From Methanocorpusculum sp. (lineage in GTDB: Archaea; Halobacteriota; Methanomicrobia; Methanomicrobiales; Methanocorpusculaceae), in the NCBI GenBank assembly GCA_017387505.1, contig JAFOFB010000020.1:1-64000 (forward strand): a stretch of DNA of 64,000 bases, written 5' to 3'. This document shows, piece by piece, positions 1 to 64,000 of this stretch (positions are counted from its first letter, which is position 1; the number at the start of each line of letters is the position of its first letter). Both the position numbers and the translations under genes were made by a program. Under the pieces are notes generated by a model. That model saw only the letters and a list, made by a program, of their open reading frames with translations. It made no database searches and was not told the DNA's origin.

Positions 1-233
1 ATTGAAACTCCGGCGGCAAGGCTCAGTAAACTTCGCCTGACCGCCTCCGTAACCCTCGAAAAACGAAGGGGCGGAGGTTTTGCCATAGTTCGAAGTCGCC
101 CATTTCGCCCTCGCGGAAAATCCGCTCAGGCTCAATCGGCTGTCTGAAAACCTCGCCTGCGGTCAGCTCGCCTGCTTCGCAAGGCTCGCTCACCTCCGGC
201 TCGTAGCAGAGATAAAAGCGTGTAAAAGAAGAT
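1..233. other. GC-rich stretch without a recognisable gene
   Basis: This segment lies beyond the 3' end of the RNase P RNA and is richer in G and C than the flanking DNA. It repeats short motifs such as CTCGCCTG and GGCTCGC. A minus-strand frame stays open for roughly 65 codons and stops at about 23-25, but it has no convincing start, ribosome site or family resemblance. The window opens with ATTGAAAC, a sequence common at the ends of CRISPR repeats; only one copy is visible, so no array is called. Confidence 0.5.
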
Positions 234-545
234 GCGTGAGTCGGAGTAATAAGCCTCCTTCTGTTTTTGCGGCATTCGGCTTAGCGTTGTACCCGGACTA
301 TTGGATCAGGTAAAATCCTTAGCAGCCCTGTTTCAACTTTCACCCACAGAGATTCGCCGTTCCATCACATTCCTCAGCGTCAGCGCTCGACATTTTCTGT
401 CTCATAGCTCGACTGAGAGTGTATCGTTTCTGTTCCAGAGCTGTGACTCTCGCCACCCGTACTTGCATACGGCTGTGTTACCTGAATGGTGGGAGGACTT
501 TCCTCAGCGCATAATGCACCGTCGGCCGCGTGCTCCCTCTCACGC
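234..545 (-). ncRNA. rnpB: RNase P RNA (archaeal type A)
   Basis: This is the catalytic RNA of RNase P, which trims tRNA 5' leaders. On the minus strand the near-invariant core element GAGGAAAGTCC is present (complement at about 496-506), as is the distal partner ACAGAAGGAGGCTTA (complement at 251-265), which forms P4 with it. Other family hallmarks are GGAACAGAAACGATAC and ACGGCGAATC. The ends pair as helix P1: GCGTGAG (539-545) with CTCACGC (234-240), which sets the limits at about 312 nt. A TATA-like element (about 567-578) sits some 25 bases upstream of the 5' end. An open frame on the other strand at 301-756 is a chance product of this RNA. Confidence 0.93.
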
Positions 546-596
546 TGATAAATATTCGCATGTAAAGAATATAATAATTACATGGCCTTGGACAGT

Positions 597-639
597 TCAA
601 TGTATGTTTTTGTACATTGATGACAACTTATTTAATATA
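597..639 (+). promoter_or_regulatory. Palindrome and TATA box before trpB2
   Basis: An 8-base perfect inverted repeat, TCAATGTA (597-604) and TACATTGA (613-620), with an 8-base spacer lies just before a TATA-like box at 631-639. The expected transcription start about 25 bases later falls at the trpB2 start codon. The palindrome is therefore placed like an operator upstream of the core promoter. Its binding protein is unknown. The known archaeal tryptophan repressor TrpY binds TGTACA-type boxes, which is only loosely similar. Confidence 0.55.
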
Positions 640-664
640 TTAAAGCCATGTAATAATGAGAACA

Positions 665-2035
665 ATGGCAGAGGACACTATCCCCTACAAAATCTACGTC
701 ACCGAAGACGAGATGCCGAAACAGTGGTACAATATCAAGGCAGATATGCCAAATAAACCAGCTCCGCTGTTAAACCCGAAAACAGGAAAACCAATCACCT
801 TCGAAGAACTAAGAACCATCTTCTGCGATGAACTTGCCCGTCAGGAACTTGACGAAACAAACCGCTTCATCGACATCCCGCAGGAGATTTTAGACTTCTA
901 CAAAATGTACAGACCTTCCCCGCTGGTCCGTGCATACTGCTTAGAGAAAAAACTCGGAACTCCTGCACACATTTACTATAAATTCGAAGGAAACAACACA
1001 AGCGGAAGCCACAAATTAAACTCAGCAATCGTCCAGGCATACTATGCCAAAAAGCAGGGATTAAAGGGAGTCACAACCGAAACAGGGGCAGGTCAGTGGG
1101 GAACTGCTCTTTCCATGGCCTGCGGATACTTAGAGATTGACTGCCAGGTCTACATGGTCAAATCCTCCTACGAACAAAAACCATTCAGACGCGAGGTCAT
1201 GAGAACCTACGGGGCAAATGTCACACCATCTCCATCCGAGACCACCGAAGTTGGAAGAAAAATCAACGAAGAGTATCCGGGAACCCCTGGAAGCTTAGGA
1301 TGTGCAATCTCGGAAGCAGTCGAAGCCGCAACCACTCAGGACGGATACCGCTACGTCCTTGGAAGCGTACTCTCACAGGTTCTTCTCCACCAGACCGTAA
1401 TCGGTCTCGAATGTAAACTTGCTCTCGACAAATACGGAGTAAAGCCGGACATCATCATCGGATGTGCAGGCGGAGGCTCAAACCTCGGAGGACTTATCGC
1501 CCCGTTCATGGGAGAAAAGCTCAGAGGAGAGGCAGACTACAGATTTATCGCAGTCGAACCTTCATCCTGCCCGACATTAACCCGCGGTGTTTACGCATAT
1601 GACTACTGTGATACAGGCAAAGTCTGCCCGCTTCAGAAGATGTACACCCTTGGAAGCGGATTCATGCCGGCAGCATCCCACGCAGGAGGTCTTCGCTACC
1701 ACGGAATGAGCTCCATCCTCTCCGAGTTCTATGACGAAGGATTAATGGAGGCTGTATCAGTCGAACAGACCGAAGTCTTTGCAGCCGCAAAAGAGTTCGC
1801 ACGTGTCGAAGGAATCCTCCCGGCACCGGAAAGCAGTCACGCAATCAAGGTAGCAATCGACGAAGCTCTCAAATGCAAAGAAACCGGAGAACATAAGGTC
1901 ATCCTCTTCGGATTAACCGGTACAGGATACTTCGATATGTACGCATACGAAAAGTTCAACAACGGAGTTATGACTGATTACATACCAACCGATGAAGAAA
2001 TCGCAGAATCTGTGGCAAAACTGCCGCAGGTTTAA
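665..2035 (+). CDS. trpB2: Tryptophan synthase beta chain, TrpB2 type
   Basis: A PLP enzyme that condenses indole with L-serine to give L-tryptophan. The length (456 aa) and long N-terminal extension fit the TrpB2 subfamily, which often stands without trpA, as here. The PLP lysine lies in GSHKLNSA near residue 117 and the phosphate-binding loop is GCAGGGSNLGG. I place the start at 665 (MAEDTIPYK) because the TATA box at 631-639 predicts transcription beginning near 661; an in-frame ATG at 656 is the alternative. The gene stands alone, divergent from the RNase P RNA, with an operator-like palindrome upstream. No other trp gene is in the window. Confidence 0.93.
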   Translation: MAEDTIPYKIYVTEDEMPKQWYNIKADMPNKPAPLLNPKTGKPITFEELRTIFCDELARQELDETNRFIDIPQEILDFYKMYRPSPLVRAYCLEKKLGTPAHIYYKFEGNNTSGSHKLNSAIVQAYYAKKQGLKGVTTETGAGQWGTALSMACGYLEIDCQVYMVKSSYEQKPFRREVMRTYGANVTPSPSETTEVGRKINEEYPGTPGSLGCAISEAVEAATTQDGYRYVLGSVLSQVLLHQTVIGLECKLALDKYGVKPDIIIGCAGGGSNLGGLIAPFMGEKLRGEADYRFIAVEPSSCPTLTRGVYAYDYCDTGKVCPLQKMYTLGSGFMPAASHAGGLRYHGMSSILSEFYDEGLMEAVSVEQTEVFAAAKEFARVEGILPAPESSHAIKVAIDEALKCKETGEHKVILFGLTGTGYFDMYAYEKFNNGVMTDYIPTDEEIAESVAKLPQV

Positions 2036-2043
2036 TTTTTTTT
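2036..2043 (+). terminator. T-run terminator after trpB2
   Basis: Eight T residues follow the trpB2 stop codon directly, the usual archaeal intrinsic termination signal. Confidence 0.6.
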
Positions 2044-2447
2044 GTTCTCTGTAACTCTCAAATATAATCAAATCCAATATAGATACTGGTCAGTCCGCAA
2101 AACTGGCCAGGAATTATAAAAATGATTGAGACAATATGTCTAATCATAACAACCTTCTCGGTTGTATCTCGTGAAATACGAGAATGGATTAAACTAAGAA
2201 CACGGGAAAAGGATGATGACTCTCATCCTCCTTTTCTCTCTCTTTTGGAACAACATTTTATACTTGGTAGTACAATATACATATCAGAGTATTACTGCTC
2301 CGCAGCACTCTACATTCTTAGTGCTATCCAGCATTATAATTCCTTGACATGCATCTGCGGAGTTTGCAACCGCTTTACAAGGGTGCATGTCTAAAACCAT
2401 TTGACTGTTTTCATAAAATAGTACTGTAACTGCAGTATCTGTCTTTC
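2044..2447. other. Intergenic region with several inverted repeats
   Basis: About 400 bases separate trpB2 from the 3' end of the acetyltransferase gene. Visible elements: CTGGTCAG/CTGGCCAG at 2086-2093 and 2103-2110; an imperfect hairpin around GGATGATGACTCTCATCC near 2212-2229; and a longer stem at 2347-2355 with 2384-2392 (GACATGCAT/GTGCATGTC) that encloses GCGG/CCGC (2358-2361, 2371-2374). A 90-codon open frame at 2122-2394 has no family resemblance or ribosome site. The last stem could belong to a small RNA, but no known RNA class fits. Confidence 0.4.
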
Positions 2448-2897
2448 TCAGTACTTTGGTTTAACCCTGTACTCCTTTACAGGATTCTTAAGCAAAACCT
2501 CGTTCTCTCCAAAATCCTCATTCTCGAAAGAACACACAGGGAAAAATCCATTTCTCAGATAAAACCGCATAGCTTTCTCATTTCTCGAAAACACATGAAC
2601 CGACAGATTACCTTTTAGAGAAAGAGCATGCGAAAGCAGCTCGCGACCAATACCTGCCCCTCGTGAGTCGCATCTTACAAAAAGCCCTGCAACATAAGAC
2701 CCGTCAAGGCCAATAAAACCCTTAACCTCTCCGTCATCGAAAACATAAACCTCAGCCTTTGAAATCGCTGAAGAAACCTCATCAAATCTATCCTCAAAAA
2801 AAGAAGACGGGACAAAAGAGTGTGCCTTGCGGTTTCCCGAAAGCCAGATACTCATAACCTCATCGAGGTCACCCGCTCTAAACTCCCTAATCATCAA
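2448..2897 (-). CDS. GNAT family N-acetyltransferase
   Basis: A 149-residue GCN5-type acetyltransferase, expected to move an acetyl group from acetyl-CoA to an amine. The acetyl-CoA loop (motif A) is at residues 74-88, with V....SRGAGIGRELL, and motif B is NEKAMRFYLRNGF at 106-118. The whole protein is one GNAT fold. The substrate cannot be told from sequence; the closest general type is the small YjaB-like group. Its start overlaps the stop of the MBL hydrolase gene by 4 bases, so the two are probably co-transcribed. Confidence 0.85.
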   Translation of the reverse strand: MMIREFRAGDLDEVMSIWLSGNRKAHSFVPSSFFEDRFDEVSSAISKAEVYVFDDGEVKGFIGLDGSYVAGLFVRCDSRGAGIGRELLSHALSLKGNLSVHVFSRNEKAMRFYLRNGFFPVCSFENEDFGENEVLLKNPVKEYRVKPKY

Positions 2898-3613
2898 AGA
2901 ATCCAGGACTGCATATCAGATGCCGCGTACTTGTAATCCCACGGAATCTTATGACTCATATGAACACACCAGAACTCCTTGGCATTCAGCTCCTTTGCAA
3001 GGCGTTCAGCATCTGCCGTGTTCATATGTTTTGCAATATTTACCCCCGGCGGAAAAATTCCGTCGAGTAAAAGCAGATCAGCATCACGCATAAGAGAAAG
3101 AGACTCCTTTGAAATCTCAGCTCTTGTATCGCACGAGTAAACAAACGTCTTACCGTCTGCTCTGATACGCATACCGTACGTCGGCGTATCATGAACCACC
3201 GGGAAAAGAGTAACCTCCATTCCGCAAATCTCAACAGGCTCGAATGGAAGAACCGGAATCTCCTCGTGTCTGATAAAACTAAAGATACTTCCGCAGTAGT
3301 CCAAAACCTCCGGTGCTCCGTACACTTTGATAATCTCGCGCTGAACACGGTAGAAGTCTGCAAAACCCATGAAATGGTCGAAGTGACCATGCGTCCAGAT
3401 AACTCCGTCGATGTGCGGGGCGTTTGAGGCAAGAAGCTGACGGCGAAGGTCCGGGGTTGTATCGATTAAAAGATTCTGTCCGTTGTGTTCGATTAAAATC
3501 GAAGTCCGAAGACGCTCGCGTCCTTCCTCTTTTGCCTGGCGGCAGACCTCACAGTCACAGTTTACCTTAGGCGTTCCAACAGTGTCTCCGGTTCCAAGGA
3601 CAGTAATCTTCAT
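2894..3613 (-). CDS. MBL-fold metallo-hydrolase, PhnP-like
   Basis: A 239-residue metallo-beta-lactamase fold protein. The metal motif THGHFDH lies at residues 74-80, with later ligands in VVHDT and SCDTR. An N-terminal CxCxxC (C19, C21, C24) recalls the zinc-binding cysteines of PhnP-type phosphodiesterases (cyclic phosphate hydrolases). No phosphonate genes are nearby, so the PhnP function itself is not implied. I chose MKITVLGTG at 3613 because it starts one base after the upstream stop (TAAG-ATG) and begins at the conserved first strand; the longer frame to 3676 would run into the upstream gene. Confidence 0.82.
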   Translation of the reverse strand: MKITVLGTGDTVGTPKVNCDCEVCRQAKEEGRERLRTSILIEHNGQNLLIDTTPDLRRQLLASNAPHIDGVIWTHGHFDHFMGFADFYRVQREIIKVYGAPEVLDYCGSIFSFIRHEEIPVLPFEPVEICGMEVTLFPVVHDTPTYGMRIRADGKTFVYSCDTRAEISKESLSLMRDADLLLLDGIFPPGVNIAKHMNTADAERLAKELNAKEFWCVHMSHKIPWDYKYAASDMQSWIL

Positions 3614-3614
3614 C

Positions 3615-4895
3615 TTACTCGCATCCGCTTCTAACTGCGTTTCTTCTCTGAACAAGCTCCATGCCGGCTGCAACATCGTCCGCGTTTAACTCCTTTCTGC
3701 CTGCAAGAAGGGCTGTAACGATTGCTTCGGTCAGCATCATACGAAGGTCAGCTCCTGAAAATCCTTCGGTCATCTCTGCGATGTCTTTGAAGTCCATCGA
3801 GCACGGGATATCGGATGCTACATGGTGAAGGATTGATTCTCTCATCTCGGTGTTTGGAAGAGTGAAGCTGATAATCTCATCAAAGCGTCTCCATGCGGCC
3901 TCGTCAAGCATACCTGCGTGGTTGGTTGCTCCGATTAAGAGAACCTTGTCTTTGATTAAGTTGATGTGGTCGATACACTTGAGAAGTGTGTTTACCGCAC
4001 GCTTCATAGTTCCGTTGTCATCAGAGATACGGGTCTTTGCGACGTAGTCGAACTCATCGATGAAGAGAATACACGGGGCAATACGCTTTGCAAGGTCAAA
4101 GATTCTGTCGATGTTCTTTGAGGTTTCTCCAAGGTACTGGGATGTAATCATGGAGAGGCGAACCTCGATTACAGGCATGTGGACAGCACGGGAAAGTGCT
4201 AATGCAAAGGAGGTCTTTCCGGTTCCGGGTGGTCCTACAAGCAGGATTCTTCCAAGTTCATAGATTCTGTGTGCTCTCAGGAACTCCTGGTTTTCAAGAG
4301 AGGTCTGAACTTTTTTGACGATTGCAAGCTGTTCATCACTGCATACGAGGTATTCTAAAGAGAACTCAATCTCATTTGGTGCGTACGGGATTACTAAGTC
4401 AACCGCTTCCTTCATTGACTCTGACTTTTCGGTGACTGCAGCAATCTTTCCTTTGAGTGCTTCTTCGGTGTCTTCGAAGAGCGGAACCATGCGGCGTGCT
4501 TCGTTGTAAGAGACGGATGTCTCTCCTGCGGTCTCTATTGAAAGCGTGAGTGCCGGGTTTTTCATGATGTCAGCGCCTGTGTGGCGGAAGTACCATTTGA
4601 GGGCTGGAAGATAAGAGGTGACACCGAACTGGCTTAAGTCGTTTACAATTAAGTAGGAGTTCTTGCTGTTCTCTAAGAGCTGGCGTGCTGCGAGGTTTGG
4701 GAAATGGGATTTTAGGATTCCTTCTTTGATTGTGACCGGACGTGCGATAACTCCTGCCGCTTCTGGGCAGAACATGGCACGAAGGTGAGGCGGAAGATCG
4801 TTTACCTCGAGGGCGGGGTTGGTGTTGACTGCTTCAGCTGTTAAGATTATTTCAGTTAACTGAAGAAGTCCCGGATCTATTGTTGACGCTTCCAT
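3615..4895 (-). CDS. AAA family ATPase
   Basis: A 426-residue protein with one AAA module in its C-terminal half: Walker A GPPGTGKT at 221-228, Walker B ILFIDE at 276-281, a sensor region GATN, and an AWRRFDE arginine segment. The first 190 residues match no domain I recognise and probably bind the substrate or partners. The AAA part resembles proteasome-ATPase and Cdc48-type modules, but there is only one, and no HbYX tail, so it is not PAN. It heads the MBL hydrolase and acetyltransferase genes, with 1-base spacing to the first of them. Confidence 0.85.
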   Translation of the reverse strand: MEASTIDPGLLQLTEIILTAEAVNTNPALEVNDLPPHLRAMFCPEAAGVIARPVTIKEGILKSHFPNLAARQLLENSKNSYLIVNDLSQFGVTSYLPALKWYFRHTGADIMKNPALTLSIETAGETSVSYNEARRMVPLFEDTEEALKGKIAAVTEKSESMKEAVDLVIPYAPNEIEFSLEYLVCSDEQLAIVKKVQTSLENQEFLRAHRIYELGRILLVGPPGTGKTSFALALSRAVHMPVIEVRLSMITSQYLGETSKNIDRIFDLAKRIAPCILFIDEFDYVAKTRISDDNGTMKRAVNTLLKCIDHINLIKDKVLLIGATNHAGMLDEAAWRRFDEIISFTLPNTEMRESILHHVASDIPCSMDFKDIAEMTEGFSGADLRMMLTEAIVTALLAGRKELNADDVAAGMELVQRRNAVRSGCE

Positions 4896-4955
4896 ACTTG
4901 TCTATATATGTTAGCGTGTAACTTGCATAAGGTTTTTGCAGGAACAGAAAAAAAA

Positions 4956-6608
4956 TTATGAAAAGTCCATGAGCTTTGCAAGCTCTGCCGCGCCTGGTAC
5001 AGCCTTTTCGAACTCTTCTGCATTTCTAAACGGCATTTTTGAAAGAAGCTTTGTCGCAGACTTTGCAGAAACTCCTGGAAGCCACTTTAGAGCCGCAGGC
5101 GGCAGGCGGTTTACAGGAATCGGATACGGAAGAGCTGTAAGAGATCTCGCTCCATATGAAACAGCCGTACAGGACACAACAGTTCCAACCGGCAGTTTCT
5201 GCGGGATTCCGATTAAGACCGGATACGTTCCCATCTGGCGTCCGAATGAAACAGGTCCTGACACCTCGATTAAGACATCATTGAACACAGTTCCAATCGG
5301 GAAAACTCTTTCAAGCATCGGGACATCAAAGTTTGCTCTGACATCCTCCTTGAATGCATGGAACTGCTTATCGAACTTTCCAAGAGTATTGTTCTCATAC
5401 GCCTTTGTTCCTTCAAACGGCATGAGCTGTCTGATGTTTACTCTTCGGACAAGAAGCCCTGCATCAAAGATTCTTTTAAGGAATGCTTTGTTCTCAGCAA
5501 AAGTCTGCTCAGTCTCTCCGGCAAGTCCCGAGATGAAATTTAATCCCGGCAGAAGTTCCGGGATTCCATTATTTCTAACTGCTCCGACCTCGTTTACAAT
5601 CTCAACAGCTCTAAAGATAGCATCCGCGAAACCTTTCAGACTGTTTGCCTCAACAACTGCAGGGTCTGCTGATTCGATTCCAAATGCCGCGATATCTCCT
5701 GCTGTATGTCCTGCAACAATCTCTGCTAAAGCATCGCGGGCGGCATCCTCGTGTCTTGCAATAGTTCCCGGATTTACGTTGTCGATATGAAGCGTTTTCA
5801 GTTCAGGTGCGGCTTCTCTTATTCCTGAAAAGAGATTGCGGATTTTATCTGCATCCGGCTTTGGGAACTCTCCTCCTGATACACCGTATGCGAGGATGTC
5901 AGGCTGTCTTCCTAAACGGAAATGCCTTGCCCCTGCCTCGTAGAGGGCTGCAGTTTCTGCAAAAATACCTGATGCTTCGCGCTGTCTTGGCATTCCATAG
6001 AACGGCTCGGTACAAAAAGAACATCCCCCGGTAACACAGCGGGAGCATCCGCGTGCAGTTTCGAGCTCAAGCATCACGAAAGGATACATCGGATGCTGAC
6101 GGATTATGTAAGCTCCAAGAGCAGACCAGCGGTCGAAGTCTTTGTAGTTCAAAACACCTTCCGGCTCTCCGCCCGAAAGATAAGAATCAAGAGCTGATGC
6201 CGGGTCGCCTGAAAGCATTCCTGTCCACCCGGAGACTGCCTGCTTCTTTGCGGCTTCTCCTCCTTCTGGCGAGTATCCAAACGCAATCGGACCTCCAAGG
6301 AAGGACACCGTTTTCTTAGAAAAAGTAAATCCGAGCTGCTGAAGCTCTAAGAGCGTTGCAGGAGTTCCAGCCAGATATTTGCCTGGAACTGTCACACCTG
6401 CAATCATCACGACAAGCTTGGCATCCCGAAGAGATGCTGTCTTCATCGGGTCTTTTCTAAGCTGGTCGATTGTAACGTACTCGGGGGAAAGCCCGTGCTC
6501 TTTTAAAACTCCTGCAACGGTTCTGATGTATGGAGAAATATATGGGGGAACACCTAAACAGGCCGGTTCATCCACATACCCGTCGATTATGACAGTCTCA
6601 GATGTCAT
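4956..6608 (-). CDS. Radical SAM protein with C-terminal helix-hairpin-helix (COG1031 type)
   Basis: A 550-residue Fe-S oxidoreductase. The cluster cysteines are C188, C191, C196 and C199 in GCSRCVTGGCSFC. The region before them resembles a Rossmann-like N-terminal domain, and the TIM-barrel core follows. The last 50 residues carry a helix-hairpin-helix (LPGVSAKSATKLL), suggesting contact with nucleic acid. The family is widespread in archaea and its reaction is unknown; a role in RNA or DNA modification is inference. The start overlaps the end of mptE by 11 bases. Confidence 0.85.
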   Translation of the reverse strand: MTSETVIIDGYVDEPACLGVPPYISPYIRTVAGVLKEHGLSPEYVTIDQLRKDPMKTASLRDAKLVVMIAGVTVPGKYLAGTPATLLELQQLGFTFSKKTVSFLGGPIAFGYSPEGGEAAKKQAVSGWTGMLSGDPASALDSYLSGGEPEGVLNYKDFDRWSALGAYIIRQHPMYPFVMLELETARGCSRCVTGGCSFCTEPFYGMPRQREASGIFAETAALYEAGARHFRLGRQPDILAYGVSGGEFPKPDADKIRNLFSGIREAAPELKTLHIDNVNPGTIARHEDAARDALAEIVAGHTAGDIAAFGIESADPAVVEANSLKGFADAIFRAVEIVNEVGAVRNNGIPELLPGLNFISGLAGETEQTFAENKAFLKRIFDAGLLVRRVNIRQLMPFEGTKAYENNTLGKFDKQFHAFKEDVRANFDVPMLERVFPIGTVFNDVLIEVSGPVSFGRQMGTYPVLIGIPQKLPVGTVVSCTAVSYGARSLTALPYPIPVNRLPPAALKWLPGVSAKSATKLLSKMPFRNAEEFEKAVPGAAELAKLMDFS

Positions 6609-7227
6609 GGCCTAAGAGGTGGAGGAGTTTTCTTGCAATCATCAGTTTTCCATGCTTTACAGGGTCGACTGATTTGTCGTCTAAGTCAAAACCAATCAGG
6701 GAAACTGATTTTGCTCCAAGCTCATATGCGGCAAAAACTCCGCGGTCTCCATCTGAAAATCCTCCGAAGTTGTAGACATTTTCAAGAGGAGTGCTTTGTG
6801 TTGTTCCGACAACAGGTCCTTTCATCTTCGGAACCCATGACTTTACAAGAGGCATGTTGTCTCCGTGTGCGTGGACCGCAAGAATTGTCCCTGCCTCGTT
6901 CATCTCCAAAACATCATCATCGAGACCATCGAGGTCTGTAAAAACAATGTTTGGGATAACTCCGCCTTTTTTCATAACGCGTGCGGCGGCATCAGCGGCG
7001 ATTACAATCTTTCCTTCGAAATCGGTCTTTTTGATGTCATCTGGAAGGGAAGGGGCGTTTCCTGCTACAATAATGTCTGAACCTGAAATGGTGTCTGTTA
7101 AAAGAGATATGTCATTTCCCGGAAGAATTGAGGATAAGAGGCGCGCTGCCTCCTCGTCATCCTCGCGGGAAAAGCCGAAGTAGTCCAGAATTTTTACGTA
7201 ATACTGGTCCCAGACTTCAGGCTTCAT
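6598..7227 (-). CDS. mptE: 6-hydroxymethyl-7,8-dihydropterin diphosphokinase MptE
   Basis: Transfers diphosphate from ATP to 6-hydroxymethyl-7,8-dihydropterin in tetrahydromethanopterin biosynthesis. The 209-residue protein has the DUF115/MptE features: N-terminal WDQYYVKILDYFGF, then GSDIIVAGNAPSL, PNIVFTDLDG and VHAHGDN. The ATG at 7227 is chosen because GAGG lies about 9 bases before it; ATG 7233 or TTG 7243-7245 are possible longer starts. It overlaps the stop of the RCK-DHH gene by about 11 bases and the start of the radical SAM gene, so the three form one operon. Confidence 0.9.
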   Translation of the reverse strand: MKPEVWDQYYVKILDYFGFSREDDEEAARLLSSILPGNDISLLTDTISGSDIIVAGNAPSLPDDIKKTDFEGKIVIAADAAARVMKKGGVIPNIVFTDLDGLDDDVLEMNEAGTILAVHAHGDNMPLVKSWVPKMKGPVVGTTQSTPLENVYNFGGFSDGDRGVFAAYELGAKSVSLIGFDLDDKSVDPVKHGKLMIARKLLHLLGHDI

Positions 7228-8710
7228 CGTCATCGTCCTCGGCAATACCCACCATTTTCATGAAGTTGGCAAGAATCGAGTCAATAATCATTGAGAGCAG
7301 TTCTTCTTTGTCGCGGACAAGACTGAATGCCTGAAGCGGGATGGACATGGCGGCCATGGTTGCGTGTCCTCCGGCAGATGCTCCCGGAATTCCTGCAAAT
7401 GCCTCCTTTAATACATCTCCGACATGAAGTCTGATGTCTTTGTTTCTGGCGGACAGAATTATTGCAGTGTCTGTAATTCCGTAGACAAGAGCAGTATATA
7501 CTCCTTCAAGATTTAAGAGAAGGTCTGCGGCCTGCGGAATTGCATCACGGTTTCTGACATATCCGACATTCGAGAAGAGGTATCCCTGGCGGATATCGCG
7601 GTTCTGAATTGCTGCTCCCAAGACTTCGATTGTCTCCTGGGAGATGGATGGAGCCATTACAAGCTCTAAGAGCTGTCTGTCTGCGTACGGCAGAAGGAAT
7701 GCTGCGTTGTGTAAGTCCTGCGGGCTTACGTTTCTCTGGAACTCGTGGGTGTCTGCTCTGATACCATAGAAGAGAGCGGTTGCGAGTTTTGTATCAATCG
7801 GGAGGTATAATTCCTGAATGTACTGGGTAAAGATGGAGGCAGTGGCTCCTGCGTCCGGTCTTATATCCATGAAGTCCGGGACATTCTGTCTTTCAATGCC
7901 TTCTGTGCTGTGGTGGTCGATGATGATGTTAATCTTGGTGTCAGCTGTCAGGTCATTGTTCATTCCGGGAGCCACACAGTCGACAAGGGCTGTGTAGTCA
8001 CATTCGGCAAGAACCTCTGCTGTGAGGTGTTCCATTTTAATCTCTAAGAGATTTACGAATGCGCGGTTTTCCTGGTGTCCGATGTTTCCTTCGTAGAGGA
8101 TGCGGCATTTGAGTTTGCCCTTGGATGCTTCTTCTGCAATCGCACTTAAGGCAATCGCACTCGAAATTGCATCCGGGTCCGGGTTTTTGTGGGTGATGAT
8201 TCCAAGTGTTCCTGACCAGGATTCAAGAAGTGAATATAATCTCTGCGCGTTTCTTGACGCGATGAGATTTACCATGTGGTTTACGGCAGATTTTGCAACA
8301 ACAGTCTGTGGATAGAGTACAACGTCTGCTCCTGCATCCGCCATCTGGTTTGATGAGAAGTGATCTAAGGCACGCGCGATGATATTGGATGACGGGAATC
8401 TTGCTCTGATGTGGAGAACTGCTGCGAGGTTTGCATCCTTGTTGGAAGAGAGGATAAATGCTACCTCCGGTTCCGAGATTGTCTCGTAGAACGTTTCATC
8501 CGTCATGTCTCCACGCATTACCTGGTGACGGTGGTCGCGTAAATCGTCGAGACGTTTCTCGTCGTAATCGATAATTAAGACGTTTTCATCCGATTCGTGA
8601 AGTTCTTCCAATACTTTGTATCCGATACTTCCGCAACCGAGGATGATATATTTTATTTTCTTGTTCTTCTGAATAAGGGATAGGGGGGAAACCCCATCTG
8701 TTTCAGCCAT
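7217..8710 (-). CDS. RCK/TrkA-N domain fused to a DHH-DHHA1 phosphoesterase
   Basis: A 497-residue fusion. Residues 20-150 form an RCK (TrkA-N) domain with LGCGSIGYKVLEEL and the NAD-type acidic residue in IIDYD. Residues 165-400 are a DHH phosphoesterase with HKNPDPDA (174-181) and IIDHHST (264-269). The DHHA1 tail has GASAGGHATMA. The tail is acidic. DHH proteins cleave cyclic dinucleotides, nanoRNA or pyrophosphate; an RCK sensor joined to one suggests that a nucleotide or dinucleotide controls its activity. That link is inference. First gene of an operon with mptE and the radical SAM gene. Confidence 0.88.
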   Translation of the reverse strand: MAETDGVSPLSLIQKNKKIKYIILGCGSIGYKVLEELHESDENVLIIDYDEKRLDDLRDHRHQVMRGDMTDETFYETISEPEVAFILSSNKDANLAAVLHIRARFPSSNIIARALDHFSSNQMADAGADVVLYPQTVVAKSAVNHMVNLIASRNAQRLYSLLESWSGTLGIITHKNPDPDAISSAIALSAIAEEASKGKLKCRILYEGNIGHQENRAFVNLLEIKMEHLTAEVLAECDYTALVDCVAPGMNNDLTADTKINIIIDHHSTEGIERQNVPDFMDIRPDAGATASIFTQYIQELYLPIDTKLATALFYGIRADTHEFQRNVSPQDLHNAAFLLPYADRQLLELVMAPSISQETIEVLGAAIQNRDIRQGYLFSNVGYVRNRDAIPQAADLLLNLEGVYTALVYGITDTAIILSARNKDIRLHVGDVLKEAFAGIPGASAGGHATMAAMSIPLQAFSLVRDKEELLSMIIDSILANFMKMVGIAEDDDDEA

Positions 8711-8842
8711 ACCATATCTGTTTGTATCTTGAGATAATAAATCTGCACGTGATGATTGGTTTTGTTGAGCTAAAAAAGAAACTTATAAATATTCATGAGT
8801 TCAATCTATTTAAGTCAAGCTACAAAGAAGCTTGAGTGTACC

Positions 8843-8916
8843 GGGCCCGTGGCTTAGTCAGGAATAGCGTCGGACTCTTAATCCGAATGTCAGGGGTTCA
8901 AATCCCTTCGGGCCCG
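8843..8916 (+). tRNA. tRNA-Lys (CTT), copy 1
   Basis: A complete cloverleaf of 74 nt: acceptor GGGCCCG/CGGGCCC, D arm GCTTAG..GGAATAGC, anticodon stem TCGGA/TCCGA with loop CTCTTAA (anticodon CTT, reads AAG), T arm AGGGG-TTCAAAT-CCCTT, discriminator G. CCA is not encoded. No intron is seen. Confidence 0.95.
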
Positions 8917-9044
8917 CTTGTTTTTCTGTGTTTTCGTAATCTAACTGTTCTGTATCTTTCTGTATCTCTCAGAGTAAATACGCATCATATAAATACTACA
9001 ACATCCTATCTATTTAGGTCAAGCAGATGTTGCTTGAGTGTATC

Positions 9045-9118
9045 GGGCCCGTGGCTTAGTCAGGAATAGCGTCGGACTCTTAATCCGAATGTCAGGGGTT
9101 CAAATCCCTTCGGGCCCG
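9045..9118 (+). tRNA. tRNA-Lys (CTT), copy 2
   Basis: Identical over all 74 bases to the copy at 8843-8916, with a separate promoter. The perfect identity against a partly diverged leader suggests recent duplication or gene conversion. Confidence 0.95.
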
Positions 9119-9143
9119 CTCTTTTTGTTGTTTTTAAAAAAAG

Positions 9144-9773
9144 TTATTTGGAGAGTCTCTGTCCCATTTCGTAGGCTTTCTGACACTCTGTCGGGAATAC
9201 GTCACGTTTTCTTGCTGCTTTGAGTTCAGGGTCGAACATTGAACTTGCGTATTTTGAATAATCGGTGAACTGATAGGTGTCTGTGATGTTTAAAATCTCG
9301 GTGTCCCCGATGAAGAGTTCAAATGCGTTTTTGTCATTCTCTGCACAGTTGTTGTTGAATGACGGATCTGGTGCTCCCATTGTGTAGATTAAACCGACTT
9401 TGATTCTTCTGTCGTATCCGGTCTTTCCTTCTGCCGAGTAGAGGTTTGGCGGGAAGAGGAGGCGTTCATAGAGATTTCTAACTGCTCCGGGTACATCGCT
9501 GTAGTAAATCGGGGCTGAGATTATCACTGCATCTGATGAGAGAATTTCTTCTAAGACATTCGTTAGGTCGTCCTGCACTGCACAGCGGGCAAAACTTTTG
9601 CCGCCTAATAGTTTGCAGGAGAAACAGCTGATACACCCTGAATACGAGAGGTCAAAAAGGTCGAAGCGTTTTGTTTCTGCCCCGGCATCACCAGCTCCTT
9701 TGAGCGCGAAGTCAAGAGCAGTTCCTGAGTTCCAGTCTTTTCTCGGGCTTCCGTTGATTCCTACTACTTTCAT
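9144..9773 (-). CDS. Flavodoxin-fold NAD(P)H/FMN reductase, iron-sulfur flavoprotein type
   Basis: A 209-residue flavoprotein. The FMN phosphate loop is GINGSPRKDWNSGTAL (residues 5-20) and APIYYSDVPGAVRNLYER is the flavodoxin-like isoalloxazine segment. Cysteines C47, C50, C53 and C64 follow the compact pattern of the iron-sulfur flavoproteins (Isf) of methanogens, which use a [4Fe-4S] cluster and FMN for electron transfer, often against oxygen species. ATG 9773 begins exactly at the first beta strand; the longer frame to 9815 adds an unrelated leader. It stands alone, opposite the following gene. Confidence 0.85.
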   Translation of the reverse strand: MKVVGINGSPRKDWNSGTALDFALKGAGDAGAETKRFDLFDLSYSGCISCFSCKLLGGKSFARCAVQDDLTNVLEEILSSDAVIISAPIYYSDVPGAVRNLYERLLFPPNLYSAEGKTGYDRRIKVGLIYTMGAPDPSFNNNCAENDKNAFELFIGDTEILNITDTYQFTDYSKYASSMFDPELKAARKRDVFPTECQKAYEMGQRLSK

Positions 9774-9868
9774 ACTGAAAACATTGTATGCTTTACATAA
9801 TATACTGACGGTCAAACACCATATCTTATATTCTCCAAGTGTCTATTATTGATGTAATCAGATTAGGT

Positions 9869-10417
9869 ATGAAACGTGTCATTAACTATACCTTAAACCA
9901 GAACAAAGGCATTGTTATCCGGATAGATGATACTGCCGTTGAGAAGGTTATGGTGTGGGCTCTTGGAGACGGTGATGAGAAGGATGTTCGGGAAACCATT
10001 GCATACTGGTGCGATACAATCACTGCCGCCGGTGGAAAGAATGCCGCATATCACAAAAACGGGGAGGAGTTCTTTGATATCTATACTCATCTCCAAAGAG
10101 GCGGGGAGCTTCTTTTCCATGACGCTGTTTCAGATAGGACCTATACGTTAACCTGTGACTCTCTTATGGAGGGAATTAAGCTTGCTCTCTATGAATATTA
10201 CTATCGCATATATCAGGAAAACATCGGCACTTTAATTTCAATGGAGCTTTTGAAATATACTGACGGTGTTTATGAGCTTGATTTCCCAAGAGAGAACTGG
10301 AATATGTTTGGAGATTATGCAGTTCAGTTCGCGCTTTTCCATGATGTTTATTACACTCACCATTGTGTGAGAAATCTTGGGAATATCAGAATACATATCC
10401 CGAGATTCAAACCCTGA
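9869..10417 (+). CDS. Hypothetical protein
   Basis: A 182-residue soluble protein that I do not recognise. It has no signal peptide or membrane segment, is rich in Tyr and Phe in its second half (YEYYYRIY; FHDVYYTHH), and lacks nucleotide motifs. The start at 9869 (MKRVINYTL) is preferred because a TATA-like TCTTATATT near 9824-9832 predicts transcription from about 9855; a GTG at 9839 would add ten residues. A hairpin terminator follows. Confidence 0.6.
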   Translation: MKRVINYTLNQNKGIVIRIDDTAVEKVMVWALGDGDEKDVRETIAYWCDTITAAGGKNAAYHKNGEEFFDIYTHLQRGGELLFHDAVSDRTYTLTCDSLMEGIKLALYEYYYRIYQENIGTLISMELLKYTDGVYELDFPRENWNMFGDYAVQFALFHDVYYTHHCVRNLGNIRIHIPRFKP

Positions 10418-10445
10418 GTAAAACCGCTGTCTTTATCTTATTTGA

Positions 10446-10479
10446 AAACCCATTTCCCTATTAACGAAGGGTTTCTTTT
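10446..10479 (+). terminator. Hairpin with T-rich tail
   Basis: AAACCC (10446-10451) pairs with GGGTTT (10469-10474) and is followed by CTTTTA. It lies between the hypothetical gene and the ABC transporter and probably ends the former. Confidence 0.4.
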
Positions 10480-10528
10480 AATGATTTTATTGTTGGGAAT
10501 TCCTTCTTTCATTTGAGGTGTATTTTAC

Positions 10529-11422
10529 ATGAAGAAATCAGTATTTGCAGTGCTTGCAGTATTCCTCCTTGCCGTTCTCTTTGTCGGCGGAGTTTCTGCA
10601 GAGAAAGTTATTGCAGGCGTTGATGATCTCGAGGGAGCAAAGATTGGTGTCCAGCAGGGAACTACTGGAGATATCTATGCAACCGACTACGAGGGTGACG
10701 AGGCAGGAACAACTATTTCTCGTTACTTAAAGGGAGCAGATGCAGTTCAGGCATTAAAGACCAACAAGATTGATTGTGTCATTATCGATAACCTTCCGGC
10801 ACTGAGTTATGTTATTAAGAATCCTGATTTAATGATTCTTGATGACGCTCTTGACGATGTACTTGAGGGTGAGTACTATGGTATCTGTCTGAAAAAGGAC
10901 AGTGAGTTAACCGCAGAAATTAATGATGCCTTATCAAAACTGAAAGCAGATGGTACACTTGATCAGATTGTCAATTACAACACGGAGAAGTTCTTCAGCG
11001 AAGATGGTGTAATTACAACAGAACCATATGTCAAGAAAAATGTTGAGCGCCCGAACGGAGTTCTTGTCATGGCAACCAATGCCGAGTTCGCACCATATGA
11101 GTATTATGATGGTGGAGTTGTTGTTGGTATCGATGCAGATCTTGCTCAGGCAATCTGTGATGAACTTGGCTACGAGTTAAAGATTAATGATATGGGCTTC
11201 GATGCAATTATCCCGGCAGTTGAATCAGGTAAAGCAGATATTGGAGTTTCTGGTATTACTATCACTGAGGACAGATTAAAGAACGTTGACTTCACTGACT
11301 CCTATGCAACTGCAAAGCAGGTTATCATCGTCAAGAACCCTGAGGCAGCCGCATCTCCGGCACCGATCGCAGGACTTCTTGCTGGTCTTGGAGCGGCAGC
11401 ACTTGCCCTCAGAAGACTCTAA
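10529..11422 (+). CDS. Polar amino acid ABC transporter binding protein, lobes in circularly permuted order
   Basis: A 297-residue extracellular solute-binding protein of the SBP_bac_3 family. A signal peptide occupies 1-24. Normally these proteins begin with lobe I (ATNAEF.PYEYYD...), cross to lobe II (LEGAKIGVQQGTTGD...) and return. Here lobe II comes first (about 30-125), then the returning lobe I helix (ELTAEINDALSKLKADGTLDQIV, 126-148), a linker (155-175), and only then the lobe I start (GVLVMATNAEFAPYEYYD to KQVIIVKNPE, 177-271). The ligand residues are all kept: the Arg in ITEDRLKNVDF, GTTGD, and the Asp in CVIIDN. The tail has PAPI, a hydrophobic run and RR, like an archaeal C-terminal anchor or sorting signal. 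First gene of the transporter operon. Confidence 0.9.
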   Translation: MKKSVFAVLAVFLLAVLFVGGVSAEKVIAGVDDLEGAKIGVQQGTTGDIYATDYEGDEAGTTISRYLKGADAVQALKTNKIDCVIIDNLPALSYVIKNPDLMILDDALDDVLEGEYYGICLKKDSELTAEINDALSKLKADGTLDQIVNYNTEKFFSEDGVITTEPYVKKNVERPNGVLVMATNAEFAPYEYYDGGVVVGIDADLAQAICDELGYELKINDMGFDAIIPAVESGKADIGVSGITITEDRLKNVDFTDSYATAKQVIIVKNPEAAASPAPIAGLLAGLGAAALALRRL

Positions 11423-11430
11423 TTTTTTTT
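11423..11430 (+). terminator. T-run after the binding-protein gene
   Basis: Eight T residues directly after the stop codon. Partial termination here would give more binding protein than permease, a common arrangement. Confidence 0.45.
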
Positions 11431-11488
11431 ATTTTCTGAAACTTACAAGTAACAATTATTATTGTCTAATAGAACCAACAGTTACAGA

Positions 11489-12274
11489 ATGGTTCTTGAA
11501 TTTTCAAAGAAGTCTGCACTTAAGGCATTCATTGCTGTCCTTGCTGTACTTCTTTTGGTCACTGTCGTTGTATCTCCTGCTGCAGCAGAGGGACAGACCT
11601 TCACCGAGAAGTTCTATCAGAACTTTATCGAAGATGACCGGTATCAATATCTCTTAACCGGTCTGCAGAATACTCTGATTATCACATTCTTCTCACTGAT
11701 TCTCGGTTTAGTGCTTGGTTCGTTAATCGCTGTTGTGAGAACTGTTCACGACATGAAGGGAAAGCTGAAGCTTTTAAATCTTGTATGCTGCGGCTACTTA
11801 ACCGTCATTCGCGGAACTCCGGTCTTAATTCAGCTGCTTATCATCTACTTCGTCATATTTGCATCTGTTGATATCGCTTTAGTCCCTGTTGCAATCGTTG
11901 CATTCGGTCTGAACTCTGCCGCATATATTGCAGAGATTATCCGTGCAGGAATTAATGCAGTTCCAAAGGGACAGTTCGAGGCAGGTTCAAGTTTAGGACT
12001 TCCTTTTGCAATTACGATGATTACAATCATCCTGCCGCAGGCAGTCAAGAACATCCTGCCGGCTCTTTGTAACGAAGGAATTGTTCTCTTAAAGGAAACC
12101 TCTGTTTCCGGTTACATTGGTTTAATTGATTTAACCAAGGGAGGAGATATCATCCGCAGTCAGACCTATGAAGCATTCATGCCGTACATTGCTGTTGCTT
12201 TAATCTACCTGACTGTTGTCGTAATCTTAACACACTTTGTCAAGAAACTTGAGGTGAAGTTAAATGCCAGCTAA
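11489..12274 (+). CDS. Amino acid ABC transporter permease
   Basis: A 261-residue membrane subunit of the HisM/GlnP type. About five membrane segments follow residue 50, and the coupling (EAA) loop reads [30 protein letters not shown]. Unusually, the protein starts with a signal-peptide-like stretch (basic FSKKSALK, hydrophobic core, then SPAAAEG) before the common [20 protein letters not shown] entry helix. This may be left from an ancestor in which a binding protein was fused in front of the permease. ATG 11489 is used; the TTG at 11462 lies in the AT-rich leader. Overlaps the ATPase gene by 11 bases. Confidence 0.9.
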
Positions 12275-13007
12275 GGGAAATGTCTTAATCGAAGTAAAAG
12301 GTCTTCGCAAATCATTCGGAGACAATGAGGTCTTAAAGGGAATTGACACAACTGTCTGCGAAGGCGAAGTTATCGCAATTGTTGGACCTTCCGGATGCGG
12401 AAAATCTACCTTCCTTCGTTCATTAAATCTCCTTGAAGTACCAACAGGGGGTCAGATTCTTTTCGAAGGTGTTGATATCACAGACAAGTCTGTAAACATC
12501 AACAAAATGCGTGAAAAAATCGGAATGGTTTTCCAGCAGTTCAACCTCTTCCCGAACATGACTGTCAAGGAAAACATCATGCTCGCTCCGGTCCGCTTAA
12601 AAATAATGAGCAAAGAAGAGGCATCAAAGAAGGCTGACGAGCTCTTAAAGAGAATCGGTCTTTCCGACAAAGCAGATGCACGCCCAAGTCAGCTTTCCGG
12701 AGGTCAGCAGCAGAGAATCGCTATCATCCGTTCTCTTGCGATGAACCCGGATGTCATGCTTTTTGATGAACCGACCTCTGCACTTGATCCTGAAATGGTC
12801 GGCGAAGTGTTAAGTCTTATGAAGGACCTGGCAGAGTCTGGAATGACTATGATGATTGTAACTCATGAAATGGGATTCGCACGCGAAGTCGCAGACCGTG
12901 TTTTCTTCATCAACGACGGTGTAATTCAGGAAGAAAACACCCCGCAGGAGTTCTTCTCAAATCCGAAGAACCCAAGATTAAAAGAGTTCCTTTCAAAGGT
13001 TCTCTAA
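12264..13007 (+). CDS. Amino acid ABC transporter ATPase
   Basis: A 247-residue ATP-binding subunit of the GlnQ/HisP type that powers the permease encoded just upstream. Walker [10 protein letters not shown] at 41-49, Q-loop VFQQFNLFP near 89-97, signature LSGGQQQR at 144-151, Walker B VMLFDEP at 164-170, switch histidine in VTHEMGFA. Full family length. The 11-base overlap with the permease gene points to coupled translation. Substrate is probably a polar amino acid, by family. Confidence 0.95.
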
Positions 13008-13008
13008 C

Positions 13009-13016
13009 TTTTTTTT
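13009..13016 (+). terminator. T-run after the ABC transporter operon
   Basis: Eight T residues start two bases after the ATPase stop codon. Confidence 0.55.
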
Positions 13017-13130
13017 GTTCGCAGTTTTCCACTGTCGAAAATCGCCTGTTCATACTCATAAAAAACAGCTCTCTCACTGATAGTTAGCAAGTGTTATTTA
13101 TTTCAAAAATCCATTAATAGATACAGACTT

Positions 13131-14339
13131 ATGGACCGTGACTATCAACCAATCAACCTCAAAGATGTCTTAATCGAAATGAAAGACATCTCCGAACTTG
13201 CGGTTGATCTGGCTTACTCGGCCGTGCTTTTTGAAAGCAGTGCCATCGCTGACGAAGTAATCGAGCTCGAAGAACAGATGAACGACCTGGTGTATCAGGC
13301 AAGAATCACCAGCATGATGAGTGTCAGAAGAATCGAAGAGACCGAACCAATGAGTGGTCTCTTACAGCTTGCAGAAGCTTCCCAGCGCATCTCAAACCAT
13401 GCAGCAGACATCGGCAAAAACATCATGCGCCATGTCTCCTTCCCTGCAAACTTAAGACGCGCTCTTCCTGACGCAGAAGAAGCAACACACAGAACTGTTG
13501 TCATGCCGGACAGTCCTCTTGACGGGGCACGCATTGGAGATATAAAACTCCAGTCTGCAACAGGAATCCGCATCATCATGATTCGCCGCCTGCAGCAGAG
13601 AATCTATGACCCTGACAAACATGCCGTTCTTCGTGCAGGCGATGTATTAATCGGCAGAGGTCCCGACTATGGATTCCCTGAACTTTGCAGACTTGCAGGT
13701 CAGCCGGAACCAAACGATGATGAACTAACAAAAGAGTCAATCAGTGATCTTGACCGTGCAGCACAGCTCATGATTGAGATGAAAAACATCAGTGAACTCG
13801 CTGTAGGTCTTGCATACTCATCCCTCCTTCACGAAAACTTAGACCTCGCAAACGAAGTCGTAGCTTTAGAAGAAGAGCTTGATGATATGCGTCTTCAGCT
13901 TGACCTGTGGACACTTCAGGCAGCCAAAAAGACTGACGATGTTGCAAGTCTTCGCGGAATGTTTTACATGTCATCTTTTGCTGAATCCATTTCAGACGCT
14001 GCATGTTCTATCGCTGATGTGGTCATTCGCGAAATTGATGTTCCGCCAATCATCAAACGTATTGTCAGAGAATCCGATGAAGTCATATCCTGGGTCACGG
14101 TTGGAAAAGGCTCTGCATTAGACGGCAAAGCCTTAGCAGAAAGCAAAGTCGGTTCTGTTACAGGAATGGTTATCATCGCCATCAAACACGAGAACCGCTG
14201 GATTTACCGTCCAAGCAGAAACGTCGTACTCCATGCAGGAGATCTTCTTGTATCCCGCGGAAGACGCGACGGTGAAGAAAAACTGTACGGCCTTTGCGGT
14301 GCAGATATCGAAGAACTGGAAGAGTTCGAAGAGGAATAA
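13131..14339 (+). CDS. Tandem PhoU / TrkA_C regulatory protein
   Basis: A 402-residue cytoplasmic protein made of two similar halves. Each half has a PhoU-like helical bundle (about 8-110 and 213-310, both with IEMK.ISELAV.LAYS) followed by a TrkA_C/RCK_C domain (about 125-200 and 320-392, each with S.LDG..(I/L)....G..I..I......(Y)P...(V)LHAGD.L..RG). The family (COG3273 type) is found in archaea and is thought to regulate potassium transport. No channel gene adjoins it here. Only 8 bases separate it from the DHH nuclease gene, so the two are probably one transcript. Confidence 0.85.
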   Translation: MDRDYQPINLKDVLIEMKDISELAVDLAYSAVLFESSAIADEVIELEEQMNDLVYQARITSMMSVRRIEETEPMSGLLQLAEASQRISNHAADIGKNIMRHVSFPANLRRALPDAEEATHRTVVMPDSPLDGARIGDIKLQSATGIRIIMIRRLQQRIYDPDKHAVLRAGDVLIGRGPDYGFPELCRLAGQPEPNDDELTKESISDLDRAAQLMIEMKNISELAVGLAYSSLLHENLDLANEVVALEEELDDMRLQLDLWTLQAAKKTDDVASLRGMFYMSSFAESISDAACSIADVVIREIDVPPIIKRIVRESDEVISWVTVGKGSALDGKALAESKVGSVTGMVIIAIKHENRWIYRPSRNVVLHAGDLLVSRGRRDGEEKLYGLCGADIEELEEFEEE

Positions 14340-14347
14340 ACATAAAC

Positions 14348-16189
14348 ATGACAGAAATGGTATACCGGCTTGGCCCGGGATGTGAAGTAGATGACGTTGT
14401 CGAAGGCAACATCTACATTGGAAAAGTCCAGGGATTCGCAACCTTTGGTACATTTGTTCAGTTAAACGACAAGACCAAAGGTCTTCTCCACAAAAGCAAC
14501 GTAAAGACCGAAAAGAAGGAACGCGATACAATTCTCGTCCTCGTCAACCAGATTCGCCCGAATGGAAACATTGACCTTCGCGAAGTTATCATGGAAGAGG
14601 GAAGCTACGAGACTAAACTTGTCTCAAAGAAGGTTGTAATCTCCAAGCTTTCTGACCTTAGAAACAAACTTGGAAGAAACATCACTGTCGAAGCTGATGT
14701 TGTCCAGATTAAGCAGACTTCAGGTCCTACTATCTTTACCGTTTGTGATGAGATCGGAACCGAGGACGCTGCCGCATTTACCGAGGCAGGAGTTCGTTCC
14801 TATCCGGAAGTTCAGTTAGGAGATGTTGTCCGCATCTTTGGAGAGGCAAACAAGAGAAACAATCAGGTCCAGATTGAAGTCTCTGACATGATTATCTTAA
14901 GAGGTGAGGAAGCAGACCACGTCAGAGCACGCATTAACCGTGCATTAGAAGAGCGTGCAGAGCCGCCGACAGAAGTCGAACCTCTCGTTGACTCCGAGGT
15001 TCTCCGTGCTCTCTGGCCTGAGATGAGAAAACTTGCCAAGATTGTCCGCCGTGCAGTTTTAACTCAGCAGCCGATTATCCTTCGCCACCACGCAGATGCT
15101 GACGGTATCTGTGCGGCAGTATCAGTCGAGACCGCAGTTCTCCAGTACATCAGAGAGAACGGCGGAGATCCTGACATGGATAACTTACTCTTCCGCCGTT
15201 CTCCGTCGAAGGCTCCGTTCTATGAGATTGAGGATGTCACTCGTGACCTTGACATGATGCTCAAAGACAATGTCCGCTTTGGTCAGAAGTTCCCGCTTAT
15301 CCTGTTAATGGACAACGGTTCGACCGAGGAAGACATGCCGTCTTACAAGATGACCGAGGTTTACAACCTTGATGTTATCGTAGCAGACCACCACCACCCG
15401 GACGACACAATCGATAAGTATCTCTTAGCACACGTTAACCCGTACCATGTCGGAGGAGACTTTGGTGTAACGGCTGGTATGCTTGGAACTGAAATTGCAC
15501 GCCTTATCTTCCCTGGAATTGAGAAGAAGATTCTCCACTTCCCGGCTGTTGCAGGAGTTGCAGACCGTTCCGAGGCTCCGGAACTCCAGCAGTACCTTGC
15601 TTTAATCGAAGGCAAGTACACAATCGACCAGTGCCGTGACATGGCTCTTGCATTGGATTACGAGCAGTACTGGCTTAGATTCAACGACGGACGCGAAATT
15701 GTTAAGGATATCTTAAACATCAACAATGCAGAAGACCGTCATAACCGTTTAGTTGCTCTGTTAGTCGAAGAGGCAAACACTGCAATTAATGAGCAGGTAG
15801 AGACTATGATGCCGCACGTAAAAGAACAGGTGTTAGAGTCTGGTGCCCGTCTCTTCCAGGCGGATGTGGAGATGTTTGCACACCGTTTCACCTTCCCGCC
15901 GCCGGGTAAGTCCTCAGGCGAGGTTCACGATGTTCTCTGCAAGAAGTATGCAGGTGAGCCAATCGTTACATTAGGTTTTGGTCCTGACTTCGCAGTTATT
16001 CGTTCCCGCGGTGTTTTAATGAACATCCCGCAGATGGTTCGCTCTATGCGCTATGAGATGCCTGGAGCAGGTATCTCCGGCGGAGGCCACCTCATTGTCG
16101 GCAGTATCAAGTTTGTGGAAGGTATGCGGTCTGAGGTTATTGCCAAGATGATCGAGAAAATCTCTGAGCTCGGCGTAGAACAACTCTAA
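14348..16189 (+). CDS. RecJ-like DHH nuclease with S1 and OB domains
   Basis: A 613-residue protein. Order: S1 RNA-binding domain (about 10-80, with GKVQGFATFGTFVQL), OB-fold domain (about 105-185), DHH core (about 240-460, RHHADADGICAA and VADHHHPDD) and DHHA1 (AGISGGGHLIVGS). This layout is that of the archaeal COG1107 proteins related to GAN/RecJ, 5'-3' single-strand exonucleases of DNA or RNA in replication and repair. The ATG at 14348 follows the PhoU gene by 8 bases and begins just before the S1 fold; a longer frame from 14294 lies inside the upstream gene. Confidence 0.9.
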   Translation: MTEMVYRLGPGCEVDDVVEGNIYIGKVQGFATFGTFVQLNDKTKGLLHKSNVKTEKKERDTILVLVNQIRPNGNIDLREVIMEEGSYETKLVSKKVVISKLSDLRNKLGRNITVEADVVQIKQTSGPTIFTVCDEIGTEDAAAFTEAGVRSYPEVQLGDVVRIFGEANKRNNQVQIEVSDMIILRGEEADHVRARINRALEERAEPPTEVEPLVDSEVLRALWPEMRKLAKIVRRAVLTQQPIILRHHADADGICAAVSVETAVLQYIRENGGDPDMDNLLFRRSPSKAPFYEIEDVTRDLDMMLKDNVRFGQKFPLILLMDNGSTEEDMPSYKMTEVYNLDVIVADHHHPDDTIDKYLLAHVNPYHVGGDFGVTAGMLGTEIARLIFPGIEKKILHFPAVAGVADRSEAPELQQYLALIEGKYTIDQCRDMALALDYEQYWLRFNDGREIVKDILNINNAEDRHNRLVALLVEEANTAINEQVETMMPHVKEQVLESGARLFQADVEMFAHRFTFPPPGKSSGEVHDVLCKKYAGEPIVTLGFGPDFAVIRSRGVLMNIPQMVRSMRYEMPGAGISGGGHLIVGSIKFVEGMRSEVIAKMIEKISELGVEQL

Positions 16190-16196
16190 CCGAATC

Positions 16197-16206
16197 TTTT
16201 TTTTTT
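16197..16206 (+). terminator. T-run after the DHH nuclease
   Basis: Ten T residues shortly after the stop codon end the PhoU-DHH transcript. Confidence 0.6.
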
Positions 16207-16285
16207 AATCTTCAGTGTGGATTTACGTACTGTAACAGAATCTATTTATATTTATATGTCGAATATTTACTAGAGGTAAGTCACA

Positions 16286-16552
16286 ATGACTGAACCAAGA
16301 ACATTAATCGAAAGATACAACGATACCCAGTCTAAAATTCTTGGATACTTAAAGGCAGGTGTTGCCAAAGGCAGCAAGTTCTTCAAGGCAAAATATATCG
16401 CAAAGGACCTTGGCCTTTCCTCGAAGGAGGTAGGAACTAATCTTGCCATTCTCTCTCAGATCTGTGATGATCTTGAGATTTCCCGCTGGAGTTATTCCAA
16501 CAGTACTACCTGGATGGTAACTTCAATGGATGAAGCAGAAACTACTGCATAA
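16286..16552 (+). CDS. Small winged-helix-like protein (DUF7123 type)
   Basis: An 88-residue protein conserved in many archaea. Residues 15-70 look like a winged helix: KILGYLKAGV, then YIAKDLGLSSKEVGTNLAIL as the helix-turn-helix, then a short wing (SRWSYSNSTTWMVT). Function is unknown; a DNA-binding role is inferred from the fold. It has its own promoter (TATTTATATTTATATG near 16239-16257) and a ribosome site GAGGTAA about 10 bases before the ATG. Confidence 0.8.
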   Translation: MTEPRTLIERYNDTQSKILGYLKAGVAKGSKFFKAKYIAKDLGLSSKEVGTNLAILSQICDDLEISRWSYSNSTTWMVTSMDEAETTA

Positions 16553-16611
16553 GTCTCCCAAAATATTACCCCGCATGCGTCTCATGCCACACACCTCCTT
16601 TTTTTTTATTT

Positions 16612-17652
16612 TTAAGAGAATGCTGATATTCTGGTCTGTTTTGTTCTTCCAAGGGACAGATACGGCAGGGCACGCTTCATGACAACACCTAAGTCACGCA
16701 GAACTTTTGTGTTTCTGACATTTTCGCTGTCTCTTGCCTGAAGTATGCGTCTGGCAGATACAGGGCCTATTCCCGGAACTCTTATCAACTCTGAGTAGTC
16801 AGCTTCTGCCGGGTTTACCTGCGGCATATTTTTTGCGAGAAGGACTTTTGGGTTGGTGTTTAGAAGCATACCGTCTTCATCAAAAACAGGGGATGTTTCC
16901 TGCCTCGTATAGCCGTAGAGTCGAAGCAGGGCATCTACCTGGTACCAGCGGTTGGCCCGCCAGACAGGAGTATTTTCATGAGTCTCAAGGGGTGTGTTTG
17001 AAATTGCATGAAATGCGGAGTAATAAACCCTTGCCGGGTTGTACTTTTCGTAGCTTGTCATTACTGTTTTGAATATTTCATAGTCCGTTTCGTCTGCTGC
17101 TCCGACTACAAACTGTGTTGAGTGTTTGTGCGGCATGATTTCAGACAGCCATTTGTGTCGGAGAAGCAGGTCTGTTTTGTACTCTTTGACAGTGGCAAGC
17201 TCAGCTAGGTGAGAGGCATCTGGTGCTTCGAGGTTGATGCTAAGCCTTGTTGCATACTTTGCCATCTCTGCAATATCAGAACGGGACGCTCCAGGCAGAA
17301 CTTTTAGGTGAAGGTATCCGTCAAACCCTCCTTTTCGAATGAGGCGGGCTGTTTCGGTAATCCTTTCCATTCCAAGATCAGTGTCTCCTCTCGGAATTCC
17401 GGTACTAAGCAGTAATCCTCCAACACGTCCTTGTCTATGAAGTTCAAGAAATCCATGTGCCATTTCTTCAGGGGTGAAATTGATGCCCTTCTTTTTTGTG
17501 CAGATTTCGCAGTATGCACAGTCAAAGGAGCATGTTCCTTCAAGCAGGATTTTCAAGGGTTCACACTTATGTGTTTTTCCTTCGGACCTTCCGGTCTGAT
17601 CAAAAAACGGTGAGCGGGTTGCCTGTTCGATTTTCCGGGTCAGTTCCGACAT
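16612..17652 (-). CDS. Radical SAM protein of the DNA modification/repair type (TIGR03916-like)
   Basis: A 346-residue protein. The [4Fe-4S] motif CSFDCAYC (C41, C45, C48) is followed by another cysteine, C51. The barrel continues through STGIPRGDTDLGMERI and LEAPDASHLAELA. A helix-hairpin-helix (IRVPGIGPVSARRIL, about 287-305) near the C terminus implies DNA contact. In bacteria the family is usually beside a uracil-DNA glycosylase-linked partner; none is seen here. The promoter (TTTATATA on the minus strand, 17680-17688) lies about 30 bases before the ATG, with an inverted repeat upstream. Confidence 0.85.
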   Translation of the reverse strand: MSELTRKIEQATRSPFFDQTGRSEGKTHKCEPLKILLEGTCSFDCAYCEICTKKKGINFTPEEMAHGFLELHRQGRVGGLLLSTGIPRGDTDLGMERITETARLIRKGGFDGYLHLKVLPGASRSDIAEMAKYATRLSINLEAPDASHLAELATVKEYKTDLLLRHKWLSEIMPHKHSTQFVVGAADETDYEIFKTVMTSYEKYNPARVYYSAFHAISNTPLETHENTPVWRANRWYQVDALLRLYGYTRQETSPVFDEDGMLLNTNPKVLLAKNMPQVNPAEADYSELIRVPGIGPVSARRILQARDSENVRNTKVLRDLGVVMKRALPYLSLGRTKQTRISAFS

Positions 17653-17679
17653 TACACTTCATACTTCGATGTGGTGGTA

Positions 17680-17800
17680 TATAAACCCCTGACCGCGCGG
17701 TGCGAAAGTGCCCTTTGTTTTTGAAATGGTTAAAATTTAGATGGTTTGGTGGGCTTTAATTTTGAAACTGCGTCGTTTAATGACTTAAACGCACTTTCGC
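17680..17800 (-). promoter_or_regulatory. Promoter with a 10-base inverted repeat
   Basis: The minus-strand TATA box at 17680-17688 serves the radical SAM gene. Upstream of it are GCGAAAGTGC (17702-17711) and its perfect complement GCACTTTCGC (17791-17800). Between them GTTTAA/TTAAAC (about 17775-17790) forms a tighter hairpin. The near copy is only 13 bases from the TATA box, a place where a regulator would act. No binding protein is known. Confidence 0.5.
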
Positions 17801-17860
17801 GAAAATGGATTTTGATATATATTTGTATCTATTTTTTGAATCTAAAAAAGGTGATAATAG

Positions 17861-18874
17861 TTATTCGAGATGTTTGGTGTTCTCATTTGGTATGAGAGAT
17901 ATTTTTTCTTCCCGCCATGCTTTATCGTATGCCATTAAGAACTCTTTAGATGAATTTCCACTCTCTACAGCCAAAATAGCAACCTCTGCGGCAAGACGCC
18001 CTGTAAACATCGCATTGTAAATTCCACGTCTGGTAACCGAATCTGAAAGACGTGCGGCATCACCAACTACCAAAAGTCCATCTGCTGCAGTTTCCTTAAG
18101 CGGTCCGCATACAGGAACTCCGCCTGCCGAAAGTTCTGTTATTTTTCCGTTCGGGAACTTCTTTTCGATGAAACTGTCGAGATAACTACGGGCTTTGTAT
18201 CCATCTGTTCCCGGGATTCCAACACCTATGTTTGCACAGCGTTTTCCTTTCGGGAAAATCCATATATATCCACCAGGGGCATCTTCAGGTGAGATATAGA
18301 ACTGCTTTGTCCTCTCGTCGATATCGATATCATTTACCACATACTGTACGCATGACATAATGCCGTCTTGCGGGATTGTGGTATCTATCCCTGCCCATTT
18401 AGCAAATTTGGACTCTACACCGTCTGCGGCAATCACAATCTTTGCTCTAACATCATATGTCTTTCCGTGCTGTTCGATAACGGCCCCGCAGACTTTTTCT
18501 CCTTCCATAATTGGAGAAGACGCTCTTGCATGAACCTGAATTTCTGCTCCTGCTTCTGCCGCACGCCAGATAAGTTCTCTGTCGAAGACTTTGCGGTCGA
18601 GAATGTATTCGATTCCTTTAGTGCTGACACTCACCGAACCGTCTGGCTCTATTAATGATACAGAATTAATCTCAGCTGATATGAATCTCTGGTCCGCGTC
18701 GATGAACTCGAGCAGTTCATCCTTTCCAATACTTTCACCAGAGCGTACAGGAACTCCAACCGCTGAACGCTTTTCGACAAGAAGAACAGAAAGACCTGCC
18801 TCTGCTGCTTTTCGTGCCGCAACAGCTCCCCCAGGTCCTCCTCCAACAACTAAGATGTCGTAACTATCCTTCAT
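17861..18874 (-). CDS. Geranylgeranyl reductase family flavoprotein, short form
   Basis: A FAD enzyme of the group that reduces the double bonds of geranylgeranyl lipids in archaeal membranes. FAD loop [19 protein letters not shown] at 8-26, GxxxR-type segment [12 protein letters not shown], and GDAAR near 272. It has 337 residues, clearly fewer than the roughly 400 usual for this family: the C-terminal part after YDKAWREE is missing. The usual PLTGGGI after GDAAR is replaced by SDSVTRRGI. It could be a reduced paralogue or a decayed gene. It overlaps the upstream ferredoxin gene by ATGA, as a ferredoxin partner would. Confidence 0.85.
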
Positions 18875-19050
18875 TCCTCACTCCGGAGGATTGCGCCAAG
18901 CGGACATACGGTACTGCAGAGTTTACATTTCGGCTTGCAAAGCCTGGAATCAACTGACAGATATGCATCAATGAGTTCCAGAGCTCCACTCGGACAAACA
19001 GAAACACAGGCCCCGCAGTAACCGCAGACCTCACGGCGAATGGTAATCAT
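18871..19050 (-). CDS. Small 2[4Fe-4S] ferredoxin
   Basis: A 59-residue ferredoxin with two cluster motifs: [12 protein letters not shown] (C9, C12, C15, C19) and [13 protein letters not shown] (C38, C42, C45, C49). The second has CxxxC in place of CxxC at its start, as in many archaeal ferredoxins of this size. Its TGA overlaps the ATG of the geranylgeranyl reductase gene, so the two proteins are made together. In Methanosarcina a ferredoxin encoded beside the reductase supplies its electrons, which fits this pairing. Confidence 0.88.
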
Positions 19051-19086
19051 TAGGATATGGTTTGATTTGCGGAGTAAAAAAAGTGA

Positions 19087-19845
19087 TTATGGTCTAAGAC
19101 CGCTTCCACCCTGAACGGTGAAGGTCTCACCACTGATGTAGGATGCATCTTCGGACTGGAGGAAGACACAAATTCTTCCAATATCGTTTTCTGCATCTCC
19201 GAATCTTCCAAGCGGAATTCCCTTGATGGTTGCCTCGTAAAGGTCAGGGTACTCCTTTCTCCATGCGTCGAGCTGTTCAGTGTAGACAAGCGGACAGACA
19301 ACATTGATGTTGATTCCATCCGGACCCCACTCGGTTGCTGCGACACGGGAAAGTCCGCGAATACCTTCCTTGGATGCTGCATAGGAGGACTGTCCTGGCT
19401 TTCCAAAGAGACCTGCACCGGATGCGAAGTTGATAACGCTTCCTTTGGATTCCTTGAGGTATGGATAGCACTCTCTCATGTAGAAGAATGCTGCATACAG
19501 ACCGGAGTTGACTGCTAAGTCAAAGTCCTCTTTGGTGTGGTCCTTTAACAGAACACCAGACTTGGAGACCTGTGCATTGTTGACTAAGACATCGATTTTG
19601 CCGAACTTTTCAATAGTCTGTCTGACAGCCTCTTTGACCTGAGCCTCATCTCCACCGTCTGCGGCAACCGGAAGGACAGTAACTCCGTATGCTTCAAGTT
19701 TTTCCTTGGCACTCTGTAAGCGCTCAATGGTTCTTCCGGTGATGACTAAGTTTGCTCCCTCTTTTGCGAAGGCAGTTGCAATACCAAATCCAATTCCTTT
19801 GCCGCCGCCGGTAACAATGGCGACTTTGTTATCCATTTTTCCCAT
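19087..19845 (-). CDS. Short-chain dehydrogenase/reductase
   Basis: A 252-residue classical SDR. Cofactor motif TGGGKGIG at 12-19, NNAQ (for NNAG) near 88-91, and the catalytic Ser-Tyr-Lys with YAASK near 159-163. The C-terminal SGETFTVQGGSGLRP is typical of FabG-like members. Arg in GRTIERL after the second strand favours NADP(H). The substrate is not shown by sequence. Stands alone beside the ferredoxin/reductase pair. Confidence 0.9.
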   Translation of the reverse strand: MGKMDNKVAIVTGGGKGIGFGIATAFAKEGANLVITGRTIERLQSAKEKLEAYGVTVLPVAADGGDEAQVKEAVRQTIEKFGKIDVLVNNAQVSKSGVLLKDHTKEDFDLAVNSGLYAAFFYMRECYPYLKESKGSVINFASGAGLFGKPGQSSYAASKEGIRGLSRVAATEWGPDGININVVCPLVYTEQLDAWRKEYPDLYEATIKGIPLGRFGDAENDIGRICVFLQSEDASYISGETFTVQGGSGLRP

Positions 19846-20025
19846 ACTGAAGAATGGACTTTTTTTCTATAAAAAGGGTCTGGATTGATTGTCCCAAATC
19901 CAAAGGAATTTACTGACTTTTGAATTCCTGGTCTAAAACTGATGTTTTTTCATGCGCGTTCGATGTAGAAATATGCGCAAAGAATAATCTTTTAGAAAAT
20001 TTACAGAATTTAACAAAAAGTGAAG

Positions 20026-20098
20026 TGCCTTCAGCCGGAATTGAACCGGCGACATACAGATCTTCAGTCTGTCGCTCTCCCTACTGAGCTATAAAGGC
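20026..20098 (-). tRNA. tRNA-Phe (GAA)
   Basis: A 73-nt cloverleaf on the minus strand: acceptor GCCTTTA/TGAAGGC (one G-U pair), D arm GCTCAGTAGGGAGAGC, anticodon stem ACAGA/TCTGT with loop CTGAAGA (anticodon GAA), T arm GCCGG-TTCAATT-CCGGC, discriminator A. CCA is not encoded. Confidence 0.95.
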
Positions 20099-20193
20099 GC
20101 TTGTGCGATAATAATGTTGTATCTGGTACTATTTATAATCTTTGAAATTATGTCCCAAACATATTATCTCCAAGTAGAACCCATGTTTATACA

Positions 20194-21165
20194 ATGGGCA
20201 TCTTAAGGAAGAAAAAAACATCTGCAAAAAAACAGACTCTGCAGGAGAAAATCGTAAATAGGACATCAAACGTCGTCCATTTAACACACAATGACCTGGA
20301 TGCCGCTGGTTCTGATGCCATCTGCCGTATGGTATTTGGAGACGAACTTGTAACCCTTTTCTCATCTGTAAACCGCTTCGAATGGTTCCTCGCGCAGGTT
20401 GCAGGATGCAACGGAAAAGGTGACACACTTGTAATAAGTGACCTTGGATACCAGAAGGGAATCGAAGATAAAGTAAGAAAAGCGCATGCCGCAGGATGGA
20501 ACATCCGCTGGTTTGATCACCACAAATGGACTGACGAGGAAAAAGCCCGTGTAACTCCGTATGTGGAAAGCCTTACTGTTGATACCACCCGCTGTGCTAC
20601 AGGTGTTCTCTGCCATTCTTTAGAGCCGAAACAGCCTTATGCAGAAGAGGTTGCCTGCGTTGTCTGCGACTATGATTTATGGAAACATGAAGACAAACGC
20701 TCGGCAGTTCTTGGAATCGTTACATCCGGCAGTTCGAACTTAAAGCTCATCCGCGACAAACTTGCACAGGGAATCATTATTGATGACGAAGTTTCGTCCA
20801 TCTTCGACAGAATCGAGAGGGAAAAGAACAAGTGTATTAAAAAGTCTCTTCGTGCTGCAAAGATTCATGACGGCAAGTACAAAATTGCTGTTATGCCGTC
20901 CTATGGATATCCAAGTGAGACTGCAGCCGAAGTTCGAAAAATTCTTGGAACTGATATCGAACTTCTTGTCTTTGACAACGGTAAGTTCTCGATTCGCAGT
21001 GTACCTGATATCAGCCACTTAATCGCACGTGAATTTAACGGCGGAGGACATCCGAATGCATCCGGAGGAAACCTGGGATATGGGTGGAAGGAGAAAGCAC
21101 TCTTCAAGATTTTCCGCCATGTTTCAAAGCGAAAAGAGTTCCTTTCTGTTGCAGAGAAGTTCTGA
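20194..21165 (+). CDS. DHH family phosphoesterase
   Basis: A 323-residue DHH-DHHA1 protein without the extra domains of the two other DHH proteins in the window. The metal motifs are HNDLDAAGSDA (about 32-42), VISDLG and WFDHHKW (about 109-115); the DHHA1 tail has FNGGGHPNASGG. The basic N terminus (RKKKTSAKKQ) may bind nucleic acid. Possible substrates, by family, are short oligonucleotides or cyclic dinucleotides. It resembles archaeal oligoribonuclease-type DHH proteins, but the exact activity is open. Confidence 0.85.
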   Translation: MGILRKKKTSAKKQTLQEKIVNRTSNVVHLTHNDLDAAGSDAICRMVFGDELVTLFSSVNRFEWFLAQVAGCNGKGDTLVISDLGYQKGIEDKVRKAHAAGWNIRWFDHHKWTDEEKARVTPYVESLTVDTTRCATGVLCHSLEPKQPYAEEVACVVCDYDLWKHEDKRSAVLGIVTSGSSNLKLIRDKLAQGIIIDDEVSSIFDRIEREKNKCIKKSLRAAKIHDGKYKIAVMPSYGYPSETAAEVRKILGTDIELLVFDNGKFSIRSVPDISHLIAREFNGGGHPNASGGNLGYGWKEKALFKIFRHVSKRKEFLSVAEKF

Positions 21166-21242
21166 ACAAAATTGGTAATGAATAATAGTTATACAAACCA
21201 ACATAACTAGAACAAAATAAGCGGGAGTTCCTGTACTTATCC

Positions 21243-22091
21243 ATGAATACCAAATTCAGACTAGAAAAACGTGCCACAAAAGGCGGTGACAAATATTATC
21301 TGGTGTATCCTGTAATTACACCGAAACGCAAAACAAAAATTTCCCGCCTTATTAAAACCGGCGATGCACCAACTGATGCTGAATTTGAGACTGCTGTCCT
21401 TCAGTACACGGAGGAGTTTACAAAGCGTGCGGCAGAAAAGTATGCTGAGTTCAGAGTAGAAGAGCTCTATTTCCAATATATTCCGCCGTTCCTTGGAAAG
21501 GGACTTGAGAAAACCCGCTATCTCTTCAATACCTACGTATCCTCTCTGTCTGATGATGAGCGTGAGGATTTCGAGGAACTCTATGATGCAAAATATATCG
21601 CAGGAACTGCCGCCATCGAGGAAATATCTGCCGCATCAAGCAAATTAACCCGCAACTTCCGTCTTGTAAAAACCTGCAGGGAATCTGCTGTAGATAAGGT
21701 AACTCCTGAGTTCATCCGTGAAATTCACAGCCTTATCTTAATGGAACTTCCGGAAGAGACCGGAGTTTTCCGTGAGGATGGAAATGTTGAAGCAAGACTT
21801 CAGATGACGCTTGATGAGTATTACAGCAGAGTTGAAGCTGGATACTGCGCATTCGAGCAGGCAGTTCTTTTCCTCTACCGTTTCTTGGTTATTCATCCGT
21901 TCAACACTGCAAACGGTCTTGTCGCACGCGAAATATTCAACTTCCTTCTGGAGTGTGACGGATATCCGCGCTTAGTGTTCCCGACAGACTTTGCAAAACA
22001 CTACAGCATGGCTCTTGATTTCGGAGACAAAAAAGATTATCAGCGCATGGTAACACTCTTTGCATCAATTTCCATGCGCCAGACTGTCTGA
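21243..22091 (+). CDS. Fic-domain protein with a degenerate active site
   Basis: A 282-residue Fic-fold protein. Fic enzymes transfer AMP or other groups with HPFx(D/E)GNGRxxR. Here the motif is HPFNTANGLVAR (218-229): the His remains, but the acidic residue is Thr, the first Gly is Ala and the Arg is Leu. An N-terminal helix carries GTAAIEEI (121-128), close to the usual inhibitory (S/T)xxxE(G/N). The protein may be a pseudoenzyme, act with a different substrate, or bind nucleotide only. A canonical Fic protein is encoded at 59410-60375. Confidence 0.85.
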   Translation: MNTKFRLEKRATKGGDKYYLVYPVITPKRKTKISRLIKTGDAPTDAEFETAVLQYTEEFTKRAAEKYAEFRVEELYFQYIPPFLGKGLEKTRYLFNTYVSSLSDDEREDFEELYDAKYIAGTAAIEEISAASSKLTRNFRLVKTCRESAVDKVTPEFIREIHSLILMELPEETGVFREDGNVEARLQMTLDEYYSRVEAGYCAFEQAVLFLYRFLVIHPFNTANGLVAREIFNFLLECDGYPRLVFPTDFAKHYSMALDFGDKKDYQRMVTLFASISMRQTV

Positions 22092-22238
22092 GAATTGATG
22101 TTGTAATTTTCTAACAACTTCTTTTCTGAAAAAGTAACAATTATTTTTGAGATATATTTTTGCAATACATATTGGTATACTTACACTGCAGGTAACCTCC
22201 ACCTTTTATCACATACGCCATCCAATATATTTCCTCAT

Positions 22239-22604
22239 ATGCACGGCGGCGAAGAGATTTTCAAATACAAACAGTGTATCATTCTTCGGACTGATTTAAA
22301 GATGAGCTGCGGCAAGATGTGTGCCCAGGCGGCTCACGCATCAATTGGAGCTTTTGAAAAGACCTCTCTTGCAGACAAAAAGGAATGGATGAGAGAAGGT
22401 CAGAAAAAGGTTGCATTAAAAGCTCCGGACGAGAGAACACTCTATATGTTAAAGGCACAGGCGGAACTTTTAGGCGTTCCGTGTTCTCTGATTATTGATG
22501 CAGGCATGACTGAAATTCCGGCAGGTTCTGTCACTGCTCTTGGAATCGGCCCTGCCAAACGTGACATCATGGACAAAATCACTGCTGACTTAAAACTCCT
22601 CTAA
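22239..22604 (+). CDS. pth2: Peptidyl-tRNA hydrolase, archaeal type
   Basis: Frees tRNA from peptidyl-tRNA that has dropped off the ribosome. The 121-residue protein has the Pth2 features: KQCIILRTDLKMSCGKMCAQAAHASIGA near the N terminus and DAGMTEIPAGSVTALGIGP towards the end. Length is normal for the family. It is two bases from the truD start, and the pair, both acting on tRNA, is a single transcript. Confidence 0.95.
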   Translation: MHGGEEIFKYKQCIILRTDLKMSCGKMCAQAAHASIGAFEKTSLADKKEWMREGQKKVALKAPDERTLYMLKAQAELLGVPCSLIIDAGMTEIPAGSVTALGIGPAKRDIMDKITADLKLL

Positions 22605-22606
22605 CC

Positions 22607-23875
22607 ATGAGAAAATCACCATACGAAAGAGAAACCGAGCTTGGAATCAGCTACTATGCGGCTGACTGCGAAGGAATCGAAGGAAAGCTTAGAACTGTTC
22701 CGGAAGATTTCATCGTAGAAGAGCTTCCAATTAACTTCACAAACACCGGTCCTTATACCATCTGCCGCCTGACCAAGAAGTCCTGGGAACACCAGCACGC
22801 TGTCCGCGAAATCACAAACCGTCTCCACATCAGCCCGAAGCGTTTCGGATGGGCCGGAACCAAGGACAGAAATGCAGTAACCACTCAGTACATCTCACTT
22901 TACGATGTCCCAAAGGAACAGATTGAGGCTCTTGCAATAAAAGATATCACAATAACTCCCGTTGCATCACACCAGTTCTCTCTTGGCCTTGGAAACCTCG
23001 AAGGAAACCGCTTCCGCTTAACCCTTCGCGGATGTAACGAGGAAAATCTTGCAGAAAAAACAGCAGAGATTACTGCTGCTGTAAAAACCGGAATCCCGAA
23101 CTACTTCGGTCTCCAGCGTTTTGGTGCTATGAAGCCGATTACTCATAAGATGGGATATCACATCTTACGCGGTGAGTTCGAGGAAGCAGTAACTCTCTAT
23201 GTAGGAGATGCTTTTCCCTATGAGTCTGATGAAATCAAGGCCGCTCGTTCCAGTTTCCGTGAGACAAAAGATGCAAAGGAAGCTCTACACGACCTTCCGG
23301 TTCATCTCTCGTATGAGAGAATCATGCTCGATTCTCTGATGAAGAAAAAGGATGACTACGGGGCAGCTCTTCAGGCACTTCCGCCAAAACTGCTTTCCAT
23401 GTTCGTCTCGGCCTATCAGTCCTGGCTCTTTAACATGGCTGTTTCCGCAAGATGTGCGGAAGGCACAGCACTTTCCGAGCCGCGGATTGGCGAGCACCTT
23501 GTTTTTGCAAACGGCAGAGTGGATACTGTAACTGAAAAGAATATGCCGACTGCAAGACAGCACATGAAACGCGGAAGATGCTTTGTTGTCGGATGGATGC
23601 CCGGAAAGACTCTTCCTGTTGCCGCAGGCCCTCTCGAGAACGAGATGTTTGCTTTGATGGAAAAGGATGGTATCTCGATGCCTGACTTTGACAAGGCAGC
23701 AGCTTTTGTCAAGACAAACTATGACGGCTTCCACAGAAGAATTTCGTTAGAGGCAGATGTCTCTTACGAGATTTCCGGGGCTGATGTTGTTCTTTCCTTC
23801 ACACTTCCACCGGGACACTACGCAACAACTGTTGCCAGAGAATACATGCAGGCCGAGCCTGAATGTATGGTCTAA
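22607..23875 (+). CDS. truD: tRNA pseudouridine synthase D
   Basis: Makes pseudouridine 13 in tRNA. The 422-residue protein shows the TruD catalytic motif GWAGTKDRNAVTTQ near 82-95, with the catalytic Asp in TKDR, and the later motifs NYFGLQRFG and SAYQSWLFN. The C-terminal LPPGHYATTVAREYMQ is also typical. Length fits archaeal TruD. It starts right after pth2 and shares its terminator region with the convergent membrane transporter gene. Confidence 0.95.
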   Translation: MRKSPYERETELGISYYAADCEGIEGKLRTVPEDFIVEELPINFTNTGPYTICRLTKKSWEHQHAVREITNRLHISPKRFGWAGTKDRNAVTTQYISLYDVPKEQIEALAIKDITITPVASHQFSLGLGNLEGNRFRLTLRGCNEENLAEKTAEITAAVKTGIPNYFGLQRFGAMKPITHKMGYHILRGEFEEAVTLYVGDAFPYESDEIKAARSSFRETKDAKEALHDLPVHLSYERIMLDSLMKKKDDYGAALQALPPKLLSMFVSAYQSWLFNMAVSARCAEGTALSEPRIGEHLVFANGRVDTVTEKNMPTARQHMKRGRCFVVGWMPGKTLPVAAGPLENEMFALMEKDGISMPDFDKAAAFVKTNYDGFHRRISLEADVSYEISGADVVLSFTLPPGHYATTVAREYMQAEPECMV

Positions 23876-23876
23876 C

Positions 23877-23884
23877 TTTTTTTT
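23877..23884 (+). terminator. T-run after truD
   Basis: Eight T residues after the truD stop; they reach into the stop codon of the convergent transporter gene, leaving almost no gap. Confidence 0.5.
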
Positions 23885-25094
23885 AAAGCAGTATCATCAT
23901 CACTGCAAGAAGACACGTTGCCCCAATCAAATCAATCGAACTGGTTACAACCGGTACACCGAAGTTATCAGGATCGAATCCCTTTCTATACGTAATAACT
24001 GCTGTATAGTATCCAAGGAGATTCATTGCGGTGACCACAAGAATTCCGGCAAGAAGTGAAATTACAACCATCAGCAAAAGACCAGGGGTTGTAATTCCAA
24101 GAAGAACTGCTGCGAAGTGTGCGATAACACCCATCAGCGGAAGGAAAATAATCGAGTAGATATAGTTCTCTCCAAAGTGCTTCAAGACAGTCTTCTGCGG
24201 GAAAAGAACAGGGTCAATCATACCCATGTGCATCTCAGTTCCTATTCTGGATGTTAAAATACCACCAATCGAACCGCATCCGTTCATGAAAGGAGAAATC
24301 AGAATGATAACGGCTGCTGCTGCAATCAGAGACTCAAGCCTGCTTGTGTAGAGAACTCCTGCTGTGATTCCAAGAAGAGAAAGCGGAATTAAAAGCGGCA
24401 GACCCTCGCGTAAGACATCAAGCATGGTTCTTGTTCCGCGCTTAAATGAGATAAACGCTGCAACAATCATCACGAAAACAATTGCTCCAAGAACAGCCTT
24501 TCCTGTAAACGGTAAGTCCATCACAATTAATGCTGTCACAACAATGAACGGAAGCGTTACAATATCGCCAATAGTTGTAACCGCAGGAGCGCCCACCATA
24601 TCCAAATCCCAGAATTTGCGGTAACAGACAATACTTACGAGAACTCCGACAACTGTCACAAGCATTCCGGCCAGTGTTCCGGAGATGACTGAGATTATAA
24701 TCATCTCTAAAACACCAATAACCTCTGTGTCTGTAAATAGACAGATGATTTTTCCAAAAATGGCAAGCACTGCTGAGATTATAACCGTTAAAATAAGTGA
24801 TGCACAAAGGTTGTCTCCAAGTTCAGAGTTACGCTTAAAGTCAACCTCGAATGCTCCAAGGTGCATAGATGAAGAAAGTCTGGATGTTAAAATTCCGGCG
24901 ATTGCTCCACGCATATTAATCGACGGAGTTACCAGAACCATAAGTCCTGGGATTAAAAGCAGAACTTCATTTACCGAACCTAAATAAATTCCTGCGATAA
25001 AAGATAAGCTGACGCTAATTAAGAGAGTCCAGAATCCGGTTAAGAACTCCCGGTGCTTTTCTCTGAGGTCGTTTATCGCTATGACCAGGGTCAT
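23883..25094 (-). CDS. SLC41/MgtE-type divalent cation transporter
   Basis: A 403-residue membrane protein with about ten segments in two similar halves. Each half has the conserved signature: PSINMRGAIAGILTSRLSSSMHLG (about 57-80) and the matching MNGCGSIGGILTSRIGTEMHMG. These are the features of the MgtE membrane domain duplicated as in SLC41 magnesium carriers. The cytosolic CBS sensing domains of MgtE are absent. A ribosome site GAGGTGAG precedes the ATG by 5 bases. Confidence 0.85.
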   Translation of the reverse strand: MTLVIAINDLREKHREFLTGFWTLLISVSLSFIAGIYLGSVNEVLLLIPGLMVLVTPSINMRGAIAGILTSRLSSSMHLGAFEVDFKRNSELGDNLCASLILTVIISAVLAIFGKIICLFTDTEVIGVLEMIIISVISGTLAGMLVTVVGVLVSIVCYRKFWDLDMVGAPAVTTIGDIVTLPFIVVTALIVMDLPFTGKAVLGAIVFVMIVAAFISFKRGTRTMLDVLREGLPLLIPLSLLGITAGVLYTSRLESLIAAAAVIILISPFMNGCGSIGGILTSRIGTEMHMGMIDPVLFPQKTVLKHFGENYIYSIIFLPLMGVIAHFAAVLLGITTPGLLLMVVISLLAGILVVTAMNLLGYYTAVITYRKGFDPDNFGVPVVTSSIDLIGATCLLAVMMILL

Positions 25095-25220
25095 CCAGAC
25101 TCACCTCATTATCTAAGCACATAGTGTTTACATATTTGTTTTTCAAAGGTATAAATGGAGGGGGGTTGTACACTCTCAGCGAAAGGTGATTATCCTCTAC
25201 CATCCAATATATATCCACTT

Positions 25221-27602
25221 ATGCACATCCCAGAACTTTTAGCCCCGGCAGGCTCTGCTGATGCACTCAAAGCCGCAGTCTATGCAGGCTGTGATGCAGT
25301 GTATCTTGGCGGAAGAATGTATGGGGCACGCGCCTATGCTTCAAATTTCGATAATGCAGAGATTGAAAAAGCCGTTGCCTTTGCTCACAGTCACGGAGTC
25401 AAAGTCTATGTTACTGTCAATACCTTAATCCGCGACGATGATATGGAAGAGGCAGCAGCATACCTGCGTTTCTTATCAGACGCTGATGTGGATGCTGTCC
25501 TCGTGCAGGATGTAGGCCTTCTCTCTCTCGCACGCGAAATCGTGCCTGACCTTCCAATTCATGCAAGTACTCAGATGACTGTTACAAACCGTGCAGGTGT
25601 TGAGTTTGCGGCAGAACATGGAATATCCAGAGTGGTACTGGCACGTGAAGTAACTCTTCCAGATGCGGCAGAACTTGTACGCGTTGGAGCTGAGCTTGGT
25701 GTTGGAATCGAGATTTTTGCACACGGAGCTCTTTGCTACTCTTACTCAGGACAGTGCCTTTTCTCCTCTGCAGTAGGCGGCAGAAGCGGAAATCAGGGAA
25801 TGTGCGCCCAGCCGTGCAGAAAACCATACACCTTACTCGCTGACGGCGAAAGAGTTGCAACAAACGGAGACTACATCTTAAGTCCAAAAGACATCTGTAC
25901 CTATCCAAACCTCAAAGAGATTTGCGAAAGCGGAGTAGAATGCCTCAAAATTGAAGGCCGCATGAAGGCTCCGGAGTATGTGGCTGTAGTTACATCCATC
26001 TACAGAAAAGCACTCGATGCAGTAGCAGAAGGAAACTTCGAGCCGAAAACAGAGGACATGGAAAACCTTGCATTCGCATTCAACCGCGGATTTACCAAAG
26101 GATACCTCTTCGGCGACAAGGCTTCTATCATGAACTGGGAAAAGCCGAACAACCGCGGTGTCTATGCAGGATATGTAAACGGAGTTGACAAAAAACGCGG
26201 TAAGGTTATCATCAAAATCGAAGGTCCAATCCCGGACACAGGTGATGGTCTTGTATTCAAACTCGCAGGTCGTGAGGTGGGCTTTGCATTAAACAAAGAG
26301 CCTTACATCTTCCCTGAAGGAGATGCATACAAAATCCCGGCACCTGAATCTGTTCTTGAAGGAAGCGAGCTTTGGATTACCAGACGTCTTAGAACTGAAA
26401 AGCTCGCAAACGCAATCCTCTCCAAACCTCCGGCAGGAAAGATTCCGCTTGATATCGTCGTTGCCAAGAACCATGAAGGACACCTGGTAATTATTGGAAA
26501 CGGAAAGACCGCAGTCTCTGAAATCCCAGTGATGGAGGCCAAGAGCAAGCCGGTAACTGCAGAGGCAGTCGAAGCCCAGATTAGAAAAACCGGCGGCACT
26601 CCTTTTGTCATACGCAGTATTCAGATGGAGTACGACGGAACAGGATTTTTGCCGATTGGTGTAATAACCGACCTTCGCCGCAGATTCTTAGATGAATGTG
26701 CGGCCTCGCTTTCTGAAAAACGTAAGAGAATGAGTCGCCCATATCAGGCAAAGGAAGCAGGTACTGTTGAGAAGACAACTCCTGTTATTCAGGTCTACAC
26801 CGATTCAATTCCGTGCGCAAAGGCCGCTCACTCTGCAGGAGCAGGTCAGGTTGTCTTTGAAGGATTTGAGGAGATTTACAATCTTCCAACAATCTACAAA
26901 CTTCCGCGTATCATCTCCGAGCACGACTTAATGAGAAAGCTCGAAAAGTTTCCGTCATCTGCCGCAGGCGTTATGACAGACAGCATTGGTGTTGCCGAAA
27001 TGTTAACCGGAGTTCAGAGATATGCGGCGTCCGGATTAAACATCACAAATGCGAGAACTGCAAATCTGTTCGGCAAATCATGCCGTCAGGTCTGCCTCTC
27101 GCCGGAACTTTCCGGAAAGCAGATTAAAACTCTGATGGAAAACCTGGCAGGCTACTCTCACCCGCCAAGAGTCGAAGTCATGGTTCAGGGAAACCTTGAG
27201 GTCATGATTACCGAAAACTGCATACCGGCAACAGCACAGGGATGCCGTTCCTGCAACCAGTCCTGGGCATTAAAGGACAAGACCAACAGAATTTTCCGTG
27301 TCAGAACTGATTCGGACTGCAGAAGCCGTATCTTAAACGCGGCAGAGATTTGTCTTGTAGAGTACGTACGCGAACTCTCAGCGGCTGGTGTTTCTGTTAT
27401 CTCAATTGATGCAAGAGGAAGGTCTCCTGAGTATATCAGACGCATGGTGTCCATATATACAAGAGTGCTTGAAGGCGAAAACGTCAAAGAGTTAAAAGAG
27501 GAAATCCGCGAGATTGCATCCGGCGGTGTAACTGCTGCACACTACACCCGCGGAGTATCCGAGGACATCGAACTCCCGCCGAAGAAAGGCGGGAAGAAAT
27601 AA
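25221..27602 (+). CDS. U32 family peptidase-like protein (RlhA/TrhP type)
   Basis: A 793-residue protein. Residues 1-300 hold the U32 domain: PELLAPAGSADALKAAVYAGCDAVYLGG at the start and SYSGQCLFSSAVGGRSGNQGMCAQPCRKPY near 173-202. A middle and C-terminal part continues as in the long RlhA-like members, with further cysteines (ITENCIPATAQGCRSC). Named peptidases, several members are now known to hydroxylate rRNA or tRNA using an Fe-S centre and prephenate; that role is possible here but not shown. ATG 25221 starts at the conserved motif. Followed after 25 bases by a membrane peptide gene. Confidence 0.88.
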   Translation: MHIPELLAPAGSADALKAAVYAGCDAVYLGGRMYGARAYASNFDNAEIEKAVAFAHSHGVKVYVTVNTLIRDDDMEEAAAYLRFLSDADVDAVLVQDVGLLSLAREIVPDLPIHASTQMTVTNRAGVEFAAEHGISRVVLAREVTLPDAAELVRVGAELGVGIEIFAHGALCYSYSGQCLFSSAVGGRSGNQGMCAQPCRKPYTLLADGERVATNGDYILSPKDICTYPNLKEICESGVECLKIEGRMKAPEYVAVVTSIYRKALDAVAEGNFEPKTEDMENLAFAFNRGFTKGYLFGDKASIMNWEKPNNRGVYAGYVNGVDKKRGKVIIKIEGPIPDTGDGLVFKLAGREVGFALNKEPYIFPEGDAYKIPAPESVLEGSELWITRRLRTEKLANAILSKPPAGKIPLDIVVAKNHEGHLVIIGNGKTAVSEIPVMEAKSKPVTAEAVEAQIRKTGGTPFVIRSIQMEYDGTGFLPIGVITDLRRRFLDECAASLSEKRKRMSRPYQAKEAGTVEKTTPVIQVYTDSIPCAKAAHSAGAGQVVFEGFEEIYNLPTIYKLPRIISEHDLMRKLEKFPSSAAGVMTDSIGVAEMLTGVQRYAASGLNITNARTANLFGKSCRQVCLSPELSGKQIKTLMENLAGYSHPPRVEVMVQGNLEVMITENCIPATAQGCRSCNQSWALKDKTNRIFRVRTDSDCRSRILNAAEICLVEYVRELSAAGVSVISIDARGRSPEYIRRMVSIYTRVLEGENVKELKEEIREIASGGVTAAHYTRGVSEDIELPPKKGGKK

Positions 27603-27627
27603 CCTGATAACTAAAGAGGGATAACTA

Positions 27628-27738
27628 ATGAGTATGGAGAAATCAGATAAACCCGGACTGATGTACTATGTTCTGATGCTTGTTGCAGCAGGCTGTGTAA
27701 TCTACGGTGTCTATGGATGGGTTACCGGTAAATGGTAA
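27628..27738 (+). CDS. 36-residue single-span membrane peptide
   Basis: A short gene between the U32 and M1 aminopeptidase genes. It has a good ribosome site (GAGGG, 7 bases before the ATG), a polar start (MSMEKSDKPG), one hydrophobic helix (LMYYVLMLVAAGCVIYGVYGW) and a short end (VTGKW). The ribosome site, clean stop and tight spacing to both neighbours argue that it is made. I know no family for it. It could anchor or modulate a partner such as one of the flanking enzymes. Confidence 0.65.
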   Translation: MSMEKSDKPGLMYYVLMLVAAGCVIYGVYGWVTGKW

Positions 27739-27753
27739 CCCTCGAGGGTTTGT

Positions 27754-30489
27754 ATGAAAACCGAATATCTTTTTTGCCCGGCAGAGTTTCCAAAACCGCC
27801 TGTTTCAGTACAGCACATCTCACTTACCGTTGACATTGAAGAGACCGAAGTCACCGTATTTTCCGAGACTTCATTCAAAGCGGTCGTTCCTGTATCTGAA
27901 GTAAAGCTCAATGCAAAAAATCTCGAAATAAAAAGTCTGACTCAGAACGGACGCCGTGTCGAGTACACGTATGCGGATGATATAATAACCCTTCAGTTAA
28001 ACAAACCGCTGTCAGCAGGTGCTGAGTTTAGAATCTCAGCAAAGACTGTTTGCCGTCCGACAGATAATATCTTAGAAGGCCTCTACTATGATATAACACC
28101 GGAAGGTCTTCCAAGAACCATCATCTCTCAGTGTCAGCAGTGGGGATTCCAGAGAATCGCCCCGTGCATTGACGATATGCGTGCGAAGTGTACCTGGACG
28201 ACTACAATTATTGCAGACAGCAGGTTCAGCAACCTGATATCAAACGGTAATGTATCAAGAACACGTACACGCTACGACAATTCCCGCGATACTATCACAT
28301 ATCAGAATGATGAACCAATGCCGCCGTATCTTTTCTTCCTCGGTGTTGGAACATGGGATACATTCACCCGCGACTTCTGCTATCCGGATGGAAAGCATGT
28401 AAGACTTGAGCTTTTAACGCTTCCAGGCTCGAACGAGAACGATGCAGGAATCGCTCTTGACATAATGGCAGATGCAATTCTCTGGACTCACATCTTCACC
28501 GGCCCTGAGAGATTCGAGGATGAAGAAAAACGCCTAAAGCTATATGAGCTTTGTACAAGACGTTTCCGTGGAGAGGATGGTCTGACTGAAGAGATTGAAT
28601 CTCTTGCTGAAAGCATGGTATGCGGATATCAGTATCCGTATGAGGTCTATCGCGAGATTGCTATGCAGAATTCCGACTTCGGCGGAATGGAAAACACAGG
28701 AAACACCACGATTATCGCAAGCCGTATTATGCCGGATGCTGAGATTACTGATGCCTCCTATGAGTATATGCTTGGTGTCAAACAGCACGAGTTCTATCAC
28801 AACTTAAACGGTTCAAGCGTTACGGGAGATACTCCGTTTTCAATCTGGCTGAATGAGGCGGTAACTGTTATGATGGAGGATGAGTATCTGGCATTCCACT
28901 TCGGACGCGACTACATCCGCTTAAACAACATCTTACAGCTCTATATGCCGGGAACCGGCACATTCTCGCTTGATACCGGGGCTGTCTCGATGCCTATTGA
29001 GCCTGAAGGCTTCAACGATCCAAATGATTTAATCACAGCGGTCACCTATGTGAAAGCTCCTGAGTTCACCCGCATGATTGAGACTATGCTTGGAAAACCT
29101 GCGTTTTCATGGGCTCTTGATCTGTATCACAAGCGTTTTGCCGGAAGCAATGCATCACCTCGTGACTGGCTTCACGCAATGGAGGATGTTGGAAAGTCAG
29201 ACTTCTCCTTTATGGCCGACCGCTGGCTGAAGCAGACAGGATATCCGACTGTTTCTGCTTCGGCTGTGTATAACGCAGAGGCTGATACTGCAGAGATTAC
29301 TGTAACCCAGAAAGGCTTTGGAACACAGAACCCGTGGATTTTCCCGTTCAAAGGAAAGCTCATGAATGGGGATTGTGAAGAGGTTGCAAACTTTACAAAG
29401 AAGATTGATGCAGAAAAGCTCACCTTCTCTGTTCCGTGCTCAGGTCCATTCGACTTTGCAGTCTGGAATGAGAACCACTCTGCATACATCAGGATGGAAA
29501 GAACCGAACCTGATGAGGTTTTGTATCTCCAGCTTCTTTTAGACAAAGACCCGGTAACCAGATTCCTTGCATTCTCTGCTGTGTTCGAGCGTGAGATGAC
29601 ACGTCTTCTGGAAAATGAGGATGCTGTTCCAACCGCTGAGTTTGCAGACATGGTTATTCGAACTCTCAAAGATGAAGAGCTGATGAAATCCTGCGGTTCG
29701 ATGCCTCTTCTGATGTTTGAGTCGGTAAGCGACACACGCTTTGCTCATGAGTACGGCAAACTCTATTCCGCAAAGCAGAAGATTCTCCGCAGTATTGCAG
29801 AAAAGTATGAGGACACACTTCGTTCACTTTACGTGAAGTATGATGTGTCTTATCAGGCAGACGGTTTTGAACCTGCTGTTCTTTCTGCTCAGTTCAAAGC
29901 AAACTCGGTAAAGAATCTGGTATTGACGATTCTTGCATCTCTTGATACGCCTGATATCCACAGCCTGATTCGGGCACAGTACCGTAATGCAAAGTCAGCA
30001 ACAAACCGCTTAACAGCACTGTCCCTCTACCTCTCATCCTCGGCATCTGACAGGATGGAAGTCCTGTCTGAAGAGCTTGCAAGAAGCGCTCACCATCCGC
30101 TTGCTTTCGAGAACTTTATCGCGGCAGCGGCAAACACAGCACGCGATACTGTGTCGTATCTGAAGGTGATTGAGACATCTCCTAAGTTCCACATCGAACA
30201 GGCAGGAGAGGCACGTTCTTTGTATCTGCGCTTTGCTCAGAACAGAAAGGTATCTCTTGAAACTGAGGAAGGAAGAGAGTTCCTTAAGGCATCCATTATC
30301 AGGCTTTCAAAGGTTAATGCCTATATTACAACCGGAATGCTTTCTGTGTTCTCTCACATGAAAGAGTATCCTGAAGAGCTGAAAGAAAAGCTGATGGCGG
30401 TTCTTCTCGAGATTGAGAGGTCTGTATCTGCTGAGGAGAGCCCTGCTGTTTATCAGACTGCAAAGCAGATTTTATCTGCTGTTCGTTAA
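27754..30489 (+). CDS. M1 family zinc aminopeptidase
   Basis: Removes N-terminal residues from peptides. The 911-residue protein has the M1 metal site HEFYH (H345, E346, H349) and the third ligand E368 in NEAVT, plus the substrate-binding GGMENTGN near 310. The last 400 residues form the helical C-terminal domain of the PepN type. No signal peptide, so it is cytosolic. GAGGG 5 bases before the ATG gives a strong ribosome site. It lies 15 bases after the membrane peptide gene. Confidence 0.93.
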   Translation: MKTEYLFCPAEFPKPPVSVQHISLTVDIEETEVTVFSETSFKAVVPVSEVKLNAKNLEIKSLTQNGRRVEYTYADDIITLQLNKPLSAGAEFRISAKTVCRPTDNILEGLYYDITPEGLPRTIISQCQQWGFQRIAPCIDDMRAKCTWTTTIIADSRFSNLISNGNVSRTRTRYDNSRDTITYQNDEPMPPYLFFLGVGTWDTFTRDFCYPDGKHVRLELLTLPGSNENDAGIALDIMADAILWTHIFTGPERFEDEEKRLKLYELCTRRFRGEDGLTEEIESLAESMVCGYQYPYEVYREIAMQNSDFGGMENTGNTTIIASRIMPDAEITDASYEYMLGVKQHEFYHNLNGSSVTGDTPFSIWLNEAVTVMMEDEYLAFHFGRDYIRLNNILQLYMPGTGTFSLDTGAVSMPIEPEGFNDPNDLITAVTYVKAPEFTRMIETMLGKPAFSWALDLYHKRFAGSNASPRDWLHAMEDVGKSDFSFMADRWLKQTGYPTVSASAVYNAEADTAEITVTQKGFGTQNPWIFPFKGKLMNGDCEEVANFTKKIDAEKLTFSVPCSGPFDFAVWNENHSAYIRMERTEPDEVLYLQLLLDKDPVTRFLAFSAVFEREMTRLLENEDAVPTAEFADMVIRTLKDEELMKSCGSMPLLMFESVSDTRFAHEYGKLYSAKQKILRSIAEKYEDTLRSLYVKYDVSYQADGFEPAVLSAQFKANSVKNLVLTILASLDTPDIHSLIRAQYRNAKSATNRLTALSLYLSSSASDRMEVLSEELARSAHHPLAFENFIAAAANTARDTVSYLKVIETSPKFHIEQAGEARSLYLRFAQNRKVSLETEEGREFLKASIIRLSKVNAYITTGMLSVFSHMKEYPEELKEKLMAVLLEIERSVSAEESPAVYQTAKQILSAVR

Positions 30490-30522
30490 CTTGAAAAAAC
30501 TAAAAAGCAAATAAAAAAAGAC

Positions 30523-31464
30523 ATGAACCAAAACTCCCCGTCCCTTGAGAACACGCTTCGAATCTCTGTTGACAAACTCTATGTCGGAGGAGAAGAACTC
30601 CTCTTTGAGATTGAAGCAGGACTAAACACAAAACGGATTGAAAATCCGCGTGTTGGATTTCAGGGGACTGAAGGTTCATTTGGCGAACAGGCAGCGCGTG
30701 AGTACTTTAAAGACAGCTTCTCAGAGCTTAGAAAATATCACGGGTTTGATGACCTCCTGGAAGCTGTTGCAAACTCAGAGATAGATTATGGTGTACTTCC
30801 AATCGAAAACTCAACGGCAGGAGATGTCCTGGAAGTCTCGGATTTAATTGTTCGATACAACCTATACATTGTTGGAGAACACACCATTCGAATCAGACAC
30901 AATCTCTTATGTCTCCCTGAGGCTGAACTCTCTGACATCACACAAGTCTATTCTCATCCGCAGGCATTAAACCAATGCCGGGAATTCTTAAAGGCTCATC
31001 CAAAGATAACCGCAAACCCCTATGCAAACACTGCACTTGCCGGAGAGTATGTATCGCAGAAAGGAGACATTCACTCCGCATCAATCGGCAGCCTTCGCTG
31101 TGCAGAACTCTACGGCCTCAAAGTTCTTGCAGAAGGAATCCAGACGATGCAGAATAACTTCACCAGATTCATTGTAATCTCAAAACACATGGAGTTAAAT
31201 GACGCCTGCGAAAAAATCAGCATCGTATTCTCTGCAGCACACAGCAGCGGATCACTTCACTCAGTTCTCTCACACTTTGCATACAACGGATTAAACCTGG
31301 TAAAGATTCAGTCAAGACCCAAACTTGATGAACCATGGGAGTACCTCTTCTTAGTCGACATCGAAGGAAATCTTTCTGATGCCAACGTCTTAATCGCGCT
31401 TGGCCGTATCAGACAGCAGAGCAGTTTCTTTAAGCTTCTTGGAAACTATCAGGCTTCCAAATAA
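30523..31464 (+). CDS. pheA: Prephenate dehydratase with ACT domain
   Basis: Converts prephenate to phenylpyruvate on the way to phenylalanine. The 313-residue protein has the catalytic domain at about 40-225 (GFQGTEGSFGEQAA, LPIENSTAGDV, and NFTRFIVIS with the catalytic Thr) and an ACT domain after 225 (GSLHSVLSHFAYNGLNLVKIQSRP) for feedback by phenylalanine. The first 40 residues are not a full chorismate mutase but could be a remnant of one. The sequence looks closer to bacterial P-proteins than to the common short archaeal form. The mutase activity is supplied by tyrA at 48379. Confidence 0.93.
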   Translation: MNQNSPSLENTLRISVDKLYVGGEELLFEIEAGLNTKRIENPRVGFQGTEGSFGEQAAREYFKDSFSELRKYHGFDDLLEAVANSEIDYGVLPIENSTAGDVLEVSDLIVRYNLYIVGEHTIRIRHNLLCLPEAELSDITQVYSHPQALNQCREFLKAHPKITANPYANTALAGEYVSQKGDIHSASIGSLRCAELYGLKVLAEGIQTMQNNFTRFIVISKHMELNDACEKISIVFSAAHSSGSLHSVLSHFAYNGLNLVKIQSRPKLDEPWEYLFLVDIEGNLSDANVLIALGRIRQQSSFFKLLGNYQASK

Positions 31465-31466
31465 TT

Positions 31467-31485
31467 AAAAAAAGTTTTTTTTTTT
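31467..31485. terminator. Shared terminator of pheA and the aldolase gene
   Basis: A7-G-T11 between the two convergent stop codons gives a T-run to both strands. Confidence 0.6.
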
Positions 31486-31488
31486 AAT

Positions 31489-32394
31489 TTATGCTTTGAG
31501 AATTTCCAGAGCTTCTTCAACACTCTTATTCTCAACAGTGATTGCATAAATTGCGTTGCAGAGCTTAACAGCTTCTGCAAGCGGCTTCTGGTGGATGTTT
31601 CTGCCGGTTGCGTTACCTGAGGCACCGCCGACGTGAATCTGGTCATAGAGTTCGGATAAGAACTTCTCCTCAGAGGTGGAAGAACCGCCTGCACAGACAA
31701 CCTTGGTTCTGCCTGCAGCCTGAACTGCCTCCTGTAAGAGCTCTGCACCGGACTTTCCGTCCTTCTTTGGTGCATTGACCTTTACGAAGTCACTGCCAAG
31801 ACATGCTGCAACACCTGCTGCTCCTGCGATTAAGTGCGGGTCCTTCTCGTCTTTTACTGCCTTTCCTCTCGGATAAATCCAGAGAACAGTTACAAGACCG
31901 TGGAAGTGTGCATCATTGATTAAGGATGCGGCCTCTGTAAGCATCTCTGCTTCATTCTCGCTTCCGAGATAGATAGTATATCCGATACCTGCAATCTTGA
32001 TGTCGTTTTCGGCACAGATATCAACTAACTGACCGACAGACCAGAGCTGGTGGGAAACAGGGTCTTTCTGGGAGACACCAACGAGGTGGGTCTTAGAGTT
32101 CATCTTGACAAGGTATGGAATCTCCGGGTAGTCCATTGCATAGCGGGTGATTAAACCAAGCTGGGCTGCAAAGACACCAACCTTACCCTGGGATGCAATG
32201 CGGAAGAGGTGTTCCGGATCTCCGTCATCTGCCGGGATACCTTCTCCATAGAAGTCATCGTTTAAGTGTTCCATCTTCTGGTCGCCGGCAAAGAGCATCA
32301 GGCGTTCGGAACCCTGCGTAATTAAGTTATAGTTTGCAAGGTAAACATCCCGCATTCCAGCCGGGACATCTAAAGGTACTTTCACATCAGACAT
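31489..32394 (-). CDS. Class I fructose-bisphosphate aldolase, DhnA type
   Basis: A 301-residue Schiff-base aldolase of the archaeal DhnA family. It has MLFAGDQKMEH near 33-43, KVNAPKKDGKSG near 205-216 (a Schiff-base lysine candidate) and VCAGGSSTSEEKFL near 233-246. It is expected to split or form fructose 1,6-bisphosphate in gluconeogenesis. In Methanocaldococcus a related aldolase also makes the 6-deoxy-5-ketofructose phosphate used by ADH synthase, so it may feed the aromatic pathway encoded at 48379-55746 (inference). It is distinct from the ADH synthase gene. Confidence 0.85.
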   Translation of the reverse strand: MSDVKVPLDVPAGMRDVYLANYNLITQGSERLMLFAGDQKMEHLNDDFYGEGIPADDGDPEHLFRIASQGKVGVFAAQLGLITRYAMDYPEIPYLVKMNSKTHLVGVSQKDPVSHQLWSVGQLVDICAENDIKIAGIGYTIYLGSENEAEMLTEAASLINDAHFHGLVTVLWIYPRGKAVKDEKDPHLIAGAAGVAACLGSDFVKVNAPKKDGKSGAELLQEAVQAAGRTKVVCAGGSSTSEEKFLSELYDQIHVGGASGNATGRNIHQKPLAEAVKLCNAIYAITVENKSVEEALEILKA

Positions 32395-32466
32395 AGATTA
32401 GTTATATGTTGGCTCTCTATTATGTAAAATGTATCTACTGAGAAGGAAAAAAGTAGGGAATCGGGT

Positions 32467-32904
32467 TTATATAAAACCGAGATTTTTCAGCACAGTACGT
32501 GCCGCAGATATTCCGCCGTCAGAGTATACAGCCCCAATCAGAGCTTCGAAACATTCCGCAGAAGCACGTCCGACAGTCCATATCTGCATGTTGATTTCAC
32601 CCTTTCCCCAGCTTACAAAATCCGGGAGACTGATGTCTTCAGCAAGTTTTCGAAGGACAGACATATTGACCTTTTTTGTCTTCTGACGGGTGATTTCTCC
32701 TTTGTCGGTTACTCCGTTGTCAATGATGCTCTGGATTGTAACAATCTCGATTACAGCATCACCAAGGACTGCAAGATAATCCATTGTCTCATCTAATGAG
32801 ATGTTCTGCTCTCTTGCAAAAGCAGTTCTCTGTAACGCATGTGAGAGATACTTTGGATTGGAGAATGTATATCCAATCCTCTCACACAGGTCTGAATAAT
32901 CCAT
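32467..32904 (-). CDS. Stand-alone RNase III-like domain
   Basis: A 145-residue protein with only the RNase III catalytic fold and no double-strand RNA binding domain. The signature reads MDYLAVLGDAVIEIV (41-55) and AECFEALIGAVY (116-127). By comparison with bacterial RNase III, the metal residues at D49, E117 and E120 are kept (one Asp as Glu), E38 is replaced by D42, but the position of E41 is Ala45. Activity is therefore uncertain. RNase III is rare in archaea. Its ATG follows the mmp10 stop by one base, the two genes sharing a transcript. Confidence 0.8.
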   Translation of the reverse strand: MDYSDLCERIGYTFSNPKYLSHALQRTAFAREQNISLDETMDYLAVLGDAVIEIVTIQSIIDNGVTDKGEITRQKTKKVNMSVLRKLAEDISLPDFVSWGKGEINMQIWTVGRASAECFEALIGAVYSDGGISAARTVLKNLGFI

Positions 32905-32905
32905 G

Positions 32906-34123
32906 TTACGCCCCGTACATGTTAATCAGCTGGATTAAAGCAGAGAACCCGTTCATCTCCATCGTCAGGACTCCTGCTTCATCCATTCCCATACTAGTCT
33001 CTCCGTCTGCTGTAAGCATCTCAGGTCCCCGAACCACCTGACGTCCGAGAACAGATTCAGCTTCTGCATCATGTACAAAGGCACGTCCCGGAATGATTAC
33101 GATATCCGAGAGGTTTGAGGCATCAAGGTCTTTTAGGTCATCGATTGTCATAAGGCATGCAATCTCTTTTTTGACCGGAACAACCATGGACGGGTCTCCG
33201 CCGCACTTTTCAAGAATCTCTGCGATATATGGTGCGGCAACAGAGCCTGTGATAACAGATGCCTTCTTTGTAACCCGCGGAAGGTGGGATAAAAGCTCCT
33301 CATCTTTTCTAACCGCAAACGGTGAATCAAAGAGCGGGTCATAGAGCGGAGTGCCGGACATCCTGAGATTTGGATGGCGTGCCGCAGCCTCTGCAACAAG
33401 CGCTCTGAACTCTTCGGGCTCATGCATTCTCTGTCCTTCGATGATTGGGGTGTTTGCAAGAATTAATCCCTGCTCTCCGCTGTTTCCAAAACGCATGAGA
33501 ATTACTCCTTTAACACCAATCTTCTCAAGCCATGAAAGGGTTTCCTCGAGAACTTCTCCGTCATTTACTCCTGGTATGATGACACAGGCGGCGTAGACAT
33601 CAATCTTTGATGCAAGACGTTCCAGAACTGCTAAAGATGCCTCAGGGGTTGGGTCATGCATGTATTTTCTGCGAAGCTCAGGGTCTGATGCAAAGACTGT
33701 AAACGAAATCTCAGACAGGTTATTCTGAATCAGGAAGTCTGCGATTTCAACATCATCAAATCCTTTTCCGCTGGTATATCCAATGTGGAGAGGAACTCCA
33801 AGGCTTCCTAAAATCTCCATGAGATTTTTGAACTCGGGATAGCAGCTTGGGTCTCCTCCGCCGGAGATGGTAATTCTTGTGATATCTCCTGTAACACTTT
33901 GAAGGTCTGCTAAGAAATTATCTGCGACTTCTTTTAGTGAGTAAAAGTCTGCGTACTCTTCCTTGACTCCTCTTGTACAGTAGTCACATCCTTTTTTGAA
34001 CGGCAGACAGTAACGGCATCCAAACGGAGGTACATCTTTTGCATGTTTGAAATAACAATACGTACAAAATCCCCGGCAGTTCACACCGGGTTTTCCGCCA
34101 ATGTCCACAGTCAGATGTACCAT
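32906..34123 (-). CDS. mmp10: Methanogenesis marker protein 10, McrA arginine methylase
   Basis: A cobalamin-dependent radical SAM enzyme that C-methylates an arginine of methyl-coenzyme M reductase subunit A. The 405-residue protein has the radical SAM site CRGFCTYC (C16, C20, C23) and then a second cysteine set GCRYCLPFKKGCDYC (C36, C39, C46, C49), the Mmp10 hallmark. ISGGGDPSCYPEF follows as the SAM-binding segment. The family is restricted to organisms with Mcr. MVHLTVDIGG at 34123 is the preferred start; an in-frame ATG at 34135 is the alternative. Confidence 0.93.
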   Translation of the reverse strand: MVHLTVDIGGKPGVNCRGFCTYCYFKHAKDVPPFGCRYCLPFKKGCDYCTRGVKEEYADFYSLKEVADNFLADLQSVTGDITRITISGGGDPSCYPEFKNLMEILGSLGVPLHIGYTSGKGFDDVEIADFLIQNNLSEISFTVFASDPELRRKYMHDPTPEASLAVLERLASKIDVYAACVIIPGVNDGEVLEETLSWLEKIGVKGVILMRFGNSGEQGLILANTPIIEGQRMHEPEEFRALVAEAAARHPNLRMSGTPLYDPLFDSPFAVRKDEELLSHLPRVTKKASVITGSVAAPYIAEILEKCGGDPSMVVPVKKEIACLMTIDDLKDLDASNLSDIVIIPGRAFVHDAEAESVLGRQVVRGPEMLTADGETSMGMDEAGVLTMEMNGFSALIQLINMYGA

Positions 34124-34238
34124 AAGTACGTACATATTATGTCTGATTACATATCAAGATACTGAGCGCCTATATGCCCACGACAGCTCCAAATGCCGTA
34201 CACAGTGAATGAGAAAACTACGATTGATTTATTTAGTA

Positions 34239-34253
34239 TGCTAACATATAACA
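34239..34253 (+). promoter_or_regulatory. Operator-like motif before the acyl-CoA synthetase
   Basis: TGCTAACATATAACA lies between a TATA-like TTTATTTA (34227-34234) and the ATG at 34260. It differs by one arm base from the palindrome TGCTAACATSTAGCA that occurs twice before the aro operon. Confidence 0.45.
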
Positions 34254-34259
34254 TAGTTC

Positions 34260-35945
34260 ATGACAGAAACGTCATTACACAACATGATGGACTATGAGGA
34301 GACATGCTCCACATTTTCCATCCCAGTTCCGGAGTATTACAACTTCGGCTTTGATGTTGTGGATGCCTGGGCAAAACAGGACCGCAACAAACTGGCAATG
34401 ATATGGACGAATCAGGAGGGTGAAGAGAAGTACTACACTTTCCGCCACATGATGAATCTGTCCAACCAGATTGCGAACATGATGTTCAAACAGAACATCG
34501 GAAAGGGCGACCGTGTAATGATTCTTCTACCCCGCGTGCCGGAGTGGTGGACATTCGCCCTCGCAGCAATTAAGATTGGAGCAGTCATCTGTCCGTCTCC
34601 AGTCATTCTCACCCCCCACGACTTAGAATACAGAATCAATAAAGGCAAGTTCAAGATGATTGTAACCGACCAGGGCAACCTCTGGAAGGTTCAGGAAGTC
34701 TTAGACAACTGTCCGACATTAAAGGTAAAATTCCTCGTTGACGGTGAGGCTGAAGGCTGGATTGATTATCAGAAGGAACTGATTTACCCGGCAAAAGCAT
34801 CCATTCACCTAAGCCCGCTCATTCGCAAAAATAGAACAAAGGCAACCGACCCAATGCTGATTTTCTTCACCTCGGGAACTTCAGCAAACCCGAAGATGGT
34901 TATGCACAACCATGCATATCCGCTTGGTCATATTGTAACCGGTAAGTTCTGGTATGACTTAACCGAAAACGATCTCCAGTTTACTGTGGCCGATACTGGA
35001 TGGGGTAAATCCTCATGGGGTAAGTTCTACGGACCATGGATGCAGGGAGCCTGTGTCTTTGTATATGACTACCGCGGAAAGTTCAACGCAACTGAACTCC
35101 TGCCGTTAATCGAGAAATACGAGATTACCACATTCTGTGCTCCGTCCACCATTTACAGAATGTTAATCTTAGCAGACCTCAGCACGTTTGACTTCTCTGA
35201 GCTCCGCCACTGCTTATGTGCAGGCGAGACATTAAATCCGGAAGTCAACCGTGTCTGGGAAGAAGGAACCGGCTTAAAGATTTACGAAGCATACGGTCAG
35301 ACCGAGACTGTAATGGTGATTGGAACCTATCCATGCATTGAGCACCGTCCGGGTTCAATCGGAAAGCCTGCCCCGGGATGGAAGGTTGAACTCCACGATG
35401 ATGACGGAAACCCTGTTGCTGTCGGCGAAGAGGGAAGAATCGCTATCCGTACCCGTGACCCGTCCCCGGTTGGTCTGTTTATGGAATACCTAGATGACCC
35501 TGAGGCAACTGCAAAGGTCTTTGTAGGCGACTGGTACTACACCGGTGACAAGGCAATCATGGATGAAGATGGATACTTCTGGTTCCAGGGAAGAGATGAT
35601 GATATCATCAAGTCCTCCGGATACCGTATCTCTCCGGCTGAGGTCGAGTCTGCATTAATGACTCACCCGTGTGTAAAGGAATCCGCAGTTGTCGGAAGCC
35701 CGGACCCAATCCGTGGTGTCATCGTCAAGGCATTCATCTGCTTAAAAGACGGATGGACCGGCTCTGATGAACTTATCCGCGAGCTTCAAAACCACGTCAA
35801 GACCACAACTGCACCATACAAATATCCGCGTGCAATCGAGTTCGTTGACGAACTTCCAAAGACAATCTCCGGAAAAGTTAGAAGAGTAGAGCTTCGTGAC
35901 CGCGAAAAGAAGCGGTATGAAGAACTCAATGAACACCTGGCTTGA
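34260..35945 (+). CDS. AMP-forming acyl-CoA synthetase, medium-chain type
   Basis: Activates a carboxylic acid with ATP and CoA. The 561-residue protein shows the adenylate motifs FFTSGTSANPKMVMH (about 201-215), YEAYGQTET (about 341-349), YYTGDKAIMDEDGYFWFQGRDDD and the C-terminal lysine in KTISGKVRR. The layout is close to the medium-chain (ACSM-like) enzymes, including the Methanosarcina one. The acid used here is not evident; branched-chain or aryl acids are candidates. A motif related to the aro operators stands just before the gene. Confidence 0.9.
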   Translation: MTETSLHNMMDYEETCSTFSIPVPEYYNFGFDVVDAWAKQDRNKLAMIWTNQEGEEKYYTFRHMMNLSNQIANMMFKQNIGKGDRVMILLPRVPEWWTFALAAIKIGAVICPSPVILTPHDLEYRINKGKFKMIVTDQGNLWKVQEVLDNCPTLKVKFLVDGEAEGWIDYQKELIYPAKASIHLSPLIRKNRTKATDPMLIFFTSGTSANPKMVMHNHAYPLGHIVTGKFWYDLTENDLQFTVADTGWGKSSWGKFYGPWMQGACVFVYDYRGKFNATELLPLIEKYEITTFCAPSTIYRMLILADLSTFDFSELRHCLCAGETLNPEVNRVWEEGTGLKIYEAYGQTETVMVIGTYPCIEHRPGSIGKPAPGWKVELHDDDGNPVAVGEEGRIAIRTRDPSPVGLFMEYLDDPEATAKVFVGDWYYTGDKAIMDEDGYFWFQGRDDDIIKSSGYRISPAEVESALMTHPCVKESAVVGSPDPIRGVIVKAFICLKDGWTGSDELIRELQNHVKTTTAPYKYPRAIEFVDELPKTISGKVRRVELRDREKKRYEELNEHLA

Positions 35946-36008
35946 ATAAGCCTTGGGTTCTTTTTTTATTTTTAAATTGAAAAAATAGATTCTGAGATTG
36001 TCTCAGGA

Positions 36009-36389
36009 TTATATTCTCTTAAATGTCTCGCCGAACTCGTTGACTAACGTCTTTCCGTCTTCTGAGATGTAGAGATAATCACCGTTTTCGGTTGTGGGGT
36101 ATCCGACAATGTATCCATTCTTATCCACATATCCCCAGAACACATCAATGGTACTGATGGCTTTTCCGTTAACATCTGCTACAACAGTTCCGGTGTTGTC
36201 TTCTTTGAAGTGGTAAATCATATGGAACTTAACATTATCTGCTGCATCATATGTTCCAACACTCTTCCAGTCGCCAACAATTGCTGTTGGATAATCAATC
36301 GGTTCTGCCGGGTCATCAGTAATGCATCCGGCTGTTAAAACTGCCGCGATGCAGAGGAGAAGAACGGCGAAAACTGCGGTTTTCTTCAT
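36009..36389 (-). CDS. Putative lipoprotein
   Basis: A 126-residue secreted protein of unknown function. The N terminus is a lipoprotein signal: KK, hydrophobic core, then LTAGC with Cys at 22. The remainder is a small beta-rich domain with repeated short turns (WKSVGTYDAADNVKFHMIYHF, DGKTLVNEFGETFKRI), resembling small lipocalin-like or DUF-type ligand domains. It would sit on the outside of the membrane, anchored by lipid. Confidence 0.75.
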   Translation of the reverse strand: MKKTAVFAVLLLCIAAVLTAGCITDDPAEPIDYPTAIVGDWKSVGTYDAADNVKFHMIYHFKEDNTGTVVADVNGKAISTIDVFWGYVDKNGYIVGYPTTENGDYLYISEDGKTLVNEFGETFKRI

Positions 36390-36466
36390 ACAGTAATATT
36401 CCCTGTTATTCTATTTATACATCAATCATCAGAAGACTTATCCCTGTTCTATGAGAATTACTAAGC

Positions 36467-37018
36467 ATGGGATTTGAGATTGAGATTAAGGTAAGAGTTG
36501 AAGCCCTCGAACCGATTGAGGCAAAGCTCATCGAAAATAACGCAGAGTTAATCGCAGATCAGGATGAGCATGATGTTTACTATAACGCCCCGCACAAAGA
36601 CTTTGCAGAAACCGACGAAGCACTTCGCCTTCGCTATGTAAACAATCAGAAGTGCGGAAAGATTATGCCGCCGTGCATCACCTACAAAGGCCCGAAGGTT
36701 GGACGCGAGGGATTCAAGGCACGTGAAGAAATTATCGTTGACTTATCATCCGGCGAAGAGTTCGCAGTTCTCTTGGAAAAAATCGGATACAGAAGAACTG
36801 CCGCAGTTGACAAGCACAGAAAAATCTACCGTGTTCCAAACGCTATTGTAACCTTAGATGAGATTCCAGGCGTTGGAGTGTTCTCTGAAATTGAAGCCGA
36901 CGCAGAACTATCCGAAGATGAAGCAGTAGCTGTAATCGACAAAATTGCAGAGATGGCAGGAATCGTTGGCGAGCGTCTTACCAAATCCTATCTGGAAATT
37001 GTGCTCGAAGCACAATAA
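36467..37018 (+). CDS. CYTH domain protein, class IV adenylate cyclase type
   Basis: A 183-residue protein of the triphosphate tunnel fold. The signature EIEIKVRVE at 4-12 and the further basic and acidic strands (RLRYV, ITYKGPK, VDKHRKIY, TLDEIPGVGVFSEIE) build the tunnel. Members hydrolyse thiamine triphosphate or inorganic triphosphate, or make cAMP (CyaB). The spacing with DEIPGVGVFSEIE matches the CyaB/thiamine triphosphatase branch. Stands alone. Confidence 0.88.
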   Translation: MGFEIEIKVRVEALEPIEAKLIENNAELIADQDEHDVYYNAPHKDFAETDEALRLRYVNNQKCGKIMPPCITYKGPKVGREGFKAREEIIVDLSSGEEFAVLLEKIGYRRTAAVDKHRKIYRVPNAIVTLDEIPGVGVFSEIEADAELSEDEAVAVIDKIAEMAGIVGERLTKSYLEIVLEAQ

Positions 37019-37077
37019 AAATTTTTGAGAGTTTCTCACACCCTCTTTTTTGTAATTTATTTTTAGAAAAAAAGAGA

Positions 37078-37689
37078 TTAGTTAATCTCACTCATATCAG
37101 TAGACTCAGCAACATCGATTGCCTCGCCTAAAGTATCCTGCTGGAGACCTGCTGCCATCTTCTCGGTTAAGTCACGGTCTTCCATAACGTCCTTAATTCT
37201 CTCAAGGTACGGGTCAAGAGTTGTATCATCACGCTGTTCGATGACGTGGCGGTACTCGCGAAGAGTGGTTGGGGAAACACCAAGCTTCTCGGAAATCTCT
37301 TTCATAGTAAGTTCGCTTGACATCAGAATCTTTAACTCGTCCTGGTCAAACGGCATGTTGAAGTCAAGGTCACGGAAAAGCTTCAGTCTGACACGTGCAC
37401 GTGCAACGGTCTTGGAGAGTTTCTCATAACCTAACTCACGGGCAATCTCAGTATCATTCTTGCCTGCGTGGAAGGAAGTGATTAAGCGTGCGAGCTGGAT
37501 TGGTTCAAGCTTAGTCTTGAAGAATCCTCTTTCCTGAATTTCACGCATGATAAGAGCGATTTCACGCTCAACTGCATCCTGGTCACGTAAAGTTCCGTGA
37601 AGGGTTTTCATTGGCTCAACAATCTTTGTCTTCTGGGTTAAATTAGAGAAGAGCTGAAGTAAATCCTTCTGTTTCTTTTTCGGGGCCAT
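37078..37689 (-). CDS. Archaeal helix-turn-helix protein
   Basis: A 203-residue protein with two helix-turn-helix units: NDTEIARELGYEKLSKTVARARVRLKLFRDLDF (about 78-110) and MKEISEKLGVSPTTLREYRHVIE (about 130-152). The first 15 residues are very basic (APKKKQKD), and the acidic C terminus is probably flexible. The protein is widely conserved among methanogens as far as I recall, without a known target. It resembles sigma-region-4-like DNA-binding proteins. Alone on its transcript. Confidence 0.75.
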   Translation of the reverse strand: MAPKKKQKDLLQLFSNLTQKTKIVEPMKTLHGTLRDQDAVEREIALIMREIQERGFFKTKLEPIQLARLITSFHAGKNDTEIARELGYEKLSKTVARARVRLKLFRDLDFNMPFDQDELKILMSSELTMKEISEKLGVSPTTLREYRHVIEQRDDTTLDPYLERIKDVMEDRDLTEKMAAGLQQDTLGEAIDVAESTDMSEIN

Positions 37690-37855
37690 CTATTCTATCC
37701 TCACAATATTGACTTACCGTTCAAAATGTATCTCTAAGAATATAAGGATTATGGATTGAGACCTTGGTTTGAAAAATTATGCGCGCGGATGAAAAATATT
37801 ATATCTGTCGGACGCAGTATGATAAGTCCTTTTTTTCGGACATTAAAAAAAAAGG

Positions 37856-39349
37856 TTAGTGTCTGAAGTGTCTGGTTCCGGTAAACACTACAGCGATTCC
37901 AAGTTCATCTGCCTTTGCAAGGACTTCATTGTCGCGGATAGAACCTCCAGGCTGAATTAAAGCAGTTGCTCCTGCGGCTGCTGCGACCTCTAAGGTGTCC
38001 GGGAACGGCAGGAATGCATCAGATGCTACAACAGTACCTTTCATGGTTCTTCCAAACTCTGCAGCCTTCTCGATTGCAATCTGTGCAGAGTTGACACGGT
38101 TCATCTGTCCAACACCAATACCTACAGTTTCAGTCTTGTTGCTGTAGATGATTGCATTACTCTTTGCGTACTTGACAACAGTCCAGGCAAGCTTGAATGC
38201 TTCCATCTCATCCTCGGTCGGCTGGCGTTTGGAGACAACCTTCCAGTCCTCAGTGTATGCCGGAGTTCTCTGGACGAGAATACCTCCGTCGATGGTTCTA
38301 ATCTCATTTGATTCTTCTGCCGGCGGCAGGATTAATGCACGCATGTTCGGCTTGGACTTCATAATTTCGAGAGCTTCTTCGGTGAAGGATGGAGCAACGA
38401 GAACTTCAACGAAGGTGGAGCAGATCTCCTTTGCAACATCTGCATCGACTTCGGTACTCATTGCAACGATAGAACCGTATGCAGATACCGGGTCAACTTC
38501 ACGTGCCTTGATGTAGGACTCAAGCTGGTTCTCTCCAAGAGCAACACCGCATGGGTTGTTGTGCTTTACGATAACGGTTGCAAAGCCTTCGAGTTCACGG
38601 CAGAGGGAAACTGCTGCGTGGACATCGAGATAGTTGTTGTATGACATCTCTTTGCCCTGCATGGACTCCTGTCCTGCAATACCGGTAGTTCCATAGACTG
38701 CTGCCTTCTGGTGCGGGTTTTCTCCGTAACGCAGGGTTCTTCCGTTCTGGAACTGAACGGTGTAGGTGTCCGGGAACTCCTTGTCGATTCCCTGCAGGTA
38801 GTTGGAGATTGCTCCATCGTATGCTGCAGTTCTGGTGAATGCTTTGGTAGCGAGCTTTAATCTCTGCTCAGGGGTGGTTCCGCCGTTGTTTACAGCTTCA
38901 ATTACCTCTGCATAGTCAGACGGGTCAACGATAACAGTAACATCCTTGTAGTTCTTGGATGCTGCACGAATCATTGCAGGTCCTCCAATATCGATGTATT
39001 CAATGAGTTCCTCAAGCGGGAGGTTCTTCTTGGACATCTCTTCGAAAGGATAGAGGTTTACACAGAGGATATCGATTGCTTCGATTCCGTGCTCTGCCAT
39101 AACATCATTGTCAGTTCCGCGGCGGCCTAAGAGACCTCCGTGTACTTTCGGGTGGAGTGTTTTGACGCGGCCGTCCATCATTTCCGGGAATCCGGTGTAT
39201 TCAGAGACGTCCTTTGCCGGGATTCCTGCTTCGCGGAGGAGTTTTGCAGTTCCGCCTGAACTTAATATTCCAATGTTCTGTGCAGCAAGGGCTTTTGCCA
39301 GATCAACGATTCCGGTCTTGTCCCATACAGATAACAATGCAAGAGTCAT
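37856..39349 (-). CDS. purH: Bifunctional AICAR transformylase / IMP cyclohydrolase
   Basis: Carries out the last two steps of purine synthesis. The 497-residue protein has the N-terminal IMP cyclohydrolase (LLSVWDKTGIVDLAKAL, LSSGGTAKLL, MDGRVKTLHPKVHGGLL) and the C-terminal formyltransferase (RYGENPHQKAA, VIVKHNNPCGVA, DAFLPFPDTLEVAA, and ALIQPGGSIRDNEV). Full bacterial-type length. Many archaea use PurP and PurO instead; here the bifunctional form is present. A T-run ends it at about 37845-37853 (minus strand). Confidence 0.95.
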   Translation of the reverse strand: MTLALLSVWDKTGIVDLAKALAAQNIGILSSGGTAKLLREAGIPAKDVSEYTGFPEMMDGRVKTLHPKVHGGLLGRRGTDNDVMAEHGIEAIDILCVNLYPFEEMSKKNLPLEELIEYIDIGGPAMIRAASKNYKDVTVIVDPSDYAEVIEAVNNGGTTPEQRLKLATKAFTRTAAYDGAISNYLQGIDKEFPDTYTVQFQNGRTLRYGENPHQKAAVYGTTGIAGQESMQGKEMSYNNYLDVHAAVSLCRELEGFATVIVKHNNPCGVALGENQLESYIKAREVDPVSAYGSIVAMSTEVDADVAKEICSTFVEVLVAPSFTEEALEIMKSKPNMRALILPPAEESNEIRTIDGGILVQRTPAYTEDWKVVSKRQPTEDEMEAFKLAWTVVKYAKSNAIIYSNKTETVGIGVGQMNRVNSAQIAIEKAAEFGRTMKGTVVASDAFLPFPDTLEVAAAAGATALIQPGGSIRDNEVLAKADELGIAVVFTGTRHFRH

Positions 39350-39425
39350 TGTGTAATAGTATGACTGTTGTGGTATTTTAAAGTAGGGGCTCTACCCCCG
39401 AAAAAAATAGGTTTGGGAATTGTTC

Positions 39426-40604
39426 TCAGACGCGTTCGCCGCACTCAGGGCAGAACTTTGCCCCGGCTGACAACTCCGCCCCGCACTTTGGACAGGCAGA
39501 GGCTCCCATCTTCTTTCCGCATTCGGGACAGAACTTGGCACCAGATGGGACGGCCGCTCCGCACTCAGGGCAGAATGAGCCGGATGCCTGCTTTTCTCCA
39601 CATCCTGGACAGAATTTTGCACCGTCCGGAACTGCTGCTCCGCACTTTGGACATACCTTTCCTGCAGGAGCTGCGGTCTGTGCCTGACCGAATGGGGCAG
39701 CCCCTCCGTTCATACCCTGCATCATCATGTTGCCCATTCCCATTCCAGCTCCCATTCCAGCCCCCATCATTGCAAATCCGGCTCCCTCTCCGCCCTGTGC
39801 AGCCCCGACACCAATATTTTCGATGGCCTTTCCTGACTGGTACTGCATGTAGTTCACGCCAAGGGCGGACATTGCACCACGCTTGTTGATTGCCTCCTGA
39901 ACCTCATCAGGCATGCTGATGGTAAGGCCTGCAAACTTCATAATCTTGAGACCATAACTCTCAGTCTCTGCAGTGAGTTTTGCAAGACACATCTGTTCAA
40001 TCTCCTGCAGGTATGCAGGCATATCTAAGACACCCATCTGCTTCTTTGCTTTGAGTTCGCCTAAGATATCATTTAAGACCATCACAATCTGACCTTTGAG
40101 CCAGTCAACAACCTCTTCAGACTTTGTAAGGCCTTTTGTTCCAACGAACTGGGTAATCAGAAGCATTGGGTCTGCAACTTTGTATGCGAACTGACCAAAC
40201 ATGCGAAGCTGTACAACTCCGAAGTCAGAATCACGGAAAGCAAGCGGCTGAGATGTTCCAAACTTATCTCTGAACTCGCGTTTCTGTGCCCAGTAGAACT
40301 CTCCAATCTGGACGTTACCCATTGTCGCGCCAATAATGTCCTTTAAGACTGGGATGTTCTGTGTGGTTAATGCATATCTGTCCGGACGGTCAAAGACCTT
40401 GAGTGCTTTTCCGTCACGGAAGAAGATACCATACTCATCTTCTCTGACAAGTACGTTATCGTTTAAGATGATGTTTCTTGGAAGTCTCCAGATGAGGTTG
40501 TCTCCTTTGTAGTCCTTAACCCAGTAGAATCCAGCACGTGCATCGGCTCCTTCAATATCAGAGCCAGAACCTATTTTCTGATTTACCTTTGAAAATAATC
40601 CCAT
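39426..40604 (-). CDS. SPFH-domain protein with three C-terminal zinc ribbons (YdjI-like)
   Basis: A 392-residue protein. Residues 25-245 form an SPFH/band-7 domain of the 'virion core protein' (YdjI) group, with FYWVKDYKGDNLIWRLP and MKFAGLTISMPDEVQEAI. A Gly/Met-rich linker (about 270-300) leads to three double-CxxC zinc ribbons (CPKCG..CPGCG, CPECG..CPECG, CPKCG..CPECG). SPFH proteins of this group assemble on membranes under envelope stress in bacteria. It is the last gene of a six-gene operon and starts directly after the upstream stop codon. Confidence 0.88.
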   Translation of the reverse strand: MGLFSKVNQKIGSGSDIEGADARAGFYWVKDYKGDNLIWRLPRNIILNDNVLVREDEYGIFFRDGKALKVFDRPDRYALTTQNIPVLKDIIGATMGNVQIGEFYWAQKREFRDKFGTSQPLAFRDSDFGVVQLRMFGQFAYKVADPMLLITQFVGTKGLTKSEEVVDWLKGQIVMVLNDILGELKAKKQMGVLDMPAYLQEIEQMCLAKLTAETESYGLKIMKFAGLTISMPDEVQEAINKRGAMSALGVNYMQYQSGKAIENIGVGAAQGGEGAGFAMMGAGMGAGMGMGNMMMQGMNGGAAPFGQAQTAAPAGKVCPKCGAAVPDGAKFCPGCGEKQASGSFCPECGAAVPSGAKFCPECGKKMGASACPKCGAELSAGAKFCPECGERV

Positions 40605-41141
40605 TTATGCCACCTCAATTCCTGCAACTGTCTCCATTCTGCGGTCGAAGGTTGCCGAAAACTCCATAATATCTCCTTTAAGAGATGAAAGTACAGGCTT
40701 TACCTCCGCAAAACGCCCGGCATCTGCCAGACCTCTTGCCTCTTTTGCTTTGAGAGCAAGTGCATTTACTGCCTCGAAGAGAGCTAAATCATATTCATAG
40801 AGCTTGTTTAACTCATCCTCTAAAATTCTCACAGCCGCAGAGATTCCTGAGTATCCCTGCTCGGCATGACGAATGGAGGCCTCAAGAGTTTTTGCCTTTG
40901 AAAGAACTCCTGCGATGTCGTTCATTAAATCAAGCTCGAGAGAATTTGCCGCAGACTCTCTTACCATCTCGATTGGAATCAGAACAGACGTCTTGAAGTT
41001 GTCTGCAACCTGGTTTCTAAGCATCGAGTCTGCGATTCTTAAATCTTCTTTCTTTCTGTAGCCTGAGTATCCCGGAAGGAAAATCTGAATCTTCTTTAAG
41101 ATACCTCGGTCTTCTTCTACTCTTTCACGTAAGTCAGTCAT
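40605..41141 (-). CDS. Coiled-coil protein of the SPFH/zinc-ribbon operon
   Basis: A 178-residue, nearly all-helical soluble protein without cysteines of note. It begins LRERVEEDRGILKKIQIFLPGYSGYRKKEDLR and continues in long amphipathic helices. I do not recognise a family. In bacterial operons with YdjG/H/I the extra member is PspA, a helical membrane-binding protein; this one might fill that place, but I see no PspA signature. ATG 41141 lies one base after the upstream stop; a longer frame to 41177 runs into that gene. Confidence 0.7.
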   Translation of the reverse strand: MTDLRERVEEDRGILKKIQIFLPGYSGYRKKEDLRIADSMLRNQVADNFKTSVLIPIEMVRESAANSLELDLMNDIAGVLSKAKTLEASIRHAEQGYSGISAAVRILEDELNKLYEYDLALFEAVNALALKAKEARGLADAGRFAEVKPVLSSLKGDIMEFSATFDRRMETVAGIEVA

Positions 41142-41142
41142 G

Positions 41143-41484
41143 TTATTTTTTAAGGACAATTGACACAATCGCGCCAACAGCGATAATCACAAGGGCAATA
41201 CCAATCCAGAACCATGTTCCAAAGTCAGGAAGAAGTGTTCCAAGCCAGGTCTTTACAACAAGGAAGAGACCTGCAATCGTCATAAACAGAGAAAATCCTA
41301 TTGGACCTTTCTCTCCTACAAAGAGCTGGATTAAGGTTGCAAGAACTCCTGTTCCAATAAGGAAAATACCTGCCCCTTCCCAGAAACCGAATGCCGGGAT
41401 AACTGTTGTGATAATCACAGAAATTCCGGCCACAAGGAGAGCCGTTGCCCAGATGAGCGGTACTTTCTTTTCGTTATTTTCCAT
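41143..41484 (-). CDS. Small membrane protein of the SPFH/zinc-ribbon operon
   Basis: A 113-residue protein with four predicted membrane helices (about 8-27, 34-55, 61-83, 90-110) and short charged ends. Short loops and the lack of conserved charged residues inside the membrane speak against a transporter. It overlaps the preceding zinc-ribbon gene by 11 bases and is one base from the coiled-coil gene, so it belongs to the module. Its function is unknown. Confidence 0.75.
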   Translation of the reverse strand: MENNEKKVPLIWATALLVAGISVIITTVIPAFGFWEGAGIFLIGTGVLATLIQLFVGEKGPIGFSLFMTIAGLFLVVKTWLGTLLPDFGTWFWIGIALVIIAVGAIVSIVLKK

Positions 41485-42079
41485 TTAAGACTCCAAGCAT
41501 ATAGCTAGTTGGTTTTTTGTACGCGGGAAGATAAAGTACTTTTGCCGATTTGACAATGAAATCGTAGTCAAGCTCCTGTAAAGTGCCTGGGATTTCTGCT
41601 TCATAGCGCAGGAAAATAAATTCAGCATTGTTTCCTGCTGTATCTTTTTCCATTGTCATTACCATGCGGCTTCCATTCTTGAACTCAGGAATTGTTGTAA
41701 ACTCCGGCTGGTTTATGGTAAGCTCCATGTTCCAGACTCTGGCATACTCTTCCGGCACTGCATCAGCCGCACAGATGTAGAAGTCCCGCGTTCCGCGCAT
41801 CTGTTTTTGACCGGTAACAGCTCTTGATATCCCTCCTCCGGATATTTTCTCGCGATGAACTATCACATCAGCATTGACTACCCAGAACGGAACATACCAG
41901 AGCGGGTCTTTTTCTTCGACCGTCGGTTTTACAATCGCGAACTCAACAGGAGACGTCTTTCCGTCTGCGAAAAGCGACAAACTTCCACAGTGTTCGCAGA
42001 TAAGCATCAGGTCTCTTTCTTTGGATTTTAAAGGAGCTCCGCACGCCAAGCATTTGAGAGGCTGTAATACTATTGACAT
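41474..42079 (-). CDS. Zinc-ribbon protein of the SPFH operon (soluble)
   Basis: A 201-residue protein opening with a zinc ribbon (CLACGAPLKSKERDLMLICEHCG, cysteines at about 10, 13, 30, 33). The remaining part is a single domain with LWYVPFWVVNADV, a pattern shared with the two larger zinc-ribbon proteins upstream (YPFWIVRYTY and YFPIYELKYRY). It lacks membrane helices, unlike them. The three are probably paralogues. Third gene of the operon; starts 9 bases after the previous stop. Confidence 0.78.
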   Translation of the reverse strand: MSIVLQPLKCLACGAPLKSKERDLMLICEHCGSLSLFADGKTSPVEFAIVKPTVEEKDPLWYVPFWVVNADVIVHREKISGGGISRAVTGQKQMRGTRDFYICAADAVPEEYARVWNMELTINQPEFTTIPEFKNGSRMVMTMEKDTAGNNAEFIFLRYEAEIPGTLQELDYDFIVKSAKVLYLPAYKKPTSYMLGVLNGK

Positions 42080-42088
42080 TTTTCCACC

Positions 42089-43120
42089 TCAGTTAAACAT
42101 ATCATAGGTATTTTCGTAGTTTGTCTCAATGCACTGCTGTTTCCTGCCGCGCTTAAGGCCTTTACCCTTCATGGCTCCTTCTAAGATTTCATCACCGTAT
42201 CTGAAGCGGTTGTAGGCAAAGCCAATGATTCCGGCAGCGGCAATCAGACCGAATGCGAAGAAGAGTGCGATTGCTTCAATTGCGCCAAGAGCCAAGCCGA
42301 AGAAGATAAAGGCAGCAAGAACCGCTCCTGAAAGAGTACCTCCAAGAGCTGCTGCTGTACTCTGGCTTCCTGCATTTCCAGGGGCGCGTCCTGATATTAC
42401 CTGCGATGTAATGCCGTCTAAGACTGCAAAGTATGCTCTGTCTTCATAGGTGTATCTGACAATCCAGAACGGATAGTACACAAGACTGAATGCTTTTTCG
42501 AAGAAGAATGCTTTCGAGAAGTACACCTCATCCATAGAGCGCTTTCCGTCTTTGATTGCCTGGAGTTTTATCTGAGCAGACCCTTCGCTGTATGCATCAT
42601 CACGCGATTCGGGAACTCCGAATGTTACAATCGATTCATCATCGAACTCAACTGCTTTTGCGTGGTCAGGGATTCTGATTGCTGCAATTCCTAAGTCTCC
42701 AGGGTCGCAGGCAATGTCAGAGTAGATGTATTCTCGGTTGACGAGTGATTCATGCGGAATTCTTCTATCCGGCTCGTCCTTGTCGCCTTTTTTTATCTCA
42801 ACACCGCAGACACATGCTTTTCCGCGTCCGACAAGGCGCCAGAACGGCAGATAAATTGGATAGGCTTCGCTTATCTGTGCATTCTTTTCGAGGTCTTTTG
42901 CCTTCGGACCTTCTTTCAGCCACTCTAAAAAGCGAGCCTCCGCTTTTTCGCGTGTGACATCTAAGCGGTACATGATTTTTCCAATTCCCTCATCAGTTGT
43001 CAGAGAGAATACGGAGTCACAGAATTTACAAAGGACGAGTGACTCTCCTTCTTCAGACTGTACCTGACCTCCGCAGTTCGGGCATGTCAGTGAGACGATG
43101 ATTTTTGGAGTCTTGCTCAT
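42089..43120 (-). CDS. Zinc-ribbon membrane protein (YdjG-like)
   Basis: A 343-residue protein: N-terminal zinc ribbon (CPNCGGQVQSEEGESLVLCKFCD), a cytosolic domain with two 'YLPFWR' and 'YYPFWIVRY' segments, then two hydrophobic helices near 260-310, and a basic tail (KGKGLKRGRKQQ). This layout of TFIIB-like zinc ribbon plus membrane span is that of YdjG in the Bacillus pspA-ydjGHI operon. Its start overlaps the upstream stop by 4 bases (ATGA). Confidence 0.8.
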   Translation of the reverse strand: MSKTPKIIVSLTCPNCGGQVQSEEGESLVLCKFCDSVFSLTTDEGIGKIMYRLDVTREKAEARFLEWLKEGPKAKDLEKNAQISEAYPIYLPFWRLVGRGKACVCGVEIKKGDKDEPDRRIPHESLVNREYIYSDIACDPGDLGIAAIRIPDHAKAVEFDDESIVTFGVPESRDDAYSEGSAQIKLQAIKDGKRSMDEVYFSKAFFFEKAFSLVYYPFWIVRYTYEDRAYFAVLDGITSQVISGRAPGNAGSQSTAAALGGTLSGAVLAAFIFFGLALGAIEAIALFFAFGLIAAAGIIGFAYNRFRYGDEILEGAMKGKGLKRGRKQQCIETNYENTYDMFN

Positions 43121-43875
43121 GATGAACCTCCGTCAGGTTTTTTGACAACTTTGTGTGCCAGGATTTTTCCTGCAAAGATTCCGGCAATAACGAGCACGAA
43201 GAAGATTGGAGTTATTATGAAACCGAGCAGAGTTCCAATAAATCCCAGAACGAATGCCAAAGCCATGACTGCAACGTAGGATACTGAACTTCTCTTCGGA
43301 GAGTTGGTTACAGAGATTCTGCCGGATGAGCCGTCTATGACCATTGCGTACTCTGTTCCGCCATATCTGTACTTCAGTTCATAGATTGGGAAATAGACAA
43401 GTGACTGGTCGATTGGTGTACCTTCCAAATCTCCAACATATGAGTCGATTGCAATGTCCGGGTGAAGTACTTCAGCTCCTCCTGCTTTTGTGCTGGAGTC
43501 GAAGATTACCATGTCTCCCGGCGGAATTTCGATGCTGTGCATTCCGGGAAGCAGTGTTCCGCGTGCCGGTCTTGCGGCAATTTTTTCCTTGCCGTCTACA
43601 GTTCTTCTAAAACGGAAGACAGGGAAGTATTCCTTTTTGATAGCAGTTATCTCTGCTGTCGCTTCCATGTCCTTTGGGCAGGCAGGGCCTGCTGTCCAGC
43701 GTTTGAAGATGGCGCGTGATGCATCTTCGGTTATGGAAAACGGCAGTATGTAGAAAAATATTGCCTCTCGCCTATCGATGTACGAGGGCGTACCGCAGTA
43801 GGAACAGACAGAAAGCTGTGTTCCAGGTTTAACTGGTAATGGTGCCCCGCACTTCGGGCAGGTAAAATTAACCAT
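43117..43875 (-). CDS. Zinc-ribbon membrane protein (YdjH-like), first gene of the operon
   Basis: A 252-residue protein: zinc ribbon (CPKCGAPLPVKPGTQLSVCSYCG, cysteines at about 5, 8, 23, 26), a domain with VFRFRR and YFPIYELKYRYGG, and two C-terminal membrane helices (about 200-245). It is a paralogue of the next gene product. MVNFTCPKCG at 43875 fits because a TATA box at 43897-43908 (minus strand) predicts transcription from nearly the same base; the frame extends to 43917 but those codons overlap the TATA box. Confidence 0.82.
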   Translation of the reverse strand: MVNFTCPKCGAPLPVKPGTQLSVCSYCGTPSYIDRREAIFFYILPFSITEDASRAIFKRWTAGPACPKDMEATAEITAIKKEYFPVFRFRRTVDGKEKIAARPARGTLLPGMHSIEIPPGDMVIFDSSTKAGGAEVLHPDIAIDSYVGDLEGTPIDQSLVYFPIYELKYRYGGTEYAMVIDGSSGRISVTNSPKRSSVSYVAVMALAFVLGFIGTLLGFIITPIFFVLVIAGIFAGKILAHKVVKKPDGGSS

Positions 43876-43896
43876 GTGAATTATATTTGCGGATAT

Positions 43897-43940
43897 GGTA
43901 TAAATATTAAACGCCATTGAAGTCTGAAACCTGCTCAGAC
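43897..43940 (-). promoter_or_regulatory. Promoter of the SPFH/zinc-ribbon operon with inverted repeat
   Basis: The minus-strand TATA box AATATTTATACC is at 43897-43908. Upstream, GTCTGA and TCAGAC (43922-43927 and 43935-43940) form a perfect 6-base inverted repeat with a 7-base spacer. It lies 14 bases from the TATA box, where a regulator could control the whole operon. Confidence 0.5.
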
Positions 43941-43971
43941 CTTAAACACGTGTGAAAAAATAAAAAGAGAA

Positions 43972-44595
43972 TTAAGAGCGTTCGCCGTAGATACGCTTAA
44001 TTTCGTATGCCTTTGCGGTCTTGCCCTTTCTCATCAGCATGTTGCCTTTACGGAGTTTAATCCGCACAACTCTAAACTGCTTTCCGGCAATCGTTGCAAT
44101 CGAATCAACCATGTATTTGGTCTCTCCGTCAACCTGTTCGTAGAGCGGAACAGTCCTTGCACCCTTGTTTACAGATGCGCTGATGATAACGAGGTCAACA
44201 AGTCTGGTCCAGAGAGTATTGATTTTCTCTGCCGGCATCTTGTCGCGTCTTGCGTTGTTCTCCTCGATGGATAAGACCTCAACATTATAAGTCTCCTCGC
44301 CTGCTTCAGCAACAAGGAAGTCACCGACTCTGACCATCTCGCCTTCGATAAGTTCAATCTTTGCCGGAATGGACTCGCTTCCGTGGCTGATGATTGCCTT
44401 TACCATACAGGACTTCGGCTCCTTTAAGGTGATACGCATCGTGTGTCCGCACTCAACACACTGAACAACTGCCTCAGGCGGGTTTTTCAGGATTGCGAAG
44501 TCAGTCTCTTCTCCGCAGACAGGGCAGTCTAAAATGATGTAATCCTCATTTTCGAACTCCTCGTCGAACTCTTCAATATAGTTATCGTTATTCAT
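43972..44595 (-). CDS. HVO_0476-like zinc finger protein
   Basis: A 207-residue archaeal protein. After an acidic start (about 1-18), a zinc ribbon has CPVCG and CVECG (about 25-28 and 46-49). A basic beta-rich domain follows and ends in KLRKGNMLMRKGKTAKAYEIKRIYGERS, likely to bind nucleic acid. The family is known from Haloferax and methanogens and its role is not established. Its downstream T-run precedes the promoter of the SPFH operon. Confidence 0.82.
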   Translation of the reverse strand: MNNDNYIEEFDEEFENEDYIILDCPVCGEETDFAILKNPPEAVVQCVECGHTMRITLKEPKSCMVKAIISHGSESIPAKIELIEGEMVRVGDFLVAEAGEETYNVEVLSIEENNARRDKMPAEKINTLWTRLVDLVIISASVNKGARTVPLYEQVDGETKYMVDSIATIAGKQFRVVRIKLRKGNMLMRKGKTAKAYEIKRIYGERS

Positions 44596-44793
44596 TTCTC
44601 ATATGTTGGTTTTTGAAGTAGAAATAACCAAGGATGACATGACTGGAAAATGTAAGAAAAAGGCCCAATAAAAATTGATAAAAACGCGCACATTAATTTC
44701 ACAGTAAAAAACCAGAACATATCATTTAGACACCATTGTATGTAATCTTATCACAGAATAGCGCAGATTTTTACAAGATATGTACTATCTTTG

Positions 44794-44810
44794 ATATACA
44801 CAGTGTATAT
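44794..44810 (+). promoter_or_regulatory. 17-base perfect palindrome before a lipoprotein gene
   Basis: ATATACAC-A-GTGTATAT is perfectly symmetrical. A TATA-like CATTTATCAT follows (about 44822-44831), and the lipoprotein ATG at 44854 stands about 25 bases after that. The palindrome lies directly upstream of the core promoter, fitting a dimeric regulator. The 200 bases before it, back to 44596, are AT-rich and show no gene. Confidence 0.5.
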
Positions 44811-44853
44811 TTTATCCGATACATTTATCATACTATCCACCAAGATATCTGAT

Positions 44854-45225
44854 ATGAGCAAGAAAATCGTTATTATTGGCATTATATTAACCATCTTCAT
44901 TGTTTTCTCTGCTGGCTGTATTTCTATTGGCGAGGACAATGATGAACTGGAAAAATCTCTTATCTCCTCGATTACCGGACAGGAAATCACTGATGAGCAG
45001 ATGGATAAAATCAAGGAACTTGCCGCAGTTGTCGGTGACGGCGATGAAGAGCTTGGTGTAGGTGACATCATTGCTCTGTCCCAGAAAGAATTTACTGATG
45101 AAGAACTTGCTGTCCTTGAACAGTATGGTATGGTTAATGAAGATGGAAGTATTGACTATGCAGCTGCATTAGGTGCATTAAGTAACCCTGACTTCGACCC
45201 GTCAGTTCTTGCAAACATGCAGTAA
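44854..45225 (+). CDS. Putative acidic lipoprotein
   Basis: A 123-residue secreted protein. The signal peptide has KK, a hydrophobic core and the lipobox FSAGC, with Cys at 22. The remaining 100 residues are strongly acidic and helical (DNDELEKSLISSITGQEITDEQM; EFTDEELAVLEQYGMV), with no known domain. ATG 44854 is chosen because it starts the signal peptide; the frame upstream to 44791 crosses the palindrome and promoter. Expression is probably regulated through the palindrome. Confidence 0.75.
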   Translation: MSKKIVIIGIILTIFIVFSAGCISIGEDNDELEKSLISSITGQEITDEQMDKIKELAAVVGDGDEELGVGDIIALSQKEFTDEELAVLEQYGMVNEDGSIDYAAALGALSNPDFDPSVLANMQ

Positions 45226-45326
45226 AGTTCTGTCCTTCTAAGGACATCTCTTTTTTTCCAATAGGTATTCTGCTGAGTTCCGACCTCTAACGTCTTTAAG
45301 GTTCGAACACATATACTAATGTACTT

Positions 45327-46355
45327 ATGACGCTTGGCTCTGATATTGCAAAAACCCTTGCCCGCGTAGTTGACCGCGATATTCGCGTAATGCACGTCTG
45401 CGGAACTCACGAGGCCGCTATCGCAAAATATGGTATTCGTTCTGTTCTTCCGCCGCAGATGAAAATCGTAATGGGTCCCGGATGTCCGGTCTGTATCACT
45501 CCGCAGGGAGAAATCGATGCAGCAGTTGAGCTTGCTGAGCGCGGATGTATTGTCTGTACTTACGGCGACTTACTTAGAGTCCCTGGAACCCGCAGTTCCC
45601 TTGAGAAAGTCAACGGAGATGTCAGAATTGTTCAGGGAATCACCAAGGCAGTCGAAATCGCCCGCGAGAATCCGGACAAAGAAGTTGCATTCATCTCTGT
45701 CGGATTCGAGACAACCGTTCCAACAATCTCTGCAACTCTCATGACCAACCCGCCTGAAAACTTCAGTGTCTTAGTCTCCCACCGTTTAGTCCCGCCTGCA
45801 ATGGAGTGGCTTATGGCTCAGGGTGAAGCATCTCTTGACGGATTCATTCTCCCGGGACACGTCTGTGCAGTTATGGGATACCATGAATACGAGCAGTTCA
45901 AAGTCCCGCAGGTCGTTGCAGGATTCGAACCGGAAGATGTGCTCCTTGGTCTCTTAATGCTTGCCGAGCAGATTGAAAACGGCGAAGCAAAAGTCGAAAA
46001 CGCATATCCGAGAGTTGTAACCCGCGAAGGAAACGTCAAAGCACAGCGTCTGATGCATGAAGTATTCACCCCGACTGATGTTGAGTGGAGAGGATTCCCG
46101 GTTATCCCGAAGTCCGGTCTGAAATTAAAGCCTGAGTTCGAGCAGTACGATGCACAGAAAAAGTTCGATTTAGTCTTCGAAAAGGTCACCAAGAAAGCAG
46201 GCTGTATCTGCGATCAGGTCCTCCGCGGAATTGCAGAGCCGACTGACTGTAAACTCTTTGGAAAAGTCTGCACTCCGCGTGTACCGGTTGGACCATGCAT
46301 GGTATCTCACGAAGGTGCCTGCAGAATCTGGCACCAGTACAACCAGAGAAGATAA
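45327..46355 (+). CDS. hypD: Hydrogenase maturation protein HypD
   Basis: Works with HypC in building the Fe(CN)2CO centre of [NiFe] hydrogenases. The 342-residue protein has the key HypD motifs: MHVCGTHEAAI near 22-32, GPGCPVCITP near 51-60, GFETT, and PGHVCAVMG; the C-terminal cysteines (AGCICDQVLRG, DCKLFGKVCTP) bind the [4Fe-4S] cluster. Length is normal. The other hyp genes are not in the window. No ribosome site is evident before the ATG; a TATA-like ACATATAC lies about 15 bases upstream. Confidence 0.95.
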   Translation: MTLGSDIAKTLARVVDRDIRVMHVCGTHEAAIAKYGIRSVLPPQMKIVMGPGCPVCITPQGEIDAAVELAERGCIVCTYGDLLRVPGTRSSLEKVNGDVRIVQGITKAVEIARENPDKEVAFISVGFETTVPTISATLMTNPPENFSVLVSHRLVPPAMEWLMAQGEASLDGFILPGHVCAVMGYHEYEQFKVPQVVAGFEPEDVLLGLLMLAEQIENGEAKVENAYPRVVTREGNVKAQRLMHEVFTPTDVEWRGFPVIPKSGLKLKPEFEQYDAQKKFDLVFEKVTKKAGCICDQVLRGIAEPTDCKLFGKVCTPRVPVGPCMVSHEGACRIWHQYNQRR

Positions 46356-46389
46356 ACACCCTCTTTTTTACAATAAATTCTGCCGGAAA

Positions 46390-46471
46390 GCATCCTTTAT
46401 TATATGCGTACCCGCATCCTTTATTATCCTACAAAATAAATATTTTCCGCATCAGGGGTATTTTGCCCTGA
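46390..46471 (+). promoter_or_regulatory. Direct repeats, TATA box and palindrome before the antiporter gene
   Basis: GCATCCTTTATTAT occurs twice without mismatch (46390-46403 and 46414-46427), 24 bases apart, just over two helical turns. A TATA-like AAATAAATAT follows at about 46433-46443. TCAGGG/CCCTGA (46452-46457 and 46466-46471) lies where transcription should begin, right before the ribosome site AGGTG. The layout suggests an activator at the repeats and a second element at the start. Confidence 0.5.
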
Positions 46472-46484
46472 GGTGTGTATTATT

Positions 46485-48287
46485 ATGGATAAAACAAAAC
46501 TGGCTAACATCATTGCCATCATTCTGACACTGGCAGCCTTTTTAATCCCGGTTATCTGCGGATACTTTGGCGCCATGCCGGAAGGCGGAGATTCTGAAGC
46601 CTTTGCAGCACTCTACGGTGTCTGGACTCTTATTCCGCCACTGTTAGCACTTCTGCTTGCCTTCTTAACCCGCAACGTTATTCTTTCCCTGTTCCTTGGA
46701 GTTCTCTCCGGAACCTGGATGGTTGCACTCGTCTCTGGTGACCTTCTTGGATCTATCACCGGTGCATTCTTCAACTCCACTGACTACTTCATTGGAACCT
46801 TAGCAGACCGCTGGGATGCAGGTATCATCATGCAGGTCTTAGTCATTGGTGCATTAATCGCATTAATCACCAGAATGGGCGGAATGCGTGCAATTGCTGA
46901 CCTCGTTGTCAAGATTGCAAAGGGACCGCGCAGTGCACAGATCACCATGTGGATTTCCTCCTGGGTTATCTTCTTCGATGACTATGCAAACGCATTAATC
47001 ATTGGTCCAATCATGAGACCGCTCTGTGACAAGTACCGCATCTCCCGCGAGAAACTCGCATACATCGTTGACTCTACCGCAGCACCTGTTGCCGGTATCA
47101 TGCTCATCTCCACCTGGATTGGAACTGAGCTTGTCAACATCAACGAAGGTCTTGCAATCGCAGGCGTTACCGGTGTTACCGCATACGGTATCTTCATTGA
47201 CACCATCCCGTACAGATTCTACAACATCATGGCACTCTTCTTCGTCTTTGCAACTGCATTCCTTCTCCGTGACTTCGGTCCGATGCTCAAGGCAGAAATT
47301 CGTGCAAGAACCACTGGTGAGACCATCAACCCGGGATCCGAGGTTATGGAAACCGAGAAGGTTATTGATGAAGAAAAGGAAGAAATCAAGGAGAACTATG
47401 GTATCTTAAAGACCTCCAAGAAAGTTACTCCGCCAAACATCTGGAATGCACTCATTCCGGTTGGTGTCTTAATCATCTCTGCAGTTGTTCTGTTCTACAC
47501 CAATGGTGCAGCAGCAGTCGGTGCAGAAGCACTTGAAGGACTCTCCTTCTTCGAAGCTGTCCGTGAAGCATACAGTAACTCTGATGCATCCATTGTTCTG
47601 TTCCAGGCAGGTCTCTTAGCCTGTATCGTTGCAATCATCATGGGATTCTTCGAGAAGATTTTCACCCTCAAAGACGGTATCGAGACCTGGGCACACGGTA
47701 TGAAATCCATGCTCTTCGTTTGTATCGTCTTAATCCTTGCATGGTCCATTGGATCTGTTATCGGTGACCTTGGAACCGCACACTTCTTAGTTTCCAACCT
47801 CTCTGATGTCCTTCCGCAGTTCATCGTACCTGCATTAATCTTCATCATTGCAGCAGTTGTCTCCTTCGCAACCGGAACCGCATACGGAACTATGGCAATC
47901 CTTCTTCCGCTTTGTATCCCGCTTGCAGCAGCAATCGTTGGAATCACCGGCATGGAGATTACCTCCTCCGGATCTGCATACGCATACATCCTGATGTGTT
48001 CCTCTGCAGTCTTAACCGGAGCAATCTTTGGTGACCACAGTTCTCCAATCTCCGACACTTCTATTCTCTCCTCTATGGGAGCAGGATGCAGTCTTCTCGA
48101 CCACGTCATCACCCAGATTGTATACGCAGTCACTGTTGGTGTTGTCGTTATCGCAGGATACATTTTAGTCGGTCTTGGACTCAACGTCTGGATCACTCTG
48201 CTCGTCATGGCAGCAATCCTTGTCTTAATCCTCCTCTTCGTTGGAAAGAAAGTTCCAACCTGGAACGGCAAAGAAGCTGTTGAGTAA
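46485..48287 (+). CDS. NhaC-family Na+/H+ antiporter
   Basis: A 600-residue membrane protein with about 12 segments. It has the family's features: LLAFLTRNVILSLFLGVLSG, SSWVIFFDDYANALIIGP with charged residues in the membrane, STAAPVAGIMLISTWIG, and GAIFGDHSSPISDTSILSS near the end. A charged cytoplasmic loop (about 265-310, rich in Glu and Lys) divides the halves. Exchange of Na+ for H+ links to the sodium cycle of methanogens. The ATG is at 46485; AGGTG about 9 bases upstream is the ribosome site. Its complex upstream region suggests regulation. Confidence 0.88.
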   Translation: MDKTKLANIIAIILTLAAFLIPVICGYFGAMPEGGDSEAFAALYGVWTLIPPLLALLLAFLTRNVILSLFLGVLSGTWMVALVSGDLLGSITGAFFNSTDYFIGTLADRWDAGIIMQVLVIGALIALITRMGGMRAIADLVVKIAKGPRSAQITMWISSWVIFFDDYANALIIGPIMRPLCDKYRISREKLAYIVDSTAAPVAGIMLISTWIGTELVNINEGLAIAGVTGVTAYGIFIDTIPYRFYNIMALFFVFATAFLLRDFGPMLKAEIRARTTGETINPGSEVMETEKVIDEEKEEIKENYGILKTSKKVTPPNIWNALIPVGVLIISAVVLFYTNGAAAVGAEALEGLSFFEAVREAYSNSDASIVLFQAGLLACIVAIIMGFFEKIFTLKDGIETWAHGMKSMLFVCIVLILAWSIGSVIGDLGTAHFLVSNLSDVLPQFIVPALIFIIAAVVSFATGTAYGTMAILLPLCIPLAAAIVGITGMEITSSGSAYAYILMCSSAVLTGAIFGDHSSPISDTSILSSMGAGCSLLDHVITQIVYAVTVGVVVIAGYILVGLGLNVWITLLVMAAILVLILLFVGKKVPTWNGKEAVE

Positions 48288-48300
48288 GACTGAAGAAAAT

Positions 48301-48316
48301 AAGGGGCCTTCCCCTT
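48301..48316 (+). terminator. Hairpin terminator after the antiporter
   Basis: AAGGGG-CCTT-CCCCTT, a perfect 6-base stem, begins 14 bases after the stop codon and is followed by an AT-rich stretch. Confidence 0.6.
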
Positions 48317-48378
48317 AACTATTTATTATTCTGTTTTGTTTGTTTGAATTTAGAAAAGCGAATGCTAAAAAAAAGTGG

Positions 48379-49428
48379 TTACTGATACCAGACTGCTTCG
48401 TCCTGCATCATTGAGATGAACTCATCTTTTGGAAGAGTTCGAACGCGGGATACTGCTTCTTCGAGGTTTCGAAGTGCCGCATCGTTTTCAGGATTTTCTC
48501 TCTGGATTGCATAGTACAGCTCGGCATTCTCATTTGCAACCTCAACAGATACAGCAGTCTGTTTTCTAAATGTTGTCGAAGCAGAAGAACGAAGTTCTTC
48601 AGAGGTAAATCCGCTTCGAACAAGGGCATCAGAGAATGCAATATTTACTGCATGTGAAAGCCCCAAGACATAGGCTGCCGCTTTGTCATGCTCTTCAACC
48701 TCCATGCGGAGAATATCTGCAACATTGAAAAGAACTTCTGCCTTGTCTGCGGCATCCTTCGAACCGCACTCACAGATAACTACATTTCTTCCAGCAGCAG
48801 ACGCGGCTGACGGGCCAAACATCGGATGAACCGAACAGACTTTTCGTCCGGCTTTTCCTGCCTCACGAAGTCTTGGGATAACCGGCTGTTTTACTGATAA
48901 GATATCAAAGATTACTGCATCATCAGAGGATGCAGAAAGGACATCTGACAGAACCTTGTCTGCAACTGTGACAGGAGTTGAGATTACAATAATCTCAGCC
49001 TTTGAACCTTCTTCGAGGCTTACAACCGGAAACTCTGCACCTTCTGTGTTTGTATCACAGATAGATACCTGGTGTCCGCGGCTTGAGAAGAATTTAGATA
49101 GCCACCTGCCCATTCCACCGTTTCCTCCAATGATGCAAATCGTCTGCGGCTCCTGGAAACGCGGAAGCCGTCCCTGGACATCAACCGACTCATCAACAAC
49201 AGCCCGTGCGATTCGAAATGCTGTGCCGGCAGAAACTCCGCATTCAGCCCCTGCATCGATGTATCTCTGTTCTACAATCCTCTCGACTGACGGAACTACA
49301 ACAGCCGCTTTGGTTTTTGCCTTCTCTTCACCAATTACCTTCGCAATCTCATTCCTTCGGCCTACAAGAGCCATGATTTTTTTGTCAATCTCTGCAAGCT
49401 CAGCTCTTAGGACATATAATTCCGGCAT
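48379..49428 (-). CDS. tyrA: Chorismate mutase / prephenate dehydrogenase fusion
   Basis: Makes prephenate and then 4-hydroxyphenylpyruvate for tyrosine. The 349-residue protein has an AroQ-type mutase domain at 1-90 (LRAELAEIDKKIMALVGRRNEIAKVIGEEKAK) and the dehydrogenase from 95 on (IIGGNGGMGRWLSKFF, SVHPMFGPSA, VLGLSHAVNIAFSD). This is the T-protein layout. It is the last gene of the chorismate operon, starting 22 bases inside aroC. It is probably also the source of prephenate for the separate pheA. Confidence 0.93.
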   Translation of the reverse strand: MPELYVLRAELAEIDKKIMALVGRRNEIAKVIGEEKAKTKAAVVVPSVERIVEQRYIDAGAECGVSAGTAFRIARAVVDESVDVQGRLPRFQEPQTICIIGGNGGMGRWLSKFFSSRGHQVSICDTNTEGAEFPVVSLEEGSKAEIIVISTPVTVADKVLSDVLSASSDDAVIFDILSVKQPVIPRLREAGKAGRKVCSVHPMFGPSAASAAGRNVVICECGSKDAADKAEVLFNVADILRMEVEEHDKAAAYVLGLSHAVNIAFSDALVRSGFTSEELRSSASTTFRKQTAVSVEVANENAELYYAIQRENPENDAALRNLEEAVSRVRTLPKDEFISMMQDEAVWYQ

Positions 49429-50495
49429 ACAAATCCACCCCTGATAAGCAGGTCTGCAATCACAAAAATGGTCATTGCTTCAATGACCACAGCTCCGCGC
49501 GGAGCAATACACGGATCGTGTCGTCCGCGGACAAAAAGCTCTGCATCTTTTCCATCAAAGAGGTCAACAGAGTTCTGGCTCTTTGAAATAGACGGTGTCG
49601 GCTTGAAGGCAACTGAGAAATCAAGTGCCGCTCCGTTTGACATTCCGCCAAGAACCCCTCCAGCATTGTTTGTCTTAGTTGAAACAACCCCGTCCTTTAT
49701 TCTGTATGAATCATTGTTCTCTGAACCGCGAAGTAATGCAGCATCAAAGCCTGCACCAAACTCAACTCCTTTAACACCCGGAACTGCAAAGACAGCTTTT
49801 GCAATCTCTCCGTCTAAGGTGTCGAAGAACGGCTCTCCAAGTCCTGCCGGAAGACCTTTTGCAACACAGCGGATAACACCACCTACGCTGTCTCCATCTG
49901 CCTTTGCCGCGAGAATCTCTTCCCTCATGGCATCCTCCATCTCCGATGTCATTGCCCGAAGCGGATTTGAAGGTGATACCTGCATAATCTCATCTGCAGA
50001 GTATGATGCATCATCCTTTACAGAGCCAATGCTTTTTGTGTATGAACCAACAGAAATTCCATACTTTGACAGGAAATCGCGAAGAATTGCACCAGCGGCA
50101 ACAAGCACTGTAGTCATCCGTCCGGAAAACATCCCGCCGCCTCTGATGTCGTGGTTTACTCCGTACTTTGCGTATGCGGGAAAGTCTGCATGTCCCGGAC
50201 GCGGGATGCGTCGAAGCTCATCGTAATCCGAATCATTAATGTTGGCATTCTCAATCCGGATAACAAGCGGAGCTCCTGTTGTCTTTCCATCAAGCAGGCC
50301 GACAATTTCCGGGACATCTGCTTCAATACGCGGCGTTCCAATTCCCGGAGCCGGTTTTCGAAGGGAAAGGTCACGGGTGATTGTCTCACGGTTTACTGTA
50401 AGCCCTGCAGGCAGTCCGTCAATCACACATCCGATACATGTATCATGGCTTGCCCCGAAAATGGTGAGCCGAATTGAGTTTCCTATAGTATTCAT
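49407..50495 (-). CDS. aroC: Chorismate synthase
   Basis: Converts EPSP to chorismate with reduced FMN. The 362-residue protein has GNSIRLTIFGASHD at the start, DSDYDELRRIPRPGHADF, GGVLGGMSNGAALDFSVAFKPTPSI and the C-terminal DPCIAPRGAVVIEAM. One motif is unusual: the common RGGGRSSGRETA reads RGGGMFSGRMTT here, so two of the usual conserved positions are changed. The rest is intact. Overlaps aroA by 4 bases. Confidence 0.92.
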   Translation of the reverse strand: MNTIGNSIRLTIFGASHDTCIGCVIDGLPAGLTVNRETITRDLSLRKPAPGIGTPRIEADVPEIVGLLDGKTTGAPLVIRIENANINDSDYDELRRIPRPGHADFPAYAKYGVNHDIRGGGMFSGRMTTVLVAAGAILRDFLSKYGISVGSYTKSIGSVKDDASYSADEIMQVSPSNPLRAMTSEMEDAMREEILAAKADGDSVGGVIRCVAKGLPAGLGEPFFDTLDGEIAKAVFAVPGVKGVEFGAGFDAALLRGSENNDSYRIKDGVVSTKTNNAGGVLGGMSNGAALDFSVAFKPTPSISKSQNSVDLFDGKDAELFVRGRHDPCIAPRGAVVIEAMTIFVIADLLIRGGFVCRNYMS

Positions 50496-51745
50496 TCTGT
50501 ATTTCCTCCAAGTTTTTTCAGATCCAAAACAAATGCAGGGTATGAGACATCAGCACATGAGATGTCATCGATTACTGTTTTACCATCAGCAATAAGTCCT
50601 GCAACAGCCCCTGCCATAGCGATTCTGTGGTCTCCAAGAGTTTCAATTTCTGCTCCGTGAAGTGTAAGTCCTCCGCGGATTATACATCCGTCATTTGTTG
50701 CCTCAATGTCAGCTCCCATTTTTCTAAGGAAAGCGGCTGTAGTTTCTAAGCGGTTGCTTTCCTTGAATGCCAGGTGAGCCGCACCAAAGAGACGTGTTGT
50801 GCCAAAAGCCGCACATCCAACCACAGCAACAATCGGGAATAGGTCTGGTGCATCGCTTAAATCCACATCAATTCCATTTAGAGTATCACACTCAACTGTT
50901 ACAGCATCACCGTTTCTTGAGACACGAGCCCCGAAACGTGATAAGATATCGAGAACTGCTTTGTCTCCCTGCGGGTCGTTTTCATCAAGACCTGTAACCG
51001 TAACTTTTCCTGTAAGAGCTCCGGCAGCCAGGATAAATGCCGCAGATGAGTAGTCCCCTGATACAAATCCGTCTGCTGCCTTGTACTGCTGATTTCCCGG
51101 AACAAAGAAACCATCATCTGTTTCCTCAACTAAAACACCGTGTGCATTCATCGCAGATATTGTGATGTTCACATACGGACGGGACGCAAGCGGTGTTGTT
51201 AAGTGAATCTTAACTCCTGAAGGTGACATGGGTGCTCCAAGCAGAAGTGCTGAGATGAACTGCGATGAGATATCTCCGCGAATCGAAACCTCAGTTCCTA
51301 GTGCCTTGCCTGTTACTGAGAATGGGGCACACCCGTTCTCAGACTCAACTTCAGCTCCAAGCTCTTTTAATGCATCGAGAAGCGGAAGCATTGGACGTTT
51401 GCAAAGCGAAGCATCCCCGGTAAATGATGTTTTTCCAGGAAGGCCTGCGGCAATTCCTGCAAGCATCCGAATGGATGAGCCTGAGTTTTTGCAGTCTATG
51501 ACACTATCTGCGGCATGCAGATTCCCTCCTGAGATGGTTACTTCGTCTCCATTTACAGTAACCTCTGCTCCAAGCATTTTCACAGCATCAAGAGTTGCAT
51601 TCGTATCCTCTCCAAACAGAGGGGACTTGATATGCGAGATGCCGGATGAAAGCGCTGCTAACATGTAGGCTCTGTGTGTGTGGCTTTTGGATGGAGGTGC
51701 CTGTACAGTTCCGTTCAGGCTTCCTTTGTGTACACTCAGTTTCAT
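50492..51745 (-). CDS. aroA: EPSP synthase (3-phosphoshikimate 1-carboxyvinyltransferase)
   Basis: Joins phosphoenolpyruvate to shikimate 3-phosphate. The 417-residue protein has PPSKSHTHRAYMLAAL near 16-31, CKNSGSSIRMLAGIA near 84-98, DASLCKRPMLPLLDAL, and FKESNRLETTAAFLRKMG near 333-350. Full family length. Fourth-base overlaps join it to the shikimate kinase gene upstream and to aroC downstream. Confidence 0.95.
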   Translation of the reverse strand: MKLSVHKGSLNGTVQAPPSKSHTHRAYMLAALSSGISHIKSPLFGEDTNATLDAVKMLGAEVTVNGDEVTISGGNLHAADSVIDCKNSGSSIRMLAGIAAGLPGKTSFTGDASLCKRPMLPLLDALKELGAEVESENGCAPFSVTGKALGTEVSIRGDISSQFISALLLGAPMSPSGVKIHLTTPLASRPYVNITISAMNAHGVLVEETDDGFFVPGNQQYKAADGFVSGDYSSAAFILAAGALTGKVTVTGLDENDPQGDKAVLDILSRFGARVSRNGDAVTVECDTLNGIDVDLSDAPDLFPIVAVVGCAAFGTTRLFGAAHLAFKESNRLETTAAFLRKMGADIEATNDGCIIRGGLTLHGAEIETLGDHRIAMAGAVAGLIADGKTVIDDISCADVSYPAFVLDLKKLGGNTE

Positions 51746-52578
51746 GGATTTCTGACAGTTGTTATAATACAGTTTTTCTCTTCGAATATATCAAGGAATG
51801 AGGCAAGGTTTTCCTTCTTTACAAGGATTCCTGTTGCAGGGCCTGTGCCTGAAATTCCTGCGGCCGAGGCTTTAGCGGCCAATGCTTTATCCGCTGTTAT
51901 TGTGCCGATTCCAATACTTTCTCCGACACAGCGGCCGTTTTCATAGATTGCAGAGAACACATCTCCTGACACGGCTTTTTCGAATGCGGCCTCAACCTCT
52001 TTTGAACGTGCCTTGAATTTGTCCTTCGGGAAGGCAAGAGTTGGAATTTCTCCATCAGGGATATGGATTACAACCGCGAACTCCTCAGGCATTTTTCTGT
52101 GTTCGATAAGACGCATGTTTCTGTTGTCTGTAAAGACAAGTCCGCCAAGCATACAGGCCGACGCATCGTCAAACGCACCTGTAACAGATACTCCGCAGGC
52201 AATCGAGGCCTTTGCTCCTATTCGAACCAGGTCGAGAGAGTCTGCTTCGATTCCTGATGCATCAGCTGCGGCAAGCAGGATTGCATTTGCCGCAGCACTG
52301 CTGCTTTTAAGACCCTTTGACTGCGGGATGTCGGATTGTGTTTTTACATCTGCTCCTTTAAATTCAGATTCAGGGAATGCTTCTTTGAATCCTTCAAGAA
52401 GTCCTTTTGCAAATCCTGCATCAGCCTCATGCCCGTTTACGGAAAGAGTTACTCCCGGTTCATCTACAAGTACGACCTCAGCAGAGGTCGTAAGGCCGAT
52501 TCCAAAAGCTGAGCCGAATCCTGTTGCAATCGCATTGATGACAGTCAAAGCCCCGCCGGATACTCCCTTGCCTTTCAT
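51742..52578 (-). CDS. Shikimate kinase, archaeal GHMP type
   Basis: Phosphorylates shikimate at O3. The 278-residue protein belongs to the GHMP kinases, unrelated to bacterial AroK: ATP loop PQSKGLKSSSAAANAI near 86-102, N-terminal GGALTVINAIATGFGSAFGI, and the C-terminal ISGTGPATGILV. Position in the operon between the AroD-AroE and EPSP synthase genes fits the step. Overlaps both neighbours by 4 bases. Confidence 0.93.
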   Translation of the reverse strand: MKGKGVSGGALTVINAIATGFGSAFGIGLTTSAEVVLVDEPGVTLSVNGHEADAGFAKGLLEGFKEAFPESEFKGADVKTQSDIPQSKGLKSSSAAANAILLAAADASGIEADSLDLVRIGAKASIACGVSVTGAFDDASACMLGGLVFTDNRNMRLIEHRKMPEEFAVVIHIPDGEIPTLAFPKDKFKARSKEVEAAFEKAVSGDVFSAIYENGRCVGESIGIGTITADKALAAKASAAGISGTGPATGILVKKENLASFLDIFEEKNCIITTVRNP

Positions 52579-53927
52579 TCAGCCTCCCGGAATGCTTTTT
52601 CCATTGCGAAAATGTCAGGAGATACACCATGCCATTTTTCAAATGCGGCAGCACCCTGATGAATAAGCATTGTTTCCCCGGAGAATGTTACAGCCCCAAG
52701 TTTTTCTGCTTCTTCGAGCAGAGAAGATGTTGGATATACCATATCCATAACAACGCATCCCTCCTTTACGAAAGACGCAGGCTCTGCAGGACATACAGGA
52801 GATGCATTGAGAACAATGTCATACTCAGGCATCAGTTCAGGGATTGTGACTGCCTTTCCTTCGAAACGTTTCGCCAGGACTTTCGCCTTCTCTTCGGTTC
52901 TGTTCGCAATCGAAAGCTTTGCTCCTCTCTCATGGAAATAGAAGGCCGCAGCAAATGCCGCCCCGCCTGCTCCAAGCAGAAGGACATTTTTACCTTCCGG
53001 CTCGAAACGGTCAAGAGTTTTGGCAATTCCTATCCAGTCTGTGTTGTCTCCTTCGAGATCTTTGGTGATGGTATTTACTGCCTGGATTTTTTCTGCGGCA
53101 GGTGATACCGACTTCATGAACGAAAGCACAGCCTGCTTGTGCGGGATTGTAACATTGATTCCTGTGATGTCATAGACCTCCATCATCTGAGGGATGAGAG
53201 ATACCTCATCTTCGGGTGTTGGAATCTTTACATATGTTCCGCGAATGCCTGCCGCCTCGAATGCCGCGTTGTGAATCGCAGGGGAGAAGGTTTTGCTAAG
53301 CGGAAAACCAACAACACCGCATACTGCGGAATCCCGCCCCAACTCTGCGGCTTCTTTTACTGTAAGCTGTCCGGGGGCAGAACCTGTTTCTTTTGAAACA
53401 GCACAGTAAGTAACCATAGAGCCTAGAGCATCCGCTCTAACGCGTGTGATTTTTCCAGCATCACCCATGCCGATTAGAATAAACGGTATGTTCCAGCCTT
53501 TGATTTCGGCCGCGGCATCTGCAATTTCTATCAAATCACGAGGACCTTGGACCATAAATGCGGCCTTTGGAACTCCGGTCTTTGCCAAATCCTGAAATAT
53601 AGATACTATCTCTTCTGCATTTGGAGTTTTTTCGAAGTCATGGTATGAGCAGACCGTCTTTCCAGGAAATTCTCCTCTAAGGACTGAGTCTGATTCGATA
53701 TCAACAAAGTCCGCTCCGGCATCAATCGCTTTCTGGAAAAGCTCTCTTCGGCTCTCATCTTCTTTTGACCTGATTGTAACTATAGTCAACTCAGGCTGCA
53801 AAACAAATGACAAATCCTGCTCTGGATTTTCAAACATATCGAGCCTGAACTCGAATGCCTCGCATCCAAGAGTTCTGGCTTTTTCTATGTCTTCGGTTTT
53901 TGTGATTACTGCACAGATTTTTGTCAT
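52575..53927 (-). CDS. aroDE: Fused 3-dehydroquinate dehydratase / shikimate dehydrogenase
   Basis: A 450-residue fusion that takes 3-dehydroquinate to shikimate. Residues 1-195 are a type I dehydratase: EFRLDMFE, the catalytic His in SYHDFEKTP (near 115) and a Schiff-base Lys candidate in GVPKAAFMV. Residues 200-450 are AroE: GFPLSKTFSPAIHN, INVTIPHKQAV, NTDWIGIAKTL and the NADP loop LLGAGGAAFAAAF with ANRT. The order AroD-AroE is that also known from plants. No intervening stop or frameshift is seen. Confidence 0.93.
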   Translation of the reverse strand: MTKICAVITKTEDIEKARTLGCEAFEFRLDMFENPEQDLSFVLQPELTIVTIRSKEDESRRELFQKAIDAGADFVDIESDSVLRGEFPGKTVCSYHDFEKTPNAEEIVSIFQDLAKTGVPKAAFMVQGPRDLIEIADAAAEIKGWNIPFILIGMGDAGKITRVRADALGSMVTYCAVSKETGSAPGQLTVKEAAELGRDSAVCGVVGFPLSKTFSPAIHNAAFEAAGIRGTYVKIPTPEDEVSLIPQMMEVYDITGINVTIPHKQAVLSFMKSVSPAAEKIQAVNTITKDLEGDNTDWIGIAKTLDRFEPEGKNVLLLGAGGAAFAAAFYFHERGAKLSIANRTEEKAKVLAKRFEGKAVTIPELMPEYDIVLNASPVCPAEPASFVKEGCVVMDMVYPTSSLLEEAEKLGAVTFSGETMLIHQGAAAFEKWHGVSPDIFAMEKAFREAE

Positions 53928-54955
53928 TTTTCAAGAATGGTCTCAGCCATTGCATGACCGAAATGTCTTCCGCCTGATTCAAGGCGGACAAGAACTTTGT
54001 CGCCTACAGCAAGGTATGCAACAGAAACAGCGCCTTTTGGTGTTCCAAGGCGGATTGTTTCTGCATTCTGAACAACAACCGAATGCTTCTTTCCTTCAGC
54101 CTCTGCTTCGATTAAAATCATAGGCCTGCGCTCGATTTTAACGCGACCTGTATCAACAGAGCGAAGAGTGCCGTCTGGAAGACGGGAAAGGAGTGGTGTT
54201 CCGGCTTTTACTTCAGAGAGGTAGTGTGTTGTTCCATCCGGGCATAATATGTATGAGTGGACAGCTCCTGCATTTACACGGAAAGGTCTGGAGTTGACAT
54301 ATTCGCTGTCAAAACTTTCCGAACAGATGAGGAAAAGACATGCGGAAGATGAACCAATAAGCATGCCTTCGCCCTGTTCTAAGAGAGAACTTGTATCAAT
54401 ACAAACTCTGTCTCCCAAGGAAAGAGGAGTGATTGAAGTAACCACTGCCTCTGTAAGGTTTGTTTGCGGCATATCATCACTGCATGCTTTTCCAAACTCT
54501 GAGAGTTCTAAAGGAGTTGATACCACAACAGCAATTCCGTCACAGCCGACTTCCATTGTTTCTCGTGCGAGTTTTGCTTCGGACTTGTTTGCAACACAGG
54601 CGTAGAGTTTGATTCCTGTGTTCTGGAAACGTGAGATAAGATTTTCCAGGGGAATAACACGCCAGTCTGCAGGATTTACAACTGCGTACGGTGTTGTTAT
54701 TCTGTATGCTTTCTCCATTCCCTCCGAGTCTGTGATATCTGCAATGGTGCCTATTTTTTCTCCGTCAAGGAAAAGGAACTCTCCGTCTGCTATTACTGCA
54801 TTATATCTTGCAAGACGGGTTAATGCTTCGTCTCCTTTTCTGATGACAATATCTGTGTATCCTGCTTCGAGGGCGGCTTCGGCAATCATTTTGCGGTCCT
54901 CGTAGGTTTCGCCTAAGTCAGCACGGATGAGGATTGGGGAAAGTTCTTTGGTCAT
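53924..54955 (-). CDS. aroB': 3-dehydroquinate synthase II
   Basis: Converts 2-amino-3,7-dideoxy-D-threo-hept-6-ulosonate (ADH) to 3-dehydroquinate with NAD+, the archaeal replacement for AroB. The 343-residue protein matches the family: ILIRADLGETYEDRKMIAEAALEAG near the start, VGCDGIAVVVSTPLELSE, GDRVCIDTSSLLEQGEGMLIGSSS, and RPFRVNAGAVHSY. It overlaps the ADH synthase and AroDE genes by 4 bases each. Confidence 0.95.
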   Translation of the reverse strand: MTKELSPILIRADLGETYEDRKMIAEAALEAGYTDIVIRKGDEALTRLARYNAVIADGEFLFLDGEKIGTIADITDSEGMEKAYRITTPYAVVNPADWRVIPLENLISRFQNTGIKLYACVANKSEAKLARETMEVGCDGIAVVVSTPLELSEFGKACSDDMPQTNLTEAVVTSITPLSLGDRVCIDTSSLLEQGEGMLIGSSSACLFLICSESFDSEYVNSRPFRVNAGAVHSYILCPDGTTHYLSEVKAGTPLLSRLPDGTLRSVDTGRVKIERRPMILIEAEAEGKKHSVVVQNAETIRLGTPKGAVSVAYLAVGDKVLVRLESGGRHFGHAMAETILEK

Positions 54956-55746
54956 GCTTTGAGGTGTTTGAGTGCGTCTTCTACGCTTGCGTCATTTAAG
55001 ACGATATCTGAAACTGCTTTTGTGATTCCTGTAATGTCTTTGTGCTGGAAGATGTTACGTCCGATAGATGCTCCCTTTCCTCCTGCATCAAGAGAGTCTC
55101 TTACCATGGTCAGCATATCGAGATCGGATTCCATCTTCGGTCCGCCTGCGATAACGACAGGAATCTGTGCCCCGCGGGTTACTTCGCGGAATGAGTCAAT
55201 GTCTCCTGTGTAGGAAACTTTTGCAATGTCAGCCCCAAGTTCCGCTGCGACACGTGCACAGGTCTTGATTGCATCGACATCGAAGGAGTCTTTGATGTTT
55301 CTGCCTCTCGGGTATACCATGGCTAAAAGCGGCATTCCCCACTGTTCGCATTTTCTTGCAATCTCTCCTGCGTTTTCAATCATCTGCGGTTCGCTGTCTG
55401 CTCCAATATTGATGTGAATGGAAACCGCATCTGCACCCATTGCCAGGGCTTCTTCAACGGTTGTTACAATTACTTTGGAGTTCGGATCAGCTCCAAGTCC
55501 TGTTCCCGCAGATAAATGGACAATCAGACCAATGTCTTTTCCTGCATTTCTGTGACCGTATTTGACCATTCCTTTGTGCATCAGAACTGCAGTTGCCCCT
55601 CCGTCAGCGATTTTTCCGATGGTATCTCTCATATCATATAAGCCCGGGATTGGTCCCATGGAAATGCCGTGGTCGAGCGGGACGACAACAATGCGTCCTG
55701 AGTTTCTATCAATGATTCTTTCCAGACGAATTTGTTTTCCGAACAT
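54952..55746 (-). CDS. aroA': ADH synthase (2-amino-3,7-dideoxy-D-threo-hept-6-ulosonate synthase)
   Basis: First enzyme of the archaeal aromatic route: joins L-aspartate semialdehyde with 6-deoxy-5-ketofructose 1-phosphate. The 264-residue DhnA-type aldolase has VVVPLDHGISMGPI near 20-33, AMGADAVSIHINIG, a lysine in IAKVSYTGDIDSF (Schiff-base candidate) and VVIAGGPKMESDLDML. First gene of the seven-gene operon. The promoter TATA is at 55817-55826 (minus strand), so the leader is about 50 bases and includes an operator-like palindrome. Confidence 0.93.
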   Translation of the reverse strand: MFGKQIRLERIIDRNSGRIVVVPLDHGISMGPIPGLYDMRDTIGKIADGGATAVLMHKGMVKYGHRNAGKDIGLIVHLSAGTGLGADPNSKVIVTTVEEALAMGADAVSIHINIGADSEPQMIENAGEIARKCEQWGMPLLAMVYPRGRNIKDSFDVDAIKTCARVAAELGADIAKVSYTGDIDSFREVTRGAQIPVVIAGGPKMESDLDMLTMVRDSLDAGGKGASIGRNIFQHKDITGITKAVSDIVLNDASVEDALKHLKA

Positions 55747-55752
55747 AATCTA

Positions 55753-55856
55753 TGCTAGATGTTAGCACGATTGGCATTTGAATCTTTTCCTCAAAACAGG
55801 TTTCAATCAGGTGTGAGTATATATAATCGGTTGTAAAATCGTGCTACATGTTAGCA
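55753..55856 (-). promoter_or_regulatory. Paired palindromic operators around the aro operon promoter
   Basis: Read on the minus strand, TGCTAACATCTAGCA (55753-55767) and TGCTAACATGTAGCA (55842-55856) share 14 of 15 bases and both have TGCTA/TAGCA arms. One lies 6 bases before the ATG of the first gene, in the transcript leader; the other lies upstream of the TATA box (55817-55826). They are 89 bases apart. The pair resembles a dual operator for a repressor that responds to aromatic amino acids. The protein is unknown. Confidence 0.65.
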
Positions 55857-55963
55857 ACGCGCATTGTATGTTTTATTTTATGAGAGCTAAAGCAGCAAAG
55901 CTGCTGCATGCTCTCCAGGCGTCGCGGACATACGGGCGGTCAGCAACGCGCATTGTGTGTTTT
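55853..55963. repeat. Direct repeat pair flanking a strong hairpin
   Basis: AGCAACGCGCATTGTRTGTTTT is found at 55853-55874 and 55942-55963 with one mismatch. Between them a hairpin at 55882-55915 has two stems, GAGAGC/GCTCTC and AGCAGC/GCTGCT, the latter with a 3-base loop. The segment from 55916 to 55950 is GC-rich. No T-run follows on either strand, so it is not a plain terminator. Function unknown. Confidence 0.55.
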
Positions 55964-56004
55964 GGCTTTGCTCCAAAATTTAATTACTGTGTGTTTGAAA
56001 AAAA

Positions 56005-57294
56005 TTAAATGACCTGAAGGTCAGGGATTCTCATCTGCGGGACAAGTGCTCCGCTGAATGCCTTTGCAGACTGGGAAATAGTAATCTCGCCTTTTAAGAT
56101 GTCAAATACATTTCCGGCAAGCATAGCCTTCTTTACAGGGCGGTTAAGCTTTCCTCCCTCTGCAAGGAAAGCGTTTGCAACTTCTACAGAGAACTCTCCG
56201 GTAAGCGGGTTTGCTGTGTGTGCACCAATAACCTCTTTTACAAAGAGGCATGGACGCTCAAGAACATTTTCCGTCGGGGCGGAAATTGTTAAACAGTGCG
56301 GGGCGATGGTTGTCGTTCCGTTTCCGGCTCTTAGAGCATTTCCGGTAGTTGCAGTACCTGCCTGTGATGCTGTCTTTTTATCGTAAAGGAAGGATGTTAA
56401 AACTCCGTCCTTTACAATATCGAGCTTCTTTGTCGGAGTTCCTTCTGTATCGAAACGTCTCCATGAATCTCCTGCCTCCTCCATTGGTGAGTCAGAGAAC
56501 GAAATCTTACTGTTTGCAACTTCAGTGTTTAGAGAGTTTGCGTAGATGGACTTTCCGGTCAAGACATTTCTGCCGTTTACCGCATCGGAGAAAAGCTCGT
56601 AGATGAGCGAGTCAACCACGTTTTCAGAGAAAACAACATCATACTTCTTTGACTCGATTGTCTCTCCGCCTCTGGATGCTGATGCATAGAAAGCAGTCTG
56701 CTCACCAATCTTTTCAGGATTAAGTCTGGAAGCAAATGGAGCAGAGTCTCCGTCATATCCGGTTGAACCCTCACAGATTGCATCGATTCCAAGCGAAATA
56801 TCAGTAAATTTACGCTCAAGCCAGACACCGTTTGAGTTTGCAAGAATCGATGAGCCCTTCATCAGAGTAACGCCTGCTGTAACAACTCTGGCTTCTGCAT
56901 ACTTCTCAGCCCCTGCATTCATGCGGGAGAGATACTCTGCTGCCGTATCTGCCGAGATTTCAAGAGTCTCGTCATACGGGTCTTTACCTGCTGCAATCTC
57001 TGCTTTTTCGGCAAGTCCGGTCCATCCCTCAATCTTTTCAGAAAGATTTGCAGAAGAGACTGCTGTCTTCATAGCATCGCCGATTCTTGTAGGATCTGAA
57101 GTTGCAGATACTCCAATTCTTCCATCCTTGACTACACGGATGTAGATGTTCTGACCTGCATGTTCGAAGACTGACGACACTGCCATCTGGCGCTGTTCAA
57201 GAGACAAATCCTCATAGCGTGAAACATACACCTCGACCTCATCTGCAAAGTTCTGTCCCTGACGGAGAATTGCATCAACATCAATTTCACTCAT
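56005..57294 (-). CDS. tldE: TldE/PmbA-type protein
   Basis: The non-metal partner of a TldD/TldE protease heterodimer, which degrades unfolded peptides. The 429-residue protein has no HExxxH but keeps the family frame: ADEVEVYVSRYEDLSLEQRQ near 18-37, LANSNGVWLERKFTDISLGI, and TGEFSVEVANAFLAEGGKLNRPVK with VFDILK. ATG 57294 (MSEIDVDAIL) has GGAGGTG six bases upstream; the frame extends to 57309. It overlaps tldD by 8 bases. Confidence 0.9.
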   Translation of the reverse strand: MSEIDVDAILRQGQNFADEVEVYVSRYEDLSLEQRQMAVSSVFEHAGQNIYIRVVKDGRIGVSATSDPTRIGDAMKTAVSSANLSEKIEGWTGLAEKAEIAAGKDPYDETLEISADTAAEYLSRMNAGAEKYAEARVVTAGVTLMKGSSILANSNGVWLERKFTDISLGIDAICEGSTGYDGDSAPFASRLNPEKIGEQTAFYASASRGGETIESKKYDVVFSENVVDSLIYELFSDAVNGRNVLTGKSIYANSLNTEVANSKISFSDSPMEEAGDSWRRFDTEGTPTKKLDIVKDGVLTSFLYDKKTASQAGTATTGNALRAGNGTTTIAPHCLTISAPTENVLERPCLFVKEVIGAHTANPLTGEFSVEVANAFLAEGGKLNRPVKKAMLAGNVFDILKGEITISQSAKAFSGALVPQMRIPDLQVI

Positions 57295-58624
57295 TTCCTG
57301 CACCTCCAACAGTTGCCTCAGTCAGATACACGTGCGGAGCTCCGTCTGAAACCGGCACTGCCTGACTCTTTCCGCACATTCCAGAAGACATCTTCCTCTC
57401 CTTTCCGCATAACGCGATGTTGTGAAGAACAGATAAAATATCTCCGGAAAGTGAAACATCGCGAAGCATACTTGTGGTTTCACCATTCTCAATTAAGTAT
57501 CCGTACTTTGCGTTGAACTGGAAAACACCGCGTCCCGGGTCAACCTGTCCGCCGCGTGAGCCGATTAAGAGAACACCGTTTTTACAGGTCTCAAGAATCT
57601 CATCGTAAGAAGCATCTCCTTCTTTGATGTAAGTATTGCTCATTCGAACAAGCGGATTCATTCCAGGCTCAGCTCTTGCGTGTCCTGCCTCACCGGTATC
57701 TAAACCAACAGCCGCAAGTGTTTCGCGGGAATGCATGAACTGGTTTACAACACCGTTTTTGATTAACTCAACAGGACCTGCGGCAACACCTTCCGCATCG
57801 AACGGTTCATACCCGTATCCGTGCATGGACGGGTCATCGATGATTGTAACAAGTTTTGAACCTACCTGCTGACCTAATTTATCTCCCAGGACAGACACTC
57901 CATCTCTAATCTGATCTCCCTCGCTTGCGTGACCTACTGCTTCGTGGGCAAACACTCCGCCGATGGCAGGATCAAGAACAGCAGGCATCTTGCCTCCGGG
58001 AACTGCGGACGCGGACAGGAGATTAACTGCTGTTTTGGAACAGAGCTCTCCTTTGTTTATGTAGTCAGTAATTCTAAGAGGGCCTACAACTGCTTCCTGC
58101 TCGTAGTTCATCTGCATATCTGCCCCGCGGACAGCCACAGAACTTACAGTAAAAAGGGTTCTGCAGACCGAAGACTGTGCTTCGTATCCGTTGCAGTCTT
58201 CGAAAAAGACAGTCTGGTACTGTTCTGCATAGCGTGCTGAGGTTGCCGCAATTTCATCGATACGTGCGGCTTTTTCCAGGAGCAGAAGATCTGCTGCCTT
58301 CTCTTCTAACGGACGCTCTGCCTGCTCTTTTGCAGCGGCATTCCATGAACGTGGAACTCCGTATGGTACATCAGCAATATCAGCCTTTACGGTTGCGAGT
58401 TTTGCAGCCCGTGCGGCTCTTTCAATTGCTTCTTTTTTTGCCTTCTCATCGTCCATATCAAATGGAGACACACAGCAGTATCCCCATCCGTTCTCTCCAA
58501 GGACGCGGACTAAGGCTTTTCCATAGTACGATGAACCGGCATTTTCAATAACACCGTTTTCTATCTGGATTGATGTGGTATCCCCGTTTACACAGCGGAT
58601 ATCATAATATCGTATTTTGTCCAT
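57287..58624 (-). CDS. tldD: TldD-type zinc metalloprotease
   Basis: Catalytic half of the TldD/TldE protease. The 445-residue protein has HEAVGHASEGD near residues 229-239, the HExxxH zinc motif, and the later GSRGGQVDPGRGVFQFNAKYGYLIENGE with the remaining ligand region. Full length. It is encoded directly before tldE with overlapping ends, as for the bacterial pair, and so both subunits should be made in equal amounts. Confidence 0.92.
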   Translation of the reverse strand: MDKIRYYDIRCVNGDTTSIQIENGVIENAGSSYYGKALVRVLGENGWGYCCVSPFDMDDEKAKKEAIERAARAAKLATVKADIADVPYGVPRSWNAAAKEQAERPLEEKAADLLLLEKAARIDEIAATSARYAEQYQTVFFEDCNGYEAQSSVCRTLFTVSSVAVRGADMQMNYEQEAVVGPLRITDYINKGELCSKTAVNLLSASAVPGGKMPAVLDPAIGGVFAHEAVGHASEGDQIRDGVSVLGDKLGQQVGSKLVTIIDDPSMHGYGYEPFDAEGVAAGPVELIKNGVVNQFMHSRETLAAVGLDTGEAGHARAEPGMNPLVRMSNTYIKEGDASYDEILETCKNGVLLIGSRGGQVDPGRGVFQFNAKYGYLIENGETTSMLRDVSLSGDILSVLHNIALCGKERKMSSGMCGKSQAVPVSDGAPHVYLTEATVGGAGNE

Positions 58625-58708
58625 CTTTCTCTGATGATGTATTTGTCTCCTATGTATGAAAGGGTTTTCTTATGCCCTTGAACAATGGAGTAAAAAAAGT
58701 GTTTGGGT

Positions 58709-59376
58709 TTATTCCTGTACTGCTTCGTCTCTGATATTTTTCAGAATGATTTCCGGCTCATTCTCATCATCGAGAATAATCACTGCATAATTTCCTTCCT
58801 TTGCAGGTCCGGGGTTTACACAGATTCTGCCGTTTAATTCTGATACTGCACGCTGTTCGTGAATGTGTCCGCAGCAGACGAGATCAAACTCACGAATAAC
58901 TGCTGCAGCAGAGTGACATCCGACATGTACATCCGGGGCAACCTCGTCGAGTGCTCCGTACGGCGGGGCATGAGTTAAGAGAATATTCCAGCGGTTCTTT
59001 TTCATCGAAGAAAGCATTGAGGAAAGCATCTCTGCAATCTCATCTTCCTGGTTTCAAACGGAGTTCCAAACGGAGACGGGTTTGAACCTCCAAGGCCTGC
59101 GATTGTGATGTTTCCCATATCGAATGTCTTCTTGTGAACGGAAACTGCCGCAGATGCCTCGAAAATCTGGAGAATCTCACGCTTGTCACAGTTTCCAGGA
59201 ATTACAAAAGTAGGTGCTGGAATCTCATCGAGGAATGGAATAACTCCTTCAAGACTCTGTCCAAGGTCAGTTACATCTCCTCCGATTAAGACCATGTCAG
59301 GCTCTTCACGCTCAAAAATCGAGAGGGCTGCATCAGTATTCCCGTGAATATCAGTGAGAAAAACAATCTCAGTCAT
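58709..59376 (-). pseudogene. Metallophosphoesterase split by a frameshift
   Basis: Two reading frames together form one YfcE-like phosphoesterase of about 222 residues. The first (59002-59376) holds TDIHGN, GGDVTD and IPGNCDKRE; the second (58709-59029) holds LLTHAPPYG and CCGHIHEQR. Near 59052 the first frame turns to unrelated residues after GTPFET. One added base there would give FETEEDEIAEML, which runs into the second frame. The cause may be a true one-base deletion, a sequencing error, or recoding. Neither half has all five metal motifs alone. Confidence 0.85.
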
Positions 59377-59409
59377 TAATAGTATTTGTGATGTTATCAG
59401 ATATCAAGT

Positions 59410-60375
59410 TCATGTCTTGATAGTGCTGATAATATAGTATCCGCCGTTTTTTGGAGCACCCCTAAACTCAATCAGACCTCCTTTTTTCAGCTCTGCAATA
59501 TTTCTGCTGACTGTTGGAATACTCTTCCCGACAAGGTCTGCAATCTTTGGAGTGTTGATTCCCGGATATTTTTGTATGATAGAGTAAATCGGATTTACTC
59601 TATCATTATATGAAATAACAGACTCATTTACTGAATTTACTCTATCATCACTCATGAGCCTGAGAAGTTCTTTCTGTGTTTCAATAACCCTTCTTACGAT
59701 AAACTCATGAAACGGCTGAGTATTGGTGTGAGCAATTTCTAACGTCTGAATATATTCACCACGCATGATTGGCGGAATTACAGCAATAGTATATCCCTGA
59801 CGAAGAAGAGCAAGGTTCATCAAAATCCGTGCTACACGACCATTTCCGTCGATAAACGGGTGAATAAAAACAAACTTCAGATGAACCAAAGCGGCAAACT
59901 CAACCGGGTGGAGTTTATGTTCGAACTCGTTGAACCAGACAATAAACTCATCCATCAGGTGCGGAACTTCTGCCGGAGCCGGGAGAGAGTAACTGCTTCC
60001 GCTGATGAATACTCTATTCTTTCTAAACTTTCCAGCCTGTGTTTCATCAATCATGCTGTAGAATAATTTATGCAGCATGCGGATGTGTGAGAGCTTCAGC
60101 GGAGAACGAGCTGAAATTGTATAGAGATAATCATATGCCTTCGCGTGACCAACTGTTTCATAAATATCACGAAGCGGCTTTCCGTTAATTGTCAGACCGT
60201 TTTCAATTACAATCCTGATCTCTGACTCAGTAAGACTGTTTCCTTCCAGAGCATTGCTTGAGTAGGTCAGACTGATTTTATAATAATTCTTCAGTGATGC
60301 CAGTGTTTCCTTCGGGAACGGACGATATGAATCAATCCTCTCCTTTAATTCATCACAGCGGGCATACTGAATCAT
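59410..60375 (-). CDS. Fic family protein with winged-helix C terminus
   Basis: A 321-residue protein with the canonical Fic motif HPFIDGNGRVAR (172-183), expected to transfer AMP to a target hydroxyl. An N-terminal helix carries SNALEGN (40-46), the (S/T)xxxE(G/N) element that holds Fic inactive in cis. The last 60 residues form a winged helix (TPKIADLVGKSIPTVSRNIAELKKGGLIEFRG), which may bind DNA. The layout is common among autoregulated bacterial and archaeal Fic proteins. Target unknown. Confidence 0.92.
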   Translation of the reverse strand: MIQYARCDELKERIDSYRPFPKETLASLKNYYKISLTYSSNALEGNSLTESEIRIVIENGLTINGKPLRDIYETVGHAKAYDYLYTISARSPLKLSHIRMLHKLFYSMIDETQAGKFRKNRVFISGSSYSLPAPAEVPHLMDEFIVWFNEFEHKLHPVEFAALVHLKFVFIHPFIDGNGRVARILMNLALLRQGYTIAVIPPIMRGEYIQTLEIAHTNTQPFHEFIVRRVIETQKELLRLMSDDRVNSVNESVISYNDRVNPIYSIIQKYPGINTPKIADLVGKSIPTVSRNIAELKKGGLIEFRGAPKNGGYYIISTIKT

Positions 60376-60411
60376 AGTAAAAAAAAAGGTGTTTGATACC
60401 TTAAAGGTAAC

Positions 60412-63009
60412 TCACTGTCTCTGTACGGTAATCATGACATCATCAGCCATGATAACATCGACTTCCTGACCGGAAACGGTGTAGGTGTAGGTAACCTTCC
60501 ATGCGTCTTCCGGTACAGAAATCTCTTCTCCGTCTGCAACAATAACTGCCGGCGGGTTAACCTTGTCCTCGTCAGATAATGCCTGGACTGCCTTCATGAA
60601 AGCTCCTGCCTTTGCACGGAGAGTCTTTCCGACAACACTCTTGTTGAAGACAACATCTCCAACCTTCTTCTCGAGGGCCGGTTCTTCTGCCTTCCAGACA
60701 ACCTCAGCGTTCATGGTTCTTCCAAGGTCACCGGAGTCATCGATGTCATGGTTTGGAGTGTAGATAGTAACAACACCAAGAGGTGCGTTTAACGCCAGGC
60801 CTGCATCATGCTTGTACTTACGAAGCACACCTGCCATCTTGACAACTAAGTCACCATCGCGGAGTGCTGCTTCATCATCGAAGGAGAAGGTGGTCCACGG
60901 GTGATCGATGATTCTCTTTCCGCCGGATAAGTGGTGGTAGCATTCCTGTGCGAAGAACGGAATGTACGGGGAAAGCATGGTACAGATTGCATCAAGAGTG
61001 GTCTCAAGAGTGTAGACTGCACCTGCTCTTTCCGGCTCTTCGCTGTAGAGTCTGCCCTTGACGAACTCAAGGTACTCGTCTGCCATGATGTTCCATGCGA
61101 AGTCACGGACAATCTTTAATCCCTTGTCGAAGAGGTAGGATTCCATTGCATCGGTGACGTCAGCTACGGTCTTGGAGAGGTTTGCAAGCATCCAGCGGTC
61201 GATGAGAGTGGATGGTGCGTCAGTCTTTGCGACCGGGGATTCCTTCTGAATCTGGGAGAGGGAGAATCTGACGATGTTCCACATCTTGGTCTGGAAACGG
61301 GATGCTGCAACAACATCGTTCCAGTTGAAGAGAATGTCCTGACCGGTGGAGGAGCCTGCTGCTGCCCACTGTCTGAGTGCGTCAACACCGTATGGTCCCA
61401 TAACATCTTCCGGACCAATAACGTTATCGCGGGACTTGGACATCTTGAATCCGTCCTCACCTAAGACCATACCGTTGATTAAGATACCGTCCCATGGCTT
61501 CTCACCGAGGAGTGCCATGCTTCTGAGGATGGTGTAGAATGCCCAGGTTCTGATGATATCGTGACCCTGCGGGCGAATCTGTGCCGGGAAGTACAGCGGC
61601 ATTCCGCTTCCGTCCCATCCGGTAACGTGGAGGTCAGTGATAGAGGAGTCCATCCAGGTATCGAGAACATCAGTCTCGCCGGTAAAGGAAGTGCTTCCAC
61701 ACTTAGGACATGCATGCTTTGGCTTGTCGATTGTCGGGTCGATTGGAAGGTCTGCTTCGTCTGGGAGAATCATCTCGCCGCACTGGTCACAGAACCAGAC
61801 CGGAATCGGGGTTGCGAAGAGACGCTGACGGGAGATACACCAGTCCCACTCCATCTGTTCTGCCCAGTTCTCAAGACGCTGAAGCATGTGTTCTGGGTAC
61901 CATTTGATATCACGTGCTGCTTTGACGATTTCGTCTCCCTTGACTTTGACGAACCACTGGCGTTCGGAGAGGATTTCAATCGGAGTCTTGCATCTCCAGC
62001 ATCCTCCAACTCTCTGCTGAATCTTCTTCTGGTCCTTTAAGATTCCAAGAGCACGCATATCTTCGAGAATTGCCGCACGTCCTTCCTTTGCGGTCATTCC
62101 TTCGTATTTGCCGCAGAGTGCGGTTAAGGTTCCCTTCGGGGTTAATGCTTTTCTAAGCGGTAAGTGGTGTTTCTTCCACCAGAACACATCAGTCTTGTCA
62201 CCGAAAGTACAAATCATTACAGCACCGGAACCGAATTCCATGTCGACTGCATCATCTGCGATGATTGTGACTTCGTGGCCGAAGATTGGGACCTTTAAGG
62301 TGTTTCCGACGATGGACTTGTAGCGGTCATCATCCGGGTGGACTGCAACAGCAACACAGGCTGCGAGGAGTTCAGGTCTGGTTGTTGCGATTTCGAGTCC
62401 GTCGAAGTCGAAGAAGTTGAGGAAGGTTTCTCCATCGTAGTAGGATACTTCTGCGAATGCGATTGCTGTTTCACAGCGGGTACAGAAGTTTACCGGGTGT
62501 TCATCCTGGTAGATGTATCCTGCTTTGAGCATACGCAGGAAGGAGAGCTGAGTCTTTCCGTAGTAGTACGGCTCCATGGTGATGTATTCGTTACTCCAGT
62601 CAACGGAGAATCCCATGGTACGAAGAGACTGTCTCATCTTTTCGATGTTTTCAACAGTCAGCTCACGGCACATTCTTCTAAACTCTTCACGGCTTACATC
62701 GTTTTTGGTGATGTTGTGAATCTCTTCGACTTTAACTTCAGTCGGGAGACCGTGACAGTCCCAGCCCTGCGGAAACATGACGTTGTATCCGGTCATGCGT
62801 TTGTAGCGGGCGATGATATCCATATAGACCCAGTTTAACGCGTGTCCGATGTGAAGTTTTCCGGTCGGATACGGTGGAGGGGTGTCGATTACATATTGCG
62901 GTTTTTTCGAGTCTTTCTCGAAATAGAAGTCGCTGTCGTCCCACTGGTCAAGCCAGCGCTTCTCGACAGCTGCAAAGTCATAATTCTTTGGAAGCTCCTC
63001 AAGAGACAT
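60412..63009 (-). CDS. valS: Valyl-tRNA synthetase
   Basis: Charges tRNA-Val. The 865-residue protein has the class I signatures HIGH (53-56, in [11 protein letters not shown]) and KMSKS (about 520, in [11 protein letters not shown]), the editing domain between them ([19 protein letters not shown]-type [10 protein letters not shown]), and a CP1 zinc-binding pair CDQCG..CPKCG. The C-terminal anticodon-binding domain is present but the end coiled coil of bacterial enzymes is absent, as is usual in archaea. Confidence 0.95.
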
Positions 63010-63116
63010 GTGGGGTTATATTTGTCTCTAATCCCTTATTATTATCACGTGATGTGTGTCTTGGAATGGACTTTCCACACCAAGAATTTATACAGTTTCC
63101 ACGCACATTTTTAATG

Positions 63117-63177
63117 GGCAAATGATGATAGTTACCCCCGCTGAGATTCGTCAGTGATGACGCAGGGTTCTGATGCC
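63117..63177 (+). ncRNA. C/D box guide sRNA
   Basis: A short RNA that guides 2'-O-methylation with L7Ae, Nop5 and fibrillarin. All boxes are present: C ATGATGA (63122-63128), D' CTGA (63141-63144), C' GTGATGA (63154-63160) and D CTGA (63170-63173). GGCA (63117-63120) and TGCC (63174-63177) form a short end stem. A TATA-like TTTATAC (63088-63094) lies about 25 bases upstream. The D' guide TAGTTACCCCCG is complementary to CGGGGGTAACTA, a sequence of the kind found at helix 69 of archaeal 23S rRNA. The D guide is CGCAGGGTT; its target is not recognised. Confidence 0.85.
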
Positions 63178-63220
63178 TAATTCTTTTTGTAATGTTTGCT
63201 TATCTTCTGTGAACTGTTTC

Positions 63221-63235
63221 GTGTACTATATACAC
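63221..63235 (+). promoter_or_regulatory. Palindrome over the TATA box of the GfcR-like gene
   Basis: GTGTA-CTATA-TACAC is symmetrical in its arms and contains the TATA element (about 63225-63233). The gene starts at 63258, about 25 bases on, so transcription should begin at the ATG. A protein bound here would block the core promoter; autoregulation by the gene product is one possibility. Confidence 0.5.
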
Positions 63236-63257
63236 TTCAAAAACCAATATAATACAC

Positions 63258-63854
63258 ATGTCTTCATTAGAAGAACTCATGGAAAAAGCACGGATGCTCC
63301 ATGCTGAAGGACATCCGACCGGTCAGATTGCTGACGAGCTCAGCTTATCCACTGATACCATTACCTGGATGTTGACTCAGGGTAAGAGTAATGCATCCGC
63401 ACCAAAAGATGTACACATCGACTGGACCGTTGTCAGTTCCGATGCAAACCTTTTAAACGGCATTGCATCTATGCTCATGGTCAACTTCGAAAACAACTGT
63501 GCAGAAGACGAAGAAGTCGATGCAATTGTTGGAGTTGACGCCGCAGGAATTCCGCTTGGAACCTTAATGGCCGCCGAGCACGGATTAAACCTCGCAATCT
63601 ACCACCCGTCCAAACACAACGCCGACACCAACTGCGGAAGCATCTCCGGAAACTTCAGCAAGGTCACCGGAAAGCGCTGTCTTATCGTAGATGACTGCAT
63701 CACAACCGGCAACACCTTAGCAGAAATCGTCACTTACCTCCGCCGCCACAAGGCATACCCGGTAGGTATCTGCGTCCTCTTTGATAAGCGCGGTGTAAGA
63801 GAAATCGAGGGAGTTCCAGTCTACCCGCTCTTTAGCGTTAAACGTATCGACTAA
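63258..63854 (+). CDS. gfcR: GfcR-type transcription regulator with phosphoribosyltransferase domain
   Basis: A 198-residue protein: a helix-turn-helix at about 5-45 (ARMLHAEGHPTGQIADELSLSTDTITWML) and a PyrE-like domain after 60 with the PRPP loop CLIVDDCITTGNT near 142-154. Annotated widely as orotate phosphoribosyltransferase-like. In Haloferax the homologue GfcR activates glycolytic genes, so a regulatory role is likely. Transcript is probably leaderless. It is the first gene right of the C/D RNA. Confidence 0.9.
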   Translation: MSSLEELMEKARMLHAEGHPTGQIADELSLSTDTITWMLTQGKSNASAPKDVHIDWTVVSSDANLLNGIASMLMVNFENNCAEDEEVDAIVGVDAAGIPLGTLMAAEHGLNLAIYHPSKHNADTNCGSISGNFSKVTGKRCLIVDDCITTGNTLAEIVTYLRRHKAYPVGICVLFDKRGVREIEGVPVYPLFSVKRID

Positions 63855-63894
63855 TTGGACACACCAATACAACAGATTTATATAGACGTCCAAT
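63854..63894 (+). promoter_or_regulatory. Inverted repeat bracketing the TATA box of the last gene
   Basis: ATTGGAC (63854-63860) and GTCCAAT (63888-63894) are perfect complements and enclose a TATA box, ATTTATATA (about 63876-63884). The gene that follows has a ribosome site GGAG (63917-63920) and an ATG at 63932. Such bracketing is typical of a repressor site; control of a chaperonin gene by heat is a possible reason. Confidence 0.45.
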
Positions 63895-63931
63895 CCACCA
63901 TTTAATCACGAGTATAGGAGAATAACTAGTT

Positions 63932-64000
63932 ATGGCATACAATCCGAACCAGCCGGTCGTTATCTTCAAAGATAACGTCGAGCGCACCCCGGGACAGGAA
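63932..64000 (+). CDS. Probable thermosome subunit, N-terminal fragment
   Basis: The window ends 23 codons into this gene. The visible start, MAYNPNQPVVIFKDNVERTPGQ, resembles the N terminus of archaeal group II chaperonins (QPV.IL..G..R..G). The evidence is short, so the name is tentative. Ribosome site GGAG lies 11 bases before the ATG, and the promoter is bracketed by an inverted repeat. Confidence 0.55.
   Translation, partial: MAYNPNQPVVIFKDNVERTPGQE

Follow-up and report, generated by a model that had tools for sequence, protein, structure and literature searches.

Why does a methanogen carry an SPFH protein in a tight cluster with several zinc-ribbon and membrane proteins? The cluster lies on the minus strand of the window, a 64,000-nucleotide stretch of a Methanocorpusculum sp. 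contig (JAFOFB010000020.1), where six open reading frames, all with ATG starts, occupy positions 39426–43875. A sequence-only reading had likened it to the Bacillus pspA-ydjGHI operon, with a helical protein in the place of PspA. The locus therefore raises two questions: whether these genes form a conserved unit, and how that unit is related to the bacterial system.

We labeled the genes A to F in order of transcription. A and B overlap by 4 bases, B and C are separated by 9, C and D overlap by 11, D and E are 1 base apart and E and F abut with a gap of 0 bases. Gene A (43117..43875, minus strand, as are all features below) encodes a protein of 252 residues with an N-terminal zinc ribbon (CPKC...CSYC), a two-repeat β-rich domain and a C-terminal transmembrane hairpin, both helices of which appear in its AlphaFold model. 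Gene B (42089..43120, 343 residues) has the same plan, with a ribbon of the form CPNC...CKFC, a homologous body and a C-terminal transmembrane hairpin; we assign both proteins to a YdjG-type family. Gene C (41474..42079, 201 residues) combines a ribbon (CLAC...CEHC) with a homologous body and lacks a transmembrane segment. Gene D (41143..41484, 113 residues) encodes a four-transmembrane protein without family assignment. Genes E (40605..41141, 178 residues) and F (39426..40604, 392 residues) encode proteins without transmembrane segments: the first is an N-terminal helix followed by a four-helix bundle, and the second consists of an SPFH domain, a Gly/Met-rich linker and three C-terminal zinc ribbons. 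This packing and this set of protein types had been described in the sequence-only reading, and the ORF coordinates and our annotation agree with it. That reading also counted seven zinc ribbons or ribbon-like sites, whereas we find six canonical CxxC...CxxC ribbons, one each in A, B and C and three in F; the only further site that could qualify, a lone CVC in B, shows no conservation. Judged from the bases alone, a TATA-box-like TTTAATATTTATA (43899..43911), which ends 23 nt 5′ of the gene A ATG, is the probable promoter of the operon, with a near-leaderless start, and a run of seven T (39401..39407), 18 nt past the stop codon of gene F, is a possible archaeal terminator.

Within the class, E was found in 33 of 199 genomes and in 9 of 37 genera. 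Scanning the genome collection with E as the only query, which undersamples loci that carry F or A-B-C without E, gave 150 relatives, of which we took the best 80, all archaeal records; several of the neighbor counts that follow rest on fragmentary metagenome contigs. Among these best 80 of 150, F lies directly 3′ of E in all 77 untruncated loci, mostly with a gap between −4 and +5 bases, and the other three loci stop at a contig edge. The E-F loci come from Methanomicrobiales, Methanomassiliicoccales, Methanoperedens, Methanocella and Thermoplasmata. The order of the whole set differs between lineages: it is A-B-C-D-E-F in Methanocorpusculum and its relatives, E-F-A-B-C in Methanomassiliicoccales, Methanoperedens and Methanocella, and D-E-F-A-B-C in a second copy found at one locus, and at three loci A-B-C is divergent from D-E-F. 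D is found again on the 5′ side of E in other euryarchaea, and immediately before E a four-helix protein of the size of D is encoded in many Thermoplasmata loci beyond the reach of the D profile, and in other lineages too.

The genes do not always stay together. In at least four Methanocorpusculum genomes A-B-C does not lie beside D-E-F, and strong matches to A are found elsewhere in the genome; in a few divergent genomes E-F is present and A-B-C was not detected. Separation in related genomes, which the earlier reading had named as evidence against its interpretation, is thus seen in part, for A-B-C in some genomes with D-E-F. The co-occurrence of the two blocks across genomes is still very strong: both A and E are present in 26 of the 199 genomes, E only in 7 and A only in 2 (Fisher p 6e-24, uncorrected for phylogeny). 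The module is near-universal within Methanocorpusculum and patchy outside the genus. The genes that flank it in the window (purH, CPxCG zinc-finger and hypD) do not stay with it across the loci compared, and since these neighbors change from locus to locus we rejected them as parts. An arrangement that is found again in dozens of species, between flanks that vary, is well beyond chance. We conclude that the module is genuine: E-F forms its core, D is often present as a third member, and A-B-C makes up a second block in strong association with them; the proposal that the small membrane protein is an additional part is likewise upheld, D being a conserved extra member.

The three smaller zinc-ribbon proteins of the operon are mutual homologues: A, B and C retrieve each other in profile searches, and their ribbon cysteines are conserved in nearly all alignment rows. 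No Pfam or NCBIfam model covers their body. In the AlphaFold model of A (pLDDT 83) we see the ribbon, a pair of long β-hairpin repeats and a C-terminal helical hairpin. A structure search of the PDB with the A-type body gave no match, an observation that counts against the Ydj-type assignment we favor below. The YpeB/NTF2 relation that has been proposed for YdjG was not reproduced in this search, where a B. megaterium YpeB entry stood at noise level only. The relatives of A and B lie in bacterial operons. In Vibrio and Comamonas, a gene for a zinc-ribbon membrane protein adjoins an SPFH gene, and an Enterococcus operon has the order SPFH, zinc-ribbon/transmembrane, TPM, which is the composition of ydjI-G-H with an A/B-type gene in the middle. 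The A and B profiles match the zinc-ribbon partners in all three genera with 74–97 bits (their E-values come from a very small set), and hhalign aligns A/B with the bacterial partner over 236 columns with a probability of 99.2% (E 2e-19). These profile comparisons make A, B and C homologues of the membrane zinc-ribbon partner encoded in bacterial SPFH operons. The Enterococcus zinc-ribbon protein also scores above the Pfam cut-off for the TF zinc ribbon, the domain that PMC9239133 describes in YdjG, itself a transmembrane protein.

The SPFH protein F matches PF13421 (Band_7_1) with an E-value of 7e-38. Four to six CxxC motifs stand near the C-terminus in 66 of 68 F-type proteins, nearly all of which lack a transmembrane segment, and two or three ribbons are retained in most of the tails. 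The Band_7_1 model also matches in B. subtilis, where the protein it finds is probably YdjI. By family membership, then, both the YdjG-type zinc-ribbon component and the YdjI-type SPFH component of pspA-ydjGHI appear to be present in the archaeal operon; orthology of A/B/C with YdjG and of F with YdjI would run through the Enterococcus zinc-ribbon protein and the Pfam family respectively.

The two remaining proteins are less familiar. The AlphaFold model of E (pLDDT 84) is an N-terminal helix and a compact four-helix bundle, and its best-conserved stretches read DLRxRVEEDRGLLKKIQLxIPGFRGYRxREDLRxAD and RHAEQGYSGI. All 49 E proteins compared match the NCBIfam family NF047596 (LIMLP_15305), with a best E-value of 1.5e-17; the E of the window scores 44 bits against a curated cut-off of 210, which makes it a homologue outside the curated family. 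In the literature searched, LIMLP_15305 turned up once, in a table, with no function given. No copy of E was found on plasmids. An amphipathic N-terminal helix as a membrane anchor of E was considered and dropped, as its moment is unremarkable in most members checked. For D, the NfeD membrane domain gives weak matches in 3 of 20 members (best 0.0083) and none for the D of the Methanocorpusculum genome itself, and we rejected the identification of D as NfeD on these grounds.

Could E be the PspA of this system, coating the membrane after recruitment by A, B and F? The distribution of PspA lends this some appeal. PspA (PF04012) was found in none of the 41 relatives searched within the order, while 9 of 14 control genomes, B. 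subtilis among them, were positive; it is also missing from 13–14 of 17 further module-bearing genomes, being above the cut-off in three (Methanoperedens twice, Methanocella once) and sub-threshold in one. E is moreover helical and obligately linked to an SPFH gene, as PspA is to ydjI in Bacillus. Yet hhalign gives a probability of 0.2% for homology between E and archaeal PspA, PF04012 is not among the matches listed for E, the predicted fold is a compact bundle, and the N-terminal helix is not markedly amphipathic. No ESCRT-III protein is among the top 50 PDB matches of the E model and no PDB entry of any kind matches at E<=0.001, although monomer models can hide polymer states. The profile comparison thus rejects E as a PspA/ESCRT-III family member, and the fold search gives no support. 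Nor does a simple exchange of PspA for E work, because Methanoperedens and Methanocella have PspA alongside the module and PspA is also missing from relatives, among the 41 searched, that lack the module. The substitution proposed in the sequence-only reading therefore fails as homology and as a general replacement, though E may be a functional analogue of PspA. We regard a PspA-like coat formed by E as improbable. A Snf7 model matched none of the 41 relatives, and among the controls this model matched only one, below its cut-off; no AAA gene was recognized among the nearest neighbors in the window.

A better, though still unlikely, alternative is that the operon builds a constitutive membrane-microdomain scaffold on which membrane proteins undergo quality control or complexes are assembled, a role proposed for HflKC, prohibitin and stomatin, with E and A-C as client adaptors and no part in a stress response. 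F belongs to the right family, SPFH assemblies are, according to one report (PMC12624060), domed rings implicated in membrane organization and quality control, and near-universality within the genus would suit such a role; however, no protease or chaperone gene was recognized in or beside the operon, and presence in so few genera of the class is unlike a housekeeping function. It is far less likely that A, B and C are membrane-tethered transcription regulators whose ribbons bind DNA or the transcription machinery. The TFIIB-type ribbon model does match bacterial relatives of these proteins, and DNA binding has been suggested for YdjG (PMC9239133), but none of A, B and C reaches the cut-off of the curated TFIIB models, two of them are membrane-anchored, and F also bears ribbons, for which protein–protein contact is the simpler reading. 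Least probable of all is an antiviral or conflict system. F-like SPFH genes and SPFH–zinc-ribbon pairs do occur on bacterial plasmids, and in one Vibrio case a TIR-domain gene lies a few genes away; against this, the module is stable in nearly every Methanocorpusculum genome, unannotated phage records yielded one partial SPFH match, and PADLOC gave no significant match, on which ground we rejected membership in a defense system.

With moderate confidence, and by analogy with Bacillus, we favor the view that the operon encodes a Ydj-type system for membrane maintenance, made of SPFH and zinc-ribbon proteins, in a euryarchaeal form that does without PspA; YdjG and YdjI belong to the bacterial prototype of this system. 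On this Ydj-type reading, A and B would sit in the cytoplasmic membrane by their C-terminal hairpins, with ribbon and body predicted to face the cytoplasm, and would be likely anchors or sensors. They may recruit the soluble F, with either its three ribbons or the body domains as the probable contact, as the YdjG/H–YdjI precedent suggests, and assembly of the module through zinc ribbons is plausible. Since A-B-C is unlinked or undetected in some genomes with E-F, recruitment of F by A and B cannot be universal. F could oligomerize, like SPFH proteins generally, into a scaffold apposed to the membrane, on or inside which E may act as an effector or regulator, while D might fix the E-F pair to the membrane. 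With neither PspA nor YdjH in this organism, the likely role of the whole would be to maintain membrane integrity or organize membrane proteins during stress. More tentatively, and with more doubt than belief, we suggest that the module may be a PspA-independent euryarchaeal membrane-maintenance machine whose core, made up of an SPFH scaffold, D and a previously undescribed family of helical effectors (E), is separable from the YdjG-type receptors; it would then be a second solution to the PspA/ESCRT-III task.

Archaeal envelope stress responses are hardly known, and over half of the genomes of archaea were found to have no Psp domain (PMC9239133). The module offers a concrete candidate with defined parts for the many euryarchaea that lack PspA. 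It also presents the SPFH/zinc-ribbon half of the Ydj system separated from PspA, which makes the action of that half testable on its own, and it points to an uncharacterized helical family common to E and the Leptospira-named LIMLP_15305, to which E is homologous even where, as in the window, it falls far below the cut-off.

How, then, does the module compare with known systems? Flotillin–NfeD/YuaF operons likewise encode a small polytopic membrane protein together with an SPFH protein, although the NfeD model does not recognize the D of this genome. The Meth_adaptin loci of Methanobacteriales, in which an SPFH/zinc-ribbon protein occurs with Vps4, ESCRT-III and adaptin-like proteins (PMC10936438), share with the module an archaeal SPFH protein with a zinc ribbon, whereas none of those partners was seen among the neighbors in the window. 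Closer are the bacterial pairs of an SPFH and a TFIIB-type zinc-ribbon gene and the Enterococcus operon, which also place an SPFH gene beside an A/B-family gene without an adjacent PspA. They differ in that the bacterial partner has two N-terminal ribbons where A, B and C have one each, in that the Vibrio and Comamonas SPFH tails lack the ribbons of F, and in that no homologue of E or D was detected at these loci.

The closest likeness is to the B. subtilis pspA-ydjGHI operon (PMC8581546; PMC9239133; PMC11237479), where pspA is linked to ydjI and the membrane localization of YdjI and PspA depends on both YdjG and YdjH (PMC8581546). The kinship claimed from the sequence holds for the zinc-ribbon and SPFH halves, since A/B/C match the bacterial partner and F shares a Pfam family with a B. 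subtilis protein. It does not extend to PspA or to TPM (PF04536, YdjH-type), which was found in none of the 41 relatives and is present in the B. subtilis control. PspA and YdjH account for most of the known function or anchoring in Bacillus, yet close relatives lack them, which counts against the Ydj-type reading. Both systems have a single operon, an SPFH protein with C-terminal ribbons and a membrane zinc-ribbon protein. Neither the window nor the genomes of close relatives carry PspA or TPM/YdjH. The archaeal operon has three YdjG-type paralogues where Bacillus has one, and it adds D and E, of which E is the constant partner of F.

Immediately upstream of the operon, and on the same (minus) strand, lies a gene for a CPxCG-related zinc-finger protein (43972-44595; PF19769, E 9e-50). 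This gene adjoins the module in the closest species only, and we therefore place it outside the module.

More diverged relatives of gene A, the first of the zinc-ribbon genes, were found repeatedly throughout Methanocorpusculum, as a frame of about 243 aa adjoining one of about 507 aa. One such relative is present in the own genome (G000, contig C14, 2195-2446), and others occur in other Methanocorpusculum genomes, for example in G065 (contig C1, near 321351-322770). Genome G120 carries a second SPFH gene (577 aa frame) on contig C62, and after it come several frames of large size (644-763 aa) whose ribbons resemble those of A; this stretch, at about 723-6801, looks like an expanded SPFH/zinc-ribbon cluster. 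Long frames matching SPFH (754 and 673 aa) were also seen in two loci, L099 (2874-5135) and L063 (9431-11449), close to the module or to an E-like gene.

SPFH loci were likewise observed on bacterial plasmids. On a Vibrio coralliilyticus plasmid (L150, 1045-1914), genes for a TIR-domain protein and for a TRAFs-binding-domain protein lie a few kilobases upstream of an SPFH/zinc-ribbon pair. Plasmids of Bacteroides finegoldii (L148, 5001-7612) and Butyrivibrio (L149, 5031-8384) share the gene order SPFH, a transmembrane-segment protein with a helical tail, and a zinc-ribbon protein. No homology to the helical protein E was detectable in this plasmid arrangement; the arrangement itself is reminiscent of the four-transmembrane protein D plus E.
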